Assembly: GCF_003148805.1 (NCBI RefSeq)
Contig: NZ_QGGX01000010.1
Coordinates: 62,001-126,000, forward strand
DNA length: 64,000 nt
From: Aminobacter sp. AP02
Lineage (GTDB): Bacteria; Pseudomonadota; Alphaproteobacteria; Rhizobiales; Rhizobiaceae
Reading direction: 5' to 3'
Shown here: one piece after another, positions 1-64,000 of the stretch
Position numbering within the stretch: the stretch's first letter is position 1
Layout: each line of letters begins with the position of its first letter
Notes under the pieces: generated by a model
Told to the model about the DNA's origin: nothing
Databases searched by the model: none
The model's input: the letters and a program-made list of their open reading frames with translations, nothing else
Program-made: the position numbers and the translations under genes

Positions 1-552
1 ATCCCGGCGGTGGAAAACTCGATCTCGGCCAACGCCTTTCGGCCCGGCGACGTGCTGCAAAGCCGCAAGGGCATCACGGTTGAAATCGGCAACACCGACG
101 CCGAAGGGCGCCTCGTGCTGGCAGATGCGCTCGCACTCGCCGACGAGGAGCAGCCGGCTATGCTGATCGACATGGCGACGCTCACGGGTGCCGCGCGCGT
201 GGCGCTTGGACCGGATCTGCCACCCTTCTACACTGACGACGAGGCGCTTGCCGCCGACTTGTCGGCCGCTTCGGTGGCGGTCGAGGATCCGATCTGGCGC
301 ATGCCGCTGTGGAAGCCCTATGACGCGAAGCTGTCGTCGAAGATCGCCGACATGAACAACGTCACCACGGACGGTTTTGCCGGTTCGATTACGGCTGCCC
401 TGTTCCTCAAGCGTTTTGTCGAAAAGACCACCAGCTGGGCGCATTTCGACATCTTTGCCTGGAACCCGACCGACCGCCCGCACGGTCCGATCGGCGGCGA
501 GGCACAGGCCATCCGCGCGCTGGAAAAGGTGATCTCGGCGCGATTTGGGTGA
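1..552 (+). CDS. Leucyl aminopeptidase family protein (M17), 3' part only
   Basis: The reading frame is open at the window edge, so only the last 183 residues are visible. They carry the M17 metallopeptidase signature NTDAEGR (visible residues 31-37), whose Asp and Glu bind the two catalytic metals and whose Arg lies in the active site. Family members are cytoplasmic hexamers that release N-terminal residues from peptides. The C-terminal catalytic domain looks complete and ends with TGA. Start, N-terminal domain and the upstream metal-binding Lys/Asp residues lie outside the window. M17 covers pepA and pepB types, so no symbol is given. A MarR gene follows after about 140 bp. Confidence 0.92.
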   Translation: MPAVENSISANAFRPGDVLQSRKGITVEIGNTDAEGRLVLADALALADEEQPAMLIDMATLTGAARVALGPDLPPFYTDDEALAADLSAASVAVEDPIWRMPLWKPYDAKLSSKIADMNNVTTDGFAGSITAALFLKRFVEKTTSWAHFDIFAWNPTDRPHGPIGGEAQAIRALEKVISARFG

Positions 553-571
553 GACGGGCGCCGGCTCCTCG

Positions 572-620
572 CCTCAACGTAGCGGGGGGCCGGGTCCTGA
601 ATTTTGGGGTGACGTTGAGG
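572..620. repeat. Inverted repeat downstream of the aminopeptidase gene
   Basis: Perfect 9-bp arms, CCTCAACGT (572-580) and ACGTTGAGG (612-620), enclose 31 bp. The element sits 20 bp after the aminopeptidase stop. No T-tract follows, so a classical terminator is doubtful. It may stabilise the mRNA 3' end or be a remnant intergenic palindrome. Confidence 0.4.
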
Positions 621-693
621 GGGCATTGCGGTTGCGCCGCCTTGCCCTTGCCTCAAAGTCTCATTTGAATGAAACGGAACCGAAACAATTAGC

Positions 694-1059
694 GTGGATG
701 CTGGCTTCATGCCGATCGCGTTGCGTCCTAGCCAGTCATTGAGATTGTTGCAGCAATTTACCCTGTCCGAGGTGCGTGACGACGCGCCCGACTTGACGCT
801 GCGCCAGATGGCGATCCTTCTCACCATATATCTCGACCCGCCGCCACACACCGTGCGCGGGCTGGCCGCCCGGCTCGGCGTCAGCAAGCCGGTCATCACC
901 CGCGCGCTCGACACGATGGGCGCGCTCAAGCTGGTGTCGCGCCACCGCGACCAACTCGACAAGCGCAACGTCCTGATCCGGCGCACTGTCGAAGGGGCGC
1001 TCTATGTCGAGCGCCTGGGCGATGCTATCATTGCCAAAGCAATGGAGCTTCCGATTTGA
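694..1059 (+). CDS. MarR-type winged-helix transcriptional regulator
   Basis: A 121-residue cytoplasmic DNA-binding protein. Residues about 25-100 form a winged helix-turn-helix: a helix ending in TLRQMAILL, then LAARLGVSKPVITRALDTM as the HTH and recognition helix, then a wing rich in Arg/Asp (RHRDQLDKRNVLIRR). This is the MarR layout, slightly short for the family. ATG at 709 is an alternative start five residues in; neither has a strong ribosome-binding site. The stop overlaps the TTG start of the NlpC/P60 gene by four bases (TTGA), so the two are probably translationally coupled. Its target is unknown; coupling suggests a cell-envelope role. Confidence 0.8.
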   Translation: MDAGFMPIALRPSQSLRLLQQFTLSEVRDDAPDLTLRQMAILLTIYLDPPPHTVRGLAARLGVSKPVITRALDTMGALKLVSRHRDQLDKRNVLIRRTVEGALYVERLGDAIIAKAMELPI

Positions 1060-1916
1060 CCGCCCGAGACAGCCGCCTTCACGCCTTCCGCCCGGACCTT
1101 GCCGATGCCCGCCTTGAGGGCGAAGTCGCAGCGGAGAGATTTGTCTCTGGGCGCCCGGCGCGCATTTCCGTGCCGGTTGCCGACGTCCGCAAGGCGCCGC
1201 GCCCTGATGCCGGCGTCAACACGCAGCTGCTCTATGGCGACGACGTCCTGGTCTTCGAGGAGGCCGAAGGTTTTGCCTGGCTCCAAGCCGAGCGCGACGG
1301 TTATGTCGGTTACGTCTCTGCGGGCGACCTTGCTCCGCGCGGGCCTGTGCCGACCCATGTCGTCACGGCCCTTCGCACCTTCGTCTACCCCGGCCCCGAC
1401 ATGAAGCTGCCGCGCAGTTCGGTCTTGTCGCTGGGCGCGCGTGTGGCAATCACCGGTTATGCCGAAACGCGCGGCACCGGCTACGCATTGCTGGCTTCGG
1501 GAGAGGCGCTCGTCACCCAGCACCTCGCACCGGTCGAAGCCAAGGCCGGCGATTTCGTTTCGGTCGCAGAACGGCTGATCGACACGCCATATCTCTGGGG
1601 CGGCTTCAGCGCCTTCGGGATCGATTGTTCCGGGCTGGTGCAACTGTCGATGCGCATGGCTGGACGCAATGTGCTGCGCGATTCCGACATGCAGGAGGCT
1701 TCGCTCGGCACGCAAGTAGACGCGGGCGCCGATTTTTCGAGACTTCGGCGCGGTGACCTCGTCTTCTGGAAGGGCCATGTCGCCATCATGACCGACGCCG
1801 AGATGATGATCCACGCCAACGGCCATACAATGACCGTTGCCCGCGAGGGCCTGCGCGAGGCCATCGACCGCATTGGCTACCTCTATGGTGGCCCGACGGC
1901 TTTCAGGCGGCCTTAG
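1056..1916 (+). CDS. NlpC/P60 family peptidase with N-terminal SH3-like region
   Basis: A 286-residue protein. The C-terminal half is an NlpC/P60 (C40) domain. The catalytic Cys is Cys191 in the DCSGLVQLS motif, and the His is His241 in WKGHVAIMTD. The enzymes cut gamma-D-Glu-meso-diaminopimelate or similar bonds in peptidoglycan stem peptides. Residues about 30-150 look like two bacterial SH3-like segments, the usual wall-binding part. No signal peptide is visible, so a cytoplasmic murein-peptide role (recycling) fits better than an exported hydrolase. The start is TTG at 1056, overlapping the stop of the MarR gene. Such peptidases are often found beside M17 aminopeptidases in rhizobia, consistent with peptide recycling. 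Confidence 0.88.
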   Translation: MTARDSRLHAFRPDLADARLEGEVAAERFVSGRPARISVPVADVRKAPRPDAGVNTQLLYGDDVLVFEEAEGFAWLQAERDGYVGYVSAGDLAPRGPVPTHVVTALRTFVYPGPDMKLPRSSVLSLGARVAITGYAETRGTGYALLASGEALVTQHLAPVEAKAGDFVSVAERLIDTPYLWGGFSAFGIDCSGLVQLSMRMAGRNVLRDSDMQEASLGTQVDAGADFSRLRRGDLVFWKGHVAIMTDAEMMIHANGHTMTVAREGLREAIDRIGYLYGGPTAFRRP

Positions 1917-1998
1917 AGCGCCGTGCGTCCGTAATTCATTGAATCTTCGCATCGTGCTTTCCGGAAATCGATTCCGATTTCCGGGCTGATGCGCCAGG
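1914..1998. repeat. Dispersed palindromic intergenic element, copy 1
   Basis: Lies between the stops of the NlpC/P60 gene and the convergent reductase. The core is a near-perfect palindrome: arms CCGGAAATCG (1961-1970) and CGATTTCCGG (1975-1984) with a 4-bp loop. The outer sequence (AGAGCG, GTGCGTCCG, CGCATCGTGCTTTCC) recurs at 34305-34402, and the core recurs degenerately near 42900. It may double as a bidirectional terminator. It resembles the mosaic palindromic elements known from rhizobial genomes. Confidence 0.7.
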
Positions 1999-2008
1999 CC
2001 ACCGAGAA

Positions 2009-2953
2009 TCAATAACCCGCGTTGCGGTCAACCACGTGTTGAAGCGCTTCGCCGCGCTCGAATGCATCCATCTGCTTGAGCATGGGTGCCACCAGATGCG
2101 CCGGATCGGAGGTCGCGGCCGCGTGCGGGGTGACGAACACCTTGGGGTGGTTCCACATCGGGCTGGTCTTGGGCAGCGGCTCGACCTCGAAGACGTCGAG
2201 GCTGGCTTCCTTCAGCGTGCCGTCGTCAAGCGCGCGCAATATGTCGGCGTCGCGCTGCAGCCTGCCACGTCCGGCATTGATCAGCACTGCACCGCCAAGG
2301 CCATTGCGCCGGCGCAACTCCTTGAGCAGGCCGTAGTTGATGATGCCCTTTGTGGCGTCGGTCAGCGGCAGCAGAACCACGAGAATGTCGGTGGCATTGA
2401 GAAACGGCACCAGTCCTGCGTCGCCGCTGAAGGTGGTTACGCCCGCGACCTCCTGCGGCCTTCGGCTCCAGCCATTGATGCGGAAGCCCACGGCTTTTAG
2501 CACCTCAGCGGACGCGCGGCCAAGATTGCCCATACCCATGATGCCGACCGAAATGTCTTCTGCAGGCCTCTGGGGCGGCTCGTGCCAGGTCTTCTTGGTT
2601 TGCTGCGTGCGGTAGAGTTGGCCCTGGCGATGATGGTCGAGAACGCGCCACAGCACGTATTCGGTCATGTATTGCGTCAGGTTGTCGGCGACCACGCGCA
2701 CGATCGGCACATCGGGCAGGCCGGGATCGGCAAAAACGTGGTCGACACCGGCACCGATCGAAAAGATCGCCTTGAGGTTGGGCAGCTTGGCGAGCGTGCC
2801 CGGCTTCTGCTTCCAGACGACGGCATATTCGATCGAAGGATCGGCAGCACCATCGGGTTCGAGCACCACTTCACGCTCGGCTGAAAGCAGTTCATACCAG
2901 CGTTGCGGACTGAAGCCTGTGATCGAAAGAAGAATCTTGCCCTTGTCCGCCAT
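2009..2953 (-). CDS. ghrA: Glyoxylate/hydroxypyruvate reductase A-type 2-hydroxyacid dehydrogenase
   Basis: A 314-residue cytoplasmic enzyme of the D-2-hydroxyacid dehydrogenase superfamily. The Rossmann glycine motif is GIMGMGNLG (137-145). Catalytic residues are Arg229 (INAGRG), Glu258 (DVFEVEPL) and His277 (TPHAAA). The short N-terminal catalytic lobe with the SIGAGVDHV stretch is typical of GhrA, which reduces glyoxylate and hydroxypyruvate with NADPH. It follows the Yej ATPase gene by 15 bp on the same strand and is probably co-transcribed with it. Substrate choice within the superfamily cannot be fixed from sequence alone. Confidence 0.85.
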   Translation of the reverse strand: MADKGKILLSITGFSPQRWYELLSAEREVVLEPDGAADPSIEYAVVWKQKPGTLAKLPNLKAIFSIGAGVDHVFADPGLPDVPIVRVVADNLTQYMTEYVLWRVLDHHRQGQLYRTQQTKKTWHEPPQRPAEDISVGIMGMGNLGRASAEVLKAVGFRINGWSRRPQEVAGVTTFSGDAGLVPFLNATDILVVLLPLTDATKGIINYGLLKELRRRNGLGGAVLINAGRGRLQRDADILRALDDGTLKEASLDVFEVEPLPKTSPMWNHPKVFVTPHAAATSDPAHLVAPMLKQMDAFERGEALQHVVDRNAGY

Positions 2954-2968
2954 GCCCTGCCCTTGATG

Positions 2969-4597
2969 CTATTCGCTGACCACGCCGGTCGGCGCTGTTT
3001 CGATCTTGAACGCCGCCGAGATCAGCGCCCGAGTGTAGTCTGTTTGCGGGCGCTCGAAAATCTGCTCGGACGGCCCCGCCTCTACCACCTTGCCGTTGCG
3101 CATCACGATGACGTCATTGGCAAGTGCGCGCACCACCTTGAGGTCGTGGCTGATGAACAGATAGGCGAGGTCGTGCTTGGCCTGCAGGCTGCGCAGCAGG
3201 TCGACGACCTGCGCCTGCACGCTCATGTCGAGTGCGGAGGTCGGTTCGTCGAGCATGACGAAGCGCGGCTTGAGCACCATGGCGCGCGCGATGGCGATGC
3301 GCTGGCGCTGGCCGCCTGAGAACTCGTGCGGATAGCGGAAGCGGGTTTCTGGATCGAGGCCGACCTCGCGCAGCACGTCGACGACGGCAACGTCGCGTTC
3401 GGCCGCGGTGAGTTTCGGCTCGTGGATCTTCAGGCCTTCTTCGATGATGTCGGCAATCGACATGCGCGGGCTGAGCGAGCCGAACGGGTCCTGGAACACG
3501 ATCTGGATCTCGCGCCTGAGCGGCCGCATCGCGTTGAAGGTCAGCTTGTCGATCTCGCGGCCGTCGAAATCGATCCGGCCCTGTGACGAGATCATGCGGG
3601 TAAGCGCGAGCCCCAGAGTGGTCTTGCCCGAGCCCGATTCGCCGACGACGCCAACCGTCTGGCCGGCGCGCACGGCGACATCGATGCCATCGACGGCCCT
3701 CACATGATCGACTGTCTTGCGAAAGAAGCCCTGTTTGATCGGAAACCACACCTTCACGTCAGAGCCTGACATCACCGTCTTGGCCGAGGCATTGGCCGCA
3801 GGCGGCTTGCCCTTCGGCTCGGCGGCAAGCAGATGGCGCGTGTAGCTGTGCTGCGGGTTCGCGAAGATCTCCTTCGTTGGCCCCGTTTCGACGATTTGCC
3901 CACGTGTCATCACGCAGACGCGGTCGGCGATGCGCCTGACGATACCGAGGTCGTGGGTGATGAACAGCATCGACATGCCCTTGCGGGACTTCAGCTTGGC
4001 GAGCAGCTCAAGGATCTGCGCCTGAACCGTCACGTCGAGCGCGGTTGTCGGCTCGTCCGCGATCAGCAGTTCGGGCTCGTTGGCAAGCGCCATGGCGATC
4101 ATCACACGCTGGCGCTGACCGCCCGAGAGCTGGTGCGGATAGGCGTCGAGGCGCTTCTCGGGATCGCGGATGCCGACCTCCTCGAGCAGTTCCAGCGTAC
4201 GGGCACGTGCCTGCCTGTCGCGCATGCCCTGGTGCAGCGACAGCACTTCGACGATCTGCCGCTCGATGGTGTGCAGCGGGTTGAGCGAGGTCATCGGCTC
4301 CTGGAAGATCATGGTGATCTTGTTGCCGCGCACCTTGCGCAATGCGTTTTCGTCCAGCGCCAGCAGGTCCTGCCCGCCGAACATGATCCGACCCGAGGGA
4401 TGGCTTGCCGGCGGATAGGGCAGCAGCTTGAGCACCGAAAGGGCGGAGACGGACTTGCCCGAACCGGATTCACCGACCAGCGCTACCGTCTCGCCCTTGG
4501 CGATATCGAAGGAGATGTGGTCGACCGCGGTCGTAGTCAAACCGCCCTGGCTGAAGGCGACGGACAGGTCCTGGACGGAAAGGAGGGGGGAGGTCAA
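2969..4597 (-). CDS. yejF: Peptide ABC transporter, double ATP-binding protein (YejF type)
   Basis: A 542-residue cytoplasmic ATPase made of two ABC domains in one chain. Each has a Walker A motif (GESGSGKS near residue 41; GESGSGKT near 320), an ABC signature (LSGGQRQRV and FSGGQRQRI) and a Walker B ending in DEPT. After each domain sits the short oligopeptide-ABC C-terminal extension. This architecture is that of YejF, which powers the YejBE permease for peptide and microcin C uptake. The start ATG overlaps the VapC stop by four bases (ATGA), so its translation is now coupled to the toxin gene rather than to yejE. Confidence 0.93.
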   Translation of the reverse strand: MTSPLLSVQDLSVAFSQGGLTTTAVDHISFDIAKGETVALVGESGSGKSVSALSVLKLLPYPPASHPSGRIMFGGQDLLALDENALRKVRGNKITMIFQEPMTSLNPLHTIERQIVEVLSLHQGMRDRQARARTLELLEEVGIRDPEKRLDAYPHQLSGGQRQRVMIAMALANEPELLIADEPTTALDVTVQAQILELLAKLKSRKGMSMLFITHDLGIVRRIADRVCVMTRGQIVETGPTKEIFANPQHSYTRHLLAAEPKGKPPAANASAKTVMSGSDVKVWFPIKQGFFRKTVDHVRAVDGIDVAVRAGQTVGVVGESGSGKTTLGLALTRMISSQGRIDFDGREIDKLTFNAMRPLRREIQIVFQDPFGSLSPRMSIADIIEEGLKIHEPKLTAAERDVAVVDVLREVGLDPETRFRYPHEFSGGQRQRIAIARAMVLKPRFVMLDEPTSALDMSVQAQVVDLLRSLQAKHDLAYLFISHDLKVVRALANDVIVMRNGKVVEAGPSEQIFERPQTDYTRALISAAFKIETAPTGVVSE

Positions 4598-4986
4598 ATG
4601 GCGGCCTCGATGTCGGTCATGCGAAAATCGTCACCCTTGAAAAGAAGCGGCTCGCGACGCGCCTTGGCGAGCGCATAGGCAAAGCAGTCGCCGAGGTTGA
4701 GCTTGGCTGCGTGCTTGCCCTTGCCGAATTGCTGGTAGGCTTCGCGGGCAAGGCGTGCCTGATCCGGCGTGATGTCGACTAGCCTTACATTCATGCTGGA
4801 GATGATCTGGTCCAATTTGTCGGAGGTGACACCCATGTCCCCGCGATCGACCCGCAGCGCGACCTCCAGATAATTGACCGGAGACAGGGCTACAGTGTCA
4901 GCCTGTTCGGTCAGAACGTCAGCGAAACGGTATTCTTCCGGTTCCTTGAGCAGGATCGCCAGGATTGCCGAAGCGTCGACGATCAT
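4594..4986 (-). CDS. vapC: VapC-family PIN-domain toxin
   Basis: A 130-residue PIN-domain protein. The acidic residues expected for the Mg-dependent RNase site are visible: Asp4 (MIVDASAIL), Glu41 (NYLEVALR), Asp100 (LGDCFAYALAK) and Asp119/120 (FKGDDF). VapC toxins cleave tRNA or rRNA sites and are held inactive by the partner antitoxin. The start overlaps the vapB stop (ATGA, 4983-4986) and the stop overlaps the yejF start, so the pair sits exactly between yejE and yejF. RNA target unknown. Catalytic residues look intact. Confidence 0.9.
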   Translation of the reverse strand: MIVDASAILAILLKEPEEYRFADVLTEQADTVALSPVNYLEVALRVDRGDMGVTSDKLDQIISSMNVRLVDITPDQARLAREAYQQFGKGKHAAKLNLGDCFAYALAKARREPLLFKGDDFRMTDIEAAI

Positions 4987-5231
4987 TTCGGCAATCCGAA
5001 TTCGTCATACAGGTCCGAATGATCACTGGTCACACCGGGAGGTGGCGGCGGTAGCGAATCCAGGATTTCACGCAGCCGACGCCTTTTCTCCCCGACGTCT
5101 CGCTGTCGATGCAGACGTTCCAGCCGCTCCTCAAGGGCAGTCTGGATCGCCGAAGTCATCGTCTCGCCGGTCTCGGCGGCGAGTTCCTTGGCAAGCCGCT
5201 CCACGGTCGCGTTCTTGATGTTCATTCCCAT
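4983..5231 (-). CDS. vapB: VapB-family antitoxin (Rv0623-like)
   Basis: An 82-residue antitoxin of the type often called Rv0623-like transcription factor: an N-terminal short strand (MNIKNATVERLAKELA), a helix pair around TGETMTSAIQTALEERL, and a charged C-terminal tail (residues 60-82) that should wrap the toxin. ATG at 5231 is preferred because GGAG lies six bases upstream. Earlier in-frame ATGs at 5255 and 5243 fall at or close to the predicted transcript start. The N-terminal half should bind DNA and autoregulate through the inverted repeat just upstream. Confidence 0.87.
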   Translation of the reverse strand: MGMNIKNATVERLAKELAAETGETMTSAIQTALEERLERLHRQRDVGEKRRRLREILDSLPPPPPGVTSDHSDLYDEFGLPK

Positions 5232-5241
5232 GTTTGTCTCC

Positions 5242-5289
5242 ATGGTAGAAAACATAAGAAATTATACCATACATCCAAACTCACTTGAA
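5242..5289 (-). promoter_or_regulatory. vapBC promoter and candidate operator
   Basis: On the minus strand a perfect -10 TATAAT (5261-5266) lies 17 bp from a weak -35 TTCAAG (5284-5289). A perfect inverted repeat ATGGTA (5242-5247) / TACCAT (5265-5270) overlaps the -10 and the predicted start point, the usual place for VapB repression. The -35 lies inside the last codons of yejE, so the module carries its own promoter while embedded in the transporter operon. The stretch is AT-rich compared with its surroundings. Confidence 0.65.
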
Positions 5290-6441
5290 CGTCTTCCTTG
5301 GATCGAAGGCGTCGCGGGTGGCTTCGCCCACGAAGATGAGCAGCGACAGCATCAGCGAAATCACCACGAAACCAGACAGGCCGAGCCAGGGCGCGTTGAG
5401 GTTGCGCTGGCCCTGCTTGAGCAGTTCGCCGAGCGAGGCCGAGCCGGGCGGCAGGCCGAAGCCGAGGAAGTCGAGCGAGGTCAGCGTCGAGATCGAGCTG
5501 TTGAGGATGAAGGGCAGGAAGGTCAGCGTCGCGACCATGGCATTGGGCAGCAGATGGCGGAAAATGATGGTGCGGTTTGGCACGCCGAGCGCGCGCGCCG
5601 CATTCACATATTCGAAGTTGCGGGCGCGCAGGAATTCTGCCCGCACGACGCCGACCAGCGCTACCCAGGAAAACAGCAGCATCAGCCCAAGCAGGATGAA
5701 GAAGCCGGGCGGCAGCACGGCGGCGATGATCAGGAGCAGATAGAGCACCGGGATCGCCGACCAGATTTCGATGAAACGCTGGAACAGGAGATCGGTCCAG
5801 CCGCCGAAGTAACCCTGCATGGCGCCGGCCGAAACGCCGATGAGAGCGGAGCCGACAGTCAGGATCAGGCCAAACAGCACGGAGATGCGGAAACCGTAGA
5901 TGACCCGCGCCAGCACGTCGCGAGCCTGGTCGTCCGTGCCGAGCCAGTTCCAGTTGCCGACCGTACAGTTGGGGTCGTTGGCCCCTTGCGGATAGCGCTG
6001 GCAGCGCACCTCCTTCGGATACATCCAGGACGGCTTGGCAGGTGCCGCCTCGGGGATCTCGTTGTTGGTGGTGCGGTAGGAATAGCGGATCGGCGGCCAG
6101 ATCATCCAGCCATTGGCTGCAATGGCCTCCTGCACCACCGCCATGCGGTAGTCAGTGATGGGCAGGAAGCCTTCATCGCCTAGGAAGGTCTCTTCGCCAT
6201 AGTCCCTCATGATCGGCGAGAAGAACTCGCCCTTGAAGCGGATCAGAAGCGGCCTGTCATTGGCGATGAACTCGGAAAACAGCGACAGGCCGAACAGGAC
6301 AAGGAAGAACCAGAGCGACCAGTAGCCACGACGGTTGGCCTTGAAGTTTTGCCAACGCCGCTTGTTGATCGGCGACAGCCAGGGCCGCTTGACCGGTTTG
6401 GCTACGCCGGCCGGTGTGGCAACAACATCGAGCGCCGACAT
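5281..6441 (-). CDS. yejE: Peptide ABC transporter permease (YejE type)
   Basis: A 386-residue inner-membrane permease. The N-terminal segment (NKRRWQNFKANRRGYWSLW) followed by a transmembrane helix is the OppC_N feature. After a long periplasmic loop (residues about 60-170, containing SYRTTNNEIPEAAPAKPSWM) come five helices of the BPD_transp_1 domain with the EAA-like coupling motif near ARALGVPNRTIIFRHLLPNA. The long loop is characteristic of YejE. It starts one base into the yejB stop (TGATG), so the two permeases are translationally linked. Its natural partner yejF is displaced downstream by vapBC. Confidence 0.93.
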   Translation of the reverse strand: MSALDVVATPAGVAKPVKRPWLSPINKRRWQNFKANRRGYWSLWFFLVLFGLSLFSEFIANDRPLLIRFKGEFFSPIMRDYGEETFLGDEGFLPITDYRMAVVQEAIAANGWMIWPPIRYSYRTTNNEIPEAAPAKPSWMYPKEVRCQRYPQGANDPNCTVGNWNWLGTDDQARDVLARVIYGFRISVLFGLILTVGSALIGVSAGAMQGYFGGWTDLLFQRFIEIWSAIPVLYLLLIIAAVLPPGFFILLGLMLLFSWVALVGVVRAEFLRARNFEYVNAARALGVPNRTIIFRHLLPNAMVATLTFLPFILNSSISTLTSLDFLGFGLPPGSASLGELLKQGQRNLNAPWLGLSGFVVISLMLSLLIFVGEATRDAFDPRKTFK

Positions 6442-7547
6442 CAGACGTCCCTCCGCTCGAAATCGATGCGTGGGTCGATCCAGGTGTAGGTGAGGTCGGA
6501 GATCAGGCCGACGATCAGCCCCATCAGGGAGAAGATGTAGAGATTGGCGAAGACCACGGGATAGTCGCGATCGAGCACAGAGCGGAAGCCAAGCAGGCCG
6601 AGCCCGTCGAGCGAGAAGATGTTTTCAATCAGAAGCGAACCGGTGAAGAAGGCCGAGATGAAGGCGCCGGGGAAACCCGCAATGACGATCAGCATGGCGT
6701 TGCGGAAGACGTGGCCGTAAAGCACCTGGCGCTGCGAGAGGCCCTTGGCGCGGGCGGTCACCACATACTGCTTGCGGATCTCGTCGAGGAACGAGTTCTT
6801 GGTCAAAAGCGTGGTCGTGGCGAAGGCCGAAAGCACCAGCGCAGCCAGGGGCAGGGTGATGTGCCAGAGGTAGTCGACGACCTTGCCACCCAGCGACAGC
6901 TGGTCGAAGTTTTCCGAGGTCAGGCCGCGCAGCGGGAACCAATCGAAGAACGAGCCGCCGGCAAAAAGCACCATCAAAAGAATGGCGAAGAGGAAGGCCG
7001 GGATGGCGTAGCCGACGATGATGACGCCACTGGTCCAGATGTCGAAGGTCGAGCCGTCCTTGACCGCCTTGCGGATGCCGAGCGGGATGGAGATGAGGTA
7101 AGACAGCAGCGTGATCCAGATGCCGAGCGAGATCGACACCGGCATCTTGGAGATGATCAGGTCGAGCACCGAGATGTCGCGGAAATAGCTGTCGCCGAAG
7201 TCGAAGCGCGCATAGTTCCACAACATCATGCCGAAGCGTTCGAGCGGCGGTTTGTCGAAGCCGAACTGCTTCTCGAGCTTGGCGATGAATTCGGGATCGA
7301 GCCCCTGGGCGCCGCGATATTTGGACGAGCCTTCGCTGCCGGACGCGTCGAAATTGTTGCCCCCGACATCACCGCCGCTGCCGCCGGACAGGCGGTCGCC
7401 CGCGTCGCCGCCCTGGCCGGTCAGCTTGGCGATGACCTGCTCCACCGGACCGCCTGGAGCAAACTGGATGACGGCGAACGAGATCGCCATGATGCCGAAA
7501 AGGGTCGGTATCATCAAAAGGATACGGCGGAGGATATAGGCGCCCAT
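6441..7547 (-). CDS. yejB: Peptide ABC transporter permease (YejB type)
   Basis: A 368-residue inner-membrane permease: an N-terminal helix (residues about 8-30), a large periplasmic loop, then five helices of the BPD_transp_1 domain with the coupling helix around [24 protein letters not shown]. The loop contains a Gly/Ser/Asp-rich low-complexity stretch (about residues 45-85) before the conserved [18 protein letters not shown]; a similar loop is a family trait. It forms the heterodimeric channel with YejE and is followed directly by it. A 45-bp gap separates it from the upstream binding-protein gene. Confidence 0.93.
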
Positions 7548-7592
7548 CAGGCAAGGCTCCTCAGACGGAGCAATGGGGCAGGGATAGAAATC

Positions 7593-9464
7593 TCAGGTCT
7601 TGCCAATACGTGCAGCCTTGTCCTTGTCGAACCACCACATAGCCTCGACGGGGAAACCGAAATCCGGTTTCGGCTCCTTATAGCCGAACATGTCCCAGAA
7701 TGCGGCGCGGTGATTCGCCGAAAACCAATTTGGAATCCAGTCTAGCCGGGCGCGCAAGGCCCGGTCGAGCGCACGCATGGCAACTGTCAGCGCTTCGCGA
7801 TCCTTGGCCGCACCCACGGCGTCGACCAGCGCGTCGATTGCCGGGTCGGCGGTGCCTGGCAGATTGGTCGAGCCCTGCATGTTGGCTGCGCGGGAATGGA
7901 AAAAACCGTCGATTTCGTCGCGGCTTGGCGTTGCGGAAAACGAGGCAGCGGTCGAGATGGCATCGAAATCGAAGCTGGTCTGCCGCGCCTGGTACTGGGT
8001 CGCGTCGACCATGCGAATGGACGCATCAATACCGATCGTCCGCATGTTCTCGATCCATGGCGAATAGACGCGGACGAAGCTGTCATCGTCGACCAGGACC
8101 TCGAGCGTTAGTGGCTCTCCCTTGGTATTGCGCAAACTGCCGTCCTTGCGCGCCCAGCCGGCATCGGCCAGCAGCTTCGAGGCTTGCCCCAACAGCTTGC
8201 GGTCGCGGCCTGAACCGTCCGAAGGCGGCTGCAGCACTGCCTCGCCGAAGGTTTCCTCGGGAATACGACCGCGGAAAGGCTCTAGCAGCGCCAGTTCAGC
8301 TGCTGAGGGCAATCCCTCGGCGCGATAGGTCGACTTCTCGAAGGTCGATTGGGAGCGCTGATAGGCGCCATAAAACAGGTTGCGATTGGTCCATTCGAAA
8401 TCGAAGCACAGTGCCATGGCGCGGCGCACGCGCGGATCGCGAAATCGTTCGCGCCGTTGGTTGATGGCAGTCGCCTGCATCATCGGCCTTTTCTCGCCGG
8501 GGAACTCGCGCTTGACCACCTTGCCTGAGGTGAAGGCAGGAAAGTCGTAGCCGGTTGCCCAGATACGCGAGGTGAATTCCTGGCGATACGCGATGTCGCC
8601 TTTCTTGAATGCTTCGAAGGCGGCCTGTCTGTCCTGGTAGAACTCGATGCGGATGCGGTCGAAGTTGTAGAGGCCGCGATTGACCGGCAGGTCACGGCCC
8701 CAATAGTCGGCCACCCGCTCATATTCGATCGTCTGGCCGGGGGAGACGCGGCCAACCTTGTAAGGCCCCGACCCCAGCGGCGCCTTCATCTGCGAGGCAT
8801 CGAAAGGATTGGCCTCGAAGAACGATTTCGCCGGGATCGGAAAGGTCGCGATGTCGAGAACAGTCCGGTCTGATTGCTTGCCGTCGAAGCTGATCCGCAG
8901 CGTGTGGGCGTCGAGCGCCTTCGCCTCCACCAGATGGCTGAGCGGTAGGAGCAGGCTGGGATGGCCATCCTTCTTGAACAGCGTGAGAGCATATGCGGCG
9001 TCTTCAGCGGTGAAGGGCGTGCCGTCGTTGAAACGCGCCTCGGACCGCAGCGCGAAATCGAAGCTGTTGCGGTCGTCGGAAATGGTCACCGAGTGCGCCA
9101 GAAGACCGTAGATGGCATCGGGCTCGTCGAGCGCGGACGTCATCAACGAATCGTAGCACAGCCCCATGCGCGGCGGCGCATCGCCGCGGCTGACGAAGGT
9201 GTTGAGCGTGTTGAAGGTGAGCGGGCTCTGATTGAGGACCCAGTTTGGTGGCGAAAAATTGAACGTACCGCCCTTGGGGGCGTCGAGGTTCACGAAGTCG
9301 AAGTTCTTGAAATCAGGACCGTATTTGAGATCGCCGAAAGCCGACAGGCCATGCAGCCCGGTACCGGTCGGACTTGCGGCGAAGACGCGCCTTGGCAGCA
9401 ATGGTACGACGGCCGCCGCCGCACCGAGCGCCAGGAAATCGCGACGGGGCAGGCGCGGGCTCAA
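7593..9464 (-). CDS. Extracellular solute-binding protein, YejA/YepA type (second copy), Tat-exported
   Basis: A 623-residue periplasmic family 5 (SBP_bac_5) peptide-binding protein. The best start is TTG at 9464: it overlaps the TGA of the upstream binding-protein gene by four bases and puts a twin-arginine signal (PRRDFLALGAAAAVV) at the N terminus. An upstream ATG at 9518 would overlap the preceding gene by 58 bp and bury the signal. The mature part has the family landmarks FNFSPPNWVLNQ and FNDGTPFTAEDAAYAL. A Tat signal suggests the protein folds before export. With the paralogue upstream it resembles the YejA plus YepA pair described in Agrobacterium for murein peptides; which is which cannot be said here. 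Confidence 0.88.
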   Translation of the reverse strand: MSPRLPRRDFLALGAAAAVVPLLPRRVFAASPTGTGLHGLSAFGDLKYGPDFKNFDFVNLDAPKGGTFNFSPPNWVLNQSPLTFNTLNTFVSRGDAPPRMGLCYDSLMTSALDEPDAIYGLLAHSVTISDDRNSFDFALRSEARFNDGTPFTAEDAAYALTLFKKDGHPSLLLPLSHLVEAKALDAHTLRISFDGKQSDRTVLDIATFPIPAKSFFEANPFDASQMKAPLGSGPYKVGRVSPGQTIEYERVADYWGRDLPVNRGLYNFDRIRIEFYQDRQAAFEAFKKGDIAYRQEFTSRIWATGYDFPAFTSGKVVKREFPGEKRPMMQATAINQRRERFRDPRVRRAMALCFDFEWTNRNLFYGAYQRSQSTFEKSTYRAEGLPSAAELALLEPFRGRIPEETFGEAVLQPPSDGSGRDRKLLGQASKLLADAGWARKDGSLRNTKGEPLTLEVLVDDDSFVRVYSPWIENMRTIGIDASIRMVDATQYQARQTSFDFDAISTAASFSATPSRDEIDGFFHSRAANMQGSTNLPGTADPAIDALVDAVGAAKDREALTVAMRALDRALRARLDWIPNWFSANHRAAFWDMFGYKEPKPDFGFPVEAMWWFDKDKAARIGKT

Positions 9465-11350
9465 TTGACGCCCTTGTACTTGGCCGCCAGCGCGGCCTCC
9501 TTGTCCTTGTCGATCCACCAGGAATCGGGATCGACGCCAAGATAGGCCGGCTGTTTGTCAGGAATGCCGAACTTGTTCCAGTAGGCCGTCCGCACCTTCG
9601 GCAGATGCCATTGCGGCACGATGTAGTAGTTCCACAGCAGGACGCGGTCGAGCGCCCGGGTGGCGGCGACGAGATCCTCGCGGCCGTCGGCAAAGATGAC
9701 GCGATCGATCAACTCGTCGACCACAGGGTCCTTGATGCCAGCATAGTTTCGCGATCCCGGCGTGGCGGCAGCCTTGGAGCTCCAGAAATCACGTTGCTCG
9801 TTGCCCGGCGACTGGGTCTGGGCGATGACGGTGCTCATCACGTCATAGTCGAACTGATTGACCCGGCTGACATACTGGCTGACGTCGACGATCCTGAGGG
9901 TGGCATCGATGCCGAGCTTGCGCAGATTGTCCATGAACGGTGCCGTGACGCGCTCGTCGGTGGGGTCGTTGCCGAGGAATTCGATCTTGAACTGCTCGCC
10001 GGTTTTCTCGCTGACAAGCTTGCCGCCGCGGTTCACCCAACCCGCTTCCTTCAACAGCTGCGAAGCCGAGCGCAGGTTTTCGCGGAACGATTGCGGGGTG
10101 CCGTAAACCGGAAGCTTGAACGGTGTTGTGAACAGCTCGGGCGGCAGCTTGTCCCGGTACTTTTCGAGGATTTCGAGCTCCTTGCCTTGCGGCAGGCCGC
10201 TGGATGCGAGGTCGCCACCCTTGAAGTAGCTGTCGGTGCGCACGTAGGAGTCGTAAAACAGCGTGCGGTTCATGCTCTCGAAATCAAAAGCCATGGTCAG
10301 GGCCTCGCGCACGCGACGATCGTGGAATTGCGGGCGACGCGTATTGAGCACGAAGCCCTGCATTGGCGCGCCGGAGGTCTTGTCGAATTCCTTCTTGATG
10401 ACATCGCCGGCAGTGAATGCCGGGAAATTGTAGCCGGTGGCCCAGCGCTGTGAACGGTTTTCAAGCCTGATGTCTTCAAATCCGCCCTTGGTGAAGGCCT
10501 GCCATTCGGCGTCCTGATCCATGAAATAGATGTAGCGCCGCTTGTCGAAATTGTTGCGCCCGACATTGACCGCAACTTCAGACGCCCAATAGTCGGGTAC
10601 GCGCGCCCAGACGATCTCGGCGCCCGGTTTGAAGCTCTCGATCTTGTAGGCGCCCGAGCCGAGTGGCGGCTCCAGGGTCCCCTTGGTGATGTCGCGCTTC
10701 TTGCCCGAGGCATCGGTGCCCTCCCACCAGTGCCTGGGCAGCACGGCGAGGTCGCCGATAATGTGGGGCAACTCGCGATTGCCTTTCTGGTCGAAGCGGA
10801 ACTCGACCTCGCGATCGGACAGGGCCACTGCCTCGGTCACGTTGGCGAAGTATTTTCCATAAAGCGGGTTGATCTGTTTCAGCGTGTTGAGCGACCAGAC
10901 GACATCATCCGCCGTGATCGGCTTGCCGTCATGCCACTTTGCGCGGGCATCGATTCGATAGGTCGCCGAAGAATAGTCGGCGGGATATTTGTAGGCGTCG
11001 GCGATCAGTGGATGACTGGTGCTCGACTCGTCGGTCGCCTGCTGCATCAGCGTATCGTAGAGCAGGCCGCCGAAGTAGGTGAACCCGGCCGCGGGCGTGC
11101 CGTTGACGATGAACGGGTTGAAGCTGTCGAACGTGCCGAATGTCGTCGAGTTCAGCGTGCCGCCCTTGGGCGCATTCGGATTGACGTAGTCGTAGTGCTT
11201 GAAATCTTCGCCGTATTTCGAGGTCCCGATCAGCGATGAGGTCGTATGCCATTGGCTGGTGTCCTGCGCGCTCGCCGGCAGCCAGGTGCCCGACAGAAGA
11301 ACCGCGGCAAGGCCGGCGGTTGCAAAAATCCTGATCAGGCAAGCCTTCAT
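9461..11350 (-). CDS. Extracellular solute-binding protein, YejA/YepA type (first copy), Sec-exported
   Basis: A 629-residue periplasmic SBP_bac_5 protein, first gene of the Yej operon. ATG at 11350 is chosen because it follows AGGGGA and begins a good Sec signal peptide (MKACLIRIFATAGLAAVLLS, cleavage likely after PASA). The mature part has WHDGKPITADDVVWSLNTLK and ATGYNFPAFTAGD motifs shared with the next gene, so the two are paralogues. It feeds peptides to YejBE/YejF. Unlike its neighbour it lacks twin arginines, so the two binding proteins use different export routes. The upstream intergenic region (to 11453) should hold the operon promoter, but no convincing -35/-10 pair was picked. Confidence 0.9.
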   Translation of the reverse strand: MKACLIRIFATAGLAAVLLSGTWLPASAQDTSQWHTTSSLIGTSKYGEDFKHYDYVNPNAPKGGTLNSTTFGTFDSFNPFIVNGTPAAGFTYFGGLLYDTLMQQATDESSTSHPLIADAYKYPADYSSATYRIDARAKWHDGKPITADDVVWSLNTLKQINPLYGKYFANVTEAVALSDREVEFRFDQKGNRELPHIIGDLAVLPRHWWEGTDASGKKRDITKGTLEPPLGSGAYKIESFKPGAEIVWARVPDYWASEVAVNVGRNNFDKRRYIYFMDQDAEWQAFTKGGFEDIRLENRSQRWATGYNFPAFTAGDVIKKEFDKTSGAPMQGFVLNTRRPQFHDRRVREALTMAFDFESMNRTLFYDSYVRTDSYFKGGDLASSGLPQGKELEILEKYRDKLPPELFTTPFKLPVYGTPQSFRENLRSASQLLKEAGWVNRGGKLVSEKTGEQFKIEFLGNDPTDERVTAPFMDNLRKLGIDATLRIVDVSQYVSRVNQFDYDVMSTVIAQTQSPGNEQRDFWSSKAAATPGSRNYAGIKDPVVDELIDRVIFADGREDLVAATRALDRVLLWNYYIVPQWHLPKVRTAYWNKFGIPDKQPAYLGVDPDSWWIDKDKEAALAAKYKGVN

Positions 11351-11453
11351 GAAAATCCCCTTCGCATCGGTATTCTCGGACACTCTAATTAATTCGCAGC
11401 GCGAGGAAACCATACGTTAGACGATTGTCGTCGCATGTTTGCGCAAGGCAACA

Positions 11454-11480
11454 AAAAAGCCGGGCTAAACCCGGCTTTTT
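11454..11480 (-). terminator. Rho-independent terminator of the cytochrome c gene
   Basis: Perfect 11-bp arms AAAAAGCCGGG / CCCGGCTTTTT with a 5-base loop. On the minus strand the hairpin is followed by more T residues (TTTTTTG). It lies 24 bp after the stop of the cytochrome c gene and upstream of the Yej operon start. The A/T-flanked arms would also work on the plus strand. Confidence 0.85.
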
Positions 11481-11504
11481 CAAGATGCGAAAATGACAAA
11501 TTCG

Positions 11505-12212
11505 TTAGTGAGCGGCAGGAGCTGGCGCAGCGCCTTCTGCAGGGGCTGCCGGGGCAGCGCCCGCGGGAGCGGCAGGAGCAGCACCTTCGGTGGCGGGGGC
11601 TGCGGCAGGGGCCGCGCCAGCCGGAGCCGCTGCGGGCTCAGCCGCCGGAGCCGCGTCAACCGCAGGCAACGGTGCCGGGCTGTCCGACTGCGAATTCAGG
11701 TAGGCGATGAGGTTGGCGCGCTCGTCATCCTTCTTGATGCCGGCAAAGCCCATCGCGGTGCCCTTGATGTAGCCCTTCGGCGACGCCAGGAAGTGGTTGA
11801 GGTGCTCGAAATCCCACACGACGGTACCGCCCTGCGAGAATTCCTTCATGCCGCCGGAATAGGCGAAGCCTTCATGCGAGGCCAGCGGGCGGTTGACGAC
11901 GCCCCAGAGGTCCGGACCGACCTTGTTGGGGCCGCCCTTTTCGATCGAATGGCAGGCGGTGCACTTCTTGAAGACGGCCGCACCGGCTTCGGCATTGGCG
12001 CTGGCCAGCAGCTGTGCGATCGGCACGGCAGCCGGTGCGGCTTCGCCGCCGCCAGCACCCGCGCCGCCTTCTTCAGCGGCCTCGATGGCAAAGCCGGGCT
12101 TCTCGGGAACCGGCGCAGCAAAGATCGCATCCGATATGAGCGAGATGGAGAACACCACAAAGGCAGTACCCAGCAGGCCGCCAAGTACCTTGTTCACTTC
12201 AAATGAGTCCAT
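11505..12212 (-). CDS. cycM: Membrane-anchored cytochrome c (CycM-like)
   Basis: A 235-residue electron carrier. An uncleaved N-terminal helix (residues about 10-30) anchors it in the membrane with the heme domain in the periplasm. The heme c site is CTACH (Cys84, Cys87, His88), and a distal Met ligand is expected in KGTAMGFAG. CycM proteins carry electrons from the bc1 complex to aa3-type oxidase in rhizobia. After the heme domain (ending near residue 177) there is a tail of almost 60 residues made nearly only of Ala and Pro, longer than I would expect. A strong terminator follows. The gene is divergent from kdsB. Confidence 0.88.
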
Positions 12213-12410
12213 ACGCCCCTGGCTCCCTTATCCGGTCGATCGCCATCCTCTGCGACCGCTGCCGTTTGTCGGTAAAGTCTATCGCCCGGCGGACCGGGTC
12301 AAATCGCGCGGAAACTAGGTCTTTTGCTTGCCGGTTGCAACACCTATAAGGGCGCTTCCAGTGAGACGTTTTGACACTTTCCAAAGCCATTTAGAAACAG
12401 TCGTACCGCC

Positions 12411-13139
12411 ATGTCCACCCTTGTCCTGATCCCCGCCCGAATGGCCTCCACACGCTTGCCCGGCAAGCCTTTGGCCGATATCGCCGGCCGTCCGATGATC
12501 GTTCATGTCGCCAGCCGCGCTTCGGAAAGCGGGCTCGGCCGCGTGGTGGTGGCGACCGATACCGATATTGTGGCCGAGACCGTAAGGGCGCATGGCTTCG
12601 AAGCGGTGATGACGCGCGCCGACCATGAGTCGGGTTCGGACCGGATCTTCGAGGCGCTGGCCACGCTCGATCCCAAGGGCCAGGTTGAAACAGTGGTCAA
12701 TGTCCAGGGCGACCTGCCGACCATCGACCCGGGAATCATACAGGCCGCGCTGCGGCCGCTGGAAGAAGCGTCCGTCGACATTTCCACGCTTGGCGTCGAA
12801 ATCACCCGTCCCGAAGAAAAGGTCGATCCGAACGTCCCCAAGATCATCGGCTCGCCATTGTCGGCGCAGCGGCTGAGGGCGCTTTATTTTACCCGTGCCA
12901 CCGCACCCTGGGGCGAGGGCCCGCTCTATCACCATGTCGGGCTTTATGTTTATCGCCGTGCTGCCCTTGAGCGCTTTGTCGGGCTTGGCCCGTCGCCGCT
13001 CGAAAAGCGCGAGCGTCTCGAACAGCTCAGGGCGCTGGAAGCGGGCATGCGCATCGACGTCGAAATCGTCGATACGGTGCCGCTCGGCGTCGACACGCCG
13101 GAGCATCTCGAACGCGCTCGCGAACTTCTCTCAAAATAG
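12411..13139 (+). CDS. kdsB: 3-deoxy-manno-octulosonate cytidylyltransferase
   Basis: A 242-residue cytoplasmic enzyme that activates Kdo with CTP to CMP-Kdo for lipopolysaccharide inner core synthesis. The N terminus has the nucleotidyltransferase motif [16 protein letters not shown] (residues 6-21). Further family marks are [15 protein letters not shown] and [10 protein letters not shown]-like sequence near residue 175. Length fits the family. The prephenate dehydratase gene starts 13 bp after its stop, so the two are probably co-transcribed. Confidence 0.96.
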
Positions 13140-13152
13140 AACAGGCCTGAAA

Positions 13153-14022
13153 ATGCCCGAAAAGACCAACCGCATCTCCTTCCAGGGCGAGCCTGGCGCG
13201 AACTCCGACACGGCGTGCCGCAACGTCTTTCCTCAGATGGAGCCGATGCCGTGCCCGACCTTCGAGGATGCGTTCAATGCGGTGGAAACGGGCAAAGCCG
13301 ACCTGGCGATGATTCCGATCGAAAACACCATCGCCGGTCGCGTCGCCGACATCCATCATCTCTTGCCTGAGTCGAAGCTGCATATCGTCGGCGAGTATTT
13401 CCTGCCGATCCATTTCCAGCTGATGGTTCTGCCGGGCGTGAAGCGCTCGGAGATCAAGACCGTGCACAGCCACATCCACGCGCTGGGCCAGTGCCGCAAA
13501 TACATCCGCAAGAACAGCTGGAAGCCGGTCGTCGCGGGCGACACCGCTGGCGCTGCCAAGCTGGTTTCCGAGGTCAAGGACCGCACCATGGCAGCGCTCG
13601 CGCCGCGCCTGGCGTCCTCGCTCTACGGTCTCGATATCCTCGAGGAAAACGTCGAGGACACCGAAAACAACATCACCCGCTTCGTCGTCCTGTCCAAGGG
13701 CAAGAGCTGGGCCGAGCGCACCAACCCCGACACCAAGATGATGACCACCTTCGTCTTCCGCGTCCGCAACGTGCCGGCAGCGCTCTACAAGGCGATGGGC
13801 GGTTTCGCCACCAACGGCGTCAACATGACCAAGCTGGAGAGCTACCAGCTCGGCGGCGAATTCACCGCGACCCAGTTCTATTCCGACATCGAAGGCCATC
13901 CCGACGACCGCCTGGTCGCGCTCGCGCTGGAGGAACTGCGCTTCTTCACCCGCGAGGTGCGCATTCTCGGCGTCTACGAGGCCAACGAGTTCCGCGGCAC
14001 GCAAAATAACGGCGACGCTTGA
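13153..14022 (+). CDS. pheA: Prephenate dehydratase
   Basis: A 289-residue monofunctional dehydratase converting prephenate to phenylpyruvate in phenylalanine synthesis. The catalytic domain begins at FQGEPGANSD and contains DTAGAAKLV and the catalytic Thr-Arg-Phe in NNITRFVVLSKG. The C-terminal ACT domain (from about residue 205, KMMTTFVFRV) carries ESYQLGGEF, the Phe-binding region for feedback inhibition. The frame stays open far upstream through kdsB, but ATG at 13153 is the domain start. No chorismate mutase domain is fused, as usual in alphaproteobacteria. Confidence 0.95.
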   Translation: MPEKTNRISFQGEPGANSDTACRNVFPQMEPMPCPTFEDAFNAVETGKADLAMIPIENTIAGRVADIHHLLPESKLHIVGEYFLPIHFQLMVLPGVKRSEIKTVHSHIHALGQCRKYIRKNSWKPVVAGDTAGAAKLVSEVKDRTMAALAPRLASSLYGLDILEENVEDTENNITRFVVLSKGKSWAERTNPDTKMMTTFVFRVRNVPAALYKAMGGFATNGVNMTKLESYQLGGEFTATQFYSDIEGHPDDRLVALALEELRFFTREVRILGVYEANEFRGTQNNGDA

Positions 14023-14086
14023 TCACGCGCTCGGCTCCCGGCGGACGGAGCCACTTCGGTGCGATTCGATCTGATCGTGAAGCGCT

Positions 14087-14971
14087 CTACAGGCGCTTCT
14101 CGAACCAGTGGTCGGCGTAAGGGTTGTCGTTGAAGCGGCCGACCTCCTTATAGCCTTCGCGCCTGTAGAGAGACTGCGCCTCCTTGAGCGCGCGGTTGGT
14201 GTCGAGGCACACGGCCATCGCGCCGAAACCCGGCGCGATGGCCTCGAGCTTGTGCAGAATACGGCGGGCAACGCCGAGCCCGCGCGCGGAGGGTGCGACC
14301 CACATCCGCTTGATCTCCGCGGTGGTGGCATCGAACATGCGCAGCGCCGCACAACCTACCGGAGATCCGTCGAGGCGAGCGATCACGAAAGTACCACGCG
14401 GAGGCGTGAACTCGTCCTCTGTGGCTGCGTTTCCTTTGGCCTGGTTGAAACCTTCTTCGAAACGCGCGTCGAGTTCGTTGAAGTAATGCGCCAGGCATTG
14501 GCGTGCATCCTCGGTATTGGCCGCCTCCTGGTCGACGGTGATCGACGCCGCGGCAAGCAGGTGCTCTACCTCTGCCATCGCCGCAACGAGGCGACCCCGC
14601 GCTGCTTCGGAAAGCGGCCCGAGAATGGAATTCGCCAGGTCGTCCGACAGCGCGTCATATGCTGCATGCTCGGCGCGGCCTTTGTCGGTCAGCGTCGCGT
14701 GGCGGCTGCGGGCGTCGCCGTCGAGTTTGCCGACTGAGACAAGGCCCTGTGCCTCGAGCGACCGCAACAGGCGGCTGAGGTAGCCCGAATCCAGCCCAAG
14801 CCGGGAACGCAGTACGCCAAGCCCCGCGCCTTCCGGCCCGATCTCGAAAATGAGGCGTGCCTCGCCGAGCGGGCGTCCGCGGCTCAGATAACTGTCCTCC
14901 AGCGCGCCTATGCGGCGGGTCACCGCGCGGTTGAAACTGCGCATCTGGGTGATTTGCAGAGACTTGTCCAT
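14087..14971 (-). CDS. MarR-GNAT fusion: HTH regulator with C-terminal N-acetyltransferase
   Basis: A 294-residue two-domain protein. Residues about 10-140 are a MarR winged helix (RLIFEIGPEGAGLGVLRSRL, then the recognition region SGYLSRLLRSLEAQGLV and wing GDARSRHATL). Residues about 150-294 are a GNAT domain with the acetyl-CoA loop around RMWVAPSARGLGVARRIL. ATG at 14971 is preferred over one 66 bp upstream, which would run into nudC. Such fusions are common in soil bacteria and the acetyl acceptor is unknown. A palindrome covers the start region, suggesting autoregulation. The gene lies 46 bp downstream of nudC on the same strand. Confidence 0.85.
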   Translation of the reverse strand: MDKSLQITQMRSFNRAVTRRIGALEDSYLSRGRPLGEARLIFEIGPEGAGLGVLRSRLGLDSGYLSRLLRSLEAQGLVSVGKLDGDARSRHATLTDKGRAEHAAYDALSDDLANSILGPLSEAARGRLVAAMAEVEHLLAAASITVDQEAANTEDARQCLAHYFNELDARFEEGFNQAKGNAATEDEFTPPRGTFVIARLDGSPVGCAALRMFDATTAEIKRMWVAPSARGLGVARRILHKLEAIAPGFGAMAVCLDTNRALKEAQSLYRREGYKEVGRFNDNPYADHWFEKRL

Positions 14972-15007
14972 TGCCTGACGATAGTCAGATATTTGACGAA
15001 AGGCAAT
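14970..15007 (-). promoter_or_regulatory. Nested inverted repeats at the MarR-GNAT start (candidate operator)
   Basis: Two nested palindromes: outer arms ATTGCCT (14970-14976) / AGGCAAT (15001-15007), and an inner CTGAC-GATA-GTCAG (14975-14988). They span the start codon and leader of the MarR-GNAT gene up to near the nudC stop. MarR proteins often bind such repeats in their own promoter. No binding data; inference only. Confidence 0.45.
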
Positions 15008-15017
15008 ATTTGTTGGT

Positions 15018-15968
15018 CTAGGAATCGCTGGCGGCATCCGCCCAGGTGCGGATCAGCTGATGGGCGATGGCATGGCCGGCCGGCACTTTGAGCCCACCAG
15101 GATGCGTGCCGTCGAGCATTTGCACAACCTCAGCGCGGGAGAACCAGCGGCAGTCTTCCAGCTCGTCGGAATCGGCCGAGATGTCTTCGTTGAGCGCTTC
15201 GCCGTAGCAACCGATCATCAGCGAGTAGGGGAACGGCCAGGGCTGGCTCGCGTGGTAGACGACCCGGCCAAGGCGGATGCCCGATTCCTCAAGTGTCTCA
15301 CGCCGCACGGCGGCCTCGATCGTTTCGCCGGGTTCGATGAAACCCGCCAATGCAGAATAGACGCCGGGAGCGAAATGCCGACCGCGGCCCATCAGGCATT
15401 TGTCGCCTGAAACCGTCAGCATGATCGCAACCGGATCGGTGCGTGGAAAATGCTCGGCGCCGCAAGCCGCGCACAGTCGCTTGTAGCCGCCGGCCCGCAT
15501 CTCGGTTGGGCCGCCGCAGCGGCCGCAGAAACGGTGGTTGGCGTGCCAGGCAAGCAAGGCGGCACCTTGCGCCAGTGCTCCGAGCTCGGCCTTTTCGGCG
15601 AGGCCTTGCGCAAGGATGGCGCGGAAGTCGATGGCTTTCAGGTGGTCGGGCAGGCTTTCTGGCTCTGCGGCGATCGGAACCGCGAGCGTGGCTGTGCCGT
15701 CGGTCCGGCCAAGCAGGATCGCGTCGCTGGTCTGAGCGCCGAGCGCCTGCACTGCTGCGAGCGTGAAGTAAGGATTGGCTGGGCCATCGCTGAAATCCAG
15801 GACCAGTCGTCCGGAGGCGATCAGCAGCAGCCGGGCGTCGGGTTCGACCAGCGCAAGTTTGGCGGAGTCGTCGCTGCGCTTTTCCGATTGGCGGTCGATG
15901 ATGTTGCCGGCGAAGCCGAGGAAATGGCTGGCTTCACGCGCCGGTGCGCTGAACAGGCTGAAAGGCAT
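15018..15968 (-). CDS. nudC: NAD(+) diphosphatase / NADH pyrophosphatase
   Basis: A 316-residue Nudix hydrolase. After a variable N-terminal domain comes a four-cysteine zinc ribbon (CGRCGG ... CAACG, residues about 147-170), then the Nudix box beginning GFIEPGETIEAAVRRETLEE, and the diagnostic SQPWPFPYSLM motif that selects NAD(H). The enzyme cleaves NADH or NAD into NMN and AMP; the family also removes NAD caps from RNA. Length fits family members with the zinc ribbon. The HIT gene is 29 bp upstream on the same strand, so the two may share a transcript; both act on nucleotides. Confidence 0.95.
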   Translation of the reverse strand: MPFSLFSAPAREASHFLGFAGNIIDRQSEKRSDDSAKLALVEPDARLLLIASGRLVLDFSDGPANPYFTLAAVQALGAQTSDAILLGRTDGTATLAVPIAAEPESLPDHLKAIDFRAILAQGLAEKAELGALAQGAALLAWHANHRFCGRCGGPTEMRAGGYKRLCAACGAEHFPRTDPVAIMLTVSGDKCLMGRGRHFAPGVYSALAGFIEPGETIEAAVRRETLEESGIRLGRVVYHASQPWPFPYSLMIGCYGEALNEDISADSDELEDCRWFSRAEVVQMLDGTHPGGLKVPAGHAIAHQLIRTWADAASDS

Positions 15969-15997
15969 TGGAGACTCGGTCCGGATTGGTGCCGCTT

Positions 15998-16417
15998 TTA
16001 TAGGGCGGTCTTGATACGCTCGGCAAACCGGTGGAGGTCGTCGCGGCGGTAGGGCTCGCGCACGCCATGGCCCCAGACCGGGCCGGGCCAGCCGGGATCG
16101 CCCTCGGAGCGGGCGACGACATGGAAATGCAATTGGCGCACTATGTTGCCCAGTGCGCCGCTGTTGATCTTGGCGCAGCCGGTGGTGCGCTTCAACGCAT
16201 GTGCGACCATGTTGCTCTCGAAGGTCAGCATCGCCTGGTCGAGCGGGGTCAGGTCATGGATTTCCTCGACGCCGGAGCGCTGCGGCACAAGCACCAGCCA
16301 GGGCCAGCGCTGGTCGTTCATGACGCGCAATTCGCAAAGTCCAAGCCACATCAGCGGTTCGCTGTCGGCGTCGAGACGCGAATCCAACGCAAACCCAGCC
16401 TTGAGGCCCGACATCAT
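15998..16417 (-). CDS. HIT-domain protein (histidine-triad nucleotide-binding family)
   Basis: A 139-residue protein. The histidine triad is partly degenerate: the sequence reads QLHFHVVARSEGD (from about residue 94), keeping two alternating His where HxHxH is usual. Upstream are WPWLVLVPQR and a helix pair of the HIT fold. Members hydrolyse or transfer nucleotides from phosphate-linked substrates. Because the first His of the triad is replaced by Gln, activity may be reduced or altered. The start codon is followed by a second ATG; either could be used. Confidence 0.85.
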   Translation of the reverse strand: MMSGLKAGFALDSRLDADSEPLMWLGLCELRVMNDQRWPWLVLVPQRSGVEEIHDLTPLDQAMLTFESNMVAHALKRTTGCAKINSGALGNIVRQLHFHVVARSEGDPGWPGPVWGHGVREPYRRDDLHRFAERIKTAL

Positions 16418-16698
16418 TGGCGTTTCCTTTGTTCAGGCGAAGGCTAGAGCCTGCCTGCCGTGCCTGCAAGCGAATCATTGAAAAAGCTAGTTCCCGCCGG
16501 CGGGGTGGCAAGTCGTGCGGCGATGCCGATATGTTGACTGCTGCAGCATCGCGCGGCCGCCATTGCAAGTGGCGCATACGCATCAATGTCGCCGATTGCG
16601 TCTTCGGGCGCGCATAATTCCCAGGGCATTTGATCGCGGGTGGGGGCTCCTCATCCTTGGCTCTTGCAATTGGTTCGGCAATTGCCGATATGGAAGTT

Positions 16699-16794
16699 GG
16701 GAGGTTGGTGGTGGACGATCCACTCGCCAACCGGGTCAGGTCCGGAAGGAAGCAGCCCTAACGAGCCCGGAACGGGTCATTGTTCCAGCCTCCC
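16699..16794 (+). ncRNA. ffs: Signal recognition particle RNA, small bacterial type (4.5S)
   Basis: The universally conserved SRP RNA apical region is present: GGTCAGGTCCGGAAGGAAGC, running into the CAGCCCTAA stretch (16735-16761). The outer arms GGGAGG (16699-16704) and CCTCCC (16789-16794) pair to close one long hairpin of about 96 nt, right for small bacterial SRP RNA. It binds Ffh to target nascent membrane proteins. It lies about 120 bp before dnaX, the usual alphaproteobacterial neighbour. Ends are placed by base pairing and may be off by a few bases. Confidence 0.93.
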
Positions 16795-16913
16795 GCCTCT
16801 TCGCCCTTCTCCGCGTCATTGACGGCGTTGCGCCGTGCGGGCGAAACTCGTTTCGCGGAATCGGTCCTTTGCGGCCGAGGCAGGGGCGCCAATACCAACG
16901 GGCGACGGGGCGA

Positions 16914-18731
16914 ATGAGCGAAGCCGGACAGACCGATAAGAGCAAAGACGGCGCCTACCGCGTTCTTGCGCGCAAATACCGCCCCGCCGATTTTACGGCA
17001 CTCGTCGGCCAGGAGCCGATGGTCCAGACGCTGACCAACGCATTCTCCTCAGGCCGTATTGCCCAGGCATGGATGCTGACCGGCGTTCGCGGTGTCGGCA
17101 AGACCACCACCGCCCGTATTCTCGCCCGCGCGCTCAACTACAAGACAGCTGAAATCGATCGCCCGTCGGTCGATCTCTCCGTACTTGGCGAGCATTGCCA
17201 GGCGATCATGGAAGGCCGCCATGTCGATGTGATCGAGATGGACGCCGCCTCGCACACCGGCATTGACGACATCAGGGACATCATCGACCGCGTCCGCTAT
17301 GCGCCCGTTTCGGCGCGCTACAAGGTCTACATCATCGACGAAGTGCACATGCTCTCGACGCAAGCCTTCAACGGGCTGCTGAAGACGCTGGAGGAGCCGC
17401 CTCCGCATGTGAAGTTCATCTTCGCGACCACCGAAATCCGCAAGGTGCCGATCACGGTCCTGTCGCGCTGCCAGCGCTTCGACCTCCGCCGCATCGATGC
17501 CGGCAAGCTGGTCGGGCATCTGCGCAACATCGCCCAGCAAGAGGGCATTGCGGTCGAAGACGACGCGCTGGCCATGGTTGCGCGTGCCGCCGAAGGCTCG
17601 GCGCGCGATTCGCTGTCGATCCTCGATCAGGCGATTGCCCATGGCGGCGGCAAGGTGACGACGGAAGCGGTACGCGCCATGCTCGGTCTCGCCGACCGAG
17701 CCCGTGTCGTCGACCTGTTCGAAAACATCATGAAGGGCGACATCGCGGCAGCTCTCGGCGAGTTGCGCGCCCAATACGACACTGGCGCCGACCCGGTGGC
17801 GGTGCTCAACGATCTGGCCGAGTTCACCCATCTGGTGACCCGCCTGCGCTTCGTGCCATCAGCGGCCGATGATGCCTCGCTGTCGGAAGACGAGCGCAAG
17901 AGGGGCGTCGAATTCGCACAGAGCCTTTCGGTCAGGGTGCTGTCGCGCGCCTGGCAGATGCTGCTCAAGGGTATTCCCGAAGTGCAGTCGTCCAACCGTC
18001 CGGTCAGTGCCGCTGAAATGGTGCTGATCAGGCTGGCGCATTCCGCCGACCTGCCGACGCTAGACGAAGCGTTGAAATCGCTTGGCGATGCGCCGTCTCA
18101 GCCGGCACCCGGCCCGCGCAACGGCGGCATCTCAGCCGGTGCCGGCAATGGCGGGCCGGCAGCTTCGGCCGTATCGCAGGCGCGGATGCCTGTGAGCAAC
18201 GGCGGCGGCCAGGCGATGCGTCTGGTCGAAAGCGCACCGGCTGCCTTTGTGGCACCGGCTCCCGCGCCCGAACCAGTTGTCGATGCCGTGCCGGTACGCA
18301 CGATCGAAGAGCTTGCGAACCTCGCGGAATCCAATCGCGAAATGGCTTTCAAGGTGCTGATCCGGCGCGTCGTGCGCCCGGTCCGTATCGAGCCTGGCCA
18401 CATCGAAGTCAGCCTGACCGCGGACGCGCCACGGACGTTCCTCAATGACCTGACGGCCAAGCTGAAGGCATGGACCGGCCGCCACTGGATGGTGTCGCTG
18501 TCACGTGAAGAGGGCGGGCCGACGCTCGCCGAGGTCGAGGCCAACAAGCGCGAGGTCGCCCTGACCGACGCGCGCGCCGACCCGACCGTGGCTGCGATCC
18601 TGTCGCGTTTTCCCGGTGCGAAAATCATCGACGTGCGCCTTCCCACGGCGCCCGATACACCCGATATCGATACCGACATCGAGTTGCCGCCCGATCCGGG
18701 CGTGGACAACGACGATGACGATCCGTTCTGA
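16914..18731 (+). CDS. dnaX: DNA polymerase III subunit gamma/tau
   Basis: A 605-residue clamp-loader ATPase. YRVLARKYRP near residue 14 is the family opening; Walker A is GVRGVGKTTTA, and Walker B/sensor regions are YIIDEVHMLS and FIFATTEIRKVP. A middle domain III is followed by a Pro/Ala-rich linker (residues about 385-460) and a C-terminal tau-like domain ending in an acidic tail. In the region that is a four-cysteine zinc module in E. coli only one Cys remains (GEHCQAIMEGRHVDVIEMD), which I believe is usual in this order. ATG at 16914 is chosen; the frame is open upstream only because it reads through the SRP RNA. Confidence 0.95.
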   Translation: MSEAGQTDKSKDGAYRVLARKYRPADFTALVGQEPMVQTLTNAFSSGRIAQAWMLTGVRGVGKTTTARILARALNYKTAEIDRPSVDLSVLGEHCQAIMEGRHVDVIEMDAASHTGIDDIRDIIDRVRYAPVSARYKVYIIDEVHMLSTQAFNGLLKTLEEPPPHVKFIFATTEIRKVPITVLSRCQRFDLRRIDAGKLVGHLRNIAQQEGIAVEDDALAMVARAAEGSARDSLSILDQAIAHGGGKVTTEAVRAMLGLADRARVVDLFENIMKGDIAAALGELRAQYDTGADPVAVLNDLAEFTHLVTRLRFVPSAADDASLSEDERKRGVEFAQSLSVRVLSRAWQMLLKGIPEVQSSNRPVSAAEMVLIRLAHSADLPTLDEALKSLGDAPSQPAPGPRNGGISAGAGNGGPAASAVSQARMPVSNGGGQAMRLVESAPAAFVAPAPAPEPVVDAVPVRTIEELANLAESNREMAFKVLIRRVVRPVRIEPGHIEVSLTADAPRTFLNDLTAKLKAWTGRHWMVSLSREEGGPTLAEVEANKREVALTDARADPTVAAILSRFPGAKIIDVRLPTAPDTPDIDTDIELPPDPGVDNDDDDPF

Positions 18732-18749
18732 GACGAAAGGAACAAGACG

Positions 18750-19073
18750 ATGAAGGATCTGCTGGGCCTGATGGGCAAGGCGAAGGAAATGCAGGCCAAG
18801 ATGCAGGCCCTGCAGGAAGAGGTCGCGCTGATCGAAGCGACCGGCCAGTCCGGCGGCGGCATGGTTACCGTCACGCTCTCGGGCAAGTCGGAAATGAAGT
18901 CGCTGAAGATCGACCCGTCGCTGCTGAAGGAAGGCGAGGGCGAGATCCTCGAGGACCTGATCGTCGCCGCCCATAATGACGCCAAGGCCAAGGTCGAAGC
19001 GACGATGCAGGAAAAGACCAAGGCGCTGACCGCCGGCCTGCCGATCCCGCCCGGCATGAAACTGCCGTTCTGA
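18750..19073 (+). CDS. ybaB: YbaB/EbfC family nucleoid-associated protein
   Basis: A 107-residue protein with the family features: an N-terminal coiled-coil helix rich in Lys/Met/Gln ([19 protein letters not shown]), then a small beta region ([20 protein letters not shown]) and a C-terminal helix ending [10 protein letters not shown]. These dimers bind DNA and are encoded with dnaX and recR in most bacteria. It begins 18 bp after dnaX behind AAGGAA and is surely in its operon. Here recR is not next but 3.2 kb further on. Confidence 0.95.
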
Positions 19074-19077
19074 GCGG

Positions 19078-19254
19078 TTAAAGATAATCCTGCCATCGGC
19101 GTGCTTCCTGAAGCGGAGGCAGGCCGATGTCCTCTCGCAACGCGTCGGGAGGACAAGAAGGTGGCCGGCACCGGCCGCGCTGAACCAACTGCCTGACGAT
19201 CTGACCAATTTTCTTCATGAGAACCGATGAGTTCGCTTTCATGGAGCGGAGCAT
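19078..19254 (-). CDS. Small hypothetical protein, possible DUF1127-like C-terminus
   Basis: A short basic open frame, convergent with ybaB and divergent from the LysR gene. The C-terminus ALREDIGLPPLQEARRWQDYL loosely recalls DUF1127 proteins (short Arg-rich proteins with a DIGL motif), which are often paired with LysR regulators. The start is uncertain: ATGs at 19302, 19254, 19242 and 19218 are in frame and none has a good ribosome-binding site. 19254 is a compromise leaving room for a LysR operator. It could be spurious. Confidence 0.35.
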   Translation of the reverse strand: MLRSMKANSSVLMKKIGQIVRQLVQRGRCRPPSCPPDALREDIGLPPLQEARRWQDYL

Positions 19255-19313
19255 CGTGGCATTTTCGTCGATAGTGAAATGAAGAGTCCTCAGCACGAAC
19301 ATGAGGAAATTTC

Positions 19314-20231
19314 ATGCAAGTACTGCCCGGATACACGCCGCCTGTGCAGACGCTACGCGCGCTCGTCGCGGTCGCGAGGCTGAGGAGCTTCACGAAGGCA
19401 GCTGATGCTCTCGGGATCACCCAGACGGCGGTTAGCCATCAGATCGCGCAGCTTGAGGACTGGATCGGCGGTCCGCTTTTTGTCCGCGACCGCAGCGGAG
19501 TTGCGCTGACACGTCTCGGCGCCGGGCTGGTGCCCGACATTGCCGCGCTGCTCGAAACCCTTTCCACGATCCTGGAGCGAACCCGTCAAAGCGTGGGAAT
19601 CCAGAGGCTGCGGGTGTCAACGACGCCAGAGTTTGCGGCACAGTGGCTGGCTCCCAGACTACCGCAGTTCTGCAGCGCTCATCCAGACATCGACCTGAGC
19701 GTGACGGTCGAATATCGCCGAACACGTTTCGCCGCCGACGAGGTCGATCTCGCGATCTGGCTTGCGGGTCCGTCGACAGGGAGCGAACAGTTGACCAACG
19801 ACGAGGAGTTTGCGGTCTGCGCTCCGTCGATCGCAGTATTGTTGCCAGAGCGAAATGCGCTCGGTGTCGCGCCGTTGCTGCGCTACGCCGGAAGCCGCCA
19901 CACTGCGCTTGATTGGGGCCGGTGGCATGGCCAGATGTACGATCAGGTGCCTGCTACCACCGATTTTGACGGTGGGCCTTGCTATCCAACCTTTGTCGAG
20001 ATGCTGGAGGCATGCCGACGCGGGGAAGGTTTTGCATTGGTGAGGAGTTGTCTCGTCGATGCCGACATCCGCGCTGGACGCCTTGTTCGCTGCTTCACCG
20101 AAAGCACCTTGTCGGATCTACAGTATCAGCTGGCCATCGCTCCGGATCGCAAGCGCGATGCCGATATCGTGGCCTTTCAGGTGTGGCTGTTCGACCAGAT
20201 GTCTCCGATGCGCGACAGAAGCGGCGAGTAG
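19314..20231 (+). CDS. LysR-family transcriptional regulator (GcvA-like)
   Basis: A 305-residue regulator. Residues about 10-70 form the N-terminal winged HTH (TLRALVAVARLRSFTKAADALGITQTAVSHQIAQLE), followed by the linker helix and a periplasmic-binding-protein-like effector domain (about 95-300) opening with LRVSTTPEFAAQWLAPRL, the GcvA-subgroup style. ATG at 19314 follows GAGGAAAT. A 5-bp dyad CATTT/AAATG (19260-19264 / 19277-19281) sits where a LysR box would be. The neighbours are a divergent small ORF and a convergent alcohol dehydrogenase 12 bp beyond its stop. Effector unknown. Confidence 0.88.
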   Translation: MQVLPGYTPPVQTLRALVAVARLRSFTKAADALGITQTAVSHQIAQLEDWIGGPLFVRDRSGVALTRLGAGLVPDIAALLETLSTILERTRQSVGIQRLRVSTTPEFAAQWLAPRLPQFCSAHPDIDLSVTVEYRRTRFAADEVDLAIWLAGPSTGSEQLTNDEEFAVCAPSIAVLLPERNALGVAPLLRYAGSRHTALDWGRWHGQMYDQVPATTDFDGGPCYPTFVEMLEACRRGEGFALVRSCLVDADIRAGRLVRCFTESTLSDLQYQLAIAPDRKRDADIVAFQVWLFDQMSPMRDRSGE

Positions 20232-20243
20232 TGGCTACTCACC

Positions 20244-21284
<1,041 letters not shown>

Positions 21285-21475
21285 GATTTCCTCCAGAGGC
21301 GTTGGCGTGTGTTGGGCACATTCGTGCAGTTGATGGACGAACATAGCGGCCAGGTGTTGAAGGTGCGAGCCTGACGGCAAGCCGCTTTTGAGGCTCGTGG
21401 CCATCATTTTGCCCGAAACTGGCTCATCTTACTGAGTTCTGGGGACGTGGCGGGCTTTTGTAAGAGGGGAAGCCT

Positions 21476-22198
21476 GTGATCGCCGTGAGATGGAGGACGC
21501 CGATTTTGGTCGGCGTTGTCGCCTCCCCGTTTTTCATGTCCGGTTGCACCACCAGCAACGGAGCAGACGGGGTCACCACCAGTTCTGTCGGCACGAAGTC
21601 CTATGCCTATACGGCGAAGGACAAGGAGTGTCTGGCGCGAGCGATGTTCTTCGAATCCAATCGCTCCAGTCGCGACGGCCTCGTGGCCGTCGGCAGCGTC
21701 GTCATGAACCGGCTCAAATCGGGCCAATATGCCGATACGGTTTGTGGCGTGGTCGGCCAGAAGAACCAGTTCGCGCCCGGCGTTCTGTCCAGGCGCATGG
21801 ATTCCAAGGCACTGCCCGATGTGCAGGCCGCAGCCGAGGCGGTGCTCAAGGGCGAGCGACATCCTAAGGTTGCACCAAATGTCATGTTCTTCCATACCGC
21901 CGGACTGAAATTCCCATACAAGAACATGCACTACACCACCGTTGCCGGCGGCAATGCCTTCTATGAGAAGCGCGGGCGCAAACCGGCAAAATTGCCCGCC
22001 GCTCCGGAAGCCGAGACGATGGTCGCTTCCGCCGACAAGCCGACCTTGCCCGGCGTCGAGGATTCAGCGCCCACCACGGTCGCTTCGGCTAGTTCTGACG
22101 CGGCGCTGGCAAGCGCCATGTCCTTCCAGGCTAGCCCCAAGCAGGCCGAGGCCATCGGCGCGCTGATCGCCAGCCAGGATCGGCCGATGAACGATTAG
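21476..22198 (+). CDS. Cell wall hydrolase, SleB/CwlJ family, lipoprotein-like N-terminus
   Basis: A 240-residue protein starting at GTG 21476 after AGAGGGGA. The N-terminus is a signal with a lipobox-like end (FFMSGC, Cys about residue 23), so it is probably a lipoprotein. The Hydrolase_2 domain spans about residues 45-165: [24 protein letters not shown] with the likely catalytic Glu, then [16 protein letters not shown] and [10 protein letters not shown]. Enzymes of this fold cut peptidoglycan glycan strands. The C-terminal 70 residues are low-complexity Ala/Ser/Pro. It lies upstream of recR and a lytic transglycosylase on the same strand. Confidence 0.88.
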
Positions 22199-22203
22199 GG
22201 GAT

Positions 22204-22222
22204 GGCGGGCGTGACGCCCGCC
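22204..22222 (+). terminator. Hairpin after the cell wall hydrolase gene
   Basis: Perfect 8-bp GC-rich arms GGCGGGCG / CGCCCGCC with a 3-base loop, five bases after the hydrolase stop. No T-tract follows, so it may only be a partial terminator or RNA-stabilising hairpin before recR. The next 35 bp contain a TTCGCTAC direct repeat. Confidence 0.5.
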
Positions 22223-22269
22223 TTCACTATTCGCTACTCACTGTTCGCTACACGTTTTATATCGCTTCC

Positions 22270-22875
22270 ATGTCGAAGCGAATCGCCGGTCCCGAGATCG
22301 AACGTCTGATTCAGCTCCTTGCCAAGGTGCCGGGGCTTGGGCCGCGCTCGGCGCGCCGTGCCGCACTTCACCTGATCAAGAAGAAGGAACAGCTGCTGGC
22401 GCCACTGGCCGCAGCCATGGGCGAAGCTGTCGACAAGGTGCGGGTGTGCTCCACCTGCGGCAACGTCGATACGTCGGATCCTTGCATGATCTGCACCGAT
22501 CCGCGCCGTGACCCCACCACCATCATCGTTGTCGAGGACGTGTCCGACCTGTGGGCGCTCGAGCGCGCCGGGGCGATGAACGCGCGTTTCCATGTGCTGG
22601 GCGGAACGCTGTCGCCGCTCGACGGCATCGGTCCGGACCAGCTCACCATCAAGCAGCTGGTGACGCGTATCGCCGAGGGCGGTGTCAGCGAGGTCATCCT
22701 CGCCGTCAACGCAACCGTCGAGGGCCAGACCACGGCGCACTATCTGACCGACCAGCTTTCCGGCTTCGATATCAAGGTCACACGGCTCGCGCATGGCGTG
22801 CCGGTCGGCGGCGAACTCGATTACCTCGACGAGGGGACACTGTCGGCCGCACTCAAGTCGCGTACCGTCTTTTGA
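22270..22875 (+). CDS. recR: Recombination mediator protein RecR
   Basis: A 201-residue protein working with RecO/RecF to load RecA at gaps. Visible in order: the helix-hairpin-helix region ([21 protein letters not shown]), the Cys4 zinc finger ([16 protein letters not shown], residues about 57-72), and the Toprim domain ([15 protein letters not shown]; later [12 protein letters not shown] and the Walker-B-like end region around [15 protein letters not shown]). Length and motif order match the family exactly. The first codon is preceded by a run lacking a strong ribosome site. Confidence 0.97.
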
Positions 22876-22900
22876 CGCAATTGCCCGGCAGGGAGGGGGA

Positions 22901-24163
22901 ATGAAACGTCTTCTCGCCAGAATTGCCGTGCGCTCCACGGCCGCCGTTTTCCGGTTGGCCATCGCTGGCCTGCTTGCCGTATCCCCCGCCTCAGCCGCAA
23001 AGATCGACGACCAGTTCCAGGCTTGGCTGGCAAAAGACCTGTGGCCGGAAGCCAAGGCCAAGGGCATTTCCAGGACTACTTTTGACGCGGCTTTCTCGGG
23101 TGTATCGCCCAATTTGAAGCTGCCCGACCTCGTCTTGCCGGGCGAAAAGCCCAAGACGCCAAAAAAACAGCATCAGGCTGAATTCGGCTCGCCGGGCAAC
23201 TATTTTGCCGAAAAGACCCTCGGTGCCGTCACTGCAGGCGGTCGCACGCGCGCCGGCGCAAACGCGAAGACGCTTGCCGCGATCGAAAAACGCTTCGGCG
23301 TGCCCGGTGGTGTGGTGCTCGCCATCTGGGGTCGCGAATCCGGCTTTGGCGCGGCCAAGATGCCTTACGACGCCTTCGAGGTTCTGGGCACAAAGGCGTT
23401 CCTTGCGACGCGCAAGGACATGTTCCGCAAGGAGCTTCTCGCCGGACTTGAAATGGTCGAGCGCGGGCTGGTCAGCCGCAAGGACATGCGCTCGTCCTGG
23501 GCGGGCGCCCTTGGCCAGCCGCAGTTCCTGCCGACATCCTTTTTGCAGCATGCCGTGGATTTCGACGGCGACGGCCGTGCCGACATCTGGAAGTCGACGC
23601 CCGACACGTTGGCCTCGATCGCCAATTATCTCGTCCACTACGGCTGGGTTAAAGGGCGCGACTGGGGCTTCGAGGTTTCCGTGCCCGACAATGTCACCTG
23701 CGCGCTGGAGGGCCCCGATCAGGGCAAGAGGATATCGGACTGGGCGGCGATGGGCATAACGCGCGTCGGCGGCAGGCCGTTTCCGGCCAACGAGTCACGC
23801 GCCGACGGCTTCCTGATGATGCCTGCGGGTCGCAACGGCCCGGCTTTCATCGTCACGCCCAATTTCTACGTGCTCAAGGAATACAACGAGAGCGACGTCT
23901 ACGCGCTGTTCATCGGCCACGGCGCAGACCGCATTGCCAGCGGCGACAAGCGCTTTGCTGGCGCCTGGGGCAAGGTCGACGGGCTCTATCGCTCGGACGT
24001 CGCCGACATGCAGCGTGGACTTGAAAAGCTCGGCTACGATGTCGGCGGTGCCGACGGCCTGCCCGGTTTCAAGACACGCCGTTCGATCGGCGACTGGCAA
24101 GCCAAGAACGGCCGCTCTGCCACGTGTTTTCCGGACAAGTCAGTGGTCGAGGCGATGCGCTAG
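22901..24163 (+). CDS. Lytic murein transglycosylase (MltB-like) with peptidoglycan-binding domain
   Basis: A 420-residue periplasmic enzyme. ATG at 22901 after GGGAGGGGGA opens a Sec signal peptide ending near SPASA. The SLT_2/MltB domain (about 40-335) contains the catalytic Glu in AIWGRESGFG and the ALGQPQFLPTSF substrate motif. The C-terminal 60 residues (from MQRGLEKLGYDVGGADGLPG) are a PG_binding_1 repeat. It cleaves glycan strands with formation of 1,6-anhydromuramic acid, supplying muropeptides for recycling. The gene follows recR by 25 bp. Confidence 0.93.
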   Translation: MKRLLARIAVRSTAAVFRLAIAGLLAVSPASAAKIDDQFQAWLAKDLWPEAKAKGISRTTFDAAFSGVSPNLKLPDLVLPGEKPKTPKKQHQAEFGSPGNYFAEKTLGAVTAGGRTRAGANAKTLAAIEKRFGVPGGVVLAIWGRESGFGAAKMPYDAFEVLGTKAFLATRKDMFRKELLAGLEMVERGLVSRKDMRSSWAGALGQPQFLPTSFLQHAVDFDGDGRADIWKSTPDTLASIANYLVHYGWVKGRDWGFEVSVPDNVTCALEGPDQGKRISDWAAMGITRVGGRPFPANESRADGFLMMPAGRNGPAFIVTPNFYVLKEYNESDVYALFIGHGADRIASGDKRFAGAWGKVDGLYRSDVADMQRGLEKLGYDVGGADGLPGFKTRRSIGDWQAKNGRSATCFPDKSVVEAMR

Positions 24164-24172
24164 TTTCCTTCT

Positions 24173-24186
24173 CCCCGCAAGCGGGG
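24173..24186. terminator. Short hairpin between convergent genes
   Basis: CCCCGCAAGCGGGG lies between the stops of the transglycosylase gene (24163) and the convergent monooxygenase gene (24200). Flanking CTTCT / GAGG gives a few more partial pairs. This type of short palindrome is frequent between rhizobial genes and probably ends transcription from both sides. Confidence 0.5.
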
Positions 24187-24199
24187 CGAGGGGCTGCGA

Positions 24200-25201
24200 C
24201 TACGCCAAGACCTTCTTCTGCTGGTGCAGCTCCGCCAAGATTTCGTATGAGCGCTTGCGAGCTGGATGGTCGTAGACTTGTGCCGTCACCATCAGCTCAT
24301 CCGCGCCGGTGCGAGCGATGAAGGCCTCGATGCCGTGCCGTACCGTGTCAGGCGAACCGACCACCGCGCAGGCGAGCGTCTGCGACAGCATCTGGCGTGC
24401 GACCGGATCGAGTTCGCCCTCGTAGCCTTCGACAGGTGCCGGCAGCTTGCCCGGACGGCCGCTGCGCAGGTTGACGAAGGCCTGCTGGACCGAAGTGAAC
24501 AACAGCTTTGCTTCCGCGTCGGAGTCGGCCGCAACGACATTGATTCCGGCCATGACATAGGGCTTGGCCAGCCGCTCCGAGGGCTGGAAGCGCGAGCGGT
24601 AGATTTCGAGCGCATGGTCGAGTTCGGCCGGGGCGAAATGCGAGGCGAACGCGTAGGGCAGGCCGAGCATGGCCGCGAGATGGGCGCCATAGAGGCTTGA
24701 GCCGAGCACCCAGACCTCGACCTGCTCGCCTTCGCCGGGCACGGCGCGAATGCGCTGTTCCGGCGTCGCCGGCTCGAAGTAGCCCATAAGTTCGACCACA
24801 TCCTGGGGGAAATTGTCGACGCCGGCCTCGAGATTGCGGCGCAGCGCACGCGCAGTCAGCATATCAGTGCCCGGCGCTCGGCCGATGCCGAGGTCTATAC
24901 GGCCCGGATGCAGGGCGGCCAGGGTGCCGAACTGTTCGGCGATGACCAACGGGGCATGGTTGGGCAGCATGATGCCGCCGGCGCCGACGCGGATGGTGCT
25001 GGTGCCGGCCGCGACATGGGCGATGACAACCGAGGTCGCGGCACTGGCGATGCCTGCCATGTTGTGGTGTTCGGCCAGCCAGTAGCGGTGGAAACCCAGT
25101 TTCTCGGCATGTCGCGCGAGGTCGAGCGTGTTCCTCAGCGATTGGCCGGCAGTGCTGCCTTCGGTGACCGGCGAAAGGTCGAGCACGGATAGGGTGGTCA
25201 T
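24200..25201 (-). CDS. LLM class flavin-dependent oxidoreductase (first)
   Basis: A 333-residue luciferase-like monooxygenase. It shows the bacterial-luciferase fold signatures [12 protein letters not shown] at the start, [12 protein letters not shown] (about 49-60) and the flavin/barrel strand [13 protein letters not shown]. Such enzymes use reduced FMN or F420 to oxygenate small organic substrates; this subgroup is often called the MsnO8/YhbW-like set. ATG at 25201 is preferred over one 57 bp upstream since the family begins at this methionine. A second LLM gene is encoded 97 bp upstream on the same strand. Substrate unknown. Confidence 0.85.
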
Positions 25202-25298
25202 GGGGCAGCTCCGGCGGTTGGGACCCGCCGGATATAGGAAGCGGTTTGCCGCGAACAAACCCGTCGCGGCAATTTACCTTGGTCCAGGCACCGGAGCG

Positions 25299-26357
25299 TC
25301 AGGCGGCAGCTACCGGCTGCGATGTCGTCGCACCCAGTTCCTTGCGCACCAGCGGCGCCACCTTGGTGCCGTAGAGTTCGATCGCCTTCATGATCTTGTC
25401 ATGTGGCATGATGCCGATCGCCATCTGCAGCAGGAAGCGGTCGTTCTTGAACAGCTTGTGTTGAGCCACGATCTTTTCGGCCACCACTTCCGGGCTGCCG
25501 ACGAACAGGGCGCCCTGCGGCGAACGCGCCTGGTCGAAATGCGCCCTGGATGTCGGGCCCCAGCCGCGCTCGCGCCCGATGCGGTTCATCACCTCGGCTT
25601 GTGGCCCGTAGAAATCGTCGGCTGCCTGCTCGGTCGTCTCGCCGACGAAGCCATGCACGTTGATGCTGGTGGCGAGCTTGGCCGGTTCCTGGCCCCCACG
25701 GCGCGCCGCCTCGCGATAGAGATCAAACAGGGGGGCGAAATGGGCCGGCTCGCCACCGATGATCGCAAGCGCCAACGGCAGGCCGAGCACGCCGGCGCGC
25801 GCGGCCGACTGCGGAGTGCCGCCAATGGCGATCCAGATCGGCAGACTGTCCTGATAGGGGCGGGGATAGACGCCACGATCGTTGATCGGCGCGCGATGGG
25901 TGCCTGACCATGTCACGCGCTCGCTGTCGCGCAGCGCCAGCAGCAAGTCGAGCTTTTCGGCGAACAAATCGTCGTAGTCCTCGAGATTGTAGCCAAACAG
26001 CGGGAACGATTCGATGAACGAGCCGCGACCCGCCATGATCTCGGCACGGCCGCCGGAGAGCTGGTCCAGGGTAGCGAATTGCTGGAACACGCGTACGGGA
26101 TCGTCGGACGACAAAACGGTCACGGCACTCGTCAGCCTGATCCGCTTGGTGCGCTCGGCAGCGGCCGCCAGGGCGACGACCGGCGCCGAAGCCGCGTAGT
26201 CTGGGCGGTGGTGCTCGCCAAGGCCGAATACGTCGAGCCCGACCTGGTCGGCCAGTTCGATTTCTTCGATGAGATTGCGTAGCCGCTGATGCGGCCCGAT
26301 GGCGCCAGGTCCGGGTTCAGGACTGACGTCGGCAAAAGTGTACAGGCCTAGTTCCAT
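25299..26357 (-). CDS. LLM class flavin-dependent oxidoreductase (second)
   Basis: A 352-residue luciferase-like monooxygenase. Typical elements are [24 protein letters not shown] (about 44-56), [43 protein letters not shown] split over the central barrel, and the IWIAIGGTP strand. It belongs to the atypical-luciferase group common in rhizobia. It may be co-transcribed with the downstream LLM gene. The two share only the fold, so they are not recent duplicates. Reaction unknown. Confidence 0.85.
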
Positions 26358-26575
26358 GGTCTCTGGTCCTATCGCTATTTTTCGTGCTACAAGTAGCTAT
26401 CGCTCCACGACGCCGCCAGATGCGGTCTAGTGAACAATCCATGTCGAGATTGGCGCCAAGAGCGTTTCCTATCCGCAACATCATGCGAATTCATGGGAGA
26501 CATGCCTTTTTGGCGCTTGAACTATCCCTTCGTGCGCGTATGTAAGCGGCGCGAAGTGACTTCAGGGAAATCAAA

Positions 26576-27004
26576 TTGGCAATCTACAGAGAAAAAGACG
26601 TCTTCGAGCGGCGTAACGCCGCCAATGACGCAAAGAAAGCACTCCTCGAAAAGTTCAAGGCCCGCCCCGCAGCTGACGATCCGATGGTCCTGGCCCGTCA
26701 GGCCGAGCGCAAGGCTATCCTAGAGGCTCGCGCCATCCGCGAAGCCGAGAAGGAAAAGCTGCGCCAGGAGCGCCTGGCTCGCGAAGCTGCAGAAAAGGCC
26801 GAGCGCGAAGCCAAGGCCGAAGCCGAACGTCTGGCAGCGGAAGAAGCCGCACAGGCGGAAGCCAAGGCACGCGAGGCCGAGGAAGGCGATCGTATCGCTC
26901 GCCTGCTCGCCGACGAGGCCGAACGCAAGGCCAAGCGCGATGCGCGCTACGCCGCACGCAAGGCGCGTGGCAAGCGGATGCCGCCCTCGGCCAACTTCGG
27001 CTGA
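26576..27004 (+). CDS. Highly charged helical protein (DUF6481-like)
   Basis: A 142-residue protein starting at TTG 26576 after AGGGAA. The N-terminus (MAIYREKDVFERRNAANDAKKALLEKFKARP) is followed by about 90 residues of nearly uninterrupted Ala/Glu/Lys/Arg sequence, predicted as one long helix, and a basic end KARGKRMPPSANFG. The ends resemble the DUF6481 family of Hyphomicrobiales, whose function is not known to me. No signal or membrane segment. It is divergent from the LLM gene and followed by a strong hairpin. Confidence 0.75.
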   Translation: MAIYREKDVFERRNAANDAKKALLEKFKARPAADDPMVLARQAERKAILEARAIREAEKEKLRQERLAREAAEKAEREAKAEAERLAAEEAAQAEAKAREAEEGDRIARLLADEAERKAKRDARYAARKARGKRMPPSANFG

Positions 27005-27074
27005 CACATTCGCCTGAGTGACGCATCGGTCTGGTAACCAGGTTCGATAGTGCAAATTCACATTGCTAGCGGTT

Positions 27075-27107
27075 CGCGACCGGGGGTATTGCCAAGCCCC
27101 GGTCGCG
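27075..27107 (+). terminator. Strong hairpin downstream of the DUF6481-like gene
   Basis: Perfect 11-bp arms CGCGACCGGGG / CCCCGGTCGCG around an 11-base loop, 71 bp after the stop. A short CTTTTG follows nine bases later, so T-tract support is weak. It could be a terminator or part of a structured 3' RNA. Confidence 0.55.
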
Positions 27108-27198
27108 GATCGCTTTTGCGCGTCTATTGGTCAGTGTTCGGATTTGGGCTCATGGCCCGCCCCACAGGGCTGGCCATTTCACGATTTCGTCGATTTTA

Positions 27199-27513
27199 TC
27201 AGGCGACGAGCTTGAGACCGACGATGCCCGACACGATCAGGGCGATGCAGGCGAGGCGAATCGCCGTCGCCGGCTCGCCGAAAAGCCAGATGCCGAGCAT
27301 CGCGGTGCCAACGGTGCCGATGCCGGTCCAGATCGCATAGGCGGTGCCAAGCGGCAAAGACTTCAGCGCCAGGCCGAGCAGGCCGAGGCTGATGACCATC
27401 GAGGCAACGGTGAGGACAGTTGGCATCGGCCTAGTAAAGCCGTCGGTGTATTTCAGGCCGATGGCCCAGCCGATCTCGAACAAGCCGGCAAAAAACAGAT
27501 AAGTCCAAGCCAT
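27199..27513 (-). CDS. gdx: Guanidinium exporter (SMR family, Gdx/SugE type)
   Basis: A 104-residue inner-membrane protein with four helices. Glu13 in GLFEIGWAIGLK is the essential proton/substrate Glu of small multidrug resistance transporters. LKYTDGF and LPLGTAYAIWTGIGTVGTA are Gdx-subtype marks rather than EmrE ones. Gdx exports guanidinium ion in exchange for protons. ATG at 27513 is chosen since GGAG lies six bases upstream; another ATG 12 bp earlier lacks a site. A guanidine-II riboswitch lies in the leader and supports this function assignment. Confidence 0.92.
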   Translation of the reverse strand: MAWTYLFFAGLFEIGWAIGLKYTDGFTRPMPTVLTVASMVISLGLLGLALKSLPLGTAYAIWTGIGTVGTAMLGIWLFGEPATAIRLACIALIVSGIVGLKLVA

Positions 27514-27532
27514 GGAACGCTCCATTGGGGAT

Positions 27533-27584
27533 GGCGGGTCGTCCCGGCCGGGTTTTTTTGGGGGAATGCAAGGCCGTCCTTGCA
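27533..27584 (-). promoter_or_regulatory. Guanidine-II riboswitch (mini-ykkC)
   Basis: On the minus strand two short hairpins precede gdx. P1 (27567-27584) is TGCAAGG-ACGG-CCTTGCA, a 7-bp stem with an ACGG tetraloop. P2 (27533-27549) is GGCCGGG-ACGA-CCCGCC, with one bulged C and an ACGA tetraloop. A 17-nt linker separates them, and the ribosome-binding site GGAG (27520-27523) follows 9 nt later. Two ACGR-capped hairpins before an SMR gene are the definition of guanidine-II. Ligand binding should make the two loops pair and expose the ribosome site. Confidence 0.85.
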
Positions 27585-27674
27585 CCGTTCAAATAGGTTC
27601 TTTTGATGAAAAGTTCAACCATGCGCCCGGCCGAGACCGGGCGCGGCTGATTGGCGTCAAGCCGATAGCAGGGA

Positions 27675-27800
27675 CTACTTGTCCTTGAGCTTCGTCGCTT
27701 GCACCGGAGGTGCCTTGAATGCCGGCGCAGGCGCAGGCTTCTTGGCATCTTTCTTGGGTTTCCGGGGTTCTTTCCCCGCTTTCATCGCACCCTTGGCCAT
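27675..27800 (-). CDS. Small basic Lys/Pro/Ala-rich protein, 41 residues
   Basis: A short gene with a clear ribosome-binding site (CGGGAGAAACGAATC before the ATG). It encodes 41 residues: an opening MAKGAMKAGKEPRKPKK followed by DAKKPAPAPAFKAPPVQ and a Lys-rich end. It is strongly basic, without Cys, membrane segment or signal. Similar small proteins opening MAKG with a lysine/proline core occur in rhizobial genomes as hypotheticals; they may bind nucleic acid. The gene is divergent from the CDF transporter. Confidence 0.65.
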   Translation of the reverse strand: MAKGAMKAGKEPRKPKKDAKKPAPAPAFKAPPVQATKLKDK

Positions 27801-27955
27801 GATTCGTTTCTCCCGCTGCTGAGACGCGAAGTGAAACGCGAAGTCGCCGCGCTTGCAAGAGGGGTATTGAGGGCACCGACCGCGCCTTCGCCGCTGGGGC
27901 GAAAACGCTTGAGTGCGGAAATGTCCCCGCTACAGTCTGACCACGAGAGGTAGAG

Positions 27956-28933
27956 ATGGCAGCACATTCCGGCTCGAAGCTTGTGATTTTCGCGGCGATA
28001 GCGGGCAACTTGCTCATCGCTGCAACCAAGTTCGTCGCAGCGGCCTTCACTGGCAGTTCGGCGATGCTGTCGGAAGGGGTGCATTCGCTCGTCGACACCG
28101 GCAATGGGGCGCTGCTGCTCTACGGGCTTCATCGCGCCGCCCAGCCACCCGACCGCATGCATCCGTTCGGCCATGGCCGCGAGCTCTATTTCTGGAGCTT
28201 CATCGTAGCACTCCTTGTCTTCGCGCTCGGTGCGGGCGTCGCCTTCTATGAAGGCATCGTGCACATGCTCGACCCCGAGCCGATCGAAAACCCGCTCATC
28301 AACTATGTGGTGCTCGGCCTTTGCATGGTGTTCGAAGGCGGTTCGTGGCTGGTCGCCTTCAAGGAGTTTCGCCGCAACAAGGGTGATCTCGGCTACATCC
28401 AGGCGGTTCGCCGCAGCAAGGATCCGAGCGTCTATACTGTGCTGTTTGAAGACAGCGCTGCCTTGCTTGGCCTCATCATCGCTTTCATTGGTATTTCGGC
28501 CGCGCAATATTTCGAGCAGCCCTGGCTCGATGGCGCCGCTTCCATCGGCATCAGCCTGATCCTGGGTGCAACGGCCGTGTTCCTGGCCCATGAAAGCAAG
28601 GGGCTGTTGATGGGCGAGCCGGCGCTGCCGGATGTGCAATCGTCGATCCTTGCCATCGCCCAGGCCGATCCCGCGGTCGAGAACGCCAACGGCGTGCTGA
28701 CGGTGCATATGGGCCCCGAGCAGGTCGTTGCCGGCCTCAGCCTCGATTTCGTCGATCATATCTCGGCCGCCGAGATCGAACTTTGCGTCGAGCGGCTGGA
28801 GGCCAAGCTCAAGGCCGAGGTTCCGGAAGTGACGGCAGTGTTCGTCAAGCCGCAGACGTCGCGGCTCTGGCGGGAGCGGCGGGCGCGAATCGTGAACCCG
28901 CAAGGCGGGACGGCGGCGCCTGAAAAGGATTAG
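27956..28933 (+). CDS. Cation diffusion facilitator (CDF) family transporter
   Basis: A 325-residue inner-membrane exporter. Six helices are visible in the first 210 residues. The metal site shows as the EGVHSLVDTGNGALLL helix (HxxxD type) and the FEDSAALLGLIIAF helix; the DRMHPFGHGRELYFW loop is a CDF hallmark. The C-terminal cytoplasmic domain (from about 215) is the ferredoxin-like CDF dimerisation domain. CDF proteins exchange Zn, Fe or other divalent ions for protons; the metal cannot be set from sequence. ATG follows GAGAGGTAG. Confidence 0.92.
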   Translation: MAAHSGSKLVIFAAIAGNLLIAATKFVAAAFTGSSAMLSEGVHSLVDTGNGALLLYGLHRAAQPPDRMHPFGHGRELYFWSFIVALLVFALGAGVAFYEGIVHMLDPEPIENPLINYVVLGLCMVFEGGSWLVAFKEFRRNKGDLGYIQAVRRSKDPSVYTVLFEDSAALLGLIIAFIGISAAQYFEQPWLDGAASIGISLILGATAVFLAHESKGLLMGEPALPDVQSSILAIAQADPAVENANGVLTVHMGPEQVVAGLSLDFVDHISAAEIELCVERLEAKLKAEVPEVTAVFVKPQTSRLWRERRARIVNPQGGTAAPEKD

Positions 28934-28974
28934 GATGCCTAAGGCATCATCAGTTTCCGAAAGGGAGGCATTTC

Positions 28975-29376
28975 ATGAAGATAGAGGGCGGGTGCCATTG
29001 CGGCGCCATCACGTATAAAGCCGAAGTCGATCCGGAGAAGACGGCGATCTGCCACTGCACCGATTGCCAGAAACTGACCGGAACGGCCTTCCGTGTCACA
29101 GTGCCCGTGGCCGAGGACAAGATCGTATTTTCGGGAACGCCGAAGATCTACGTCAAGACAGGCGAGAGCGGCAACAAGCGGGCACAGGGCTTTTGTGCCG
29201 AGTGCGGTTCGCACCTGTTCGCCACGTCAGTCGGCGACGGACCCAAGGTCTATGGTCTCAGGACAGGCACATCCGACCAGCGCGAGCAACTGGTACCGCG
29301 CAAGCAGGTGTGGCACCGCTCGGCGCTGCATTGGCTGCCCGCATTCGACAGCATGGAAACGGTGGAGAAGGCCTAG
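28975..29376 (+). CDS. GFA family protein (glutathione-dependent formaldehyde-activating-like)
   Basis: A 133-residue zinc-binding beta-tent protein. The metal-binding Cys pairs appear in order: GGCHCGAI (residues 5-12), CHCTDCQKLTG (about 24-34) and FCAECGSHLF (about 71-80). The family was named after Gfa, but most members have no shown formaldehyde activity. It follows the CDF transporter by about 40 bp on the same strand after AAAGGGAGG, so it may be co-transcribed. Confidence 0.9.
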   Translation: MKIEGGCHCGAITYKAEVDPEKTAICHCTDCQKLTGTAFRVTVPVAEDKIVFSGTPKIYVKTGESGNKRAQGFCAECGSHLFATSVGDGPKVYGLRTGTSDQREQLVPRKQVWHRSALHWLPAFDSMETVEKA

Positions 29377-29386
29377 TACGCCTTTC

Positions 29387-30643
29387 CTACTCCTCTTCGA
29401 CGACGCGCAGGCGCAACTGGCCGGTCTTCGAATCGGCCGCGCGCGGGGCTTGCGGCCGTGGCGCTTCCTCGCCTTCGCCGGCATGCCCCGCACCGAACTC
29501 CAGCGCCTCGATCTTTTCGCCGCGCTTGGTGACCTTGGATGACGACACGAGGATGTCGTCGATGTCCTTGCTTGCCTGGCCGAAATGCGTCTGCAGCTTG
29601 CGCACGCGCTCGTCCAGACGCCCGACATCCTCCATCAGCCTGATGACTTCCCCCTGGATCAGGTGCGCCTGTTCGCGCATGCGGGCATCCTTGAGGATCG
29701 CCTGGATGACCTGGATCGACAGCATCAAGAGCGATGGCGAGACGATGACGATGCGGGCGCGGTGGGCGCGCTGCACCAGGGATTCGAAGTTTTCGTGGAT
29801 CTCGGCGAAAATCGATTCCGACGGCACGAACATGAAGGCGGTGTCCTGCGTCTCGCCCGATATCAGGTATTTGTCGGCGATCGCCTTGATGTGGACCTCG
29901 AGGTCGCGCCGGAACGCCTGGGCGGCATATTTTTGGGCATCGACAGTGCCGTTGGTGTCGGCCGCCGCGCGGATCGCGTTCCACGCCTCGAGCGGGAATT
30001 TGGCATCGATCACCAGGGAAGGCGCGCCGTTCGGCATCTTGACCAGGCAGTCCGGCCGGTTGCTGTTCGACAGCGTCGCCTGGAACTCGTAGGCGCCGAG
30101 CGGCAATCCGTCGGCGACGATCGCTTCCATCCGTGATTGGCCAAAGGCACCGCGCGTCTGCTTGTTGGACAGGATTGCCTGCAACTGCACGACCTGGCCG
30201 GCGAGCGACTGGATGTTGCCCTGCGCGGTGTCGATGACGGCCAGCCGCTCCTGCAGCTTGGCGAGGCTGTCATGCGTCGACTTGGTCTGTTCGGCCATGG
30301 TCTGGCCGATGCGGCCGGTCATGGCGTCGAGGCGCTGGCCGAGCGACTGGGTGAGTTCGGCCTGGCGCGCGCCGAAGATGTCGGCGACCGTGCCGAGCCG
30401 GCCCTGCATCTCCGCCTGCGCCTGCAGGATGCCTGCCATGCGGGCTTCTGCGTCGCGGGCGTGGTCGGCGGCTTCGGCGGCGGCGACCGCGCGTGCCTTG
30501 GCCGAACGCCACAGGGCAACCATCAGCATGACGAACAAGGCTACCAACAGAAAGGCCGCGAAGCCAAGTGCCTCGCCGAGCGTGATGATGGTGGCGCCAA
30601 GCTGGGCGACCGGGGCCGACAGGATGCTGGAAAGCTCGTTCAT
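29387..30643 (-). CDS. rmuC: DNA recombination protein RmuC
   Basis: A 418-residue protein with an N-terminal transmembrane helix (about 25-48), a long coiled coil (about 50-190, with repeated MAGILQAQAEMQGRL-type heptads) and the RmuC nuclease-like domain (about 200-370) containing LVIDAKFPLEAW and FVPSESIFAEI. RmuC limits recombination between inverted repeats in E. coli; the catalytic chemistry is PD-(D/E)XK-like. ATG at 30643 is chosen over one 30 bp upstream. It is divergent from def with about 100 bp between. Confidence 0.93.
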   Translation of the reverse strand: MNELSSILSAPVAQLGATIITLGEALGFAAFLLVALFVMLMVALWRSAKARAVAAAEAADHARDAEARMAGILQAQAEMQGRLGTVADIFGARQAELTQSLGQRLDAMTGRIGQTMAEQTKSTHDSLAKLQERLAVIDTAQGNIQSLAGQVVQLQAILSNKQTRGAFGQSRMEAIVADGLPLGAYEFQATLSNSNRPDCLVKMPNGAPSLVIDAKFPLEAWNAIRAAADTNGTVDAQKYAAQAFRRDLEVHIKAIADKYLISGETQDTAFMFVPSESIFAEIHENFESLVQRAHRARIVIVSPSLLMLSIQVIQAILKDARMREQAHLIQGEVIRLMEDVGRLDERVRKLQTHFGQASKDIDDILVSSSKVTKRGEKIEALEFGAGHAGEGEEAPRPQAPRAADSKTGQLRLRVVEEE

Positions 30644-30746
30644 GGCCGGCACAATAACCGATTCGCCCCGCAAGGTCAGATCAAAGCAGGAACATTGCCG
30701 CGTCAGACCAGTTGACGGTTTTATTCCGACATCTTAGTTGAAGCGC

Positions 30747-31277
30747 ATGACGATCAAGCCGCTCATCCTCCTTCCCGATCCGCTGTTGCGCGAGCAATCC
30801 AAACCGGTCGAACGCATCGACGACGGCGTGCGCAAGTTCGCGCGCGACATGCTCGACACCATGTATGACGCGCCGGGCATCGGCCTGGCCGCGATCCAGG
30901 TCGGCGAGCCGATCCGCTTGATCGTGATCGACCTCGCCAAGGAGGGCGAAGAGCCGGCGCCGCGCATCGTCATCAATCCCGAGATCGTGACGAGCAGCGA
31001 TGACCGCGCGGTCTACGAAGAGGGATGCCTGTCGATTCCCGACTATTATGCCGAAGTCGAGCGTCCGGCGACGGTTCGGGTGAAGTATCTCGACGAACAC
31101 GGCAAGCAGCAGGAAGTCGACGCCGATGGCCTGCTCGCCACCTGCCTGCAGCACGAGATCGACCATCTGAACGGCGTGTTGTTCATCGACTACATCTCCA
31201 AGCTCAAGCGCGACATGGTGATGAAGAAGTTCAAGAAGCTCGCCAAGGACCGTCCGCCGAGCCGAATGGTGGGGTGA
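30747..31277 (+). CDS. def: Peptide deformylase
   Basis: A 176-residue metalloenzyme removing formyl from nascent N-terminal Met. All three signature motifs are intact: GIGLAAIQV (motif 1), [10 protein letters not shown] (motif 2, metal Cys) and [12 protein letters not shown] (motif 3, HExxH). Start ATG at 30747 gives [16 protein letters not shown] small hairpin TGGGG/CCCCA (31270-31274 / 31283-31287) followed by TTT overlaps the stop and may attenuate read-through to the next genes. In most relatives fmt follows directly; here a toxin-antitoxin pair intervenes. Confidence 0.97.
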
Positions 31278-31308
31278 TTCTGCCCCATTTGCCGGTATCG
31301 CCGCGGCC

Positions 31309-31325
31309 TGATATCATTGATATCA
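31309..31325 (+). promoter_or_regulatory. Perfect palindrome upstream of the FitA-like antitoxin gene
   Basis: TGATATCATTGATATCA is a 17-bp perfect palindrome: 8-bp arms around one base. It ends 16 bp before the antitoxin ATG. Ribbon-helix-helix antitoxins of the FitA type bind such palindromes with their toxin to repress the operon. It is AT-rich against the surrounding GC. Confidence 0.7.
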
Positions 31326-31341
31326 AGCGATGGAGGTGCCC

Positions 31342-31629
31342 ATGGGCGACCTGCTGATCAGGAATATCCCGGAAGCTGTCAAGGAAGGCTTGACTGACAG
31401 GGCTCGCCAAGGCGGCCGCAGCCTGTCTGATGAGGTGATGCTGCGTCTTGTCCGCAGTCTGGCGGAAGACGAACAAACGCCAGCGGTAACCAAGAATGCC
31501 TACCAGATGCTGAGAAGCGTTTTCGAAGACAACGATGCGCTGATGTCCGACGAGGACCACGCCGAATTCATGCAAGCCGTCGAGGAGATGCGCAAGGACA
31601 TGGGGCGGCCCGTCCCTGACCTTGAATGA
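31342..31629 (+). CDS. FitA-type ribbon-helix-helix antitoxin
   Basis: A 95-residue antitoxin. The N-terminal strand and two helices (MGDLLIRNIPEAVKEGLTDRARQGGRSLSDEVMLRLV) are a FitA/Arc-like ribbon-helix-helix DNA-binding unit; the acidic C-terminal half (EDNDALMSDEDHAEFMQ) should neutralise the toxin. ATG at 31342 has GGAGG six bases upstream, better than an ATG 12 bp earlier. Its stop overlaps the toxin start (ATGA). Together with the toxin it forms a complete pair lying between def and fmt. Confidence 0.88.
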   Translation: MGDLLIRNIPEAVKEGLTDRARQGGRSLSDEVMLRLVRSLAEDEQTPAVTKNAYQMLRSVFEDNDALMSDEDHAEFMQAVEEMRKDMGRPVPDLE

Positions 31630-32051
31630 TTGTCCTCGATACGAACGTGGTGTCCGAAATCGCGCTGCGCCGTCCCGATGCCAACGTTGTTGCCTGGATG
31701 GCGCAGCAAGACCGGTCTGAGCTGTCTATTTGTGCTCCTGTGGTGGCTGAGCTTTCGTATGGCGCTCATCGAATTCTGCTCAGAGACAAGAACCCGAAGC
31801 ATCTTGGTGCACTGTCGCTGTTGATCAGCGGGCAGTTCCGCAACCAAGTGCTTGTCAACGACGCCACTTCCGCAATGAGGTTCGGCGAGATCCTGGCCAA
31901 ACGAGAAGCGGTTGGTCGCCCGATGGGCCTGATGGACGCCATGATCGCCGCGATCTGCTTCGTCCACGACGCAACTCTTGCCACACGCAACGTTCGCGAC
32001 TTCGACGGACTTGACCTCAGGCTCGTAAACCCGTTTGAAGCGAGAGCCTGA
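31626..32051 (+). CDS. FitB/VapC-type PIN-domain toxin
   Basis: A 141-residue PIN-domain ribonuclease. The acidic residues are intact: Asp5 (MIVLDTNVVSE), Glu42 (VVAELSYG), Asp104 (GLMDAMIAA) and Asp125/Asp127 after TRNVRDFDG. This sequence style is FitB, found first in Neisseria, and common in rhizobia. It overlaps the antitoxin gene by four bases, and its stop is 48 bp before fmt. The pair differs clearly from the VapBC pair at 4.6-5.2 kb, so the window holds two unrelated acquisitions. Confidence 0.9.
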   Translation: MIVLDTNVVSEIALRRPDANVVAWMAQQDRSELSICAPVVAELSYGAHRILLRDKNPKHLGALSLLISGQFRNQVLVNDATSAMRFGEILAKREAVGRPMGLMDAMIAAICFVHDATLATRNVRDFDGLDLRLVNPFEARA

Positions 32052-32099
32052 ACGGATAGCCGAACGCCATCTGGGGCATTGCGGGATAGCCAGAGCCGA

Positions 32100-33035
32100 A
32101 TGAGCCTTCGCGTCATCTTCATGGGCACGCCGGACTTTTCCGTGCCAACGCTGCGTGCGATTGCTGAGGCCGGCCACGAGGTCGTTGCCGTCTATAGCCA
32201 GCCGCCGCGCGCCGCAGGCCGTCGTGGGCTCGAACTCACGCCATCGCCGGTGCAACGCGAGGCCGAGCGGTTGGGCATCGAAGTGCGCACTCCGCTGTCG
32301 TTGAAAGGTGAGGCCGAGCAGGCAGCATTTGCGCGCCTCAAGGCCGATGTCGCGGTCGTCGTCGCATATGGGCTGCTGCTGCCCAAGGCCATTCTTGAGG
32401 GTACCCGGCTTGGCTGCTACAACGGTCATGCTTCGCTGCTGCCGCGCTGGCGCGGGGCTGCTCCCATCCAGCGCGCCATCATGGCGGGCGACGCGGAAAC
32501 CGGCATGATGGTCATGCGGATGGAAGAAGGATTGGACACCGGACCGGTCGCCAGACTTGAAAAAGTCGCGATTGCACCCGACATGACAGCCGGCGAGTTG
32601 CACGATCGTCTGATGGCGGTGGGTGCCTCGCTTATGGTAGAAGCGCTGGCGGAACTCGAAGCGGGCAAGCTGGAAACGGTACCGCAGGCCAGCGAAGGCG
32701 TGACCTACGCCAAGAAAATCGATAAAGCGGAGACGCGGATCGACTGGACCTTGCCGGCAACGGCGGTCGACAACAATATCCGTGGCCTGTCGCCGCTTCC
32801 CGGCGCCTGGTGCGAATTTGAAATCGGCGGACGGACAGAGCGCCTGAAAGTCTTGCGCTCGCAACGTGCCGCCGGAAATGGAGAGCCGGGAACGGTTCTC
32901 AACGACCGGTTGGAGATTGCCTGCGGCGAAGGTGCCGTTGGATTGGTCGAGGTACAAAAGGCGGGAGGAAAGCCCGTCACCGCGGATGAATTCCTGCGCG
33001 GTGCCAAGATCGAAAAAGGAATGAAGTTGTCATGA
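32100..33035 (+). CDS. fmt: Methionyl-tRNA formyltransferase
   Basis: A 311-residue enzyme that formylates initiator Met-tRNA using 10-formyl-THF. The formyltransferase domain shows [11 protein letters not shown], the catalytic region [18 protein letters not shown] (Asn/His), and DTGPV with the catalytic Asp. The C-terminal OB-like domain follows from about residue 210. ATG at 32100 is chosen since the family begins [14 protein letters not shown]. The stop overlaps the GNAT gene start (ATGA). It works together with def, from which it is separated by the toxin-antitoxin pair. Confidence 0.96.
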
Positions 33036-33541
33036 GCATGATGTCGATTCGGGCGGCAACGCCCCGCGACCGTGAGGCGATCCGCCTCGTTGAAGAACAT
33101 GCCTTCGGTCAGCAGGCCGAGGCCGGCCTGGTCGATGCGCTGGTGTCCCAGGGTGACGTGATCGTCGAACTGGTCGCTGAGGAAGACGGTGACGTGGTCG
33201 GCCACATCCTGTTTTCGCGCCTCTACGTTCAGAATGGCGCCAGCACTGTTGCGGCGGTCGCACTTGCGCCACTGGCCGTCGAGCCTGATTTCCATGGCAC
33301 CGGCATCGGCGGCGCGCTGATCCGCGAGGCCCACATCCGCCTCAAGGATGCCGGCGAGACGCTTGCCGTGGTGCTTGGCGATCCGGCCTATTACGGCCGC
33401 TTCGGCTATACCCACGAGCGTGCCGCGAAGTTCGAAAGCGATTATCAGGGCGAGGCGCTGCAGGCTCTTGCCTGGGGCGACGCTCCCGAGACCGGCAGGC
33501 TGGTCTACGCCTCGGCCTTCGGCACGGCTCTGGCCGCGTAA
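33032..33541 (+). CDS. GNAT family N-acetyltransferase (YhbS-like)
   Basis: A 169-residue acetyltransferase. The acetyl-CoA loop is [20 protein letters not shown] (residues about 79-98); the C-terminal [12 protein letters not shown] is typical of the YhbS-type subgroup found beside fmt and truA. The start overlaps the fmt stop by four bases. The acceptor is unknown. Confidence 0.87.
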
Positions 33542-33562
33542 GCGGCCGGAGTTTTCCAGCAC

Positions 33563-34306
33563 ATGCCGCGCTATCGCCTGGATATCGAGTATGACGGTCG
33601 CGCCTATGCCGGTTGGCAGCGGCAGGCTGGCCTGAACACCGTGCAGGCTGCCATCGAGCAGGCTATCCAAAAATTCAGCGGCGACGAGATTTCGCTGCGC
33701 GGCGCTGGCCGCACCGATGCCGGCGTGCATGCGACGGCGCAGGTGGCTCACGCCGACCTGACGAAGGATTGGGCCAACGACAAGGTGCGCGATGCGGTCA
33801 ACGCGCATCTGCAGGCGGCGGGCGAAACCGTTGCGGTGCTTGCAGCGCAGAAGGTCTCGGACGAGTTCGATGCCCGTTTCTCGGCCACAGGGCGCCACTA
33901 CATCTACAGGATCCTCAATCGCCGGGCACCCGCCGCGCTGGAGCGAGGCAAGGTCTGGTGGGTACCCAAGCGCCTCGACCACGAGGCAATGGCCGAGGCC
34001 GCCAGGCTTCTGCTTGGCCGGCACGATTTCACCACCTTCCGCTCGACCCAGTGCCAGGCCAACAGTCCGCTGCGGACGCTCGACCGGCTCGATGTGACGC
34101 GGACCGGCGACATCATCGAGGTCACGACCTCGGCGCGTTCTTTCCTGCACAACCAGGTGCGTTCGATGGTCGGCTCCCTGAAGCGGGTCGGAGAGGGGGG
34201 CTGGAGTGCCGATGATCTCAAGGCTGCACTCGACGCCCGCAATCGCTCTGCCTGCGGCCAGGTGGCCCCGCCTGATGGGCTCTATCTGAGCGGCGTGGAT
34301 TACTAG
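33563..34306 (+). CDS. truA: tRNA pseudouridine(38-40) synthase
   Basis: A 247-residue enzyme making pseudouridine in the tRNA anticodon arm. Family marks are [14 protein letters not shown] (residues about 7-20), the catalytic Asp in [11 protein letters not shown] (about 49-59), GRHYIYRI and [12 protein letters not shown]. Length is typical. It starts 22 bp after the GNAT gene and ends the def-fmt-truA block. The stop lies at the edge of the dispersed palindromic element. Confidence 0.96.
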
Positions 34307-34402
34307 AGCGACCTTTGTGCGTCCGAATGGACGCTCTACGTCCTAGGATCTGCGCATCGTGCTTTCCGAAAATCGGTCCCTATTTTCGGGCCGGTGCGCT
34401 AG
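34305..34402. repeat. Dispersed palindromic intergenic element, copy 2
   Basis: Between the stops of truA and a convergent membrane-protein gene. It has two stem-loops: GCGTCC/GGACGC (34319-34324 / 34329-34334), and CCGAAAAT/ATTTTCGG (34366-34373 / 34382-34389). The order AGAGCG, GTGCGTCCG, GCGCATCGTGCTTTCC, palindrome, then a GCGC-AGG end matches the element at 1914-1998. The position suggests it also serves as terminator. Confidence 0.7.
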
Positions 34403-34992
34403 GGGACGTAGATCCCGAACAGGGCCTGCAGCGAAAACAATACCAGCAGCGATAGCATGAACATGGCGGTGAAGACCGCCGACCCAACCGCGGCCCCCTT
34501 GCCGATGGTTGCGTTTGTCATGCGCCAGGTGAGCACCATGGACAGGCCGAACAGCCCCAGCGACAACAGCGCCGTGAAGCTTTGTGCCGACGGAAACAGC
34601 ATGCGCGACAGCGCAGTCGGCAGCATCAGCCACGCGACGATTGCCGAAGTCCAGTTGCTGGCAACCACATAGTGGACGAAGCGGTCGCCGACGCCCGCGC
34701 GCGGCGCCACCAGCGCAAAGGCAATCAGCGGCAATATCCAGGCCCCGATGTCGACCAGCGCCAGCCGCAGGATGATGCCGAAGCGGGTGGCGAAAAACGC
34801 CGATTGCAGCGCAAGCTCATCGGAAACGGCGACCCAGCCGACGATTAGCGCCGGCGCCGCGATCAAGATGGCAAGGAACGAGTTCCAGAAGCCGTCGGCG
34901 CTGAGATCAAGCTGGCGCAACCCGTCGGCCTTGCCCAGCATCAGCCGCCAGGCGCCCGACAGATGTTGCTCGATGTCATCGGTTGCCAACAT
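34399..34992 (-). CDS. Multi-pass membrane protein of unknown function
   Basis: A 197-residue integral membrane protein with about five predicted helices (about 38-58, 68-95, 108-130, 140-155, 168-190). The N-terminus, SADGFWNSFLAILIAAPALIVGW, resembles small YIP1-like membrane proteins. No catalytic motif is seen. It starts 12 bp after the dapE stop, so it is likely co-transcribed with dapE. Function unknown. Confidence 0.75.
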   Translation of the reverse strand: MLATDDIEQHLSGAWRLMLGKADGLRQLDLSADGFWNSFLAILIAAPALIVGWVAVSDELALQSAFFATRFGIILRLALVDIGAWILPLIAFALVAPRAGVGDRFVHYVVASNWTSAIVAWLMLPTALSRMLFPSAQSFTALLSLGLFGLSMVLTWRMTNATIGKGAAVGSAVFTAMFMLSLLVLFSLQALFGIYVP

Positions 34993-35004
34993 GGGAGCTT
35001 GTCG

Positions 35005-36198
35005 TCACCCGAACCAGTCCGCGAGGAACTGCTGGTAGACCTGTGTCAGCATCTCCAGTTCGGCAAGCGGCACGCGCTCGTCGACCATGTGCATGGTCTT
35101 GCCCACCAGCCCGAATTCAACGACAGGACAGTAGTTCTTGATGAATCGCGCGTCAGACGTGCCGCCGGTGGTCGAAAGCTTCGGCTCGCGGCCGGTGACC
35201 GTCTTTATGGATCCAGCCAATGCGTCGATCAGCTTGTCGTTGCGGGTCAGGAAGACGTGGCTCGGCCGGTCGCGCCAGGCGAGTTCGAACTCGATCGGGT
35301 CCTTGCGCCCCGGACGATATTTCTTCCTCCCGCTGGCCTTGTCCAGACGGTTGTGGATCTCCGCCTGGAGTGTTTCGTCCGTCCAGGTATCGTTGTAGCG
35401 AATGTTGAAGGTCGCCGTGGCCTTGGCCGCAATGACGTTAGTCGCGGTATTGCCGACATCGAAGGTGGTGACTTCGAGATTGGACGGCTGGAAATCCTTG
35501 GTGCCCTTGTCGAACACCGGGTTGATCAGCGCATCGACCAGCGTCATGAGCCCACGCACCGGATTGTCGGCAAGGTGGGGGTAGGCGACGTGGCCCTGGC
35601 GGCCATGCACGGTGATCGTGGCCGACAGTGAGCCACGGCGGCCGATCTTGATCATGTCGCCGAGCGCATCGGGATTGGTCGGCTCGCCGACCAGTGCGGC
35701 GTCCCATTTTTCACCGCGCGAAGCCGCCCATTCGAGCAACTTGACCGTACCGTTGATCGAGGGGCCTTCCTCGTCGCCGGTAATCAGCAGCGAAACCGAT
35801 CCCTTGGGTCCGCCATGCGCTTCGACGTGACGAGCCACAGCAGCGATGAAGCAGGCGATGCCGCCCTTCATGTCGACAGCACCACGTCCGTACATCTCGC
35901 CATGGGCGATCGCAGCCGAGAAAGGCGGGTGCGTCCACGCTGCCTCGTCGCCCACCGGCACGACGTCGGTATGGCCGGCGAACATCAGATGCGGACCGTT
36001 GCCCGAACGGCGGGCATAGAGGTTCTCGACGTCGGGTGTGCCGTCCTCCGAGAATGTCGGGCGGTCGACTGCAAAGCCAAGCGGTTTCAGCATGGTTTCC
36101 AGCGCGCTCAAGGCGCCGCCTTCCGCGGGTGTCACCGACGGGCAGCGGATGAGGGCGGCAAGGTTTTCGGCGGGGTCTGTGGGCAGCTTCATGGCCAT
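35005..36198 (-). CDS. dapE: Succinyl-diaminopimelate desuccinylase
   Basis: A 397-residue M20 metallohydrolase cleaving N-succinyl-LL-diaminopimelate in the lysine and cell-wall DAP pathway. Metal and catalytic residues lie in [11 protein letters not shown] (about 65-75), [11 protein letters not shown] (about 93-103), and [12 protein letters not shown] (Glu pair). Also present is [16 protein letters not shown] of the dimerisation lid. [13 protein letters not shown] is the C-terminal zinc region. ATG at 36198 or 36192 is possible; neither has a good ribosome site. Confidence 0.95.
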
Positions 36199-36334
36199 AG
36201 CGATAGTTGAATCGCCGGCCCCTGTCACGACGCTTGATCACTCCAGCGGCCGCCGATTCCAGGTTGGGTAAAGCATCGCGGCGGCTTCCCTCTTGGCCAG
36301 CCGTTCAGGAAGGAAAGAGTTCGATGCCTGGCCG

Positions 36335-36706
36335 CTATCGCGGTGCGTTGGTCTCGTATCCGAATTGATTCGGGCCCGGCGTGCCTGGAAAAAGGCACAG
36401 CGCGATAAAGGCGAAGATCGAAACCACCGGGATGAACAAGGCGACCGCGTAGAGGCCGGGCTTGTCGAAATCATGCAGGCGTTTGACGCTGAAGGCGATA
36501 TGCGCCCACAAAAACACCAGGAAGGTCAGGCCGAACAGCATCGACCAGATTTGAGCGGCCCCGCTTTCGGGGTGAACGCGCATGAACTGGTAGAGCGGGA
36601 AGGACATCGCCACCAGCATGAACAGGAAACCGAGCAAATAGACCGCGCGATTCACGCGGCCCGAGAATCGGAAGAACAACCAGAAAAGCTGGGATTTGTC
36701 AGGCAA
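36335..36706 (-). CDS. DUF805 family membrane protein
   Basis: A 123-residue inner-membrane protein with four helices. The DUF805 features are FWLFFRFSGRVNRAVYLLG at the start and the RLHDFDKPGLYAV motif (residues about 75-87) between helices three and four. Function is not established in the family. It is encoded between dapD and dapE on the same strand, an arrangement I believe is common in this order. Confidence 0.9.
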   Translation of the reverse strand: MPDKSQLFWLFFRFSGRVNRAVYLLGFLFMLVAMSFPLYQFMRVHPESGAAQIWSMLFGLTFLVFLWAHIAFSVKRLHDFDKPGLYAVALFIPVVSIFAFIALCLFPGTPGPNQFGYETNAPR

Positions 36707-36730
36707 GTGGATCTGGTCCGTTCTGTTTGG

Positions 36731-36763
36731 CCGGGCATTCGAGCGATTTGCTCAAATGCCCGG
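36731..36763 (-). terminator. Long hairpin downstream of dapD
   Basis: CCGGGCATT-c-GAGC (36731-36744) pairs with GCTC-a-AATGCCCGG (36750-36763) with one mismatch and a 5-base loop: a 13-pair stem. It lies between the dapD stop (36784) and the DUF805 start (36706). No T-tract follows on the minus strand, so it may act as an RNA-processing or partial termination element. Confidence 0.55.
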
Positions 36764-36783
36764 TTAAGCGATGTGCCGCAACC

Positions 36784-37638
36784 TTAATCTCTCAACAGTT
36801 CGTTGATCGAGGTCTTGGAGCGGGTCTTGGCGTCGACGCGCTTGACGATGACGGCGCAGTAAAGGCTTGGGCCCTGGTCGCCATTGGGCAAAGGCTTGCC
36901 CGGCATGGAGCCAGCGACAACCACCGAATTGGCCGGCACTTCACCGTAGAACACTTCGCCGGTGGCGCGGTCGACGATCTTGGTCGACTGGCCGATGAAC
37001 ACGCCCATGCCCAGCACCGAGCCTTCACGCACGATGCAACCCTCGACGACTTCCGAGCGCGCGCCGATGAAGCAGTTGTCCTCGATGATGGTCGGGCCGG
37101 CCTGCATCGGCTCCAGCACGCCGCCGATACCGACGCCGCCCGAAAGATGCACGTTCTTGCCGATCTGGGCGCAGGAGCCGACCGAGGCCCAGGTGTCGAC
37201 CATGGTACCCGTATCGACATAGGCGCCGACATTGACGAAGGAAGGCATCAAGACGACGCCGGGAGCGACGTAGGCAGTGCGGCGCACGACCGCCGAAGGT
37301 ACCGAGCGGAAGCCGGCCTTCTCATAGTCCATGGCGCCCCAGCCGTCGAACTTGGACGGCACCTTGTCCCACCACGAAGCCCCGCCCGGCGCGCCCGAAA
37401 TCAGCTCCATCGGGTTGAGACGGAAGGACAGCAGGACCGCCTTCTTGAGCCACTGGTTGACCTGCCATTTGCCGTCGGCCTGACGCTCGGCGACACGCGA
37501 CGTGCCCTTGTCGAGCAGGTCGAGCGCGGCCTCGATGGCCTCGCGGACTTCGCCGCGGGTCGACGTCGAGATGCCGTCGCGTTCCTCGAACGCCTTGTCG
37601 ATGGTCTTTTCGAGGCTGGCGAGATCAGGCTTCGACAT
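36784..37638 (-). CDS. dapD: Tetrahydrodipicolinate N-succinyltransferase
   Basis: A 284-residue trimeric left-handed beta-helix enzyme of the succinylase DAP pathway. The N-terminal helical domain is followed by hexapeptide repeats ([49 protein letters not shown]) and the C-terminal substrate region ending [13 protein letters not shown] at 37638 has GGAG six bases upstream; an ATG two codons earlier directly abuts the site. It provides the substrate chain for dapE downstream. Confidence 0.96.
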
Positions 37639-37782
37639 AAACATCTCCGTTACGAGCCGTTAAGCATAAGGCTTCTAAGCTGGCATAAAATCGCGCGGAC
37701 CCTATTTCAGCCTTATGAAGGGGTCAATCGCGGTAGCGCCGCGTAATGTCGCGCTTAACGGCAATTTGGGGTCGAGCAGAAA

Positions 37783-38622
37783 ATGAATCCAATGGAAAAG
37801 GCTGGCTGGACGCCGCTGCCGCACTCCGACGAGGACCTGGAACGCTCGAAAAGCGTGCCCGATACGCCGCAGACACGTGCTGCAACCTACCGGCTTGCGT
37901 GGAACGACGAAGATTTCATGACCCAGCGCGACCTGCGACCGGTCCGCTTGCAGCTCGAATTGCTCAAGACCGAGATGGTCCTTGCCGAGCGCGGTATTCG
38001 TTCGACGGTCATCCTATTCGGTGGCGCCCGCATCCCGGAGCCGGGCGGTGAAGCCTGGGCGGCCAAGAACGAGACGCAGCGCAAGAGCCTCGAGGCCAAC
38101 AGCCGCTACTACGAGGAGGCGCGCAAGTTTGCCCGCTTGTGCTCGCAGCATTCGGCGGCATCCTACTACCGCGAATTCGTTGTCGTGACGGGCGGCGGCC
38201 CGGGCGTCATGGAGGCTGGCAACCGTGGTGCCGATGATGTCGGCGCGCCCTCGATCGGGCTCAACATCGTGTTGCCGCATGAGCAGGCGCCCAACGCCTA
38301 TGTGACGCCGGAGCTCTGCTTCAACTTCCACTATTTCGCCATCCGCAAGATGCACTTCGTCATGCGCGCCAAGGCGGTTGCCGTTTTTCCCGGCGGCTTC
38401 GGCACCATGGACGAGTTCTTCGAGACGCTGACGCTGATCCAGACCGGGCGCATGGAGCGCGTGCCGGTGATTCTGTTCGGCAAGTCATTTTGGGAGCGGG
38501 CGATTGACCTCGACTTCCTGGCCGACCAGGGCACGATCTCGCCGGGTGACCAGGACATCATCGACTTCGTCGACACCGCCGACGAGGCCTGGGACATTAT
38601 CAGCAAGTTCTACAGCCTTTGA
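37783..38622 (+). CDS. LOG family protein (TIGR00730-type Rossmann fold)
   Basis: A 279-residue protein with the two LOG motifs: GGGPGVMEAGNRGADD (about 138-153) and PGGFGTMDEFFE (about 204-215). LOG enzymes release cytokinin free bases or more generally hydrolyse nucleoside 5'-monophosphates to base and ribose 5-phosphate. It has an N-terminal extension of about 90 residues, as in the longer bacterial subgroup. The last 138 bp overlap the 3' end of the convergent DUF817 gene. The start could also be two codons downstream. Confidence 0.88.
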   Translation: MNPMEKAGWTPLPHSDEDLERSKSVPDTPQTRAATYRLAWNDEDFMTQRDLRPVRLQLELLKTEMVLAERGIRSTVILFGGARIPEPGGEAWAAKNETQRKSLEANSRYYEEARKFARLCSQHSAASYYREFVVVTGGGPGVMEAGNRGADDVGAPSIGLNIVLPHEQAPNAYVTPELCFNFHYFAIRKMHFVMRAKAVAVFPGGFGTMDEFFETLTLIQTGRMERVPVILFGKSFWERAIDLDFLADQGTISPGDQDIIDFVDTADEAWDIISKFYSL

Positions 38623-39480
38623 GCCGGCCTTGCTGTTTATCGGTCGTGGCCTGTGCACCAGTGTCACCAGCACAAACGATATGATCATCAGCAGATACCA
38701 GGCGCCGAGCTTGTGGATGGACACCGGGGTCCAGCCGTCGTTCTGTCCGGGATAGATCCAGGCGCGCGACCAGGTGCCGATGTTTTCGGCGAACCAGATG
38801 AACAGCGCCACCAGCAGGAAGCCGAGCAAAAGCGGCATGCGGTGGCGGAAGCGGAAGACGCGGTAGTGCACGACGGTGCGCAAATAGAGCAGTCCCGTTG
38901 CTGCAAATAGCCCGTAGCGTATGTCGACCGTGAAATGATGGGCGAAGAAATTGACGTAGATCGCCGCGCACAGAAGCACCGTCGCCCAGAGCGGCGGATA
39001 GTGCGTGTATCGCATGTCGAAGATGCGGCTGATGCGGGCGAGGTAGGAACCGACCGCCGCATACATGAAGCCGGAAAACAAAGGCACGCCAGCGACGCGG
39101 AAGAAACTCTCCTCGGGATAAATCCACGACCCCGCTGACGTCTTGAAGATCTCCATCGCCGTGCCGACGACATGGAAGATCAGGATGACCTTGGCTTCGG
39201 AAGGTTTCTCCAGCCTGAGCGCCAGCATCGCCAGCTGGATGGCAACCGCCGAAAGGAACAGGAAGTCGTAGCGCGCCAGTCCCGCATCTTGCGGCCACCA
39301 CAGCTTGGTTGCCAGGATCAAAGCAAGCATTGCGCCACCGAACAGGCAGGCCCAGGCCTGTTTCAGCCCGAACACCAGGAACTCGACGAGCCCGCCGTAA
39401 ATGCCTCCGGCGGGCAACCGGTCGAGCACGGCATGCGCCGCAGCATCGACCCGTGCCTCGACGGAGGTGAAACGGCTCAA
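38485..39480 (-). CDS. DUF817 family membrane protein with extended C-terminus
   Basis: A 331-residue integral membrane protein with seven or eight predicted helices and the DUF817 core (EKPSEAKVILIFHVVGTAMEIFK, then SWIYPEE and MYAAVGSYLARI). The family core ends around residue 280 near LVHRPRP. The remaining 50 or so residues, rich in Val/Asp, are encoded opposite the 3' end of the LOG gene; they may be an artefact of lost termination. Function unknown. Its start overlaps the stop of the upstream HAD gene (ATGA). Confidence 0.82.
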   Translation of the reverse strand: MSRFTSVEARVDAAAHAVLDRLPAGGIYGGLVEFLVFGLKQAWACLFGGAMLALILATKLWWPQDAGLARYDFLFLSAVAIQLAMLALRLEKPSEAKVILIFHVVGTAMEIFKTSAGSWIYPEESFFRVAGVPLFSGFMYAAVGSYLARISRIFDMRYTHYPPLWATVLLCAAIYVNFFAHHFTVDIRYGLFAATGLLYLRTVVHYRVFRFRHRMPLLLGFLLVALFIWFAENIGTWSRAWIYPGQNDGWTPVSIHKLGAWYLLMIISFVLVTLVHRPRPINSKAGSKAVELADNVPGLVGGVDEVDDVLVTRRDRALVGQEVEVNRPLPK

Positions 39481-40187
39481 GCGGCGTTGGCCTCGACGAG
39501 CGTGGTCAGGAACGTTGCGAGATCGTCGGTGACGTAATCGACGTCGTCCTCGTGCGTCGGGTCGCTTTCCCAGATTTCCGAAAAGGTTGGCTCGAAGTTG
39601 CGCGGCACGATCAGCACCGTTGTCATTCCAAGCGCCTTCGGCACCGACAGGTTGCGGGCGAGATCCTCGAACATCACCGCGTTGGCGCCTGTCACCTTGT
39701 GCAGTGCGGCGAAGGTCTCGTAGGGCTGGCGCGCCGGCTTGGGCGTCAGGCCCGCGGCGACGATGTCGAAAATGTCGTCGAAATGGTCCAGGATGCCGAG
39801 CTGACGCGCGGTGCGCTCCGCATGGCTGCGATTGCCATTGGTGAAGATGAATTTCCGGCCCGGCAGCTGCCGGATCGCCGCACCCAGCACCGGATCCGGC
39901 ACCAGCCAGGAGTAATCGATGTCGTGGACATGTTCGAGGAAGGCGTCGGGGTCGATGCCGTGGCGTTGCATTAGCCCGTTCAGCGTCGTGCCGTATTCCA
40001 GATAGAGTTCTTTCTGAAGCTTGCGCGCGTCTTCGCGCGACAGCGTCAGAAGCTCTGCGACATAGCCGGTCATCTTCACGTCGATCTGCGAAAACAGATT
40101 CGAATGGTGTGGATACAGCGTGTTGTCGAGATCGAAGATCCAGTCGGTGACGTGGTCGAAGCGGGCGGGATCGGGAATATCGGTCAT
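39477..40187 (-). CDS. Pyrimidine 5'-nucleotidase-type HAD hydrolase
   Basis: A 236-residue HAD-superfamily phosphatase. Motif I is WIFDLDNTLYPH (residues about 15-26, with the nucleophile Asp), motif II is FIFTNGNRSH, motif III/IV includes KPARQPYE and MFEDLARNLSVPKALGM. This is the SDT1/Phm8-like subgroup that dephosphorylates pyrimidine mononucleotides. ATG at 40187 gives MTDIPDPARFDHVTDWIFD; an upstream ATG at 40280 adds an unlikely leader. In rhizobia it commonly neighbours dapD and argB. Confidence 0.9.
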   Translation of the reverse strand: MTDIPDPARFDHVTDWIFDLDNTLYPHHSNLFSQIDVKMTGYVAELLTLSREDARKLQKELYLEYGTTLNGLMQRHGIDPDAFLEHVHDIDYSWLVPDPVLGAAIRQLPGRKFIFTNGNRSHAERTARQLGILDHFDDIFDIVAAGLTPKPARQPYETFAALHKVTGANAVMFEDLARNLSVPKALGMTTVLIVPRNFEPTFSEIWESDPTHEDDVDYVTDDLATFLTTLVEANAA

Positions 40188-40348
40188 GACGCCCTTATGG
40201 CATGGTTCGAGAATTTTGGAAGCCGCAGCATGAGGCCAGCGTGGCATCGCACGATGGCCAAATTCGGCAGGGTTGGTCAAATTTTAACTACCGCTGAAAG
40301 ATGACCTTCAGTTGATGCTGGCATTCCAACTGCCGGCAGGGAGTTGAA

Positions 40349-41110
40349 ATGAAAAGTGTGATTCTGAAAACGGCCGCCGTGACCTTGGTGTCGATCGTGG
40401 GGTCGCTCGCCATGGTCTTGACGATCGTGCCGGCGCTTGGGGGAACTGTTGGTGTCATCGGCTGGCTGATGTGCATCCTGTGCCCATTGGCCATCGCGAC
40501 GCCACTGGCGTTTTTCACCTTCCTGCAGGGCGAAAAGCTGAAAGTAGCCCACGCCGACCTGACGCGCGCCCACGCCCAACTTGCCGCAGCCCATCGCCGC
40601 CTTTCGGAAAAGGCGAGCCGCGACGAGATGACGGGCATGCTCAACCGCGAGAATTTCTTTGCCGCGCTCGACGGCAGCAGGCGCAAGACCGATCGCGGCG
40701 CGCTGCTGATCATCGACGCCGATCATTTCAAGCAGATCAACGACAGCTTCGGTCATTTGACCGGCGACCAGGCACTGCTCCAGATTGCCAGCGCGATCAC
40801 GCGCGGCGTTCGCAGCGGCGACATTCTCGGCCGCATCGGTGGCGAAGAGTTCGGTGCCTTCCTGGCTGGCGCCTCGGAGGAGGAAGCCAAGCTTGTGGCC
40901 GAGCGTATCCGCAGCGAAGTGGAGCGGTTGCGCTTCCAGCCCAATGACGAGCCTGCCGTGCCCCTGACCGTCAGCATAGGAGGCACCAATTGTGCGTCCG
41001 AAGCCAATGTTTCGGAGCTGATGCGCGCTGCCGACAAGCGCCTCTACGAGGCCAAGCGCCGTGGCCGCAACCGCGCCATCTTCGACACGGGCATTTCCGA
41101 AGCGGCGTAA
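40349..41110 (+). CDS. Membrane-bound diguanylate cyclase (GGDEF domain)
   Basis: A 253-residue protein: two transmembrane helices (about 7-28 and 35-57), a short coiled coil (60-90), then a GGDEF domain. The active site is RIGGEEFGAFL (about 169-179), a functional GGEEF variant, with the metal Asp in ALLIIDADHFKQIND. It should make cyclic di-GMP from two GTP. No RxxD inhibitory site is seen five residues before GGEEF. With hardly any periplasmic loop there is no obvious sensor domain. Confidence 0.92.
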   Translation: MKSVILKTAAVTLVSIVGSLAMVLTIVPALGGTVGVIGWLMCILCPLAIATPLAFFTFLQGEKLKVAHADLTRAHAQLAAAHRRLSEKASRDEMTGMLNRENFFAALDGSRRKTDRGALLIIDADHFKQINDSFGHLTGDQALLQIASAITRGVRSGDILGRIGGEEFGAFLAGASEEEAKLVAERIRSEVERLRFQPNDEPAVPLTVSIGGTNCASEANVSELMRAADKRLYEAKRRGRNRAIFDTGISEAA

Positions 41111-41346
41111 CGGCGTTCAAAACGACAGCATGGCTTGTTCCGGGACGCTGGCATTTGCAGTCGTCCTTTTTGCCCTGTTCACTTTGATCGTGCCCGCGCC
41201 AAATGTAAGCTTGGGGTCAGATGGCACTTTGCGAAAGCCTTGTCGAAATCGGGCGACGCTCCGGCGACATTGGTCTGCATTGAATGGGATGCGATCATGT
41301 CGGGGCGGCGATTCAGGGTCGGCTTCCGAAGTCAAAGGAATTGGAA

Positions 41347-42855
41347 ATGACTTTTTCCCATAGCTCGCCGTTAACGCCGGAGGATGCTTATCCAAGGCGA
41401 TGGGTTGCGATGGCGATCCTGCTTCTGGCCGGGTTCATGAACCTGATCGACGTGACCATCGTCAACGTCGCGCTGCCGCGCCTCCAGTCTGGGCTTGGTG
41501 CGACGAGCAGCCAGATCGAATGGGTGGTGGCGGCCTATGTGCTTGCCTTCGCGCTCGGCCTGCTGCCGTTTGGCAGGCTCGGTGACGTGGTCGGCCGCAA
41601 GCGCCTGTTTCTGATCGGCGTTGCGAGTTTCACGGTCTTTTCGGCGCTATGTGGGCTGGCGCCGACAATGACGACTTTGATCGTCGCGCGCGTGCTGCAG
41701 GGACTGGCCGGCGCCATGATGATGCCGCAGGTGCTGGCGATCACGCAGGTGATCTTTCCACCGCAGGAGCGTGGCTTCGCCTTCTCCTTGTTTGGTTTGT
41801 CGGCTGGCCTTGCCTCCGTCGCTGGCCCACTTGCCGGCGGCATGCTGATAAGCGCGGACCTTTTTGGCCTCGACTGGCGGCCGATCTTCCTGGTCAACAT
41901 CCCGGTCGGTATCCTGGCTGTGATCGCCGGCCGGGCGCTCATTCCCGACATGCCCGGTCGCCCCGAGCTTACACAGGATCCGGTCGGCATCCTGATCGCC
42001 AGCGCCGCGGTTTTCCTGCTGGTGTTTCCCCTGATCGAGGGGCACGCCTATGGCTGGCCGTTGTGGACCTTTGCCATGATAGGCCTTTCCGTCGTCGCGA
42101 TGGTCACGTTCTTCCTGCATCAAAAGGCACGGGAGAAAAGGGACCAGAGCCAATTGTTGCCGGTCGCCCTGATGACCAACGGCAGCTTCCTGCTCGGCTC
42201 TGCGATGACCATGACGTTCTTTTCCGGCGTTGCGGGCTTCTTCCTGGTCCTGGCCGTCTTCCTGCAGACCGGCTTCGGGCTGACGCCGTTGCAGTCCGGA
42301 CTGACCACGGTGCCGTTTCCGATCGGCGTGCTGATTGCTTCGCTCGTTTCTGGACGGCTGGGCAGCCGATGGCCTCACCAGAGGATCGTCGTTGGTGCGC
42401 TGGTCATGGGCGTCGGCATGGTTTTCCTTCGTCTTGTCGTCGTTGGAATCGGCGATGCCGTCAATCATTGGTACTTTGTCTTGCCTTTGCTGATTTGCGG
42501 TTTCGGCATGGGCATAGCCATCTCCTCGTTGTTTCAGACCGTGCTGTCGGCTGTGCCGCCGCGAGATGCCGGTTCGGGTTCGGGCGCGATGCAATCCTTC
42601 CAGCAGATCGGCGCCGCCCTTGGCATTGCCATCACGGGGCAGATCTTCTTTTCGACGCTTGATGGTCGCCTGAGGGCGGGCGAGCTTTCACATGCCGCTT
42701 TTGTAGCCGCCATGGAGCACGCCCTCATCTATGAGGTCGCAGCATTCGCGCTTGTGGCAGCGATGGTGTTTTTCCTGAAGCCGGCAGCGCCGCATGGCAG
42801 CAAGGGCCAGAATGCCGACAAGGTTCAATCCCCGCCGGTGCCTGTGGAAATGTGA
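41347..42855 (+). CDS. MFS transporter, DHA2 (EmrB/QacA) family
   Basis: A 502-residue inner-membrane drug:proton antiporter with about 14 helices. Motif A is GRLGDVVGRKRLFLIG (between helices 2 and 3); helix 1 carries LIDVTIVNVALPRLQ, typical of DHA2 motif D1; motif C lies near GLSAGLASVAGPLAGG. ATG at 41347 after GGAATTGGAA is preferred over an upstream ATG at 41284. It is a single-gene exporter without an adjacent membrane-fusion gene, so drug specificity is unknown. The 236 bp upstream hold no other gene. Confidence 0.9.
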   Translation: MTFSHSSPLTPEDAYPRRWVAMAILLLAGFMNLIDVTIVNVALPRLQSGLGATSSQIEWVVAAYVLAFALGLLPFGRLGDVVGRKRLFLIGVASFTVFSALCGLAPTMTTLIVARVLQGLAGAMMMPQVLAITQVIFPPQERGFAFSLFGLSAGLASVAGPLAGGMLISADLFGLDWRPIFLVNIPVGILAVIAGRALIPDMPGRPELTQDPVGILIASAAVFLLVFPLIEGHAYGWPLWTFAMIGLSVVAMVTFFLHQKAREKRDQSQLLPVALMTNGSFLLGSAMTMTFFSGVAGFFLVLAVFLQTGFGLTPLQSGLTTVPFPIGVLIASLVSGRLGSRWPHQRIVVGALVMGVGMVFLRLVVVGIGDAVNHWYFVLPLLICGFGMGIAISSLFQTVLSAVPPRDAGSGSGAMQSFQQIGAALGIAITGQIFFSTLDGRLRAGELSHAAFVAAMEHALIYEVAAFALVAAMVFFLKPAAPHGSKGQNADKVQSPPVPVEM

Positions 42856-42882
42856 CGAGACAGGCCCCGTTCTTCGTTGGGT

Positions 42883-42950
42883 GCACGGTGCGATGCTGCC
42901 GAAAATCGATTCCGATTCTCGAGGCTATGCTGTAGACGCGAATGTGCGGC
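42883..42950. repeat. Dispersed palindromic element, degenerate copy 3
   Basis: Between the MFS and EamA genes. The core AAATCGATTCCGATT (42903-42917) is identical to the core of the element at 1914-1998, flanked by CCG and a decayed right arm TCTCGAGG. The leading CGATGCTG and trailing TGCTGTAGACGCG correspond loosely to the other copies. Here both neighbours point the same way, so it is not only a convergent-gene terminator. Confidence 0.5.
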
Positions 42951-42985
42951 CGCTCGGGTCGCCTATCAGCTGACACTGCGCCATC

Positions 42986-43891
42986 ATGACATTGTGGATA
43001 CCCATCACTATCGCTGCCGCCTTCCTGCAGAATCTGCGGTCGGTGGTCCAGAAGCACCTGAAAGGCGTGATGGGCACGACAGGTGCCACCTTCGTGCGTT
43101 TCGGTTTCGGTTTTCCGTTCGCGCTTGCCTTCGTCGGCGTGCTGCACCTTGTCGTCGGCTACCCACTGCCATCGCTCAATGCAACGTTTTTTGCCTGGGC
43201 GATACTCGGTGGCATCGGCCAGATCGCGGCGACGTTCCTGCTGATTCACCTGTTTTCGTTCCGCAACTTTGCGGTCGGCACCGCCTATTCGCGCACCGAG
43301 CCGGCTCAGGCTGCCCTGTTTGGGCTGCTGTTCCTCGGCGAACGGGCAACGGCGGGTGCGATTGCGGCGATTGCCATCAGCGTGTTCGGCGTGATGCTGA
43401 TTTCTGTCGCGCACACGGCATTTACCGCGCGCACGCTGGTCACCTCCGTGCTCAGCCACAACGCACTGATCGGGCTCGCCTCGGGCACGTTTTTCGGCAT
43501 CTCGGCGGTCGCCTATCGTGCCGCGTCGCTGGCGCTCGGCGGGCCGAATTTCATGATGCAGGCAGCGGTGACCCTTGCCGTGGTCATCGTCTTCCAGACC
43601 GTGCTCATGCTGGTCTGGATCCTGTGGAAGGAACGCGATGAGCTGCCACGCATCGCCAAAGCCTGGCGGCCGGCATTGTTCACCGGCCTCGTTGGTGCCT
43701 CGGCCTCATTCGGCTGGTTCATGGCGATGACGCTGCAGCAGGCGGCGATCGTCAAGTCGCTCGCCCAGATCGAGATGCTGTTTACCTTCGCGTCGTCGGT
43801 TTTCTTCTTTCGCGAGCGCATCAACCGGCTCGAGATAGCCGGTTGCGTGCTGATCGTTGGCGGCATCCTGGTACTGCTCGCGGTGGGCTAG
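42986..43891 (+). CDS. DMT superfamily transporter (EamA)
   Basis: A 301-residue inner-membrane protein with ten helices as two EamA repeats (about 5-140 and 155-295). Repeat ends show the usual TEPAQAALFGLLFLGER and LAQIEMLFTFASSVFFFRER patterns, in which helix nine ends with a conserved Glu-Arg. Members export amino acids or metabolites. Substrate unknown. It is convergent with phhA, only 9 bp between the stops. Confidence 0.9.
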   Translation: MTLWIPITIAAAFLQNLRSVVQKHLKGVMGTTGATFVRFGFGFPFALAFVGVLHLVVGYPLPSLNATFFAWAILGGIGQIAATFLLIHLFSFRNFAVGTAYSRTEPAQAALFGLLFLGERATAGAIAAIAISVFGVMLISVAHTAFTARTLVTSVLSHNALIGLASGTFFGISAVAYRAASLALGGPNFMMQAAVTLAVVIVFQTVLMLVWILWKERDELPRIAKAWRPALFTGLVGASASFGWFMAMTLQQAAIVKSLAQIEMLFTFASSVFFFRERINRLEIAGCVLIVGGILVLLAVG

Positions 43892-43900
43892 CCCAAGAAA

Positions 43901-44734
43901 CTAGATCGTCGCCGGATCGCGTGGTGGCTCGTCCTTCCAGCGTGCGATGACACTGGCCAGATCGGTGTTCTGGAAGGCGTCTTTGAGCGCGTCGAACGAT
44001 GTCAGCACGAAATAGGCGCGCTGGAACTTGTCGATCTCGTAGGTGGTACGCATGACCGTCTCGATGTCGAAAGGCACCTGATGCGCATCGGGGCTTTCGA
44101 CCGCGAACTGCAATTCGGTGAAGGATGACATCAGGCCGGCGCCGAAGGCCTTGAGCGGCTGGCCGGGTTCCTGCATCAGCCCGTATTCGGCCGTGTACCA
44201 GTAGAGCCGGGTGATCATCTCGTCGCCGCCAAGCGCGATCAGGTCGGTCGCCTTTTCTCCATACATCTGCATGAAGTCGCCGAAGACCGGCTGGCTCAGC
44301 ACCGGCACATGGCCGAAGAAATCGTGGAACATGTCGGGTTCGACGATGTAGTCGAGCTCTTCGCGCTTGCGCAGCCAGTTGGTGACAGGGAAGCGGCGAT
44401 TGGCAAGATGGTCGAAGAAGGGCTGTGCCGGGATCAGTCCGGGGACGGCGACGATCTCCCAGCCGGAGAGTTTGCGCAGCTTCTCGCTGACCTCGTGAAA
44501 ATCGGGAATCCTGTCGACGAGACCGAGCGCGGACATGCCGTCGAGATAGGATTTGTGCGCCAGCCGCTGGGTCAGCTTGGTCTGGCGGTCGCACAGCGTG
44601 CGCCACACCTCCTGCTCTGAGTTGTTGTAGTCGTATTTCTGCTCGACGGTGAAGTCCGGGCGGCAAACGGTATAGTCGCCGCGCAGCCCTTGGGCCGCAC
44701 ATTCCCGTGCATAATCCTGAACGCTGATGCCCAT
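43901..44734 (-). CDS. phhA: Phenylalanine 4-monooxygenase
   Basis: A 277-residue non-heme iron enzyme hydroxylating Phe to Tyr with a pterin cofactor. The iron ligands are the two His of PDMFHDFFGHVP (about 133-144) and the Glu of LYWYTAEYGLM (about 173-183). ATG at 44734 follows GGGGAGGATC. Length is typical for the bacterial catalytic-domain-only form. A divergent Lrp-type regulator starts 134 bp away and probably controls it, as is seen for phhA in other rhizobia. Together with pheA this gives routes for Phe synthesis and conversion. Confidence 0.95.
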   Translation of the reverse strand: MGISVQDYARECAAQGLRGDYTVCRPDFTVEQKYDYNNSEQEVWRTLCDRQTKLTQRLAHKSYLDGMSALGLVDRIPDFHEVSEKLRKLSGWEIVAVPGLIPAQPFFDHLANRRFPVTNWLRKREELDYIVEPDMFHDFFGHVPVLSQPVFGDFMQMYGEKATDLIALGGDEMITRLYWYTAEYGLMQEPGQPLKAFGAGLMSSFTELQFAVESPDAHQVPFDIETVMRTTYEIDKFQRAYFVLTSFDALKDAFQNTDLASVIARWKDEPPRDPATI

Positions 44735-44828
44735 GGTCTGATCCTCCCCAGAAACAGGCTGTGATTGGCGAACGATAGCTTCACGGACGGAGCGGGATTC
44801 ACTTCTTTGGGCGAATTCACACGAGATT

Positions 44829-44847
44829 TGAGGTATGATTACTCTCA
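44829..44847 (+). promoter_or_regulatory. Candidate Lrp-type operator between phhA and its regulator
   Basis: TGAG (44829-44832) and CTCA (44844-44847) form a dyad with an 11-bp AT-rich centre, lying in the divergent intergenic region just before the regulator. Lrp/AsnC proteins bind roughly 15-bp imperfect palindromes of this kind. Suggestive only. Confidence 0.35.
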
Positions 44848-44868
44848 TTGGAGAAAATGGGAGTGAAA

Positions 44869-45345
44869 ATGCCTCAATTCGATGAATTCGAGATCAGGAT
44901 GCTCGACATCCTCCAGCGCGACGGGCGCAAGCCGGTGTCCGAAATTGCCCTTGAGATCGGCTTGTCCAACACGCCCTGCGCCCGCCGCTTCGAGGCGCTG
45001 CAGGAAGCCGGCGTCATCAAGGGGTTTTCGGCGCGCATCGGCCGCAGGGCGGTAGGTCTCATGGTCGAGGTGTTCGTCCAGGTCAGGCTGGTCAGTCACA
45101 GCGACGACTCGCCGGAAAAGTTCATCACTGCCGTGCAGCGCATGGACGAGGTCTCGGCCTGCTGGACGATGACCGGAGACTACGACTTCCTGCTGCATGT
45201 CATGGTGCCAAACGTCGACGACCTCAACGCCTTCGTCATGCACCGGCTGATGCGCCTGCAAGGCGTCCGTGACGTGCATACGCAGCTGGTACTGCAGAAC
45301 ATCAAGGGCCCGGGGCATGTGCCGCTGGCACATTTGCGGGCGTAG
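44869..45345 (+). CDS. Lrp/AsnC family transcriptional regulator
   Basis: A 158-residue regulator: an N-terminal HTH (FEIRMLDILQRDGRKPVSEIALEIGLSNTPCARRFEALQEAG) and a C-terminal RAM/ACT-like ligand-binding domain (from about residue 68, VEVFVQVRLVSH, then TGDYDFLLHVMVPN). ATG at 44869 is five bases after GGAG; ATG 44857 and TTG 44848 are in frame too. Divergent from phhA, so it likely responds to an aromatic amino acid. Confidence 0.92.
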   Translation: MPQFDEFEIRMLDILQRDGRKPVSEIALEIGLSNTPCARRFEALQEAGVIKGFSARIGRRAVGLMVEVFVQVRLVSHSDDSPEKFITAVQRMDEVSACWTMTGDYDFLLHVMVPNVDDLNAFVMHRLMRLQGVRDVHTQLVLQNIKGPGHVPLAHLRA

Positions 45346-45353
45346 GACCGCAT

Positions 45354-46133
45354 CTAGGGTTCGGGATAGATCAGCCGGTAATGCTCGCCGACGAGACAGT
45401 CGACCGGCTCTGTCGCCTGGATCTTCACGACGTTGGGTGCGTTGACACCGCTGACCTCAAGGATGAGCTTGCGGCGGATTGCGGTGATGAATTCGGAGGT
45501 GCGGTAAATGGGCAGGACGAACGAACCTGGCCCGCCCGTCACGCATTCGGCATAGTAGCGGTCCACGCCTTCAAGGCTCCCCGTTGGTCGAACGAGGATC
45601 GGCAATCCATTGATGATTATGCCGGTCGCGACCGCATTGTTGCGGGCAACCTCAACCGGCGCACCGGTGTTGTTGGGCCCGTCGCCAGAGATGTCGATGA
45701 CCTTCTTTTCGCCTCTCAACGCGTTGTTTTCCAGAAGGCCTGCCCCGAAGACCAGGGCATTCGAGATCGAAGTGCCGCCGGATCCGCCGATCGGGCTGGC
45801 TGCGAGCTTGGCGGCGAAATCGTCTGCGCTCTCGCGACCGTCGATGACTTGCCAGGGTATGACCGTGTCTTGCAGGACGCTTCCTGCCCATTCGAAATAG
45901 GTGACGGCAATGCGCCCCCTCAAACCCGAGAGTACGGCATTGATGAAGGCAGGATCGCGCAGCGCACCTACGTAACCGGCGCGCTGGAGCGCGAACTCCC
46001 CGTCGTCCATCGAACTTGAAACGTCGACGGCGAGCACCAGTTCGACATCGACCGTCCCTGCGTCCGCACCGACGATCGGGGTGACGGGCAGTTCGCAATT
46101 CATGCACAGGATTAGTGCCAGCGTTGCCAGCAT
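45354..46133 (-). CDS. DUF1194 family secreted protein with VWA-like domain
   Basis: A 259-residue exported protein. After a signal sequence (about 1-22, with a Cys near residue 13) the VWA-like domain starts VDVELVLAVDVSSSMDDGE, whose DVSSS is a metal-ion-dependent adhesion site. GGTSISNAL and KKVIDISGDGPNN supply further site residues. DUF1194 proteins are frequent in alphaproteobacteria and their role is unknown. It lies downstream of argB after a terminator. Confidence 0.88.
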   Translation of the reverse strand: MLATLALILCMNCELPVTPIVGADAGTVDVELVLAVDVSSSMDDGEFALQRAGYVGALRDPAFINAVLSGLRGRIAVTYFEWAGSVLQDTVIPWQVIDGRESADDFAAKLAASPIGGSGGTSISNALVFGAGLLENNALRGEKKVIDISGDGPNNTGAPVEVARNNAVATGIIINGLPILVRPTGSLEGVDRYYAECVTGGPGSFVLPIYRTSEFITAIRRKLILEVSGVNAPNVVKIQATEPVDCLVGEHYRLIYPEP

Positions 46134-46260
46134 CGCTTGTCGCGACGATCGCCCTCCGAGCGGACTTCATAGTCAGTGTGCGGCAAGTTGGGAAAAATGA
46201 AAGCCGATGCGCTTCAACGCTTCGTGATGGACATCGGCGCGCGAGATCTGCGCGAAACAA

Positions 46261-46282
46261 AAGGCCGGCGAAAGCCGGCCTT
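46261..46282 (-). terminator. Rho-independent terminator of argB
   Basis: AAGGCCGGC/GCCGGCCTT, perfect 9-bp arms with a GAAA loop; on the minus strand TTTGTTTC follows. It lies 36 bp after the argB stop, ahead of the DUF1194 gene. Confidence 0.85.
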
Positions 46283-46317
46283 TCCGCCATTCGGCGGTCA
46301 AAGCGGGGTTCAGGCAC

Positions 46318-47220
46318 TTACGGAACGATCAGCGTTCCCGCACCATGTTCGGTGAACAGTTCGAGCAGCACCGAATGCGGCGTCTTGCCATTGAGGATGA
46401 CGACGCCCTCGACACCGCGCTCGATCGCCTCGATGCAGGTTTCGACCTTGGGGATCATGCCGCCCGAAATGGTGCCGTCCTTGATCAGAGCCCTGGCGTC
46501 GGCGACGGTCAGCTCGTCGATCAGCTTTTTGTCCTTGTCGAGCACGCCGGGAACGTCGGTCAGGAACAGCAGGCGCGAGGCCTTGACCGCACCTGCGATG
46601 GCACCGGCAAAGGTGTCGGCGTTGATGTTGTAGGTGTGGCCGTCGCGGCCAGGGGCCACCGGTGCCAGAACCGGGATCATTTCCGAGCGGGCCAGCAGAT
46701 CCAGCAGCGTGCGGTCGACCTCGACCGGTTCGCCGACGAAGCCGAGATCAAGCACCTTTTCGATGTTGCTGTCGGGGTCGATCATGGTCTTCTTGGCCTT
46801 TTCGGCGAAGACCATGTTGCCGTCCTTGCCGCACAGGCCGATCGCCCATTCGCCCTCGGCGTTGATGAGCGCGACGATCTCCTTGTTGATCGAACCGGCC
46901 AGAACCATCTCGACGATTTCGACCGTCTTCTGGTCGGTAACGCGCAGGCCGCCCTCGAACTTCGATTCGATGCCCATCTTGGTCAGCATCGCGCCGATCT
47001 GCGGACCGCCGCCATGCACGACGATCGGATTGACCCCCGACTGCTTCAGTAAGGCGATGTCGCGGGCGAAGGCGCGGCCCAGCTCGACATTGCCCATGGC
47101 GTGGCCGCCGTACTTCACCACGACGGTCTTGTTTTCGTAGCGCTGCATGTAGGGCAAGGCCGCGGAGAGCAGGGCGGCCTGCATTTCGGCGGTGGCGGCG
47201 ACGTTCGTCGTCATCGGCAT
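46318..47220 (-). CDS. argB: Acetylglutamate kinase
   Basis: A 300-residue amino-acid kinase phosphorylating N-acetylglutamate in arginine synthesis. The nucleotide site shows [12 protein letters not shown] and [11 protein letters not shown]; substrate residues lie in GGLRVTD and [15 protein letters not shown]; the C-terminal lobe includes [10 protein letters not shown] and [11 protein letters not shown] at 47220 or 47214 fits; GGGA lies nearby. The enzyme of this clade is hexameric and Arg-inhibited because of its long N-terminus. In related genomes argB follows engB directly; here about 3.3 kb separates them. Confidence 0.96.
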
Positions 47221-47401
47221 GGGTCCCGGATCGATGGAAAAGGTCGGCGCGGTCTTAGCCGGAAACCGGGCAGGGGGCAAATGGTTCGATGGTTGGCGCG
47301 CGGATGCGGGGCCATGAGTGATGCGCAGCTGAACCGGTTGCGGATTGCCGATCCGCTAAACAGCAGTTGCATTTCATCCTTCGCCACGTAACTTGGCGAC
47401 C

Positions 47402-47941
47402 ATGACGCCGCAGGACATCACCAAACTGATTGTGCGGACCTCGATGAAGGATCGTGCGGCCTTCGATCTGCTCTACCGGCAGACGAGCTCGAAACTTTTC
47501 GGCGTTTGCCTGCGTGTATTGAATGACAGGGCGAATGCCGAAGAGGCGCTACAGGAGGTCTTCGTCAAGATCTGGACGAAGGCCGACCGGTTTGCGGCCT
47601 CCGAACTGAGCCCCATTTCGTGGCTTGTGGCAATCGCGCGCAATCATGCGATCGACCGTATCCGGGCACGGCGTCAGGCGCCCCTTGCTATTGACGAGGC
47701 GCTTGAGGTTGCCGACCCGGCGCCGGGGCCTGAGGCGGCCGCTTTGGCCGGCGACGAGGCTGGGCGTATCAAGGGCTGCCTCGAAGAACTGGACAAGGAG
47801 AGGGCGGCTGCGGTGCGCGGCGCCTATCTCAAGGGCGAGAGTTATGCCGAACTTGCGGAGCGCCATGGCGTGCCGCTCAACACCATGCGTACGTGGCTGC
47901 GCCGCAGCTTGCTGAAACTTAGGGAATGCCTGGAAAGATGA
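47402..47941 (+). CDS. ECF-family RNA polymerase sigma factor (SigK-like)
   Basis: A 179-residue sigma factor. Region 2 spans about 10-85 with FDLLYRQTSSKLFGVCLRVL and the core-binding AEEALQEVFVKIWTKADRF, followed by region 4 (about 118-175) whose HTH reads GESYAELAERHGVPLNTMRTWLRRSLLKLRECL. There is no ECF zinc motif in the sigma itself. ATG at 47402 is better than a TTG at 47393. The stop overlaps the anti-sigma gene start (ATGA), so the pair is coupled. It probably controls the fasciclin gene and its own operon. Confidence 0.92.
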   Translation: MTPQDITKLIVRTSMKDRAAFDLLYRQTSSKLFGVCLRVLNDRANAEEALQEVFVKIWTKADRFAASELSPISWLVAIARNHAIDRIRARRQAPLAIDEALEVADPAPGPEAAALAGDEAGRIKGCLEELDKERAAAVRGAYLKGESYAELAERHGVPLNTMRTWLRRSLLKLRECLER

Positions 47942-48654
47942 CGCTAGCGGAAGACAGCGGACCGGAACGTGGAGGCGACGACATCCTCGCCGCCGAATAC
48001 GTTCTCGGCGTGCTTTCGGCCGACGAACGGCGCCAGGTGAGCGCTCGTATCGCGGCGGAGCCTGACTTCGCGCGGATGGTCGATAGATGGGAAGTGCATC
48101 TTGCCCCGCTGGCGGTCGGCTATCCCGAGATCGATGTAGCGCCCTCGGTCAAGCAGGCTATCGATCGCAGATTGTTCACCGAACAGACAGAGACTGCAGG
48201 GCGGCCGAGGCTTTGGTCGAGCCTTGGCTTCTGGCGCGGCCTGGCAGCCGCAGCGGTCGCCGCGCTGGCCATCTATGTTGCGGTTCCCTACATCAATCCG
48301 CCTGCCCAGGCGCCGCGGGAGTTCATGGTGGCCTCGCTTGCCGCGGATGGCAGCGACGTGAAGTACATGATCATGTATGACGCGGCGACAAATGAGATAG
48401 GCCTGTCGCATGTCGCCGGCGAACGCGCTTCGGGCAAGGACTTCGAACTCTGGATGATCGACGCCAACGCCCAGCCGGTGTCAATGGGCGTCATTCCGGC
48501 CGGAACGACCATGAAGATGCCGGTCAAAGAGGGGATGCGCGGCAAGTTCGCCGCCGGGACCGTGCTCGCCGTCAGCGTCGAGCCGGTGGGAGGCTCGCCA
48601 ACCGGCCTGCCGACCGGCCCTGTTGTCGCCGCTGGCGATCTCCGCCAAATTTGA
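47938..48654 (+). CDS. Anti-sigma factor, RskA-like
   Basis: A 238-residue single-pass membrane protein. The N-terminal cytoplasmic part (about 10-85, DDILAAEYVLGVLSADERRQV) is the sigma-binding domain; one helix at about 100-120 (GLAAAAVAALAIYVAVPYI) is followed by a periplasmic RskA C-terminal domain (SLAADGSDVKYMIM ... GKDFELWMIDANAQPVSMG). Partner sigma is encoded immediately upstream with a four-base overlap. Release of the sigma probably needs proteolysis or a redox signal; no Cys pair is present, so a thiol switch is unlikely. Confidence 0.9.
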   Translation: MTLAEDSGPERGGDDILAAEYVLGVLSADERRQVSARIAAEPDFARMVDRWEVHLAPLAVGYPEIDVAPSVKQAIDRRLFTEQTETAGRPRLWSSLGFWRGLAAAAVAALAIYVAVPYINPPAQAPREFMVASLAADGSDVKYMIMYDAATNEIGLSHVAGERASGKDFELWMIDANAQPVSMGVIPAGTTMKMPVKEGMRGKFAAGTVLAVSVEPVGGSPTGLPTGPVVAAGDLRQI

Positions 48655-48753
48655 TCTCAGAAATTTTTTGCTCGCAGATTGAAACTTCATCGTCGTAATG
48701 CTCGTACCTGCAAGGTTTGGAGAATTTTCGATGAAAGAAATAAGTATATTTTG

Positions 48754-48781
48754 TTGAATTCGCGAAACTAATTGAATTCGC
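48754..48781 (+). repeat. Tandem direct repeat in AT-rich region before the fasciclin gene
   Basis: TTGAATTCGC occurs twice (48754-48763 and 48772-48781), period 18 bp, inside the 182-bp AT-rich gap between the anti-sigma and fasciclin genes. The local AT content is far above the rest of the window. The copies lie 56 bp before the fasciclin start and may be activator sites or part of the promoter region. Confidence 0.5.
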
Positions 48782-48836
48782 ATCCGTAACTTCTTGTGTC
48801 TTTTTCATCCCGCGAAAAAACTCAAGGAGTTGTGAC

Positions 48837-49388
48837 ATGCGCAAGATCTATCTCTCGTTACTCGCCGGGTCATTTTCCGCTCTCGCTACCTTCGCTTATG
48901 CCGAAAATCCCATGGTTGGCGGTGCTGCCATGTATGCCAACAAGAATATCGTCGAGAACGCTGTCAATTCGAAGGACCACACCACGCTCGTGGCGGCCGT
49001 GAAGGCAGCCGGTCTGGTCGACACGCTCGAGGGCAAGGGCCCGTTCACTGTCTTTGCTCCAACCAACGAGGCCTTCGCGGCACTTCCCGCTGGCACGGTC
49101 GAGACCCTGCTAAAGCCCGAAAACAAGGACAAGCTGACCAAGATCCTGACCTGCCATGTCGTCGGCGCCAAGGCCATGTCGGCTGACGTCGCCAAGATGG
49201 TCATGGCCGATGGCGGCGCACACAAGGTCGAGACTGCAGGCGGCTGCGCCCTGACACTCAAGGATGCTGGCGGCAAGGTCACGGTAACAGACGAAAACGG
49301 CAACGTCGCCAACGTCACGATCGCCGATGTCGCCCAGTCGAACGGCGTCATCCATGTCATCGACAAGGTGCTGCTGCCGAAGATGTAA
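48837..49388 (+). CDS. Secreted fasciclin (FAS1) domain protein
   Basis: A 183-residue exported protein. The signal peptide (MRKIYLSLLAGSFSALATFA) ends near YAEN. One FAS1 domain follows (about 45-180) with the H1 motif KGPFTVFAPTNEAFAAL and the H2 motif near the end NGVIHVIDKVLLP. FAS1 domains mediate adhesion or polymer contact. Start at ATG 48837 follows AAGGAG. It is the likely regulated target of the adjacent sigma/anti-sigma pair; similar trios occur in alphaproteobacteria. Confidence 0.93.
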   Translation: MRKIYLSLLAGSFSALATFAYAENPMVGGAAMYANKNIVENAVNSKDHTTLVAAVKAAGLVDTLEGKGPFTVFAPTNEAFAALPAGTVETLLKPENKDKLTKILTCHVVGAKAMSADVAKMVMADGGAHKVETAGGCALTLKDAGGKVTVTDENGNVANVTIADVAQSNGVIHVIDKVLLPKM

Positions 49389-49448
49389 GCCTGGCGGGCA
49401 GGGCGATTGCGCGCGCTGGGGCTCCCTGAGGTGCGTGCAATCGGCAAG

Positions 49449-49477
49449 CGCCCCGCAACGGTCTGCGTTGCGGGGCG
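49449..49477 (+). terminator. Hairpin after the fasciclin gene
   Basis: Perfect 12-bp arms CGCCCCGCAACG / CGTTGCGGGGCG around GTCTG, 60 bp after the stop; TCCATTTTCT follows. Good terminator despite the spaced T-tract. Confidence 0.7.
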
Positions 49478-49550
49478 TGGTCCATTTTCTCAAGCCGTAT
49501 TGATTTTGCAGTGATGCGACACCGGCCTATGGTCGGTCAGGAGATGTGCC

Positions 49551-50048
49551 ATGGATCGCCGTTCATTCTTGTTGGGCAGCGCAGCGATTGCCGTTCTTGC
49601 GGGCCTGGTGTTGTCCAGGCGGCTGAACATATCGGCCCCGGCGTTGGCCGAGGACTTCGAGGTCACCAAGACAGACGCCCAATGGCGCGCGATCCTTTCG
49701 CCCGCCGCCTTCGCGGTGTTGCGCCAGGAAGATACCGAGCCGCCGGGATCGAGCCCGCTACTCAACGAACACCGCACGGGCAACTTCCATTGCGCCGGTT
49801 GCGATCTCGCCGTCTACGCTTCAGCCACCAAGTTCGATTCCCACACCGGCTGGCCGAGCTTTTGGGAAGCGCTGCCAAATGCAGTCGGCACAAAGGTCGA
49901 CAGCTCCCTGCTGATGACCCGTACCGAGGTGCATTGCCGCCGCTGCGGCGGTCATCTTGGTCACGTCTTCGATGATGGTCCGCCGCCGACCGGCAAGCGC
50001 CATTGCATCAATGGCGTGGCGCTGACCTTCAGGCCAGTGGCGGCGTAG
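49551..50048 (+). CDS. msrB: Peptide-methionine (R)-S-oxide reductase, Tat-exported
   Basis: A 165-residue MsrB with an N-terminal twin-arginine signal (MDRRSFLLGSAAIAVLAGLV). The zinc-binding Cys pairs are CAGC (about 81-84) and CRRCGGHLGH (about 127-136); the catalytic Cys is in KRHCINGVAL (about 150). GWPSFWEAL is the substrate pocket. It should repair R-methionine sulfoxide in periplasmic proteins, an uncommon location since most MsrB are cytosolic. It lies next to the fasciclin/sigma block and may be part of an envelope oxidative-stress set. Confidence 0.94.
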   Translation: MDRRSFLLGSAAIAVLAGLVLSRRLNISAPALAEDFEVTKTDAQWRAILSPAAFAVLRQEDTEPPGSSPLLNEHRTGNFHCAGCDLAVYASATKFDSHTGWPSFWEALPNAVGTKVDSSLLMTRTEVHCRRCGGHLGHVFDDGPPPTGKRHCINGVALTFRPVAA

Positions 50049-50136
50049 CGTTCTCACACGCCTTGTCCCCTTGACCTTAAGATATGTTGAGGTTGTATCG
50101 ACGTGCTCTCACCATCACGAAAACAAGAGAGCGGCG

Positions 50137-50469
50137 ATGACCCAAAATGCGAAGAATGAACCAAACGGCCCGGTGGCGTTCGTCAACATCTTCACCTTGA
50201 AGCCTGGCAAGCTCGACGACTTCATCGCCCTTCAAAAGATCAATCTGGAGCGTTCAGTCGGAAATGTGCCGGGTTGGCGGGGCAGCCGGTTGCATCGTTC
50301 GATCGACGGCAACACGGCGATCATGATCAGCACCTTCGACAGCGTCGCCGACCACCAGCGCGTGCATGAGACGCAAGGGTTCACCGAGCATATCGAGAAG
50401 GTCGCCCCGCTGATCGAAAGCGTGACGCCGGGCTATTACCAGGTCGTCCATGAGGTGACGCAGGCTTGA
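50137..50469 (+). CDS. Antibiotic biosynthesis monooxygenase (ABM) domain protein
   Basis: A 110-residue protein. The ABM ferredoxin-like fold is seen in VAFVNIFTLKPGKLDDFIALQKI, then a long helix, and SRLHRSIDGNTAIMISTFDS. Such dimers act as quinol or polyketide monooxygenases or as heme-degrading enzymes; the substrate is unknown. ATG at 50137 follows GAGAGCGGCG. Convergent with engB. Confidence 0.85.
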   Translation: MTQNAKNEPNGPVAFVNIFTLKPGKLDDFIALQKINLERSVGNVPGWRGSRLHRSIDGNTAIMISTFDSVADHQRVHETQGFTEHIEKVAPLIESVTPGYYQVVHEVTQA

Positions 50470-50505
50470 GGCCGGTCACCCCGAAAGACAGTGGATGGTG
50501 GCCGC

Positions 50506-51171
50506 TCAGCCGCCATTGACCACGAGCGCGATCGCCTCTCGCAACTCGTCCATGCCTACGCCCTTTTCCGAGGAGGTCGCGAGCACGGTCGGGAAGGCGG
50601 CGGCGCGCTTCTTGATCTTCAACAGCGTGTCCTCAATCAGCGGCTGCACGCCCGCAGCCTTGATCTTGTCGGTCTTGGTGAGGACGATCTGATAGGAGAT
50701 GGCGGCCTTGTCGAGCAGGGTCAGAACCTCCTCGTCGTTCTTCTTGATGCCGTGGCGCGAATCGATGAGCACGTAGACGCGCTTGAGGGTCACCCGGCCG
50801 CGCAGATAGTCGAACACCAGCTTGGTCCAGGCATCGACCTGATCCTTGGGTGCCTTGGCATAGCCGTAGCCCGGCATGTCGACCAGTGCCATCGGCGGCA
50901 AGTCGCCGGCCTGGCCGGAATAGCCGTCGGGCACGAAGTAGTTGAGCTCCTGGGTGCGCCCCGGCGTGTTGGAGGTGCGCGCGAGCCCGCTGTGTCGAAC
51001 CAGCGCATTGATCAGCGAAGACTTGCCGACGTTGGAGCGGCCGGCGAAGGCGATCTCCGGCGGCCCTTCGGGAGGCAGGAACTTCATTGAAGGTACGCCA
51101 CGGATGAAGACCCATGGGCGCGTGAAGAGCTCGGCACTGACCGGCGCTGTTGGTGTTGTCTGATCGTTCAA
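50506..51171 (-). CDS. engB: Ribosome-assembly GTPase EngB/YihA
   Basis: A 221-residue GTPase. P-loop [12 protein letters not shown] (G1), TPGRT (G2), VDMPGYG (G3), TKTDK (G4) and a TSSEKGVG G5 are all intact. The protein helps large-subunit assembly. Start: TTG at 51171 overlapping the upstream CatB-like gene stop (TTGA), giving [16 protein letters not shown]; this is the first start near the conserved region. In related genomes engB lies between yidC and argB; an acetyltransferase gene now intervenes before it. Confidence 0.95.
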
Positions 51172-51818
51172 GCCGCTGCCTCCAGCAGAGAAATATCCGA
51201 GCCGCGAATGGCATTGAGGTTGCGGCCGATCTTGTCCACCGGCCAATCCCACCAGGCAATCGTCAAGAGCCGTTCGATGGTCTTGTCGTCGAAACGCTTC
51301 TTGACCACGACGGAAGGATTGCCGGCTACGATCGCATAAGGCGGTACGTGCCGGCTGACAACCGATTTCGCAGCAATGATGGCGCCGTGGCCGATATGCA
51401 CGCCCGGCAAGATCACCGCTTCCATGCCGATCCACACATCATTGCCGAGCACGGTGTCGCCGCGCACCTCCTTGTGCCAGGTGGCGACATCGAAGCCTTC
51501 CTCCCAGCCGTGGCCGAAAATGTTGAATGGATAGGTGGAAAAGCCCGACATGGCGTGATTGGCGCCGTTCATGATGAAACGCGCGCCCTCGGCGATAGCG
51601 CAGAACTTCCCGATGATCAGCTTGTCGCCGATGAAGGGGTAGTGATGCAGGACGCATTTCTGCTGAAACAGGTCCGGTCCCTCGGGGTCGTCGTAATAGG
51701 TGAAGTCGCCGATCTCGATGTTTTCGGCATCGACGAGCGGCTTGAGGAAACCGACGCGCTTGTGCATCGGCATGGGGTGCTTGATCGACGGGTTCGGTCC
51801 CTGCATGGCTGCGTCCAT
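51168..51818 (-). CDS. CatB/Vat-like hexapeptide O-acetyltransferase
   Basis: A 216-residue trimeric acetyltransferase of the xenobiotic (XAT) group. Left-handed beta-helix repeats run across about 60-170: [59 protein letters not shown] contains the catalytic His found in Vat and CatB proteins, which acetylate streptogramin or chloramphenicol. The natural role in soil bacteria is unproven. ATG at 51818 or 51806 are alternatives; the frame is open further up to 51911. It is coupled to engB, so its expression is tied to a core GTPase. Confidence 0.87.
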
Positions 51819-52086
51819 TTTGATGCGTGTGCCATGACAGTATAGCGCGATCCAACGCGATGGCATCGGGGGAGGTGTCGGGGGCCGGCTGCCTTGGCAG
51901 ACCCGCAGCATGGCAGGACAAACCGGGGTCCCGCAAGGGATGCAGGACCCCGGCCTTGCCGAGACGGTTCAATTCTGACCGGGGGGTGGTCAGAAACCGC
52001 CACCCCACAGGCTGATGCATGAGAGGCATCACAAAGTTACGGGGCCGGCGCCGCAAAAGTTTCAGTGGGTCATGTGTGCGGAAAGA
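51819..52086. other. Intergenic region between the CatB-like gene and yidC
   Basis: About 268 bp without a supported gene. It contains a hairpin CCGGGGTCC/GGACCCCGG (51923-51931 / 51945-51953) with a 13-base loop, and a weaker GGGGTGG/CCACCCC pair near 51980-52010. Either could affect transcription from the yidC side into the CatB-like gene. No promoter could be fixed. Confidence 0.6.
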
Positions 52087-52115
52087 AAAAGGCCCCGGAC
52101 GTGCCGGGGCCTTTT
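52087..52115 (-). terminator. Rho-independent terminator after yidC
   Basis: Perfect 12-bp arms AAAAGGCCCCGG / CCGGGGCCTTTT around ACGTG, followed on the minus strand by more T residues (TTTTTC). It lies 22 bp after the yidC stop and separates the rpmH-rnpA-yidC unit from the CatB-like/engB unit. Confidence 0.9.
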
Positions 52116-52136
52116 CGTTTTCTCCACGACGTCCGG

Positions 52137-53951
52137 CTATTCGGCCGGTGTCGGTTTTTTCTTGAACAGCGCCATGAGGTTGTCCCACAGCTCGATCTTG
52201 GCGCCCTGGCGCTTCATGATCACGCCCTGCTGGAGGATCGACAGCGAGTTGTTCCATGCCCAGTAGATGACGAGGCCCGCCGGGAACGATGCCAGCATGA
52301 AGGTGAACAGGATCGGCATCCAGGTGAAGATCATCGCCTGGGTCGGATCCGGAGGCGTCGGGTTCATGCGCATCTGCAGGAACATGGTGACGCCCATGAT
52401 CAGGGGCCAGACGCCGATCATCAGGAAGGCGGGCACGCCCCATGGCAGCAGGCCGAACAGGTTGAACAGCGACGTCGGATCGGGAGCCGCCAGATCGTGG
52501 ATCCAGCCGAAGAACGGCGCATGGCGCATTTCGATGGTGACGTAGAGCACCTTGTAGAGCGCGAAGAACACTGGGATCTGGATCAACACCGGCCAGCAGC
52601 CGGCGAGCGGATTGATCTTCTCGGTCTTGTACAGCTCCATCATCGCCTGTTGCTGCTTCATCTTGTCATCCGCGTATTTCTCGCGGATTTCCAGCATCTT
52701 GGGCTGAACCATCTTCATGTTCGCCATCGACTTGTACGACTTGTTGGCGAGCGGGAAGAAGATGGCCTTGACGATGACGGTGGTGGCGAGGATCGCCAGG
52801 CCGAAATTGCCGAGCATCTTGTAGAGCGTGTCGATGAGCCAGAACATCGGCTTGGTGATGAAGTAGAACCAGCCCCAGTCGATCAGAAGCTCGAACTGGC
52901 GGATCTGGCGATCCTTCTCATAGGCGTTGATCTTGGCCACTTCCTTGGCGCCGGCAAAGACCAGCGTCTCGACCGTTGCCGACTGGCCGGCAGCAACAGT
53001 GATCGGGTCTGTCAGATAGTCGGCCTGATAGCGCGGGCGGCCATCCTCGAAGTAGGAAAAGCGCGGCTGGAACGGCTGCTTGCCCGAGGGGACCAGCGTG
53101 GCGGCCCAGTATTTGTCGGTGATGCCGAGCCAGCCGTCGGTCGACTTGCCTGGCAGGACCTGCTTGTCCTTCTCGATCGAGGCGTACTTGATCTCTTGCA
53201 GGCCTTCGGTGCCGGTGACGCCGATAAGGCCTTCGTGCAGCACGTAGGTCGAGGCATGCAGCGGCTTGTCGAAACGGGTGATGCGGCCGTAGTTCGACAG
53301 CGACACATCGGCGCCGCTGGCATTGGTCACCGTATCGGAGACCGTGAACATGTAGTTCTGATCGACAGCGATGGTACGCTTGAACGTCAGGCCCTTTTCA
53401 TTGGTGAAGGTCAGCGTCACGGGCGTTGCCGGCGTCAGGGTCTGGGCGCCTTCGGCGGTCCACACCGTGTCGGGACCTGGAACGGTACCTGTCGCTTCGC
53501 TGCCGACGAAGCCTATCTCGCTGTAGAAGCCGGACGGCAGCGCCTGCGGGTTCAACAGCTCGATGATGGGCGAGGTCGGCTCGACGGCAACGCGGTAGTG
53601 CTTGAGGCTGATGTCGTCGATGCGCGCGCCGGTCAGGTTGATCGAACCCTTCAGGCTCGGCGTGTCGAGCGGGATGCGGCCCGAAGCTGCAATCGCCTGT
53701 GCACGGTCAGCGACCGAGACCTGGGTCGCCGGCGCACCGGGAATGCCGGCTTGCGGTGCCGTTGGCGTTCCGGCGCCGGGCGTCGTGCCGGCCGGTTGCG
53801 CGGCCTTCTGCTGCTGGGCCACGCGCTCGGCCTCGATCCGCGCGGTTTCCCGCTGCGTTTCGACGCGAGGGTTCATGTAGAACACCTGCCAGAGCGTCAG
53901 GATCAGCACCGACAAGGCGATGGTGATAAAGAAATTACGGTTGTTTTCCAT
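52137..53951 (-). CDS. yidC: Membrane protein insertase YidC
   Basis: A 604-residue insertase. Helix 1 (about 5-25, FFITIALSVLILTLWQVFYM) is followed by a large periplasmic beta-sandwich domain (about 80-350, with a Pro/Ala/Thr linker before it), then five helices of the 60KD_IMP domain with YKTEKINPLAGCWPVLIQIPVFFALYK and the basic end. It inserts Sec-dependent and independent membrane proteins, acting with SRP. Length fits the Gram-negative type. A strong terminator ends the operon. Confidence 0.97.
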   Translation of the reverse strand: MENNRNFFITIALSVLILTLWQVFYMNPRVETQRETARIEAERVAQQQKAAQPAGTTPGAGTPTAPQAGIPGAPATQVSVADRAQAIAASGRIPLDTPSLKGSINLTGARIDDISLKHYRVAVEPTSPIIELLNPQALPSGFYSEIGFVGSEATGTVPGPDTVWTAEGAQTLTPATPVTLTFTNEKGLTFKRTIAVDQNYMFTVSDTVTNASGADVSLSNYGRITRFDKPLHASTYVLHEGLIGVTGTEGLQEIKYASIEKDKQVLPGKSTDGWLGITDKYWAATLVPSGKQPFQPRFSYFEDGRPRYQADYLTDPITVAAGQSATVETLVFAGAKEVAKINAYEKDRQIRQFELLIDWGWFYFITKPMFWLIDTLYKMLGNFGLAILATTVIVKAIFFPLANKSYKSMANMKMVQPKMLEIREKYADDKMKQQQAMMELYKTEKINPLAGCWPVLIQIPVFFALYKVLYVTIEMRHAPFFGWIHDLAAPDPTSLFNLFGLLPWGVPAFLMIGVWPLIMGVTMFLQMRMNPTPPDPTQAMIFTWMPILFTFMLASFPAGLVIYWAWNNSLSILQQGVIMKRQGAKIELWDNLMALFKKKPTPAE

Positions 53952-53960
53952 CGAAAGCCC

Positions 53961-54329
53961 TTATCGCGTTCCGCGAATACGCCGAGAAAGTTCGGCCGTG
54001 ATCTGGCCGAAAGGGGCGGTGAGCACGTCTTCGCGCCCGACGATCACATAGTCTTTGCCGGCGGCCATGTCACCTGCGGCATGTGTACGAACGGCTTCCC
54101 TGAGGCGCCGTTTGACGCGATTGCGCACAACCGCATTGCCGACCTTCTTGGTAACGGTATAGCCGACCCTGGGCCCCGTTTCGTCGCCGCGATCCAAAAC
54201 CTCGACGAGAAAAAACCGTCCGCGCCGCTTGTCACCGCGGCGGACGGCCAGAAACTGTTTTCTTTTCAGAAGCCGTTCGGGGCCGCGTCCATGCGGCGCA
54301 GACCCCTCAGGCTTGCTGTCAGCGGGCAA
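53961..54329 (-). CDS. rnpA: Ribonuclease P protein component
   Basis: A 122-residue basic protein. The RNR motif is in [19 protein letters not shown] (about 64-82), and the N-terminal hydrophobic patch is [14 protein letters not shown]. It assists RNase P RNA in cutting tRNA precursors. The start is TTG at 54329, 16 bp after rpmH; the GGCGGGAA stretch ahead serves as ribosome site. The N-terminal 18 residues are variable, so a start further inside cannot be excluded. Confidence 0.93.
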
Positions 54330-54345
54330 GGTTCCCGCCTATGGC

Positions 54346-54480
54346 TTAGGCGGAGAGCCGCTTGCGGCCGCGGTTGCGGCGAGCTGCGACGACGCCACGA
54401 CCGCCCTTGGTAGCCATGCGAGCACGGAAACCATGACGGCGCTTACGAACGAGTTTGGACGGCTGATAGGTACGCTTCAT
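54346..54480 (-). CDS. rpmH: 50S ribosomal protein L34
   Basis: A 44-residue ribosomal protein: [19 protein letters not shown] at the start, then [20 protein letters not shown] at the end, a perfect L34. It is first gene of the rpmH-rnpA-yidC transcript; a strong promoter lies about 120 bp upstream. Confidence 0.98.
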
Positions 54481-54601
54481 TTGTTTTAATACCGCGGGGT
54501 GCGGCCCTTCTTGATTCTGTCACTTTGTAACAGGAGCTTGGCTCAGCATGCTTCGACGCGATCAAAAACCGCGACGGAAGCGGGTCCCGAGCGTGTGCGG
54601 G

Positions 54602-54630
54602 CTTATAGAAAGAAGGTGCCGTGAAGTCAA
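54602..54630 (-). promoter_or_regulatory. Housekeeping promoter of the rpmH operon
   Basis: On the minus strand TTGACT (54625-54630), a 17-bp spacer, then TATAAG (54602-54607): a near-consensus sigma-70 promoter. The transcript would begin near 54595 with a 115-nt leader before rpmH. The 342-bp region 54481-54822 between rpmH and the divergent kinase holds nothing else recognised. Confidence 0.8.
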
Positions 54631-54822
54631 TGCGCAAGCGCCGCCGCCACCGGCGGCTGTTGATGGCGGTAATTGGGTGCTTCGACGAAGCTCTTTTTGC
54701 ACTGCCGAATTTGCAACTGCGCTGCAATAGCCTATCTTTGCGAGGTCGGGAAGCAAAGGCGTTTCGGGACCTGACGGATCCGAGGCAATTTCTCCCAGGG
54801 CGGATTTGCAGCAAAGAACAGC

Positions 54823-56310
54823 ATGACTGAAGCAGCCGATACCGGCGCATATGCCGGAACACAGGCGGAACGGTCGGTTCCGCGCTCGCGCAGCCTATCG
54901 GCGAAGCTGCTGCTTTTGACCGTTGCTTTCGTGCTCTTCGCCGAAGTGCTGTTCTTCCTGCCTTCGATTGCCAGCTTCCGCATGCGCTGGCTTGAGGAAC
55001 GACTGGCAACCGCGGCGGCCGTCGCGACCATTCTGGTGCAGGGCGATCCGACGACCCTGTCGCGTTCGGCCCAGAACGACGTGCTGGCGGCGATCGGCGC
55101 CAAGGCGATCGCCGTGCGCGACGGCGGGGTGTCAAGGCTGCTCGTCGTTGCCGACATGCCGCCCGAAGTCGACGAACACATCGAGATATCCAAGGCCAGC
55201 GTGCTCAGCTCTATGCCGGCGGCCATAGACACGCTGCTGTTTGGCGGCAACCGGATGCTGCGGGTCTATGGCCCGGTGGGCGAGAGCGCCAAGGAGTTCG
55301 AACTCGTCATCCCCGACTACCGGCTGCATCGTGCGATGCTCGTCAATGCGCGCTACATCGTCTTTGTCTCGCTGCTAATTTCGCTTTGCACGGCAGCTTT
55401 GGTCTATGCCGCCATCGACCGCATCATGATCAAGCCGATCCGCGCCATGACACGCTCGATGCTGACTTTTTCCGATGCGCCTGACAGTCCCGCCGGCGTC
55501 ATCGTTCCCGAAGCGCGATCCGACGAGATTGGACTGGCGGAGCGCGAGCTTGCGGCGATGCAGACGCATTTGCAAAGGATGCTGAGCGAGCAGAAGCATC
55601 TCGCCGATCTCGGTCTGGCCGTGTCCAAGATCAATCACGACATGCGCAACATCTTGGCTTCCGCGCAGCTGATGTCGGACCGTTTGCGCATGGTCAAGGA
55701 TCCGGCGGTGCAGGCCTTTGCCCCGAAATTGCTGAGAACGCTCGACCGCGCCGTCGCCTATTCGGAAAACGTGCTGTCATATGGCCGCGCCCAGGAATTG
55801 CCTCCCGCACGGCGGCGCCTGCGGCTCGCGCAGTTGGTCGACGACGTGCATGGCCTGCTCGGTCTGGAGCCTGAGTCCGGCATCGAATTCAACAACGCTG
55901 TGAGTTCCGATTTCGAGATCGACGCCGATCCCGACCAACTCTTCAGGGTGCTGACCAATCTTTGCCGCAACGCCGTCCAGGCCATGGCCGGCGTCGCCGA
56001 CAGCTCCATCGTCAATCGGCTGACGGTCTATGCCGAACGCGAAGGCAGTGTCAGCCGTATCCTGGTCGCCGACACCGGTCCCGGCCTGCCGCAAAAGGCG
56101 CGCGAAAATCTGTTTGCCGCCTTCCGCGGTTCGGCTCGCAGCGGCGGCACCGGACTTGGCCTCGCCATTGCCCAGGAGCTGGTGCGCGCCCATGGTGGCA
56201 CGCTTGAACTGATCGAGAGTTCCGGCGGGCGCACTGTCTTTGCCGTTGCAATTCCCGACCAGCCGGTTCGCCTCGATGAAGCGCGCCACGGCATGCGCCG
56301 CCCGGCGTGA
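54823..56310 (+). CDS. Orphan sensor histidine kinase
   Basis: A 495-residue membrane kinase: helix 1 (about 27-50), a periplasmic sensor of about 135 residues, helix 2 (about 182-202), a HAMP-like region, then the kinase core. The phospho-acceptor His is in VSKINHDMRNILASA (about 265-279), the N box is NLCRNAVQAM, and G boxes are DTGPGLP and GGTGLGLAIA. No response regulator is adjacent, so the partner is unknown. It is divergent from rpmH. Confidence 0.9.
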   Translation: MTEAADTGAYAGTQAERSVPRSRSLSAKLLLLTVAFVLFAEVLFFLPSIASFRMRWLEERLATAAAVATILVQGDPTTLSRSAQNDVLAAIGAKAIAVRDGGVSRLLVVADMPPEVDEHIEISKASVLSSMPAAIDTLLFGGNRMLRVYGPVGESAKEFELVIPDYRLHRAMLVNARYIVFVSLLISLCTAALVYAAIDRIMIKPIRAMTRSMLTFSDAPDSPAGVIVPEARSDEIGLAERELAAMQTHLQRMLSEQKHLADLGLAVSKINHDMRNILASAQLMSDRLRMVKDPAVQAFAPKLLRTLDRAVAYSENVLSYGRAQELPPARRRLRLAQLVDDVHGLLGLEPESGIEFNNAVSSDFEIDADPDQLFRVLTNLCRNAVQAMAGVADSSIVNRLTVYAEREGSVSRILVADTGPGLPQKARENLFAAFRGSARSGGTGLGLAIAQELVRAHGGTLELIESSGGRTVFAVAIPDQPVRLDEARHGMRRPA

Positions 56311-56445
56311 GGGTGCGCCGCGGTTACGGGCAAGGTGGCAGCCTGTCTTGATCCAGCTCAATGAAGGGCTGGCTGCGAAAGGGTAATCTCAGTCGAGTAC
56401 GCGCCACGGCCTTGTTGGTTGGCGCGTCAAAACAGGAGACTTCCG

Positions 56446-57282
56446 ATGAAGCCGCAATTCTTCCTTCCCCTTGCCACCTATCCCGAGCCCAACTCCGAGG
56501 CGGTGGCATCGAGTGCAGCGTCGATCGCAGCCCAGTTCAAGGCTAACCTGCGTGCGGTGGTGTTCAATCCGGCCATTCCGCAGGTATCCAACGCGCTTTC
56601 GCGCTTGCTGCTCGATACGCCGCAGATGATCCGGGATGCCGAGGCTTCGAGCCGCAGGCATGGCAAGGAACTTCTCGCGGCTGTGGAAGCGAGCGCGAAT
56701 GAGGTCGGCGTCGAGGTCACCACCGGCGAGACATCGGTGCCACTTGCAGCCCTTGGCGAAACGGCCTGCGAGCAGGCCCGCTATTTCGACCTCGCGCTGC
56801 TCGGTTGGGAAGCGGGCAATCAAACCTCGCGCATGCTTGCCGAGGCGGTCGTCTTCGGCGCCGGGCGCCCGACCGTGATCGTACCGAGCCTCTTGACCGT
56901 GGGCGCCATCGACCATGTCGCCATCGCCTGGGACGGCAGCCGCGTTGCGGCACGCGCTGTCGCCGACGCGCGCCCAATCCTGGAAAAGGCATCCAGGATT
57001 TCCGTGATCACCGTCCTCAACGAAAAGAAGCTGCGCGATGCGGATGCGGCGGAACAGCTTGCAGAAGGCTTGCGCCAGCGCGGCCTTGCAGCCGAAGCGG
57101 TGCCGACTTCAATCGGCAACTCGCCCATCGGTGCTACCCTTCAGGAAACCGCTGCTTCACTGGGGGCAAAGCTCCTGGTCATGGGCGGCTATGGCCACTC
57201 CCGCGTGCGTGACTTCGTGCTGGGCGGCGCGACCGAGGGCATCCTGAGCGACCTGCGGTTGCCGGTGCTGCTGTCGCACTGA
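56446..57282 (+). CDS. Universal stress protein, tandem-domain
   Basis: A 278-residue protein with two USP domains (about 1-140 and 150-278). Only the second has the nucleotide-binding pattern: HVAIAWDGSRVAARAV and GGYGHSRVRDFVLGGATEGIL. The first is degenerate. ATP-binding USPs act in stress tolerance. ATG at 56446 follows AGGAGA. It may be co-expressed with the kinase 135 bp upstream. Confidence 0.9.
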   Translation: MKPQFFLPLATYPEPNSEAVASSAASIAAQFKANLRAVVFNPAIPQVSNALSRLLLDTPQMIRDAEASSRRHGKELLAAVEASANEVGVEVTTGETSVPLAALGETACEQARYFDLALLGWEAGNQTSRMLAEAVVFGAGRPTVIVPSLLTVGAIDHVAIAWDGSRVAARAVADARPILEKASRISVITVLNEKKLRDADAAEQLAEGLRQRGLAAEAVPTSIGNSPIGATLQETAASLGAKLLVMGGYGHSRVRDFVLGGATEGILSDLRLPVLLSH

Positions 57283-57310
57283 CACCGTGCGCCTGGGATG
57301 CGCCGACAAA

Positions 57311-57336
57311 CGGCCGGGCGACGTTGCGTCCGGCCG
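57311..57336 (+). terminator. GC-rich hairpin after the universal stress gene
   Basis: CGGCCGG (57311-57317) pairs with CCGGCCG (57330-57336) around 12 bases; a CG-rich interior gives extra pairs. No T-tract; weak as a terminator. Confidence 0.45.
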
Positions 57337-57345
57337 CCGTCACCA

Positions 57346-57531
57346 AAAACTTTGCCGGCGGCGGCTTGCAATTCGCAAAGCCAGCCGCTAGGTAGCGCCG
57401 GTCGCTGCGGTCCATTGATCGAAACGACTTGGCCACCTTCATGGCCTGACGCGCGCCCGTAGCTCAGCTGGATAGAGCACCAGACTACGAATCTGGGGGT
57501 CAGAGGTTCGAATCCTTTCGGGCGCGCCATT
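57346..57531. repeat. 186-bp inverted repeat, copy A (contains tRNA-Arg)
   Basis: This segment (the tRNA and 107 bp upstream of it) recurs in reverse complement at 58027-58212. The first 64 bases are identical, a few substitutions lie just before the tRNA, and the whole tRNA is identical. Homology begins abruptly at AAAACTTTGCC and ends two bases after the tRNA. Both copies therefore carry the tRNA with its own promoter region. Confidence 0.93.
57453..57529 (+). tRNA. tRNA-Arg (anticodon ACG), copy A
   Basis: A 77-nt tRNA with encoded CCA. Acceptor GCGCCCG/CGGGCGC, D arm GCTC/GAGC, anticodon arm CCAGA-CTACGAA-TCTGG with anticodon ACG, variable GGGTC, and T arm AGAGG/CCTTT with TTCGAAT. All stems pair. 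The ACG anticodon should be edited to ICG, reading CGU, CGC and CGA. Confidence 0.97.
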
Positions 57532-57550
57532 TTTCACCACCTCACCAAAA

Positions 57551-57970
57551 TTGGAACTGGGCAGCTCTCCCCAAAAGAGGCGGAAGCTCGAGCGGTTGGT
57601 GATCAAGCGCCTTGCCGACAGGCTTCTGACCCCGGCACGCATCGGGGCAAGGAAGACAGATGCGAAAGCGCGCCTCGACCGGCTCTATACCGCCATCGAA
57701 AGCGGCGTTGCCGACTCCTCGGACCACCCCTGATAGGTCGTATCCCCGCAGTCCTGACCGAACGCGAGATCGTCTCTGACCCCGCCGTCACCGAACCTCG
57801 CCGCGCGGCGGATCACGGTAGAAGAGATAGCCACCCTTGTCGATGTGATGCAGTCGAACGTGCTGACCGGCAATACGCTGTTCCGCCGCGCCTATATCCG
57901 CTCGGTCATCGGCCAAGCGGAAATGGACGACGCGGAAAATCCGGATCATCGGCTACCGGACCACGCTTGA
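57551..57970 (+). pseudogene. Decayed C-terminal part of a serine recombinase
   Basis: Two recognisable protein segments in different frames. The first (57551-57733) contains LERLVIKRLADRLLTP then ARLDRLYTAIESGVAD, the coiled-coil region of large serine recombinases. A short bridging part LIGRIPAVLTEREIV follows in another frame. The last, before TGA at 57970, is ITVEEIATLVDVMQSNVL then LFRRAYIRSVIGQAEMDD, the usual C-terminal end. At least two frameshifts and stops break it, and the catalytic N-terminal domain is missing. It is flanked on both sides by the inverted tRNA repeats. Confidence 0.7.
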
Positions 57971-58026
57971 GCGGCTGGCGACGGGAAGGCAGAGCATTCT
58001 GCCGAAATTCTGAGTTTTGTTCGGAG

Positions 58027-58212
58027 AATGGCGCGCCCGAAAGGATTCGAACCTCTGACCCCCAGATTCGTAGTCTGGTGCTCTATCCAGCTGAGCTACG
58101 GGCGCGCATCAGGCCACGGCAGCGGCCAAGTCGTTTCGATCGATGGATCGCAGCGACCGGCGCTACCTAGCGGCTGGCTTTGCGAATTGCAAGCCGCCGC
58201 CGGCAAAGTTTT
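58027..58212. repeat. 186-bp inverted repeat, copy B (contains tRNA-Arg)
   Basis: Reverse complement of 57346-57531 with about eight mismatches in 186 bp, all outside the tRNA, clustered between the tRNA 5' end and the conserved 64-bp block. The spacer between the copies is 495 bp. Confidence 0.93.
58029..58105 (-). tRNA. tRNA-Arg (anticodon ACG), copy B
   Basis: Base-for-base identical to the tRNA at 57453-57529, on the opposite strand, including the encoded CCA. The two tRNA genes point toward each other. Structural features are as in copy A. Confidence 0.97.
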
Positions 58213-58270
58213 CAGGGAAAACCATCCAGCCGGCCGCGAGCCGACCGCGCCGGCTCCACAAACGCGCCGT

Positions 58271-58303
58271 GCCAAGGCGCAAGAGGGGCCCAGGCGCCTT
58301 GGC
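58271..58303 (-). terminator. Hairpin between the repeat and the DUF6151-like gene
   Basis: GCCAAGGCGC (58271-58280) pairs perfectly with GCGCCTTGGC (58294-58303) around 13 bases; it ends 2 bp from the stop of the minus-strand gene. Without a T-tract the termination strength is uncertain. The remaining bases 58213-58270 hold nothing recognised. Confidence 0.5.
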
Positions 58304-58305
58304 TT

Positions 58306-58815
58306 CTAGCGGCGGAGCAGCATGGCGATGTTTGCGCCTACCAGCCTGAAGATGAACCCGAACGGGTACATGCTGGAGCTGGGGACATCATTTGGAATCT
58401 CGACACCCTCAGCCTTGAATTTTGTGCAGATGCGCCACTGCAAGGGCGGAGCATGGTCCTCAAAGCGCTTCCGGTAGATCGGCGTCCAGTGCCTGGAATC
58501 GTCGAATTTCATGGCCATGGCCGCGTTGCAGCAAGAGGCGACAAGCCGGTTTGTCGCCGACTTTTCCTTGATCTTGTAGCTTTGCAGGCGCTCGCTGCCC
58601 TTGGTGTATCTGATGCGATCGGCGCGGTAGAGGACATAGGCGCTGTCGCCATCGGCGTCTTGGACTGCAGCGGCATCCGGCAATGCGGCCAGTTGGCGCG
58701 ATCCGGCCTGGCAGTCGTCGCAATAACAGACAACACTTGTGATCGGCGCACCTGACGCCTCTAGTTCGACGGTTCCGCATGAGCAGCGCACAATGGATTT
58801 CGATGTCGCGGTCAT
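58306..58815 (-). CDS. DUF6151/GFA-like zinc-binding protein
   Basis: A 169-residue protein. CSCG (about 11-14) and CYCDDC (about 30-35) are GFA-like zinc ligand clusters; a third Cys pair, ASCCNAAMAM, lies near residue 95. The rest follows the DUF6151 style (RICTKFKAEGVEIPND). No enzymatic role is established. Its start overlaps the stop of the TetR gene (ATGA), so the two are co-expressed. Confidence 0.8.
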   Translation of the reverse strand: MTATSKSIVRCSCGTVELEASGAPITSVVCYCDDCQAGSRQLAALPDAAAVQDADGDSAYVLYRADRIRYTKGSERLQSYKIKEKSATNRLVASCCNAAMAMKFDDSRHWTPIYRKRFEDHAPPLQWRICTKFKAEGVEIPNDVPSSSMYPFGFIFRLVGANIAMLLRR

Positions 58816-59480
58816 GATTGCTGTTTTCCGTATGCGGCGAGGAAGACGCGGACGCCATCGGCGGCGTGCCGGCGGAGCTCTTCAGGACTTGGTATCGCGG
58901 AATCGCCCAACAGCATGGCTTGGTTCACCGGGGTGGACATGATCAGCCAGTTGAAATGCGAGGCCGCCACCATGGGGTCGTCGATCGTGAGCAGGTCGCG
59001 TTCAGCCAGGCGTTCGAATATCGTTGCCAGTGCCGTCATCGCGCGCTGGGGGCCGCGTTCGTAAAGCACCTTGGCCAGTTCAGGAAAACGGCTGACCTCG
59101 CCGATCACCAGTCGCCTCAACTGCATCAGGCGCGGCGTCAGCACCACGATCAGTTGACGCTCGGCATAATCGTGGAGATAGGTCGCCAGATCGCCGCTCT
59201 CGTCGAACTCGGGGGCCTGGTCATGAACGCTGTCGCCGGCTGCACCTGTCATGGAGGTGACGATTTCGATGAACAGCGCCTCCTTGGAAGCGAAATGCTT
59301 GTAGACGGTCTGTTTCGACACCTCAGACAGGGCCGCGATCTCGTCCATGTTGGTGCCGAGATAGCCGCTCTTCAGAAAAACCTCGGTTGCGGCGGCCAGG
59401 ATCGCCTGGCGCTTGCGGGTCGATCGCGGCCCGTCCGCTTTTTGCGCTGTCGCCACTTCCGTCATCGGGCGCCGTTCCAT
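58812..59480 (-). CDS. TetR/AcrR family transcriptional regulator
   Basis: A 222-residue repressor-type protein. The N-terminal HTH (RQAILAAATEVFLKSGYLGTNMDEIAALSEVSKQTVYKHFASKEALF) is followed by an all-helical ligand domain resembling the AefR-like subgroup (LLTIDDPMVAASHFNWLIMS). Start ATG 59480, with ATG 59465 also possible. It is divergent from the VOC gene, with two tandem operator-like repeats between, and is co-transcribed with the DUF6151-like gene. Confidence 0.92.
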   Translation of the reverse strand: MERRPMTEVATAQKADGPRSTRKRQAILAAATEVFLKSGYLGTNMDEIAALSEVSKQTVYKHFASKEALFIEIVTSMTGAAGDSVHDQAPEFDESGDLATYLHDYAERQLIVVLTPRLMQLRRLVIGEVSRFPELAKVLYERGPQRAMTALATIFERLAERDLLTIDDPMVAASHFNWLIMSTPVNQAMLLGDSAIPSPEELRRHAADGVRVFLAAYGKQQS

Positions 59481-59497
59481 CAAGATCGAGACTCAGG

Positions 59498-59557
59498 TTG
59501 ACTCAACAGTACTGGACAGTCTAGTTTTATGCAAATGCGGTACTGTACGGTCTAGTT
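59498..59557 (+). promoter_or_regulatory. VOC-gene promoter with tandem TetR operator-like repeats
   Basis: GTACTGGACAGTCTAGTT (59509-59526) and GTACTGTACGGTCTAGTT (59540-59557) are 16/18 identical direct repeats spaced 31 bp, about three helical turns. A plus-strand -35 TTGACT (59498-59503) and a weak -10 TAGTTT (59522-59527) overlap the first copy, so bound repressor would block it. The repeats lie between divergent TetR and VOC genes. Confidence 0.7.
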
Positions 59558-59588
59558 CACTTCGTCAAGCCAATTCGAGGAGGTTCCC

Positions 59589-59951
59589 ATGCACATTCAA
59601 TTTGCCGAGTTGCCCGTGTTCGACCAGGACCGTGCCAAGGCATTTTATCTTGACCATTTCGGATGCCAGGTCGCAGCCGACGCGCCGATGGGCAAGGACG
59701 GCTGGCGCTGGATCGAACTCAAATTCGCAGGCGCGGAAACAGCGCTGCACTTTGTCAGGCGCGCCGATGAAACGCCGTCGGCAGACCCGGTGCTGGTGCT
59801 GGTCGACAGCGACGTCAAAGCGACAGTCGCAAAACTCAAATCGCATGGCGTGGAGATCATCAGCGAACCGCAGGACGCACCCTGGCAGCCCGGACGCATC
59901 GTCGCCGAATTCCGCGACAGCGAGGGTAATCGCTTGGTGCTCGGCAACTGA
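59589..59951 (+). CDS. VOC superfamily protein (glyoxalase/dioxygenase-like)
   Basis: A 120-residue single-repeat VOC protein with the beta-alpha-beta-beta-beta pattern twice: FAELPVFDQDRAKAFYLDHFG, then DPVLVLVDSDVKATVAKLKSHGVEI, and a final strand EFRDSEGNRLVLG. Members bind metal and can be glyoxalases, dioxygenases or resistance proteins. A good ribosome site (GAGGAGG) precedes the ATG. It is the first gene under the TetR operators. Confidence 0.9.
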   Translation: MHIQFAELPVFDQDRAKAFYLDHFGCQVAADAPMGKDGWRWIELKFAGAETALHFVRRADETPSADPVLVLVDSDVKATVAKLKSHGVEIISEPQDAPWQPGRIVAEFRDSEGNRLVLGN

Positions 59952-59968
59952 CGGTGGGAGAGATGGTC

Positions 59969-60808
59969 ATGACCCCTAAATCATCGACGTTGAAAGTGCC
60001 TGGAGCGAAGATCCACTACGAAGCCCTGGGATCCGGCCCCTTGCTTCTGACAATCGCCGGCGGCCCCAGCGACGCCGGCGTTTTTGCCGGTTTGTCGCGC
60101 CAGCTTGCCGATCGTTACACAGTCGTTGCCTATGACCCGCGCGGAAACTCGCGCAGTCATTTCGACGGCGAACCCGTGGAGCAGCAGCTTGACGTTCACG
60201 GCGACGATGCCGCCCGGCTGATCGACGCGCTGAGCGACGGGCCGGCTTTTGTGCTTGGCAACAGCGGGGGCGCGCAGATCGGTCTCAATCTGGCAGCCCG
60301 GCATCCCGAACGGGTGCGGGTGCTTGTGGCGCACGAGCCACCTTGCCTTGTCATGCTCGATGACCCGGAAAAAGCCATTGCTGCCGACAGGGAGATTTAC
60401 GAAACCTACCTTCGTGACGGCATAGGCCCGGCGATGGCGAAATTCATGGTCATGGCCGGCCTCGATGACGAGTACGACGGCGGGTCGCCGGAATTCGAAC
60501 CCTCGCCCGAAGACATAGCAACCTTCGCCAGGATGGAAGCGAATTTCGAATATTTCATCGCCCATGGGCTGATGCCGCTGTCGCTCTATTGCCCCGATGT
60601 TGCTGCCTTGCGCGCAGGCGAACCCCGCGTCGTGGTTGGCATCGGCGAAGAGACGGTTGGACAGATCACTCACCGCACGAGCGTGGCGCTGGCGGCGAAG
60701 CTGGGCGCCGAGCCGGTCGTGTTCCCAGGTGGACACGGAGGCTTCGGCAGCCACAGCGAGGGTTTCGCAAGAACCCTGCATCAGGTGCTCGACGGCCAAA
60801 AGCCGTAG
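59969..60808 (+). CDS. Alpha/beta hydrolase
   Basis: A 279-residue hydrolase. The oxyanion region is LLLTIAGGPSDAG; the nucleophile elbow is LGNSGGAQIG (Ser at about 98); the catalytic His is near the end in PGGHGGFGSHSEGF. ATG at 59969 with GGAGAG six bases upstream is preferred over GTG 59954 and ATG 59963. It follows the VOC gene by 17 bp, so the two form one operon. Substrate unknown. Confidence 0.88.
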   Translation: MTPKSSTLKVPGAKIHYEALGSGPLLLTIAGGPSDAGVFAGLSRQLADRYTVVAYDPRGNSRSHFDGEPVEQQLDVHGDDAARLIDALSDGPAFVLGNSGGAQIGLNLAARHPERVRVLVAHEPPCLVMLDDPEKAIAADREIYETYLRDGIGPAMAKFMVMAGLDDEYDGGSPEFEPSPEDIATFARMEANFEYFIAHGLMPLSLYCPDVAALRAGEPRVVVGIGEETVGQITHRTSVALAAKLGAEPVVFPGGHGGFGSHSEGFARTLHQVLDGQKP

Positions 60809-60873
60809 GTCGTTTGCTTGCGAGCGGGTGGCGCCGTGTCACCAGGCTATCCGATGACCGGCGCCAGCACCCT

Positions 60874-61617
60874 TCAGCTTGCCTGAGCCAAGGCGACGGC
60901 ATCGGGCCCCGCGGGAAAACGAAGCTGCCCTGTCGTATCGTTGGCGGCCTGCCATACCGCCTCGGCCACATCCGCCTCCGTGGTTACCAAGGCAGGCTTG
61001 GCGAAGGCGGCGAAGATCGGGGCCGCGAAGGACGCATATGTTTCGGGGATCAGGTCCTCGACGCGAACGTTGGTATTCTCAGTGAAGCGCGTGGTCGGGG
61101 CGTAACCCGGTTCGACCAGCTTGACGCGTACGTCGAATGCCTCGAGTTCGTGGGCCAGCGACCCTGTGAACCCTTCGATGGCCATCTTGCTTGCGGTATA
61201 CGCTGCCGCCAGCGGCATTGGCGCAAGGGTAACGCTGGAAGTCACATTGACCACCACGCCCGATCGCCTCGTCCGGAACTGCGGGATCACTGCCTGCGTC
61301 ATCGCCATCACTCCGAACGTGTTGGTCTCGAACACCTTGCGTACATGCGCCATCGGGGTTGCCTCGAAAGCGCCGACCACGCCGATGCCCGCATTGTTGA
61401 CGAGGACATCAATGGGGCCGGCCGCCTCCAGCGTTGCCTTGATGCTTTCAGCTTCGGTCACGTCGAGCGGCAGCACACGGATCCGCTCCGATTTAGGCAG
61501 AAGCTCTTGCCGCGGCGTGCGCATGGTGGCGATCACGCTCCAGCCCTGCGAATGGAAGTAACACGCGGTCTCCAATCCATAGCCGGACGAGCAGCCGGTA
61601 ATCAGTACGGTCTTCAT
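60874..61617 (-). CDS. Short-chain dehydrogenase/reductase
   Basis: A 247-residue SDR. The cofactor motif is TGCSSGYGLE (residues about 7-16), NNAG follows, and the catalytic Ser and YTASK (Tyr/Lys) are in SSVTLAPMPLAAAYTASK. An Arg after the second strand (MRTPRQE) suggests NADP. ATG at 61617 follows AAGGAAGT. It is divergent from the AraC gene, which probably controls it. The plus-strand hydrolase gene is convergent with it. Confidence 0.9.
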   Translation of the reverse strand: MKTVLITGCSSGYGLETACYFHSQGWSVIATMRTPRQELLPKSERIRVLPLDVTEAESIKATLEAAGPIDVLVNNAGIGVVGAFEATPMAHVRKVFETNTFGVMAMTQAVIPQFRTRRSGVVVNVTSSVTLAPMPLAAAYTASKMAIEGFTGSLAHELEAFDVRVKLVEPGYAPTTRFTENTNVRVEDLIPETYASFAAPIFAAFAKPALVTTEADVAEAVWQAANDTTGQLRFPAGPDAVALAQAS

Positions 61618-61673
61618 GGGGACTTCCTTGTTGGTTTCGATGCCCCAGAGATAACGAAGCAATATCGGACTAT

Positions 61674-61686
61674 CCATAATTGATGG
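61674..61686. promoter_or_regulatory. Candidate AraC binding dyad in the SDR/AraC divergent region
   Basis: CCATAATTGATGG: arms CCAT/ATGG around five bases, in the 97-bp region between the divergent SDR and AraC genes, flanked by GGAC and TCC. AT-rich here. Possible operator only. Confidence 0.3.
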
Positions 61687-61714
61687 TCCATATTTTGTTT
61701 GCTATCGTCCAGAA

Positions 61715-62629
61715 ATGGTTGACCCCCTTTCCGAAGTCATCACGTTGTTGCGGCCACGAGCGGTGTTCACCAAGGGCATCAGCGGAGCCGGGCGCTGGGG
61801 CGTTCGCTATTCCGATTTCGGCCATCCAAGCTTCTGCGTGGTGATCGAAGGAAGTTGCCGCCTCGCTGTCGAAGGGCAGGACGCCCTCATACTCGAAGCG
61901 GGCGATTTCGTGCTGTTGCCGACAACGCCTGGCTTCACCTTGTCGGGTTTCGAGCCGTTCAGCCCCGAACTCATCGACCCCAGGATCACGCCCTCGCCTG
62001 AGGGCGAGATCCGCCATGGCACACGCGACGGACCTGCCAGCGTGCGCCTGCTCGGCGGTTACTTCATCTTCGATTCCGACGATGCTGGATTGCTGGCGTC
62101 GCTGCTGCCCATACAGGTGCATGTGCGTGGGGTTGAACGGCTGGCCGTTCTGGTGCGTCTTCTCACCGAAGAAGCGAATGAACAGCACGCTGGCCGCGAA
62201 TTTGTGCTCGCGCGTCTTGTCGAGGTGCTGCTCATCGAGGCGCTGCGGCTGACGCAGCAACCGGATGCGCCTGCAGGATTGCTGCGCGGGCTCGGCGATG
62301 TCAGGCTGGTGGAGGCGATACGGCTGATGCATGGCGACCCGGCGCGGTCATGGACCATGGCCCAACTTGCAAGCAAGGCAGCACTTTCTCGTTCGGGGTT
62401 CTTCGATCGGTTCACGCGAAATGTGGGCGTGCCGCCGATGGAATACCTGCTCGCCTGGCGCATGGCGATCGCCAAGGACCTGCTTCGGCGCCAGGGCCTG
62501 CCGATCGCCGAGATTGCCGAACGTGTTGGCTACGGTTCGGCAAGCACCTTCAGCACGGCCTTCAGCCGGCATGTCGGGCAGCCTCCCGGTCGCTACGCAA
62601 ACGCCATGGAGCAGTCGGCGGCGCGGTAG
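61715..62629 (+). CDS. AraC family transcriptional regulator with cupin domain
   Basis: A 304-residue regulator. Residues about 1-180 form a cupin-like ligand domain (FCVVIEGSCRLAVEGQDALILEAGDFVLLP); the C-terminal 100 residues have two HTH motifs (WTMAQLASKAALSRSGFFDRFTRNVGVPPMEYL and GLPIAEIAERVGYGSASTFSTAFSRHVG). Typical partner is the divergent SDR gene. Effector unknown. Confidence 0.92.
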   Translation: MVDPLSEVITLLRPRAVFTKGISGAGRWGVRYSDFGHPSFCVVIEGSCRLAVEGQDALILEAGDFVLLPTTPGFTLSGFEPFSPELIDPRITPSPEGEIRHGTRDGPASVRLLGGYFIFDSDDAGLLASLLPIQVHVRGVERLAVLVRLLTEEANEQHAGREFVLARLVEVLLIEALRLTQQPDAPAGLLRGLGDVRLVEAIRLMHGDPARSWTMAQLASKAALSRSGFFDRFTRNVGVPPMEYLLAWRMAIAKDLLRRQGLPIAEIAERVGYGSASTFSTAFSRHVGQPPGRYANAMEQSAAR

Positions 62630-62822
62630 GTCTCGACCGCTGACAAATCGATGGACAGCAGTGGTGCGCGGGAAAGGACGGCCAGGCAGCCGGCCTGCGT
62701 CTTCAGTGCCGCAACGTCAATCGTCCCAAACATGGAACGGCAGCCATCTTCATTCGCATGGGGCGGTCGTGTACATCGCGCCTCGGGGGAATTCTCCCGC
62801 CACCTTGCAACAGGATGAAATT

Positions 62823-63158
62823 ATGAGGAAATTTAACGTCGCTCTTGCTCTGTCGGCGGCCGTTCTATGCATGTCTGCCCCGGCTCAGGCCGAGGATCTG
62901 GTGTTCACGCTCAAGAACGGAACGCAATCCACACTCACGCGCTTCTACACGTCTCCGGTGGGCGTCAACAACTGGGAAGATGACGTATTCGGCCAGAATG
63001 TTCTCAACCCGGGCGAGACCATGGAAATCACCATCGCCGACGGGCGCGATGTCTGCAAGTACGACATGAAATTCGAATTCGAACAGGGCTCGGACCTGGA
63101 CACCACGACCGACACGCAGGATCTGTGCGAAATGGGATCCTACACAATCCACGAATGA
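62823..63158 (+). CDS. Small secreted protein of unknown function
   Basis: A 111-residue exported protein. The signal peptide MRKFNVALALSAAVLCMSA is cleaved likely after PAQA. The mature 87 residues look all-beta: LVFTLKNGTQSTLTRFYTSP, VGVNNWEDDVFGQNVLNPGE, then two Cys (GRDVCKYDMKF; TQDLCEMGSYTIHE) able to form a disulfide. Short Asp/Thr-rich loops (LDTTTDTQD) could bind calcium. Rhizobial relatives exist, sometimes carrying misleading enzyme names. ATG at 62823 has AGGA upstream. The 193 bp before it hold nothing recognised. Confidence 0.75.
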   Translation: MRKFNVALALSAAVLCMSAPAQAEDLVFTLKNGTQSTLTRFYTSPVGVNNWEDDVFGQNVLNPGETMEITIADGRDVCKYDMKFEFEQGSDLDTTTDTQDLCEMGSYTIHE

Positions 63159-63197
63159 CCAATTGTTTGCGGGGAGCCGGTCTATGGCTCTCCGCAA

Positions 63198-64000
63198 CTA
63201 CCTGCCGGCTGGCTCATGCAATTCCAAAGGCGCGTCGAGGCAGGCCTCGTGGAATGCTTGCGACGCGGCTGCAAGCTTGATGGCCTGCCAGTGCCTGTAG
63301 GCACGCACGAGATCCGGCGAGATCCAGCAATTGCCCCTGTTACTGCTGTTGGTCCAGCCGACGAGCCCCGCATCTCGCGCCAGCCCGAAAAGCCGGGCGG
63401 CATGTGTCCGCGAAATTCGGTATCGCTGCGACAGCGCATTGGGCGACACCTTTCCGACCCCGATCGGCGACGTCATGTCGCTCGACAGCGAGGGAACGCC
63501 CTTGATCAGGCAATGCAGGATGCTGCTGCCGGAGTCGGAGCGCACGAACTTGGCGATGTTCTGCGGCGGTCTGTGCCAAGCGTCGAGCGCGAGAAGAAGC
63601 CGCGCGAAACGGGGCTGCGCCTGAAGCAGAATGCCAGGATGCCGGCATGACAGGACGTAGCGCTGCCCGTTGTCGACAACATCCAGAGCCCGCAGGTGGA
63701 TGTCGAAATAGCGCCGGATGAGGCGTTCGCTCATCTCGGTCGCCTGAAAAAACCGTTGTCGCCTGTCGTCGCTCGGTCGTGGCACGATAAAGCCGTAGCG
63801 CTTCAGTTCCTGCAGAAAACCATACACTGTGTTGCGGCTGGCTATCCCGGTGCCCGCCAGGGCGTCGACCAGGTTCTTGGCGGAAATCGGCGGGGCGGCA
63901 GGATCGAGGCTGCTCTCGAAATGCATGGCGACCGTCATCTGACTGAGCAGCCATCGCTGCAAGTCGGCGACGTAGTGAACCTCCTGGGGCAGGGCCAGGT
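63198..64000 (-). CDS. Winged-helix regulator-like protein, cut by window edge
   Basis: At least 266 residues; the frame is open at the right edge, so the true start may lie outside. A winged helix (ISAKNLVDALAGTGIASRNTVYGFLQELKRYGFIVPRPSDDRRQRFF) is MarR-like, with a second HTH-like stretch (ALSQRYRISRTHAARLFGLARDAGLVG) near the C-terminus. Two separate DNA-binding-like segments are unusual. I do not recognise the family or targets. Confidence 0.6.
   Translation of the reverse strand, partial: LALPQEVHYVADLQRWLLSQMTVAMHFESSLDPAAPPISAKNLVDALAGTGIASRNTVYGFLQELKRYGFIVPRPSDDRRQRFFQATEMSERLIRRYFDIHLRALDVVDNGQRYVLSCRHPGILLQAQPRFARLLLALDAWHRPPQNIAKFVRSDSGSSILHCLIKGVPSLSSDMTSPIGVGKVSPNALSQRYRISRTHAARLFGLARDAGLVGWTNSSNRGNCWISPDLVRAYRHWQAIKLAAASQAFHEACLDAPLELHEPAGR

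Follow-up and report, generated by a model that had tools for sequence, protein, structure and literature searches.

Facing tRNA-Arg(ACG) genes in Aminobacter sp. AP02: probable inversion of an old second copy beside the relic of a tRNA-targeting serine recombinase

Duplicated RNA genes are known to undergo both gene conversion and inversion, and paralogous tRNA copies are homogenised in either orientation; what distinguishes the locus described here from this general behavior is that its inversion would have carried the relic of an integrase along. Among mobile elements, the closest described counterparts are the tRNA islands with tyrosine integrases treated in the available sections of the Islander report (PMC4383910), which share with the elements considered below the targeting of a tRNA 3' end, the position of the integrase gene beside the tRNA, the preservation of an intact tRNA and a tRNA fragment at the far end. 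They differ in that the enzyme here is a large serine recombinase, and in that the exact shared core comprises only 6 bases in Sinorhizobium meliloti. The same sections mention that the integrase genes of Mx8 and SSV cross attP (“integrase” there denoting the tyrosine type); as here, the gene spans the attachment site and its end is altered by integration, whereas here the enzyme belongs to another family and the new end is supplied by a tRNA read antisense.

Serine recombinases have also been found at tRNA genes, namely in phage RSM1 at tRNA-Ser and in Mycobacterium AICEs at tRNA-Leu, in a source whose available text calls serine integrase insertion into tRNA genes rare (PMC3218068), and in Paracoccus phage Pami6 at tRNA-Met (PMC6536676); in Mesorhizobium, 6 of 79 ICEs/IMEs are listed with serine recombinases in the accessible part of PMC8627217. 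RSM1, the AICEs and Pami6 combine the same enzyme type with a tRNA target, but the available passages of PMC3218068 and PMC6536676 describe no antisense overlap between recombinase frame and tRNA, and the tRNAs hit are Ser, Leu and Met as against Arg, Ser, Met, Asn and Glu at our loci. The available text of PMC10083194 contains no word starting with tRNA. Among the titles and abstract openings of the top literature matches no description of the antisense recombinase-tRNA overlap was found, and one may be in print. We regard this recombinase group as little described.

In Aminobacter sp. AP02, two tRNA-Arg(ACG) genes face each other around what is left of such a recombinase. We consider it quite probable, from comparison of sequences, that this facing pair arose by inversion of an old second copy combined with gene conversion, with the remnant of a tRNA-targeting serine integrase next to that copy. 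The observations that speak for this are direct pairs in relatives, a copy-2 edge at the turned copy, an inverted neighbouring segment, the recombinase relic itself and its frame entering the second tRNA.

The facing tRNA pair and the recombinase relic

The window, by which we mean the whole stretch of 64,000 nucleotides that was analysed, corresponds to C10:62001-126000 of a 5.6-Mb draft genome in 72 contigs, and the site lies within a 219-kb contig. A sequence-only reading of the window had described a tRNA-Arg(ACG) pair in facing 186-bp arms around 495 bp, and ARAGORN, Rfam and the alignment of the arms bear this out (Table 1). The two tRNA genes are identical in sequence and face each other, and the full arms (57346-57531 and 58027-58212) are 186 nt each, 96% complementary (178/186 identical) and separated by a 495-nt spacer. 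The arm alignment, a check proposed in the same reading, found its coordinates right and revealed eight mismatches in 186 positions, which are confined to 57410-57450 in the 5' flank and leave the arms near-identical rather than identical; perfect identity between them extends over 81 bp at the inner ends and 64 bp at the outer ends. Judging from the 186-nt size, a chance origin of the arms can be excluded.

Table 1. Features of the facing tRNA-Arg(ACG) pair and its surroundings in the window.
Feature	Position	Strand	Evidence
Histidine kinase at the end of the conserved left flank; tRNA-Arg(ACG) normally comes directly after it	54823-56310	+	HATPase_c above Pfam cut-off, HisKA below
Universal stress protein-like gene, upstream of copy 1	56419-57282	+	Usp (Pfam), blastn
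Arm 1, conserved 5' flank of copy 1	57346-57452	+	repeat alignment
tRNA-Arg(ACG) copy 1	57453-57529	+	ARAGORN, Rfam
Left end of centre, possible but weak second attL half-site	57530-57583	.	12/1000 shuffles reach score
Decayed C-terminal part of large serine recombinase (pseudogene)	57584-58028	+	tblastn E 5e-19 to L099 residues 375-560
tRNA-Arg(ACG) copy 2, reversed relative to 8 near-complete relatives	58029-58105	-	ARAGORN, Rfam, blast comparison
Recombinase last codons and stop (WRARKDSNL*), antisense within tRNA copy 2	58029-58058	+	frame alignment, same arrangement in relatives
5' flank of copy 2 (arm 2), inner part now resembling copy 1 (probable gene conversion)	58106-58212	-	flank comparison
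Arm 2 outer edge, copy-2 signature of relatives	58213-58228	-	edge match sums versus shuffles
Segment that adjoins copy 2 on its upstream side in G009 and is oriented the other way in both G009 and G008; inversion evidence	62712-64000	+	blastn

The gene for the universal stress protein-like product stands beside copy 1 in Aminobacter sp. AP02 and in the relative G001, and in G004 a blastn homologue lies upstream of copy 2. An RmuC-family gene occupies 29387-30673, 27 kb from the repeat, and may have prompted the mention of RmuC-type control in the sequence-only reading.

The centre between the arms matches the C-terminal approximately 185 residues (about 375-560) of L099, a serine recombinase of 560 aa (tblastn E 5e-19 against a 94-kb stretch of the source genome), and it reads in two frames with several stops, two internal gaps and one frame change, in agreement with the frameshifted recombinase C-terminus that the sequence-only reading had recognised. 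When the centre was searched against recombinase families, as also proposed there, its placement as a large serine recombinase came from tblastn to L099 and not from profile families: piece 1 of the relic has no family in Pfam, NCBIfam or PHROGs, and piece 2 none in NCBIfam or PHROGs. Against plasmids, piece 1 gave no tblastn match and the DNA of the centre one weak partial match. Within the genus, piece 1 matched the source genome only (1 of 10), and within the family it matched at E <=0.01 in 25 of 297 genomes, the source included (best outside the source, 9.5e-6). Most of these matches fall in open frames 430-780 aa long, and it was solely through full-length frames from those family loci, together with local tblastn, that the relic could be placed. 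Three full relatives of the recombinase have Resolvase, Recombinase and zinc ribbon domains all present, and the relic is a C-terminal remainder whose piece 1 is without a Pfam domain. As far as its reading frames indicate, the centre is a relic, not a working member, of the tRNA-targeting recombinase elements.

That the relic stems from serine recombinase integration at a tRNA gene, another proposal of the sequence-only reading, fits what we found, since its frame enters tRNA copy 2 in a convergent overlap and its relatives are, as set out below, elements that integrate at the 3' ends of tRNAs. The 3' flank of tRNA copy 2 matches the half-site of the element expected at an attL (1/1000 shuffles), as does the 3' flank of copy 1 in G001 (0/1000 shuffles); the same test is weak for copy 1 of G005 (75/1000 shuffles). 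A second attL at tRNA copy 1 of the source genome was considered and judged too weak to use, being one of 13 comparisons (Table 1). Elsewhere in the source genome there are one other C-terminal recombinase piece (C35) and one distant recombinase (C34). The C-terminal piece L210 (G000:C35:8927-9589) is 63% identical to L099 and has WRARRDSNL in frame, with no adjoining tRNA called.

Orientation of the pair in relatives and origin of the turned copy

Copy number and orientation were compared across a genus sample of 10 Aminobacter genomes, source included, with the 115-bp flank as query, a comparison that the sequence-only reading had also put forward. The query has two matches each in the source genome and in 8 near-complete relatives; G008, at 81% completeness, gave none. 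Both copies, with the same flank, have the same orientation in 8/8 near-complete relatives, in which they are approximately 0.5, 1.5, 2.3, 3.4, 5.1, 9.3, 33 and 35 kb apart. Among 80 named loci listed, 77 have a tRNA-Arg(ACG) on the plus strand after the histidine kinase; of the other three, L148 and L192 stop less than 200 bp from the kinase and L180 has 10 kb without a tRNA. A second tRNA-Arg(ACG), always direct, occurs in 5 of the 80 (A. ciceronei, A. niigataensis, A. aganoensis, A. carboxidus and M. neociceri, L151), a count that would miss second copies more than 10 kb away and in which 4 of the 80 loci come from the same genomes as four of the 8 relatives and are not independent of them. 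No inverted pair was seen in the 8 near-complete relatives, nor among the 80 named loci listed, with up to 10 kb visible at each, which agrees with the earlier impression that the inverted orientation is unusual. In M. neociceri, the only non-Aminobacter case of a second copy among the 80 listed, the direct second tRNA-Arg(ACG) is 4.3 kb from the first.

The left core is common to 8/8 relatives, the conserved DNA stopping at 56310 in 7 of them and at the tRNA in G001, and the right core is found in 7/8, from about 94848 (about 94468 in G005; extended window coordinates), and on another contig in G001. The island between the two cores differs from genome to genome, and this pattern of sequence conservation marks the locus as a long-used hot spot of integration. 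In the variable island (L066), two frames of 563 aa each, at 6972-8663 and 11625-13316, begin alike and may be paralogues.

Two comparisons bear on the identity of the turned copy. First, the 16 bases at the outer edge of arm 2 give a match sum of 54 against the copy-2 edges of relatives (shuffle mean 33.7, reached by 1/2000 shuffles) and of 46 against their copy-1 edges (shuffle mean 44.4, fraction 0.41), where 6/8 copy-2 edges (copy 2 of G004 and G006 left out) and 8/8 copy-1 edges were anchored, G002 and G003 being identical, so that the rows are not independent. The arm 1 edge matches both edge sets about equally (0.007 and 0.0055), and therefore only the arm 2 edge is informative. Second, the long segment 62712-64082 has homologous DNA in two relatives only. 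In G009 this DNA adjoins copy 2 on its upstream side; in G008 it is close to the right core, with an attR scar on its other side. In both relatives it has the opposite orientation relative to the right core, and in the source genome it is turned round, as copy 2 is. Only those long matches were used, short ones (about 280 bases, 69-74%) to part of 62712-64000 occurring elsewhere in most genomes searched; G008 has no tRNA in the 40 kb beside the right core and is thus silent on the orientation of copy 2. Because the direct two-copy state with the same 107-bp flank extends across the genus, and because the arm 2 edge corresponds to copy 2 of the relatives, it was probably an existing copy that was inverted.

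The 107-bp flanks of arm 1 and arm 2 are 93% alike, as against 74-83% between copy 1 and copy 2 within the genomes of 6 relatives, 91% in G006 and 97% in G009. Since the copies in G006 and G009 are direct, gene conversion is therefore likely to be habitual at this locus.

The following course of events would account for these observations. In the Aminobacter ancestor, the histidine kinase and the right core would have flanked a direct repeat of two tRNA-Arg(ACG) genes, and large serine recombinase elements would have integrated at the 3' ends of such genes, each with its recombinase gene abutting the tRNA and overlapping it antisense. In the source genome, decay would have reduced one element to the final third of its recombinase, and an inversion with one breakpoint inside or beside the recombinase gene, just 3' of copy 1, would have turned copy 2 together with neighbouring island DNA. 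We infer one single inversion event, timed either before or after the gene conversion that would have made the copy 2 flank resemble the copy 1 flank, and the pair presumably has no present function. The tRNA repeats themselves were considered as the cause of the inversion and rejected, since recombination between direct repeats deletes and does not invert. On this account the locus is a fossil and would illustrate how two tRNA genes end up facing each other without new duplication.

Several observations count against the inversion. The island of the source genome has, besides the segment and the arms, no DNA in common with the islands of relatives (blastn E 1e-6). Moreover, 50000-144000 of the source genome yielded neither an attR scar (best score 20/31, background level) nor an N-terminal half of the recombinase, and the reciprocal junction of the inversion is for that reason not located. 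Finally, the element evidence in relatives sits at copy 1, not at copy 2, in G001, in G005 (a recombinase relic) and in G009 (an intact recombinase of another clade), and in G008 by position only, no tRNA having been seen there. This leaves three options: insertion of the source genome's element at copy 2, a later flip of the centre, or an assembly that settled on the other orientation.

The second of these options, in which homologous recombination between the 186-bp arms turns the centre so that both orientations occur, is compatible with an inverted old copy 2 and strikes us as unlikely, if still the best placed of the alternatives. The stretches of perfect identity at the inner and outer ends of the arms would suit it, as would the traces of past gene conversion in them, and a centre flipped once would fit the element site at copy 1 in relatives. 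Nonetheless, the centre is a pseudogene, such that nothing would be switched, and it has no intact recombinase next to it.

A fresh inverted duplication of copy 1, comprising the tRNA and its promoter and followed by loss of the original copy 2, is improbable. It would explain why the flanks of the arms are more alike than those of the two copies in 6/8 relatives, but the flanks in G006 and G009 are equally alike with direct copies, which points to common gene conversion. A recent inverted duplication should also have left the second copy with an outer edge derived from the first, whereas the arm 2 edge is copy-2-like, and the neighbouring segment is inverted as well. The “inverted-duplication capture” suggested by the sequence-only reading is consequently not upheld, given the direct pairs with the same 107-bp flank across the genus and the copy-2-type edge at arm 2.

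An assembly artefact is very improbable, even though the genome is a draft of 72 contigs and inverted repeats are able to mislead assembly: the site is inside its contig, the arms differ at 8 sites, and the copy-2 edge is consistent with the inverted segment. Inverted arms, furthermore, should leave ambiguous only the orientation of the 495-bp centre and not that of tRNA copy 2 relative to copy 1. Lastly, it is scarcely credible that the repeats form a functional invertible switch or a hairpin under the RmuC-type control that had been raised for them, for although inverted repeats and an RmuC-family gene are both present in the window, this gene is 27 kb off with nothing seen tying it to the repeat, the segment contains neither an intact recombinase nor any other gene (no ORF longer than 62 aa lies wholly inside the centre), and a hairpin is not likely with so long a spacer.

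Recombinases that run into tRNA 3' ends and their attachment sites

The relatives through which the relic was placed show how their frames meet tRNA genes. In a first sample of 30 loci, of which 27 have a recombinase match, the frame overlaps a convergent tRNA in 22/27, running into it in 14 and through it in 8, with Arg, Ser, Met and Asn tRNAs as targets; the exceptions are L091, L113 and L210, without a called tRNA, and L096 and L108, with a gap. For a second sample, the best PF07508 matches were taken across 150 genomes of the order; of the 29 loci read, 25 have a catalytic frame, and among these 25 a convergent tRNA is overlapped in 14 (13 Met, 1 Glu), none is overlapped in 10, and one contig ends at the site. 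Both samples were picked by recombinase similarity, not by tRNA, and represent best-scoring loci and not a random draw. By this arrangement of frames and tRNAs, the recombinase relatives are integrative elements at tRNA 3' ends. Across 22 loci (within L088-L115) and 14 loci (within L248-L275), two main registers were noticed, DSN for Arg, Ser, Asn and Glu and GFEP or similar for most Met targets.

The attachment sites can be read in S. meliloti, where pSymB of strain ml21 has such a recombinase at tRNA-Arg(CCG) and pSymB of strain ml59 is without the island. The ml21 island measures about 38.5 kb, and ml59 holds its exact empty site (L279/L276, CP140937.1, about 413820-452366; L280, CP140948.1); in 10 of the 12 listed records, the match starts no earlier than the last base of tRNA-Arg(CCG). 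There, attB and attL share GGGTGCGCCA and then diverge, and attR consists of GGGCGCGCCA followed by the attB flank. This pattern of sharing places the crossover within GCGCCA, the last six bases of the tRNA. Across the two half-sites of the element, a 15-bp perfect inverted repeat surrounds the GCGCCA core (0/5000 shuffles); such a dyad is expected for the attP of a serine integrase.

Among elements of the same clade, meaning those whose recombinases are 67-74% identical to L099, or L099 itself, the attR motif scores 26-29 of 31 on the expected strand in 4/4 cases, as against at most 22 in the other 9, and the same-clade elements are thus approximately 20-33 kb long. At the Aminobacter locus, attR scars score 25 (G001), 26 (G005) and 27 (G008) of 31, and G009 has one of another type (32/33). 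This G009 candidate has no dyad (run of 4, 3423/5000 shuffles), and its sequence recurs in the element at L110, where the recombinase is 93% identical. A search of 13 elements for an attR in the form of an exact tRNA repeat of 12 or more bases gave only one near the tRNA 3' end (L102). The ml21 island also encodes a relaxase (Pfam), an annotated coupling protein, type I restriction, AbiE and a tyrosine integrase, and it may be composite. A homologue of that tyrosine integrase is present in only 1/4 same-clade elements, and we therefore take the serine recombinase to be the common factor.

Since the recombinase frame crosses the crossover point, the host tRNA supplies the last codons of the recombinase and its stop, and the tail is exchanged on integration. 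The tail reads WRTRQDSNL* in the integrated S. meliloti record and WRAREDETGHSYVIVAPIHF* in the attR-side frame, which is the predicted excised form. Tentatively, and with less than even expectation, we put forward that there is a widespread class of large serine integrases in the Hyphomicrobiales that recombine within the last six bases of a tRNA gene, with a frame that crosses the crossover and final codons and stop given by the antisense tRNA, the integrated tail (here WRTRQDSNL) thereby differing from the predicted excised one (here WRAREDETGHSYVIVAPIHF); such a tail could signal the integration state and bias the direction of the reaction. Serine integrases are prized as tools, and we see the wider value of this work in the recombinase class, which is frequent in one order in our samples, has readable att sites and has a frame completed by its target, so that control of recombination direction by a tail swap is directly testable; it is the part worth pursuing. 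At L225 (G294:C4), a single element locus has two attR motifs, near 3.2 kb and near 6.1 kb (27373 and 30274 once the stretch is turned), which suggests tandem elements at one tRNA.
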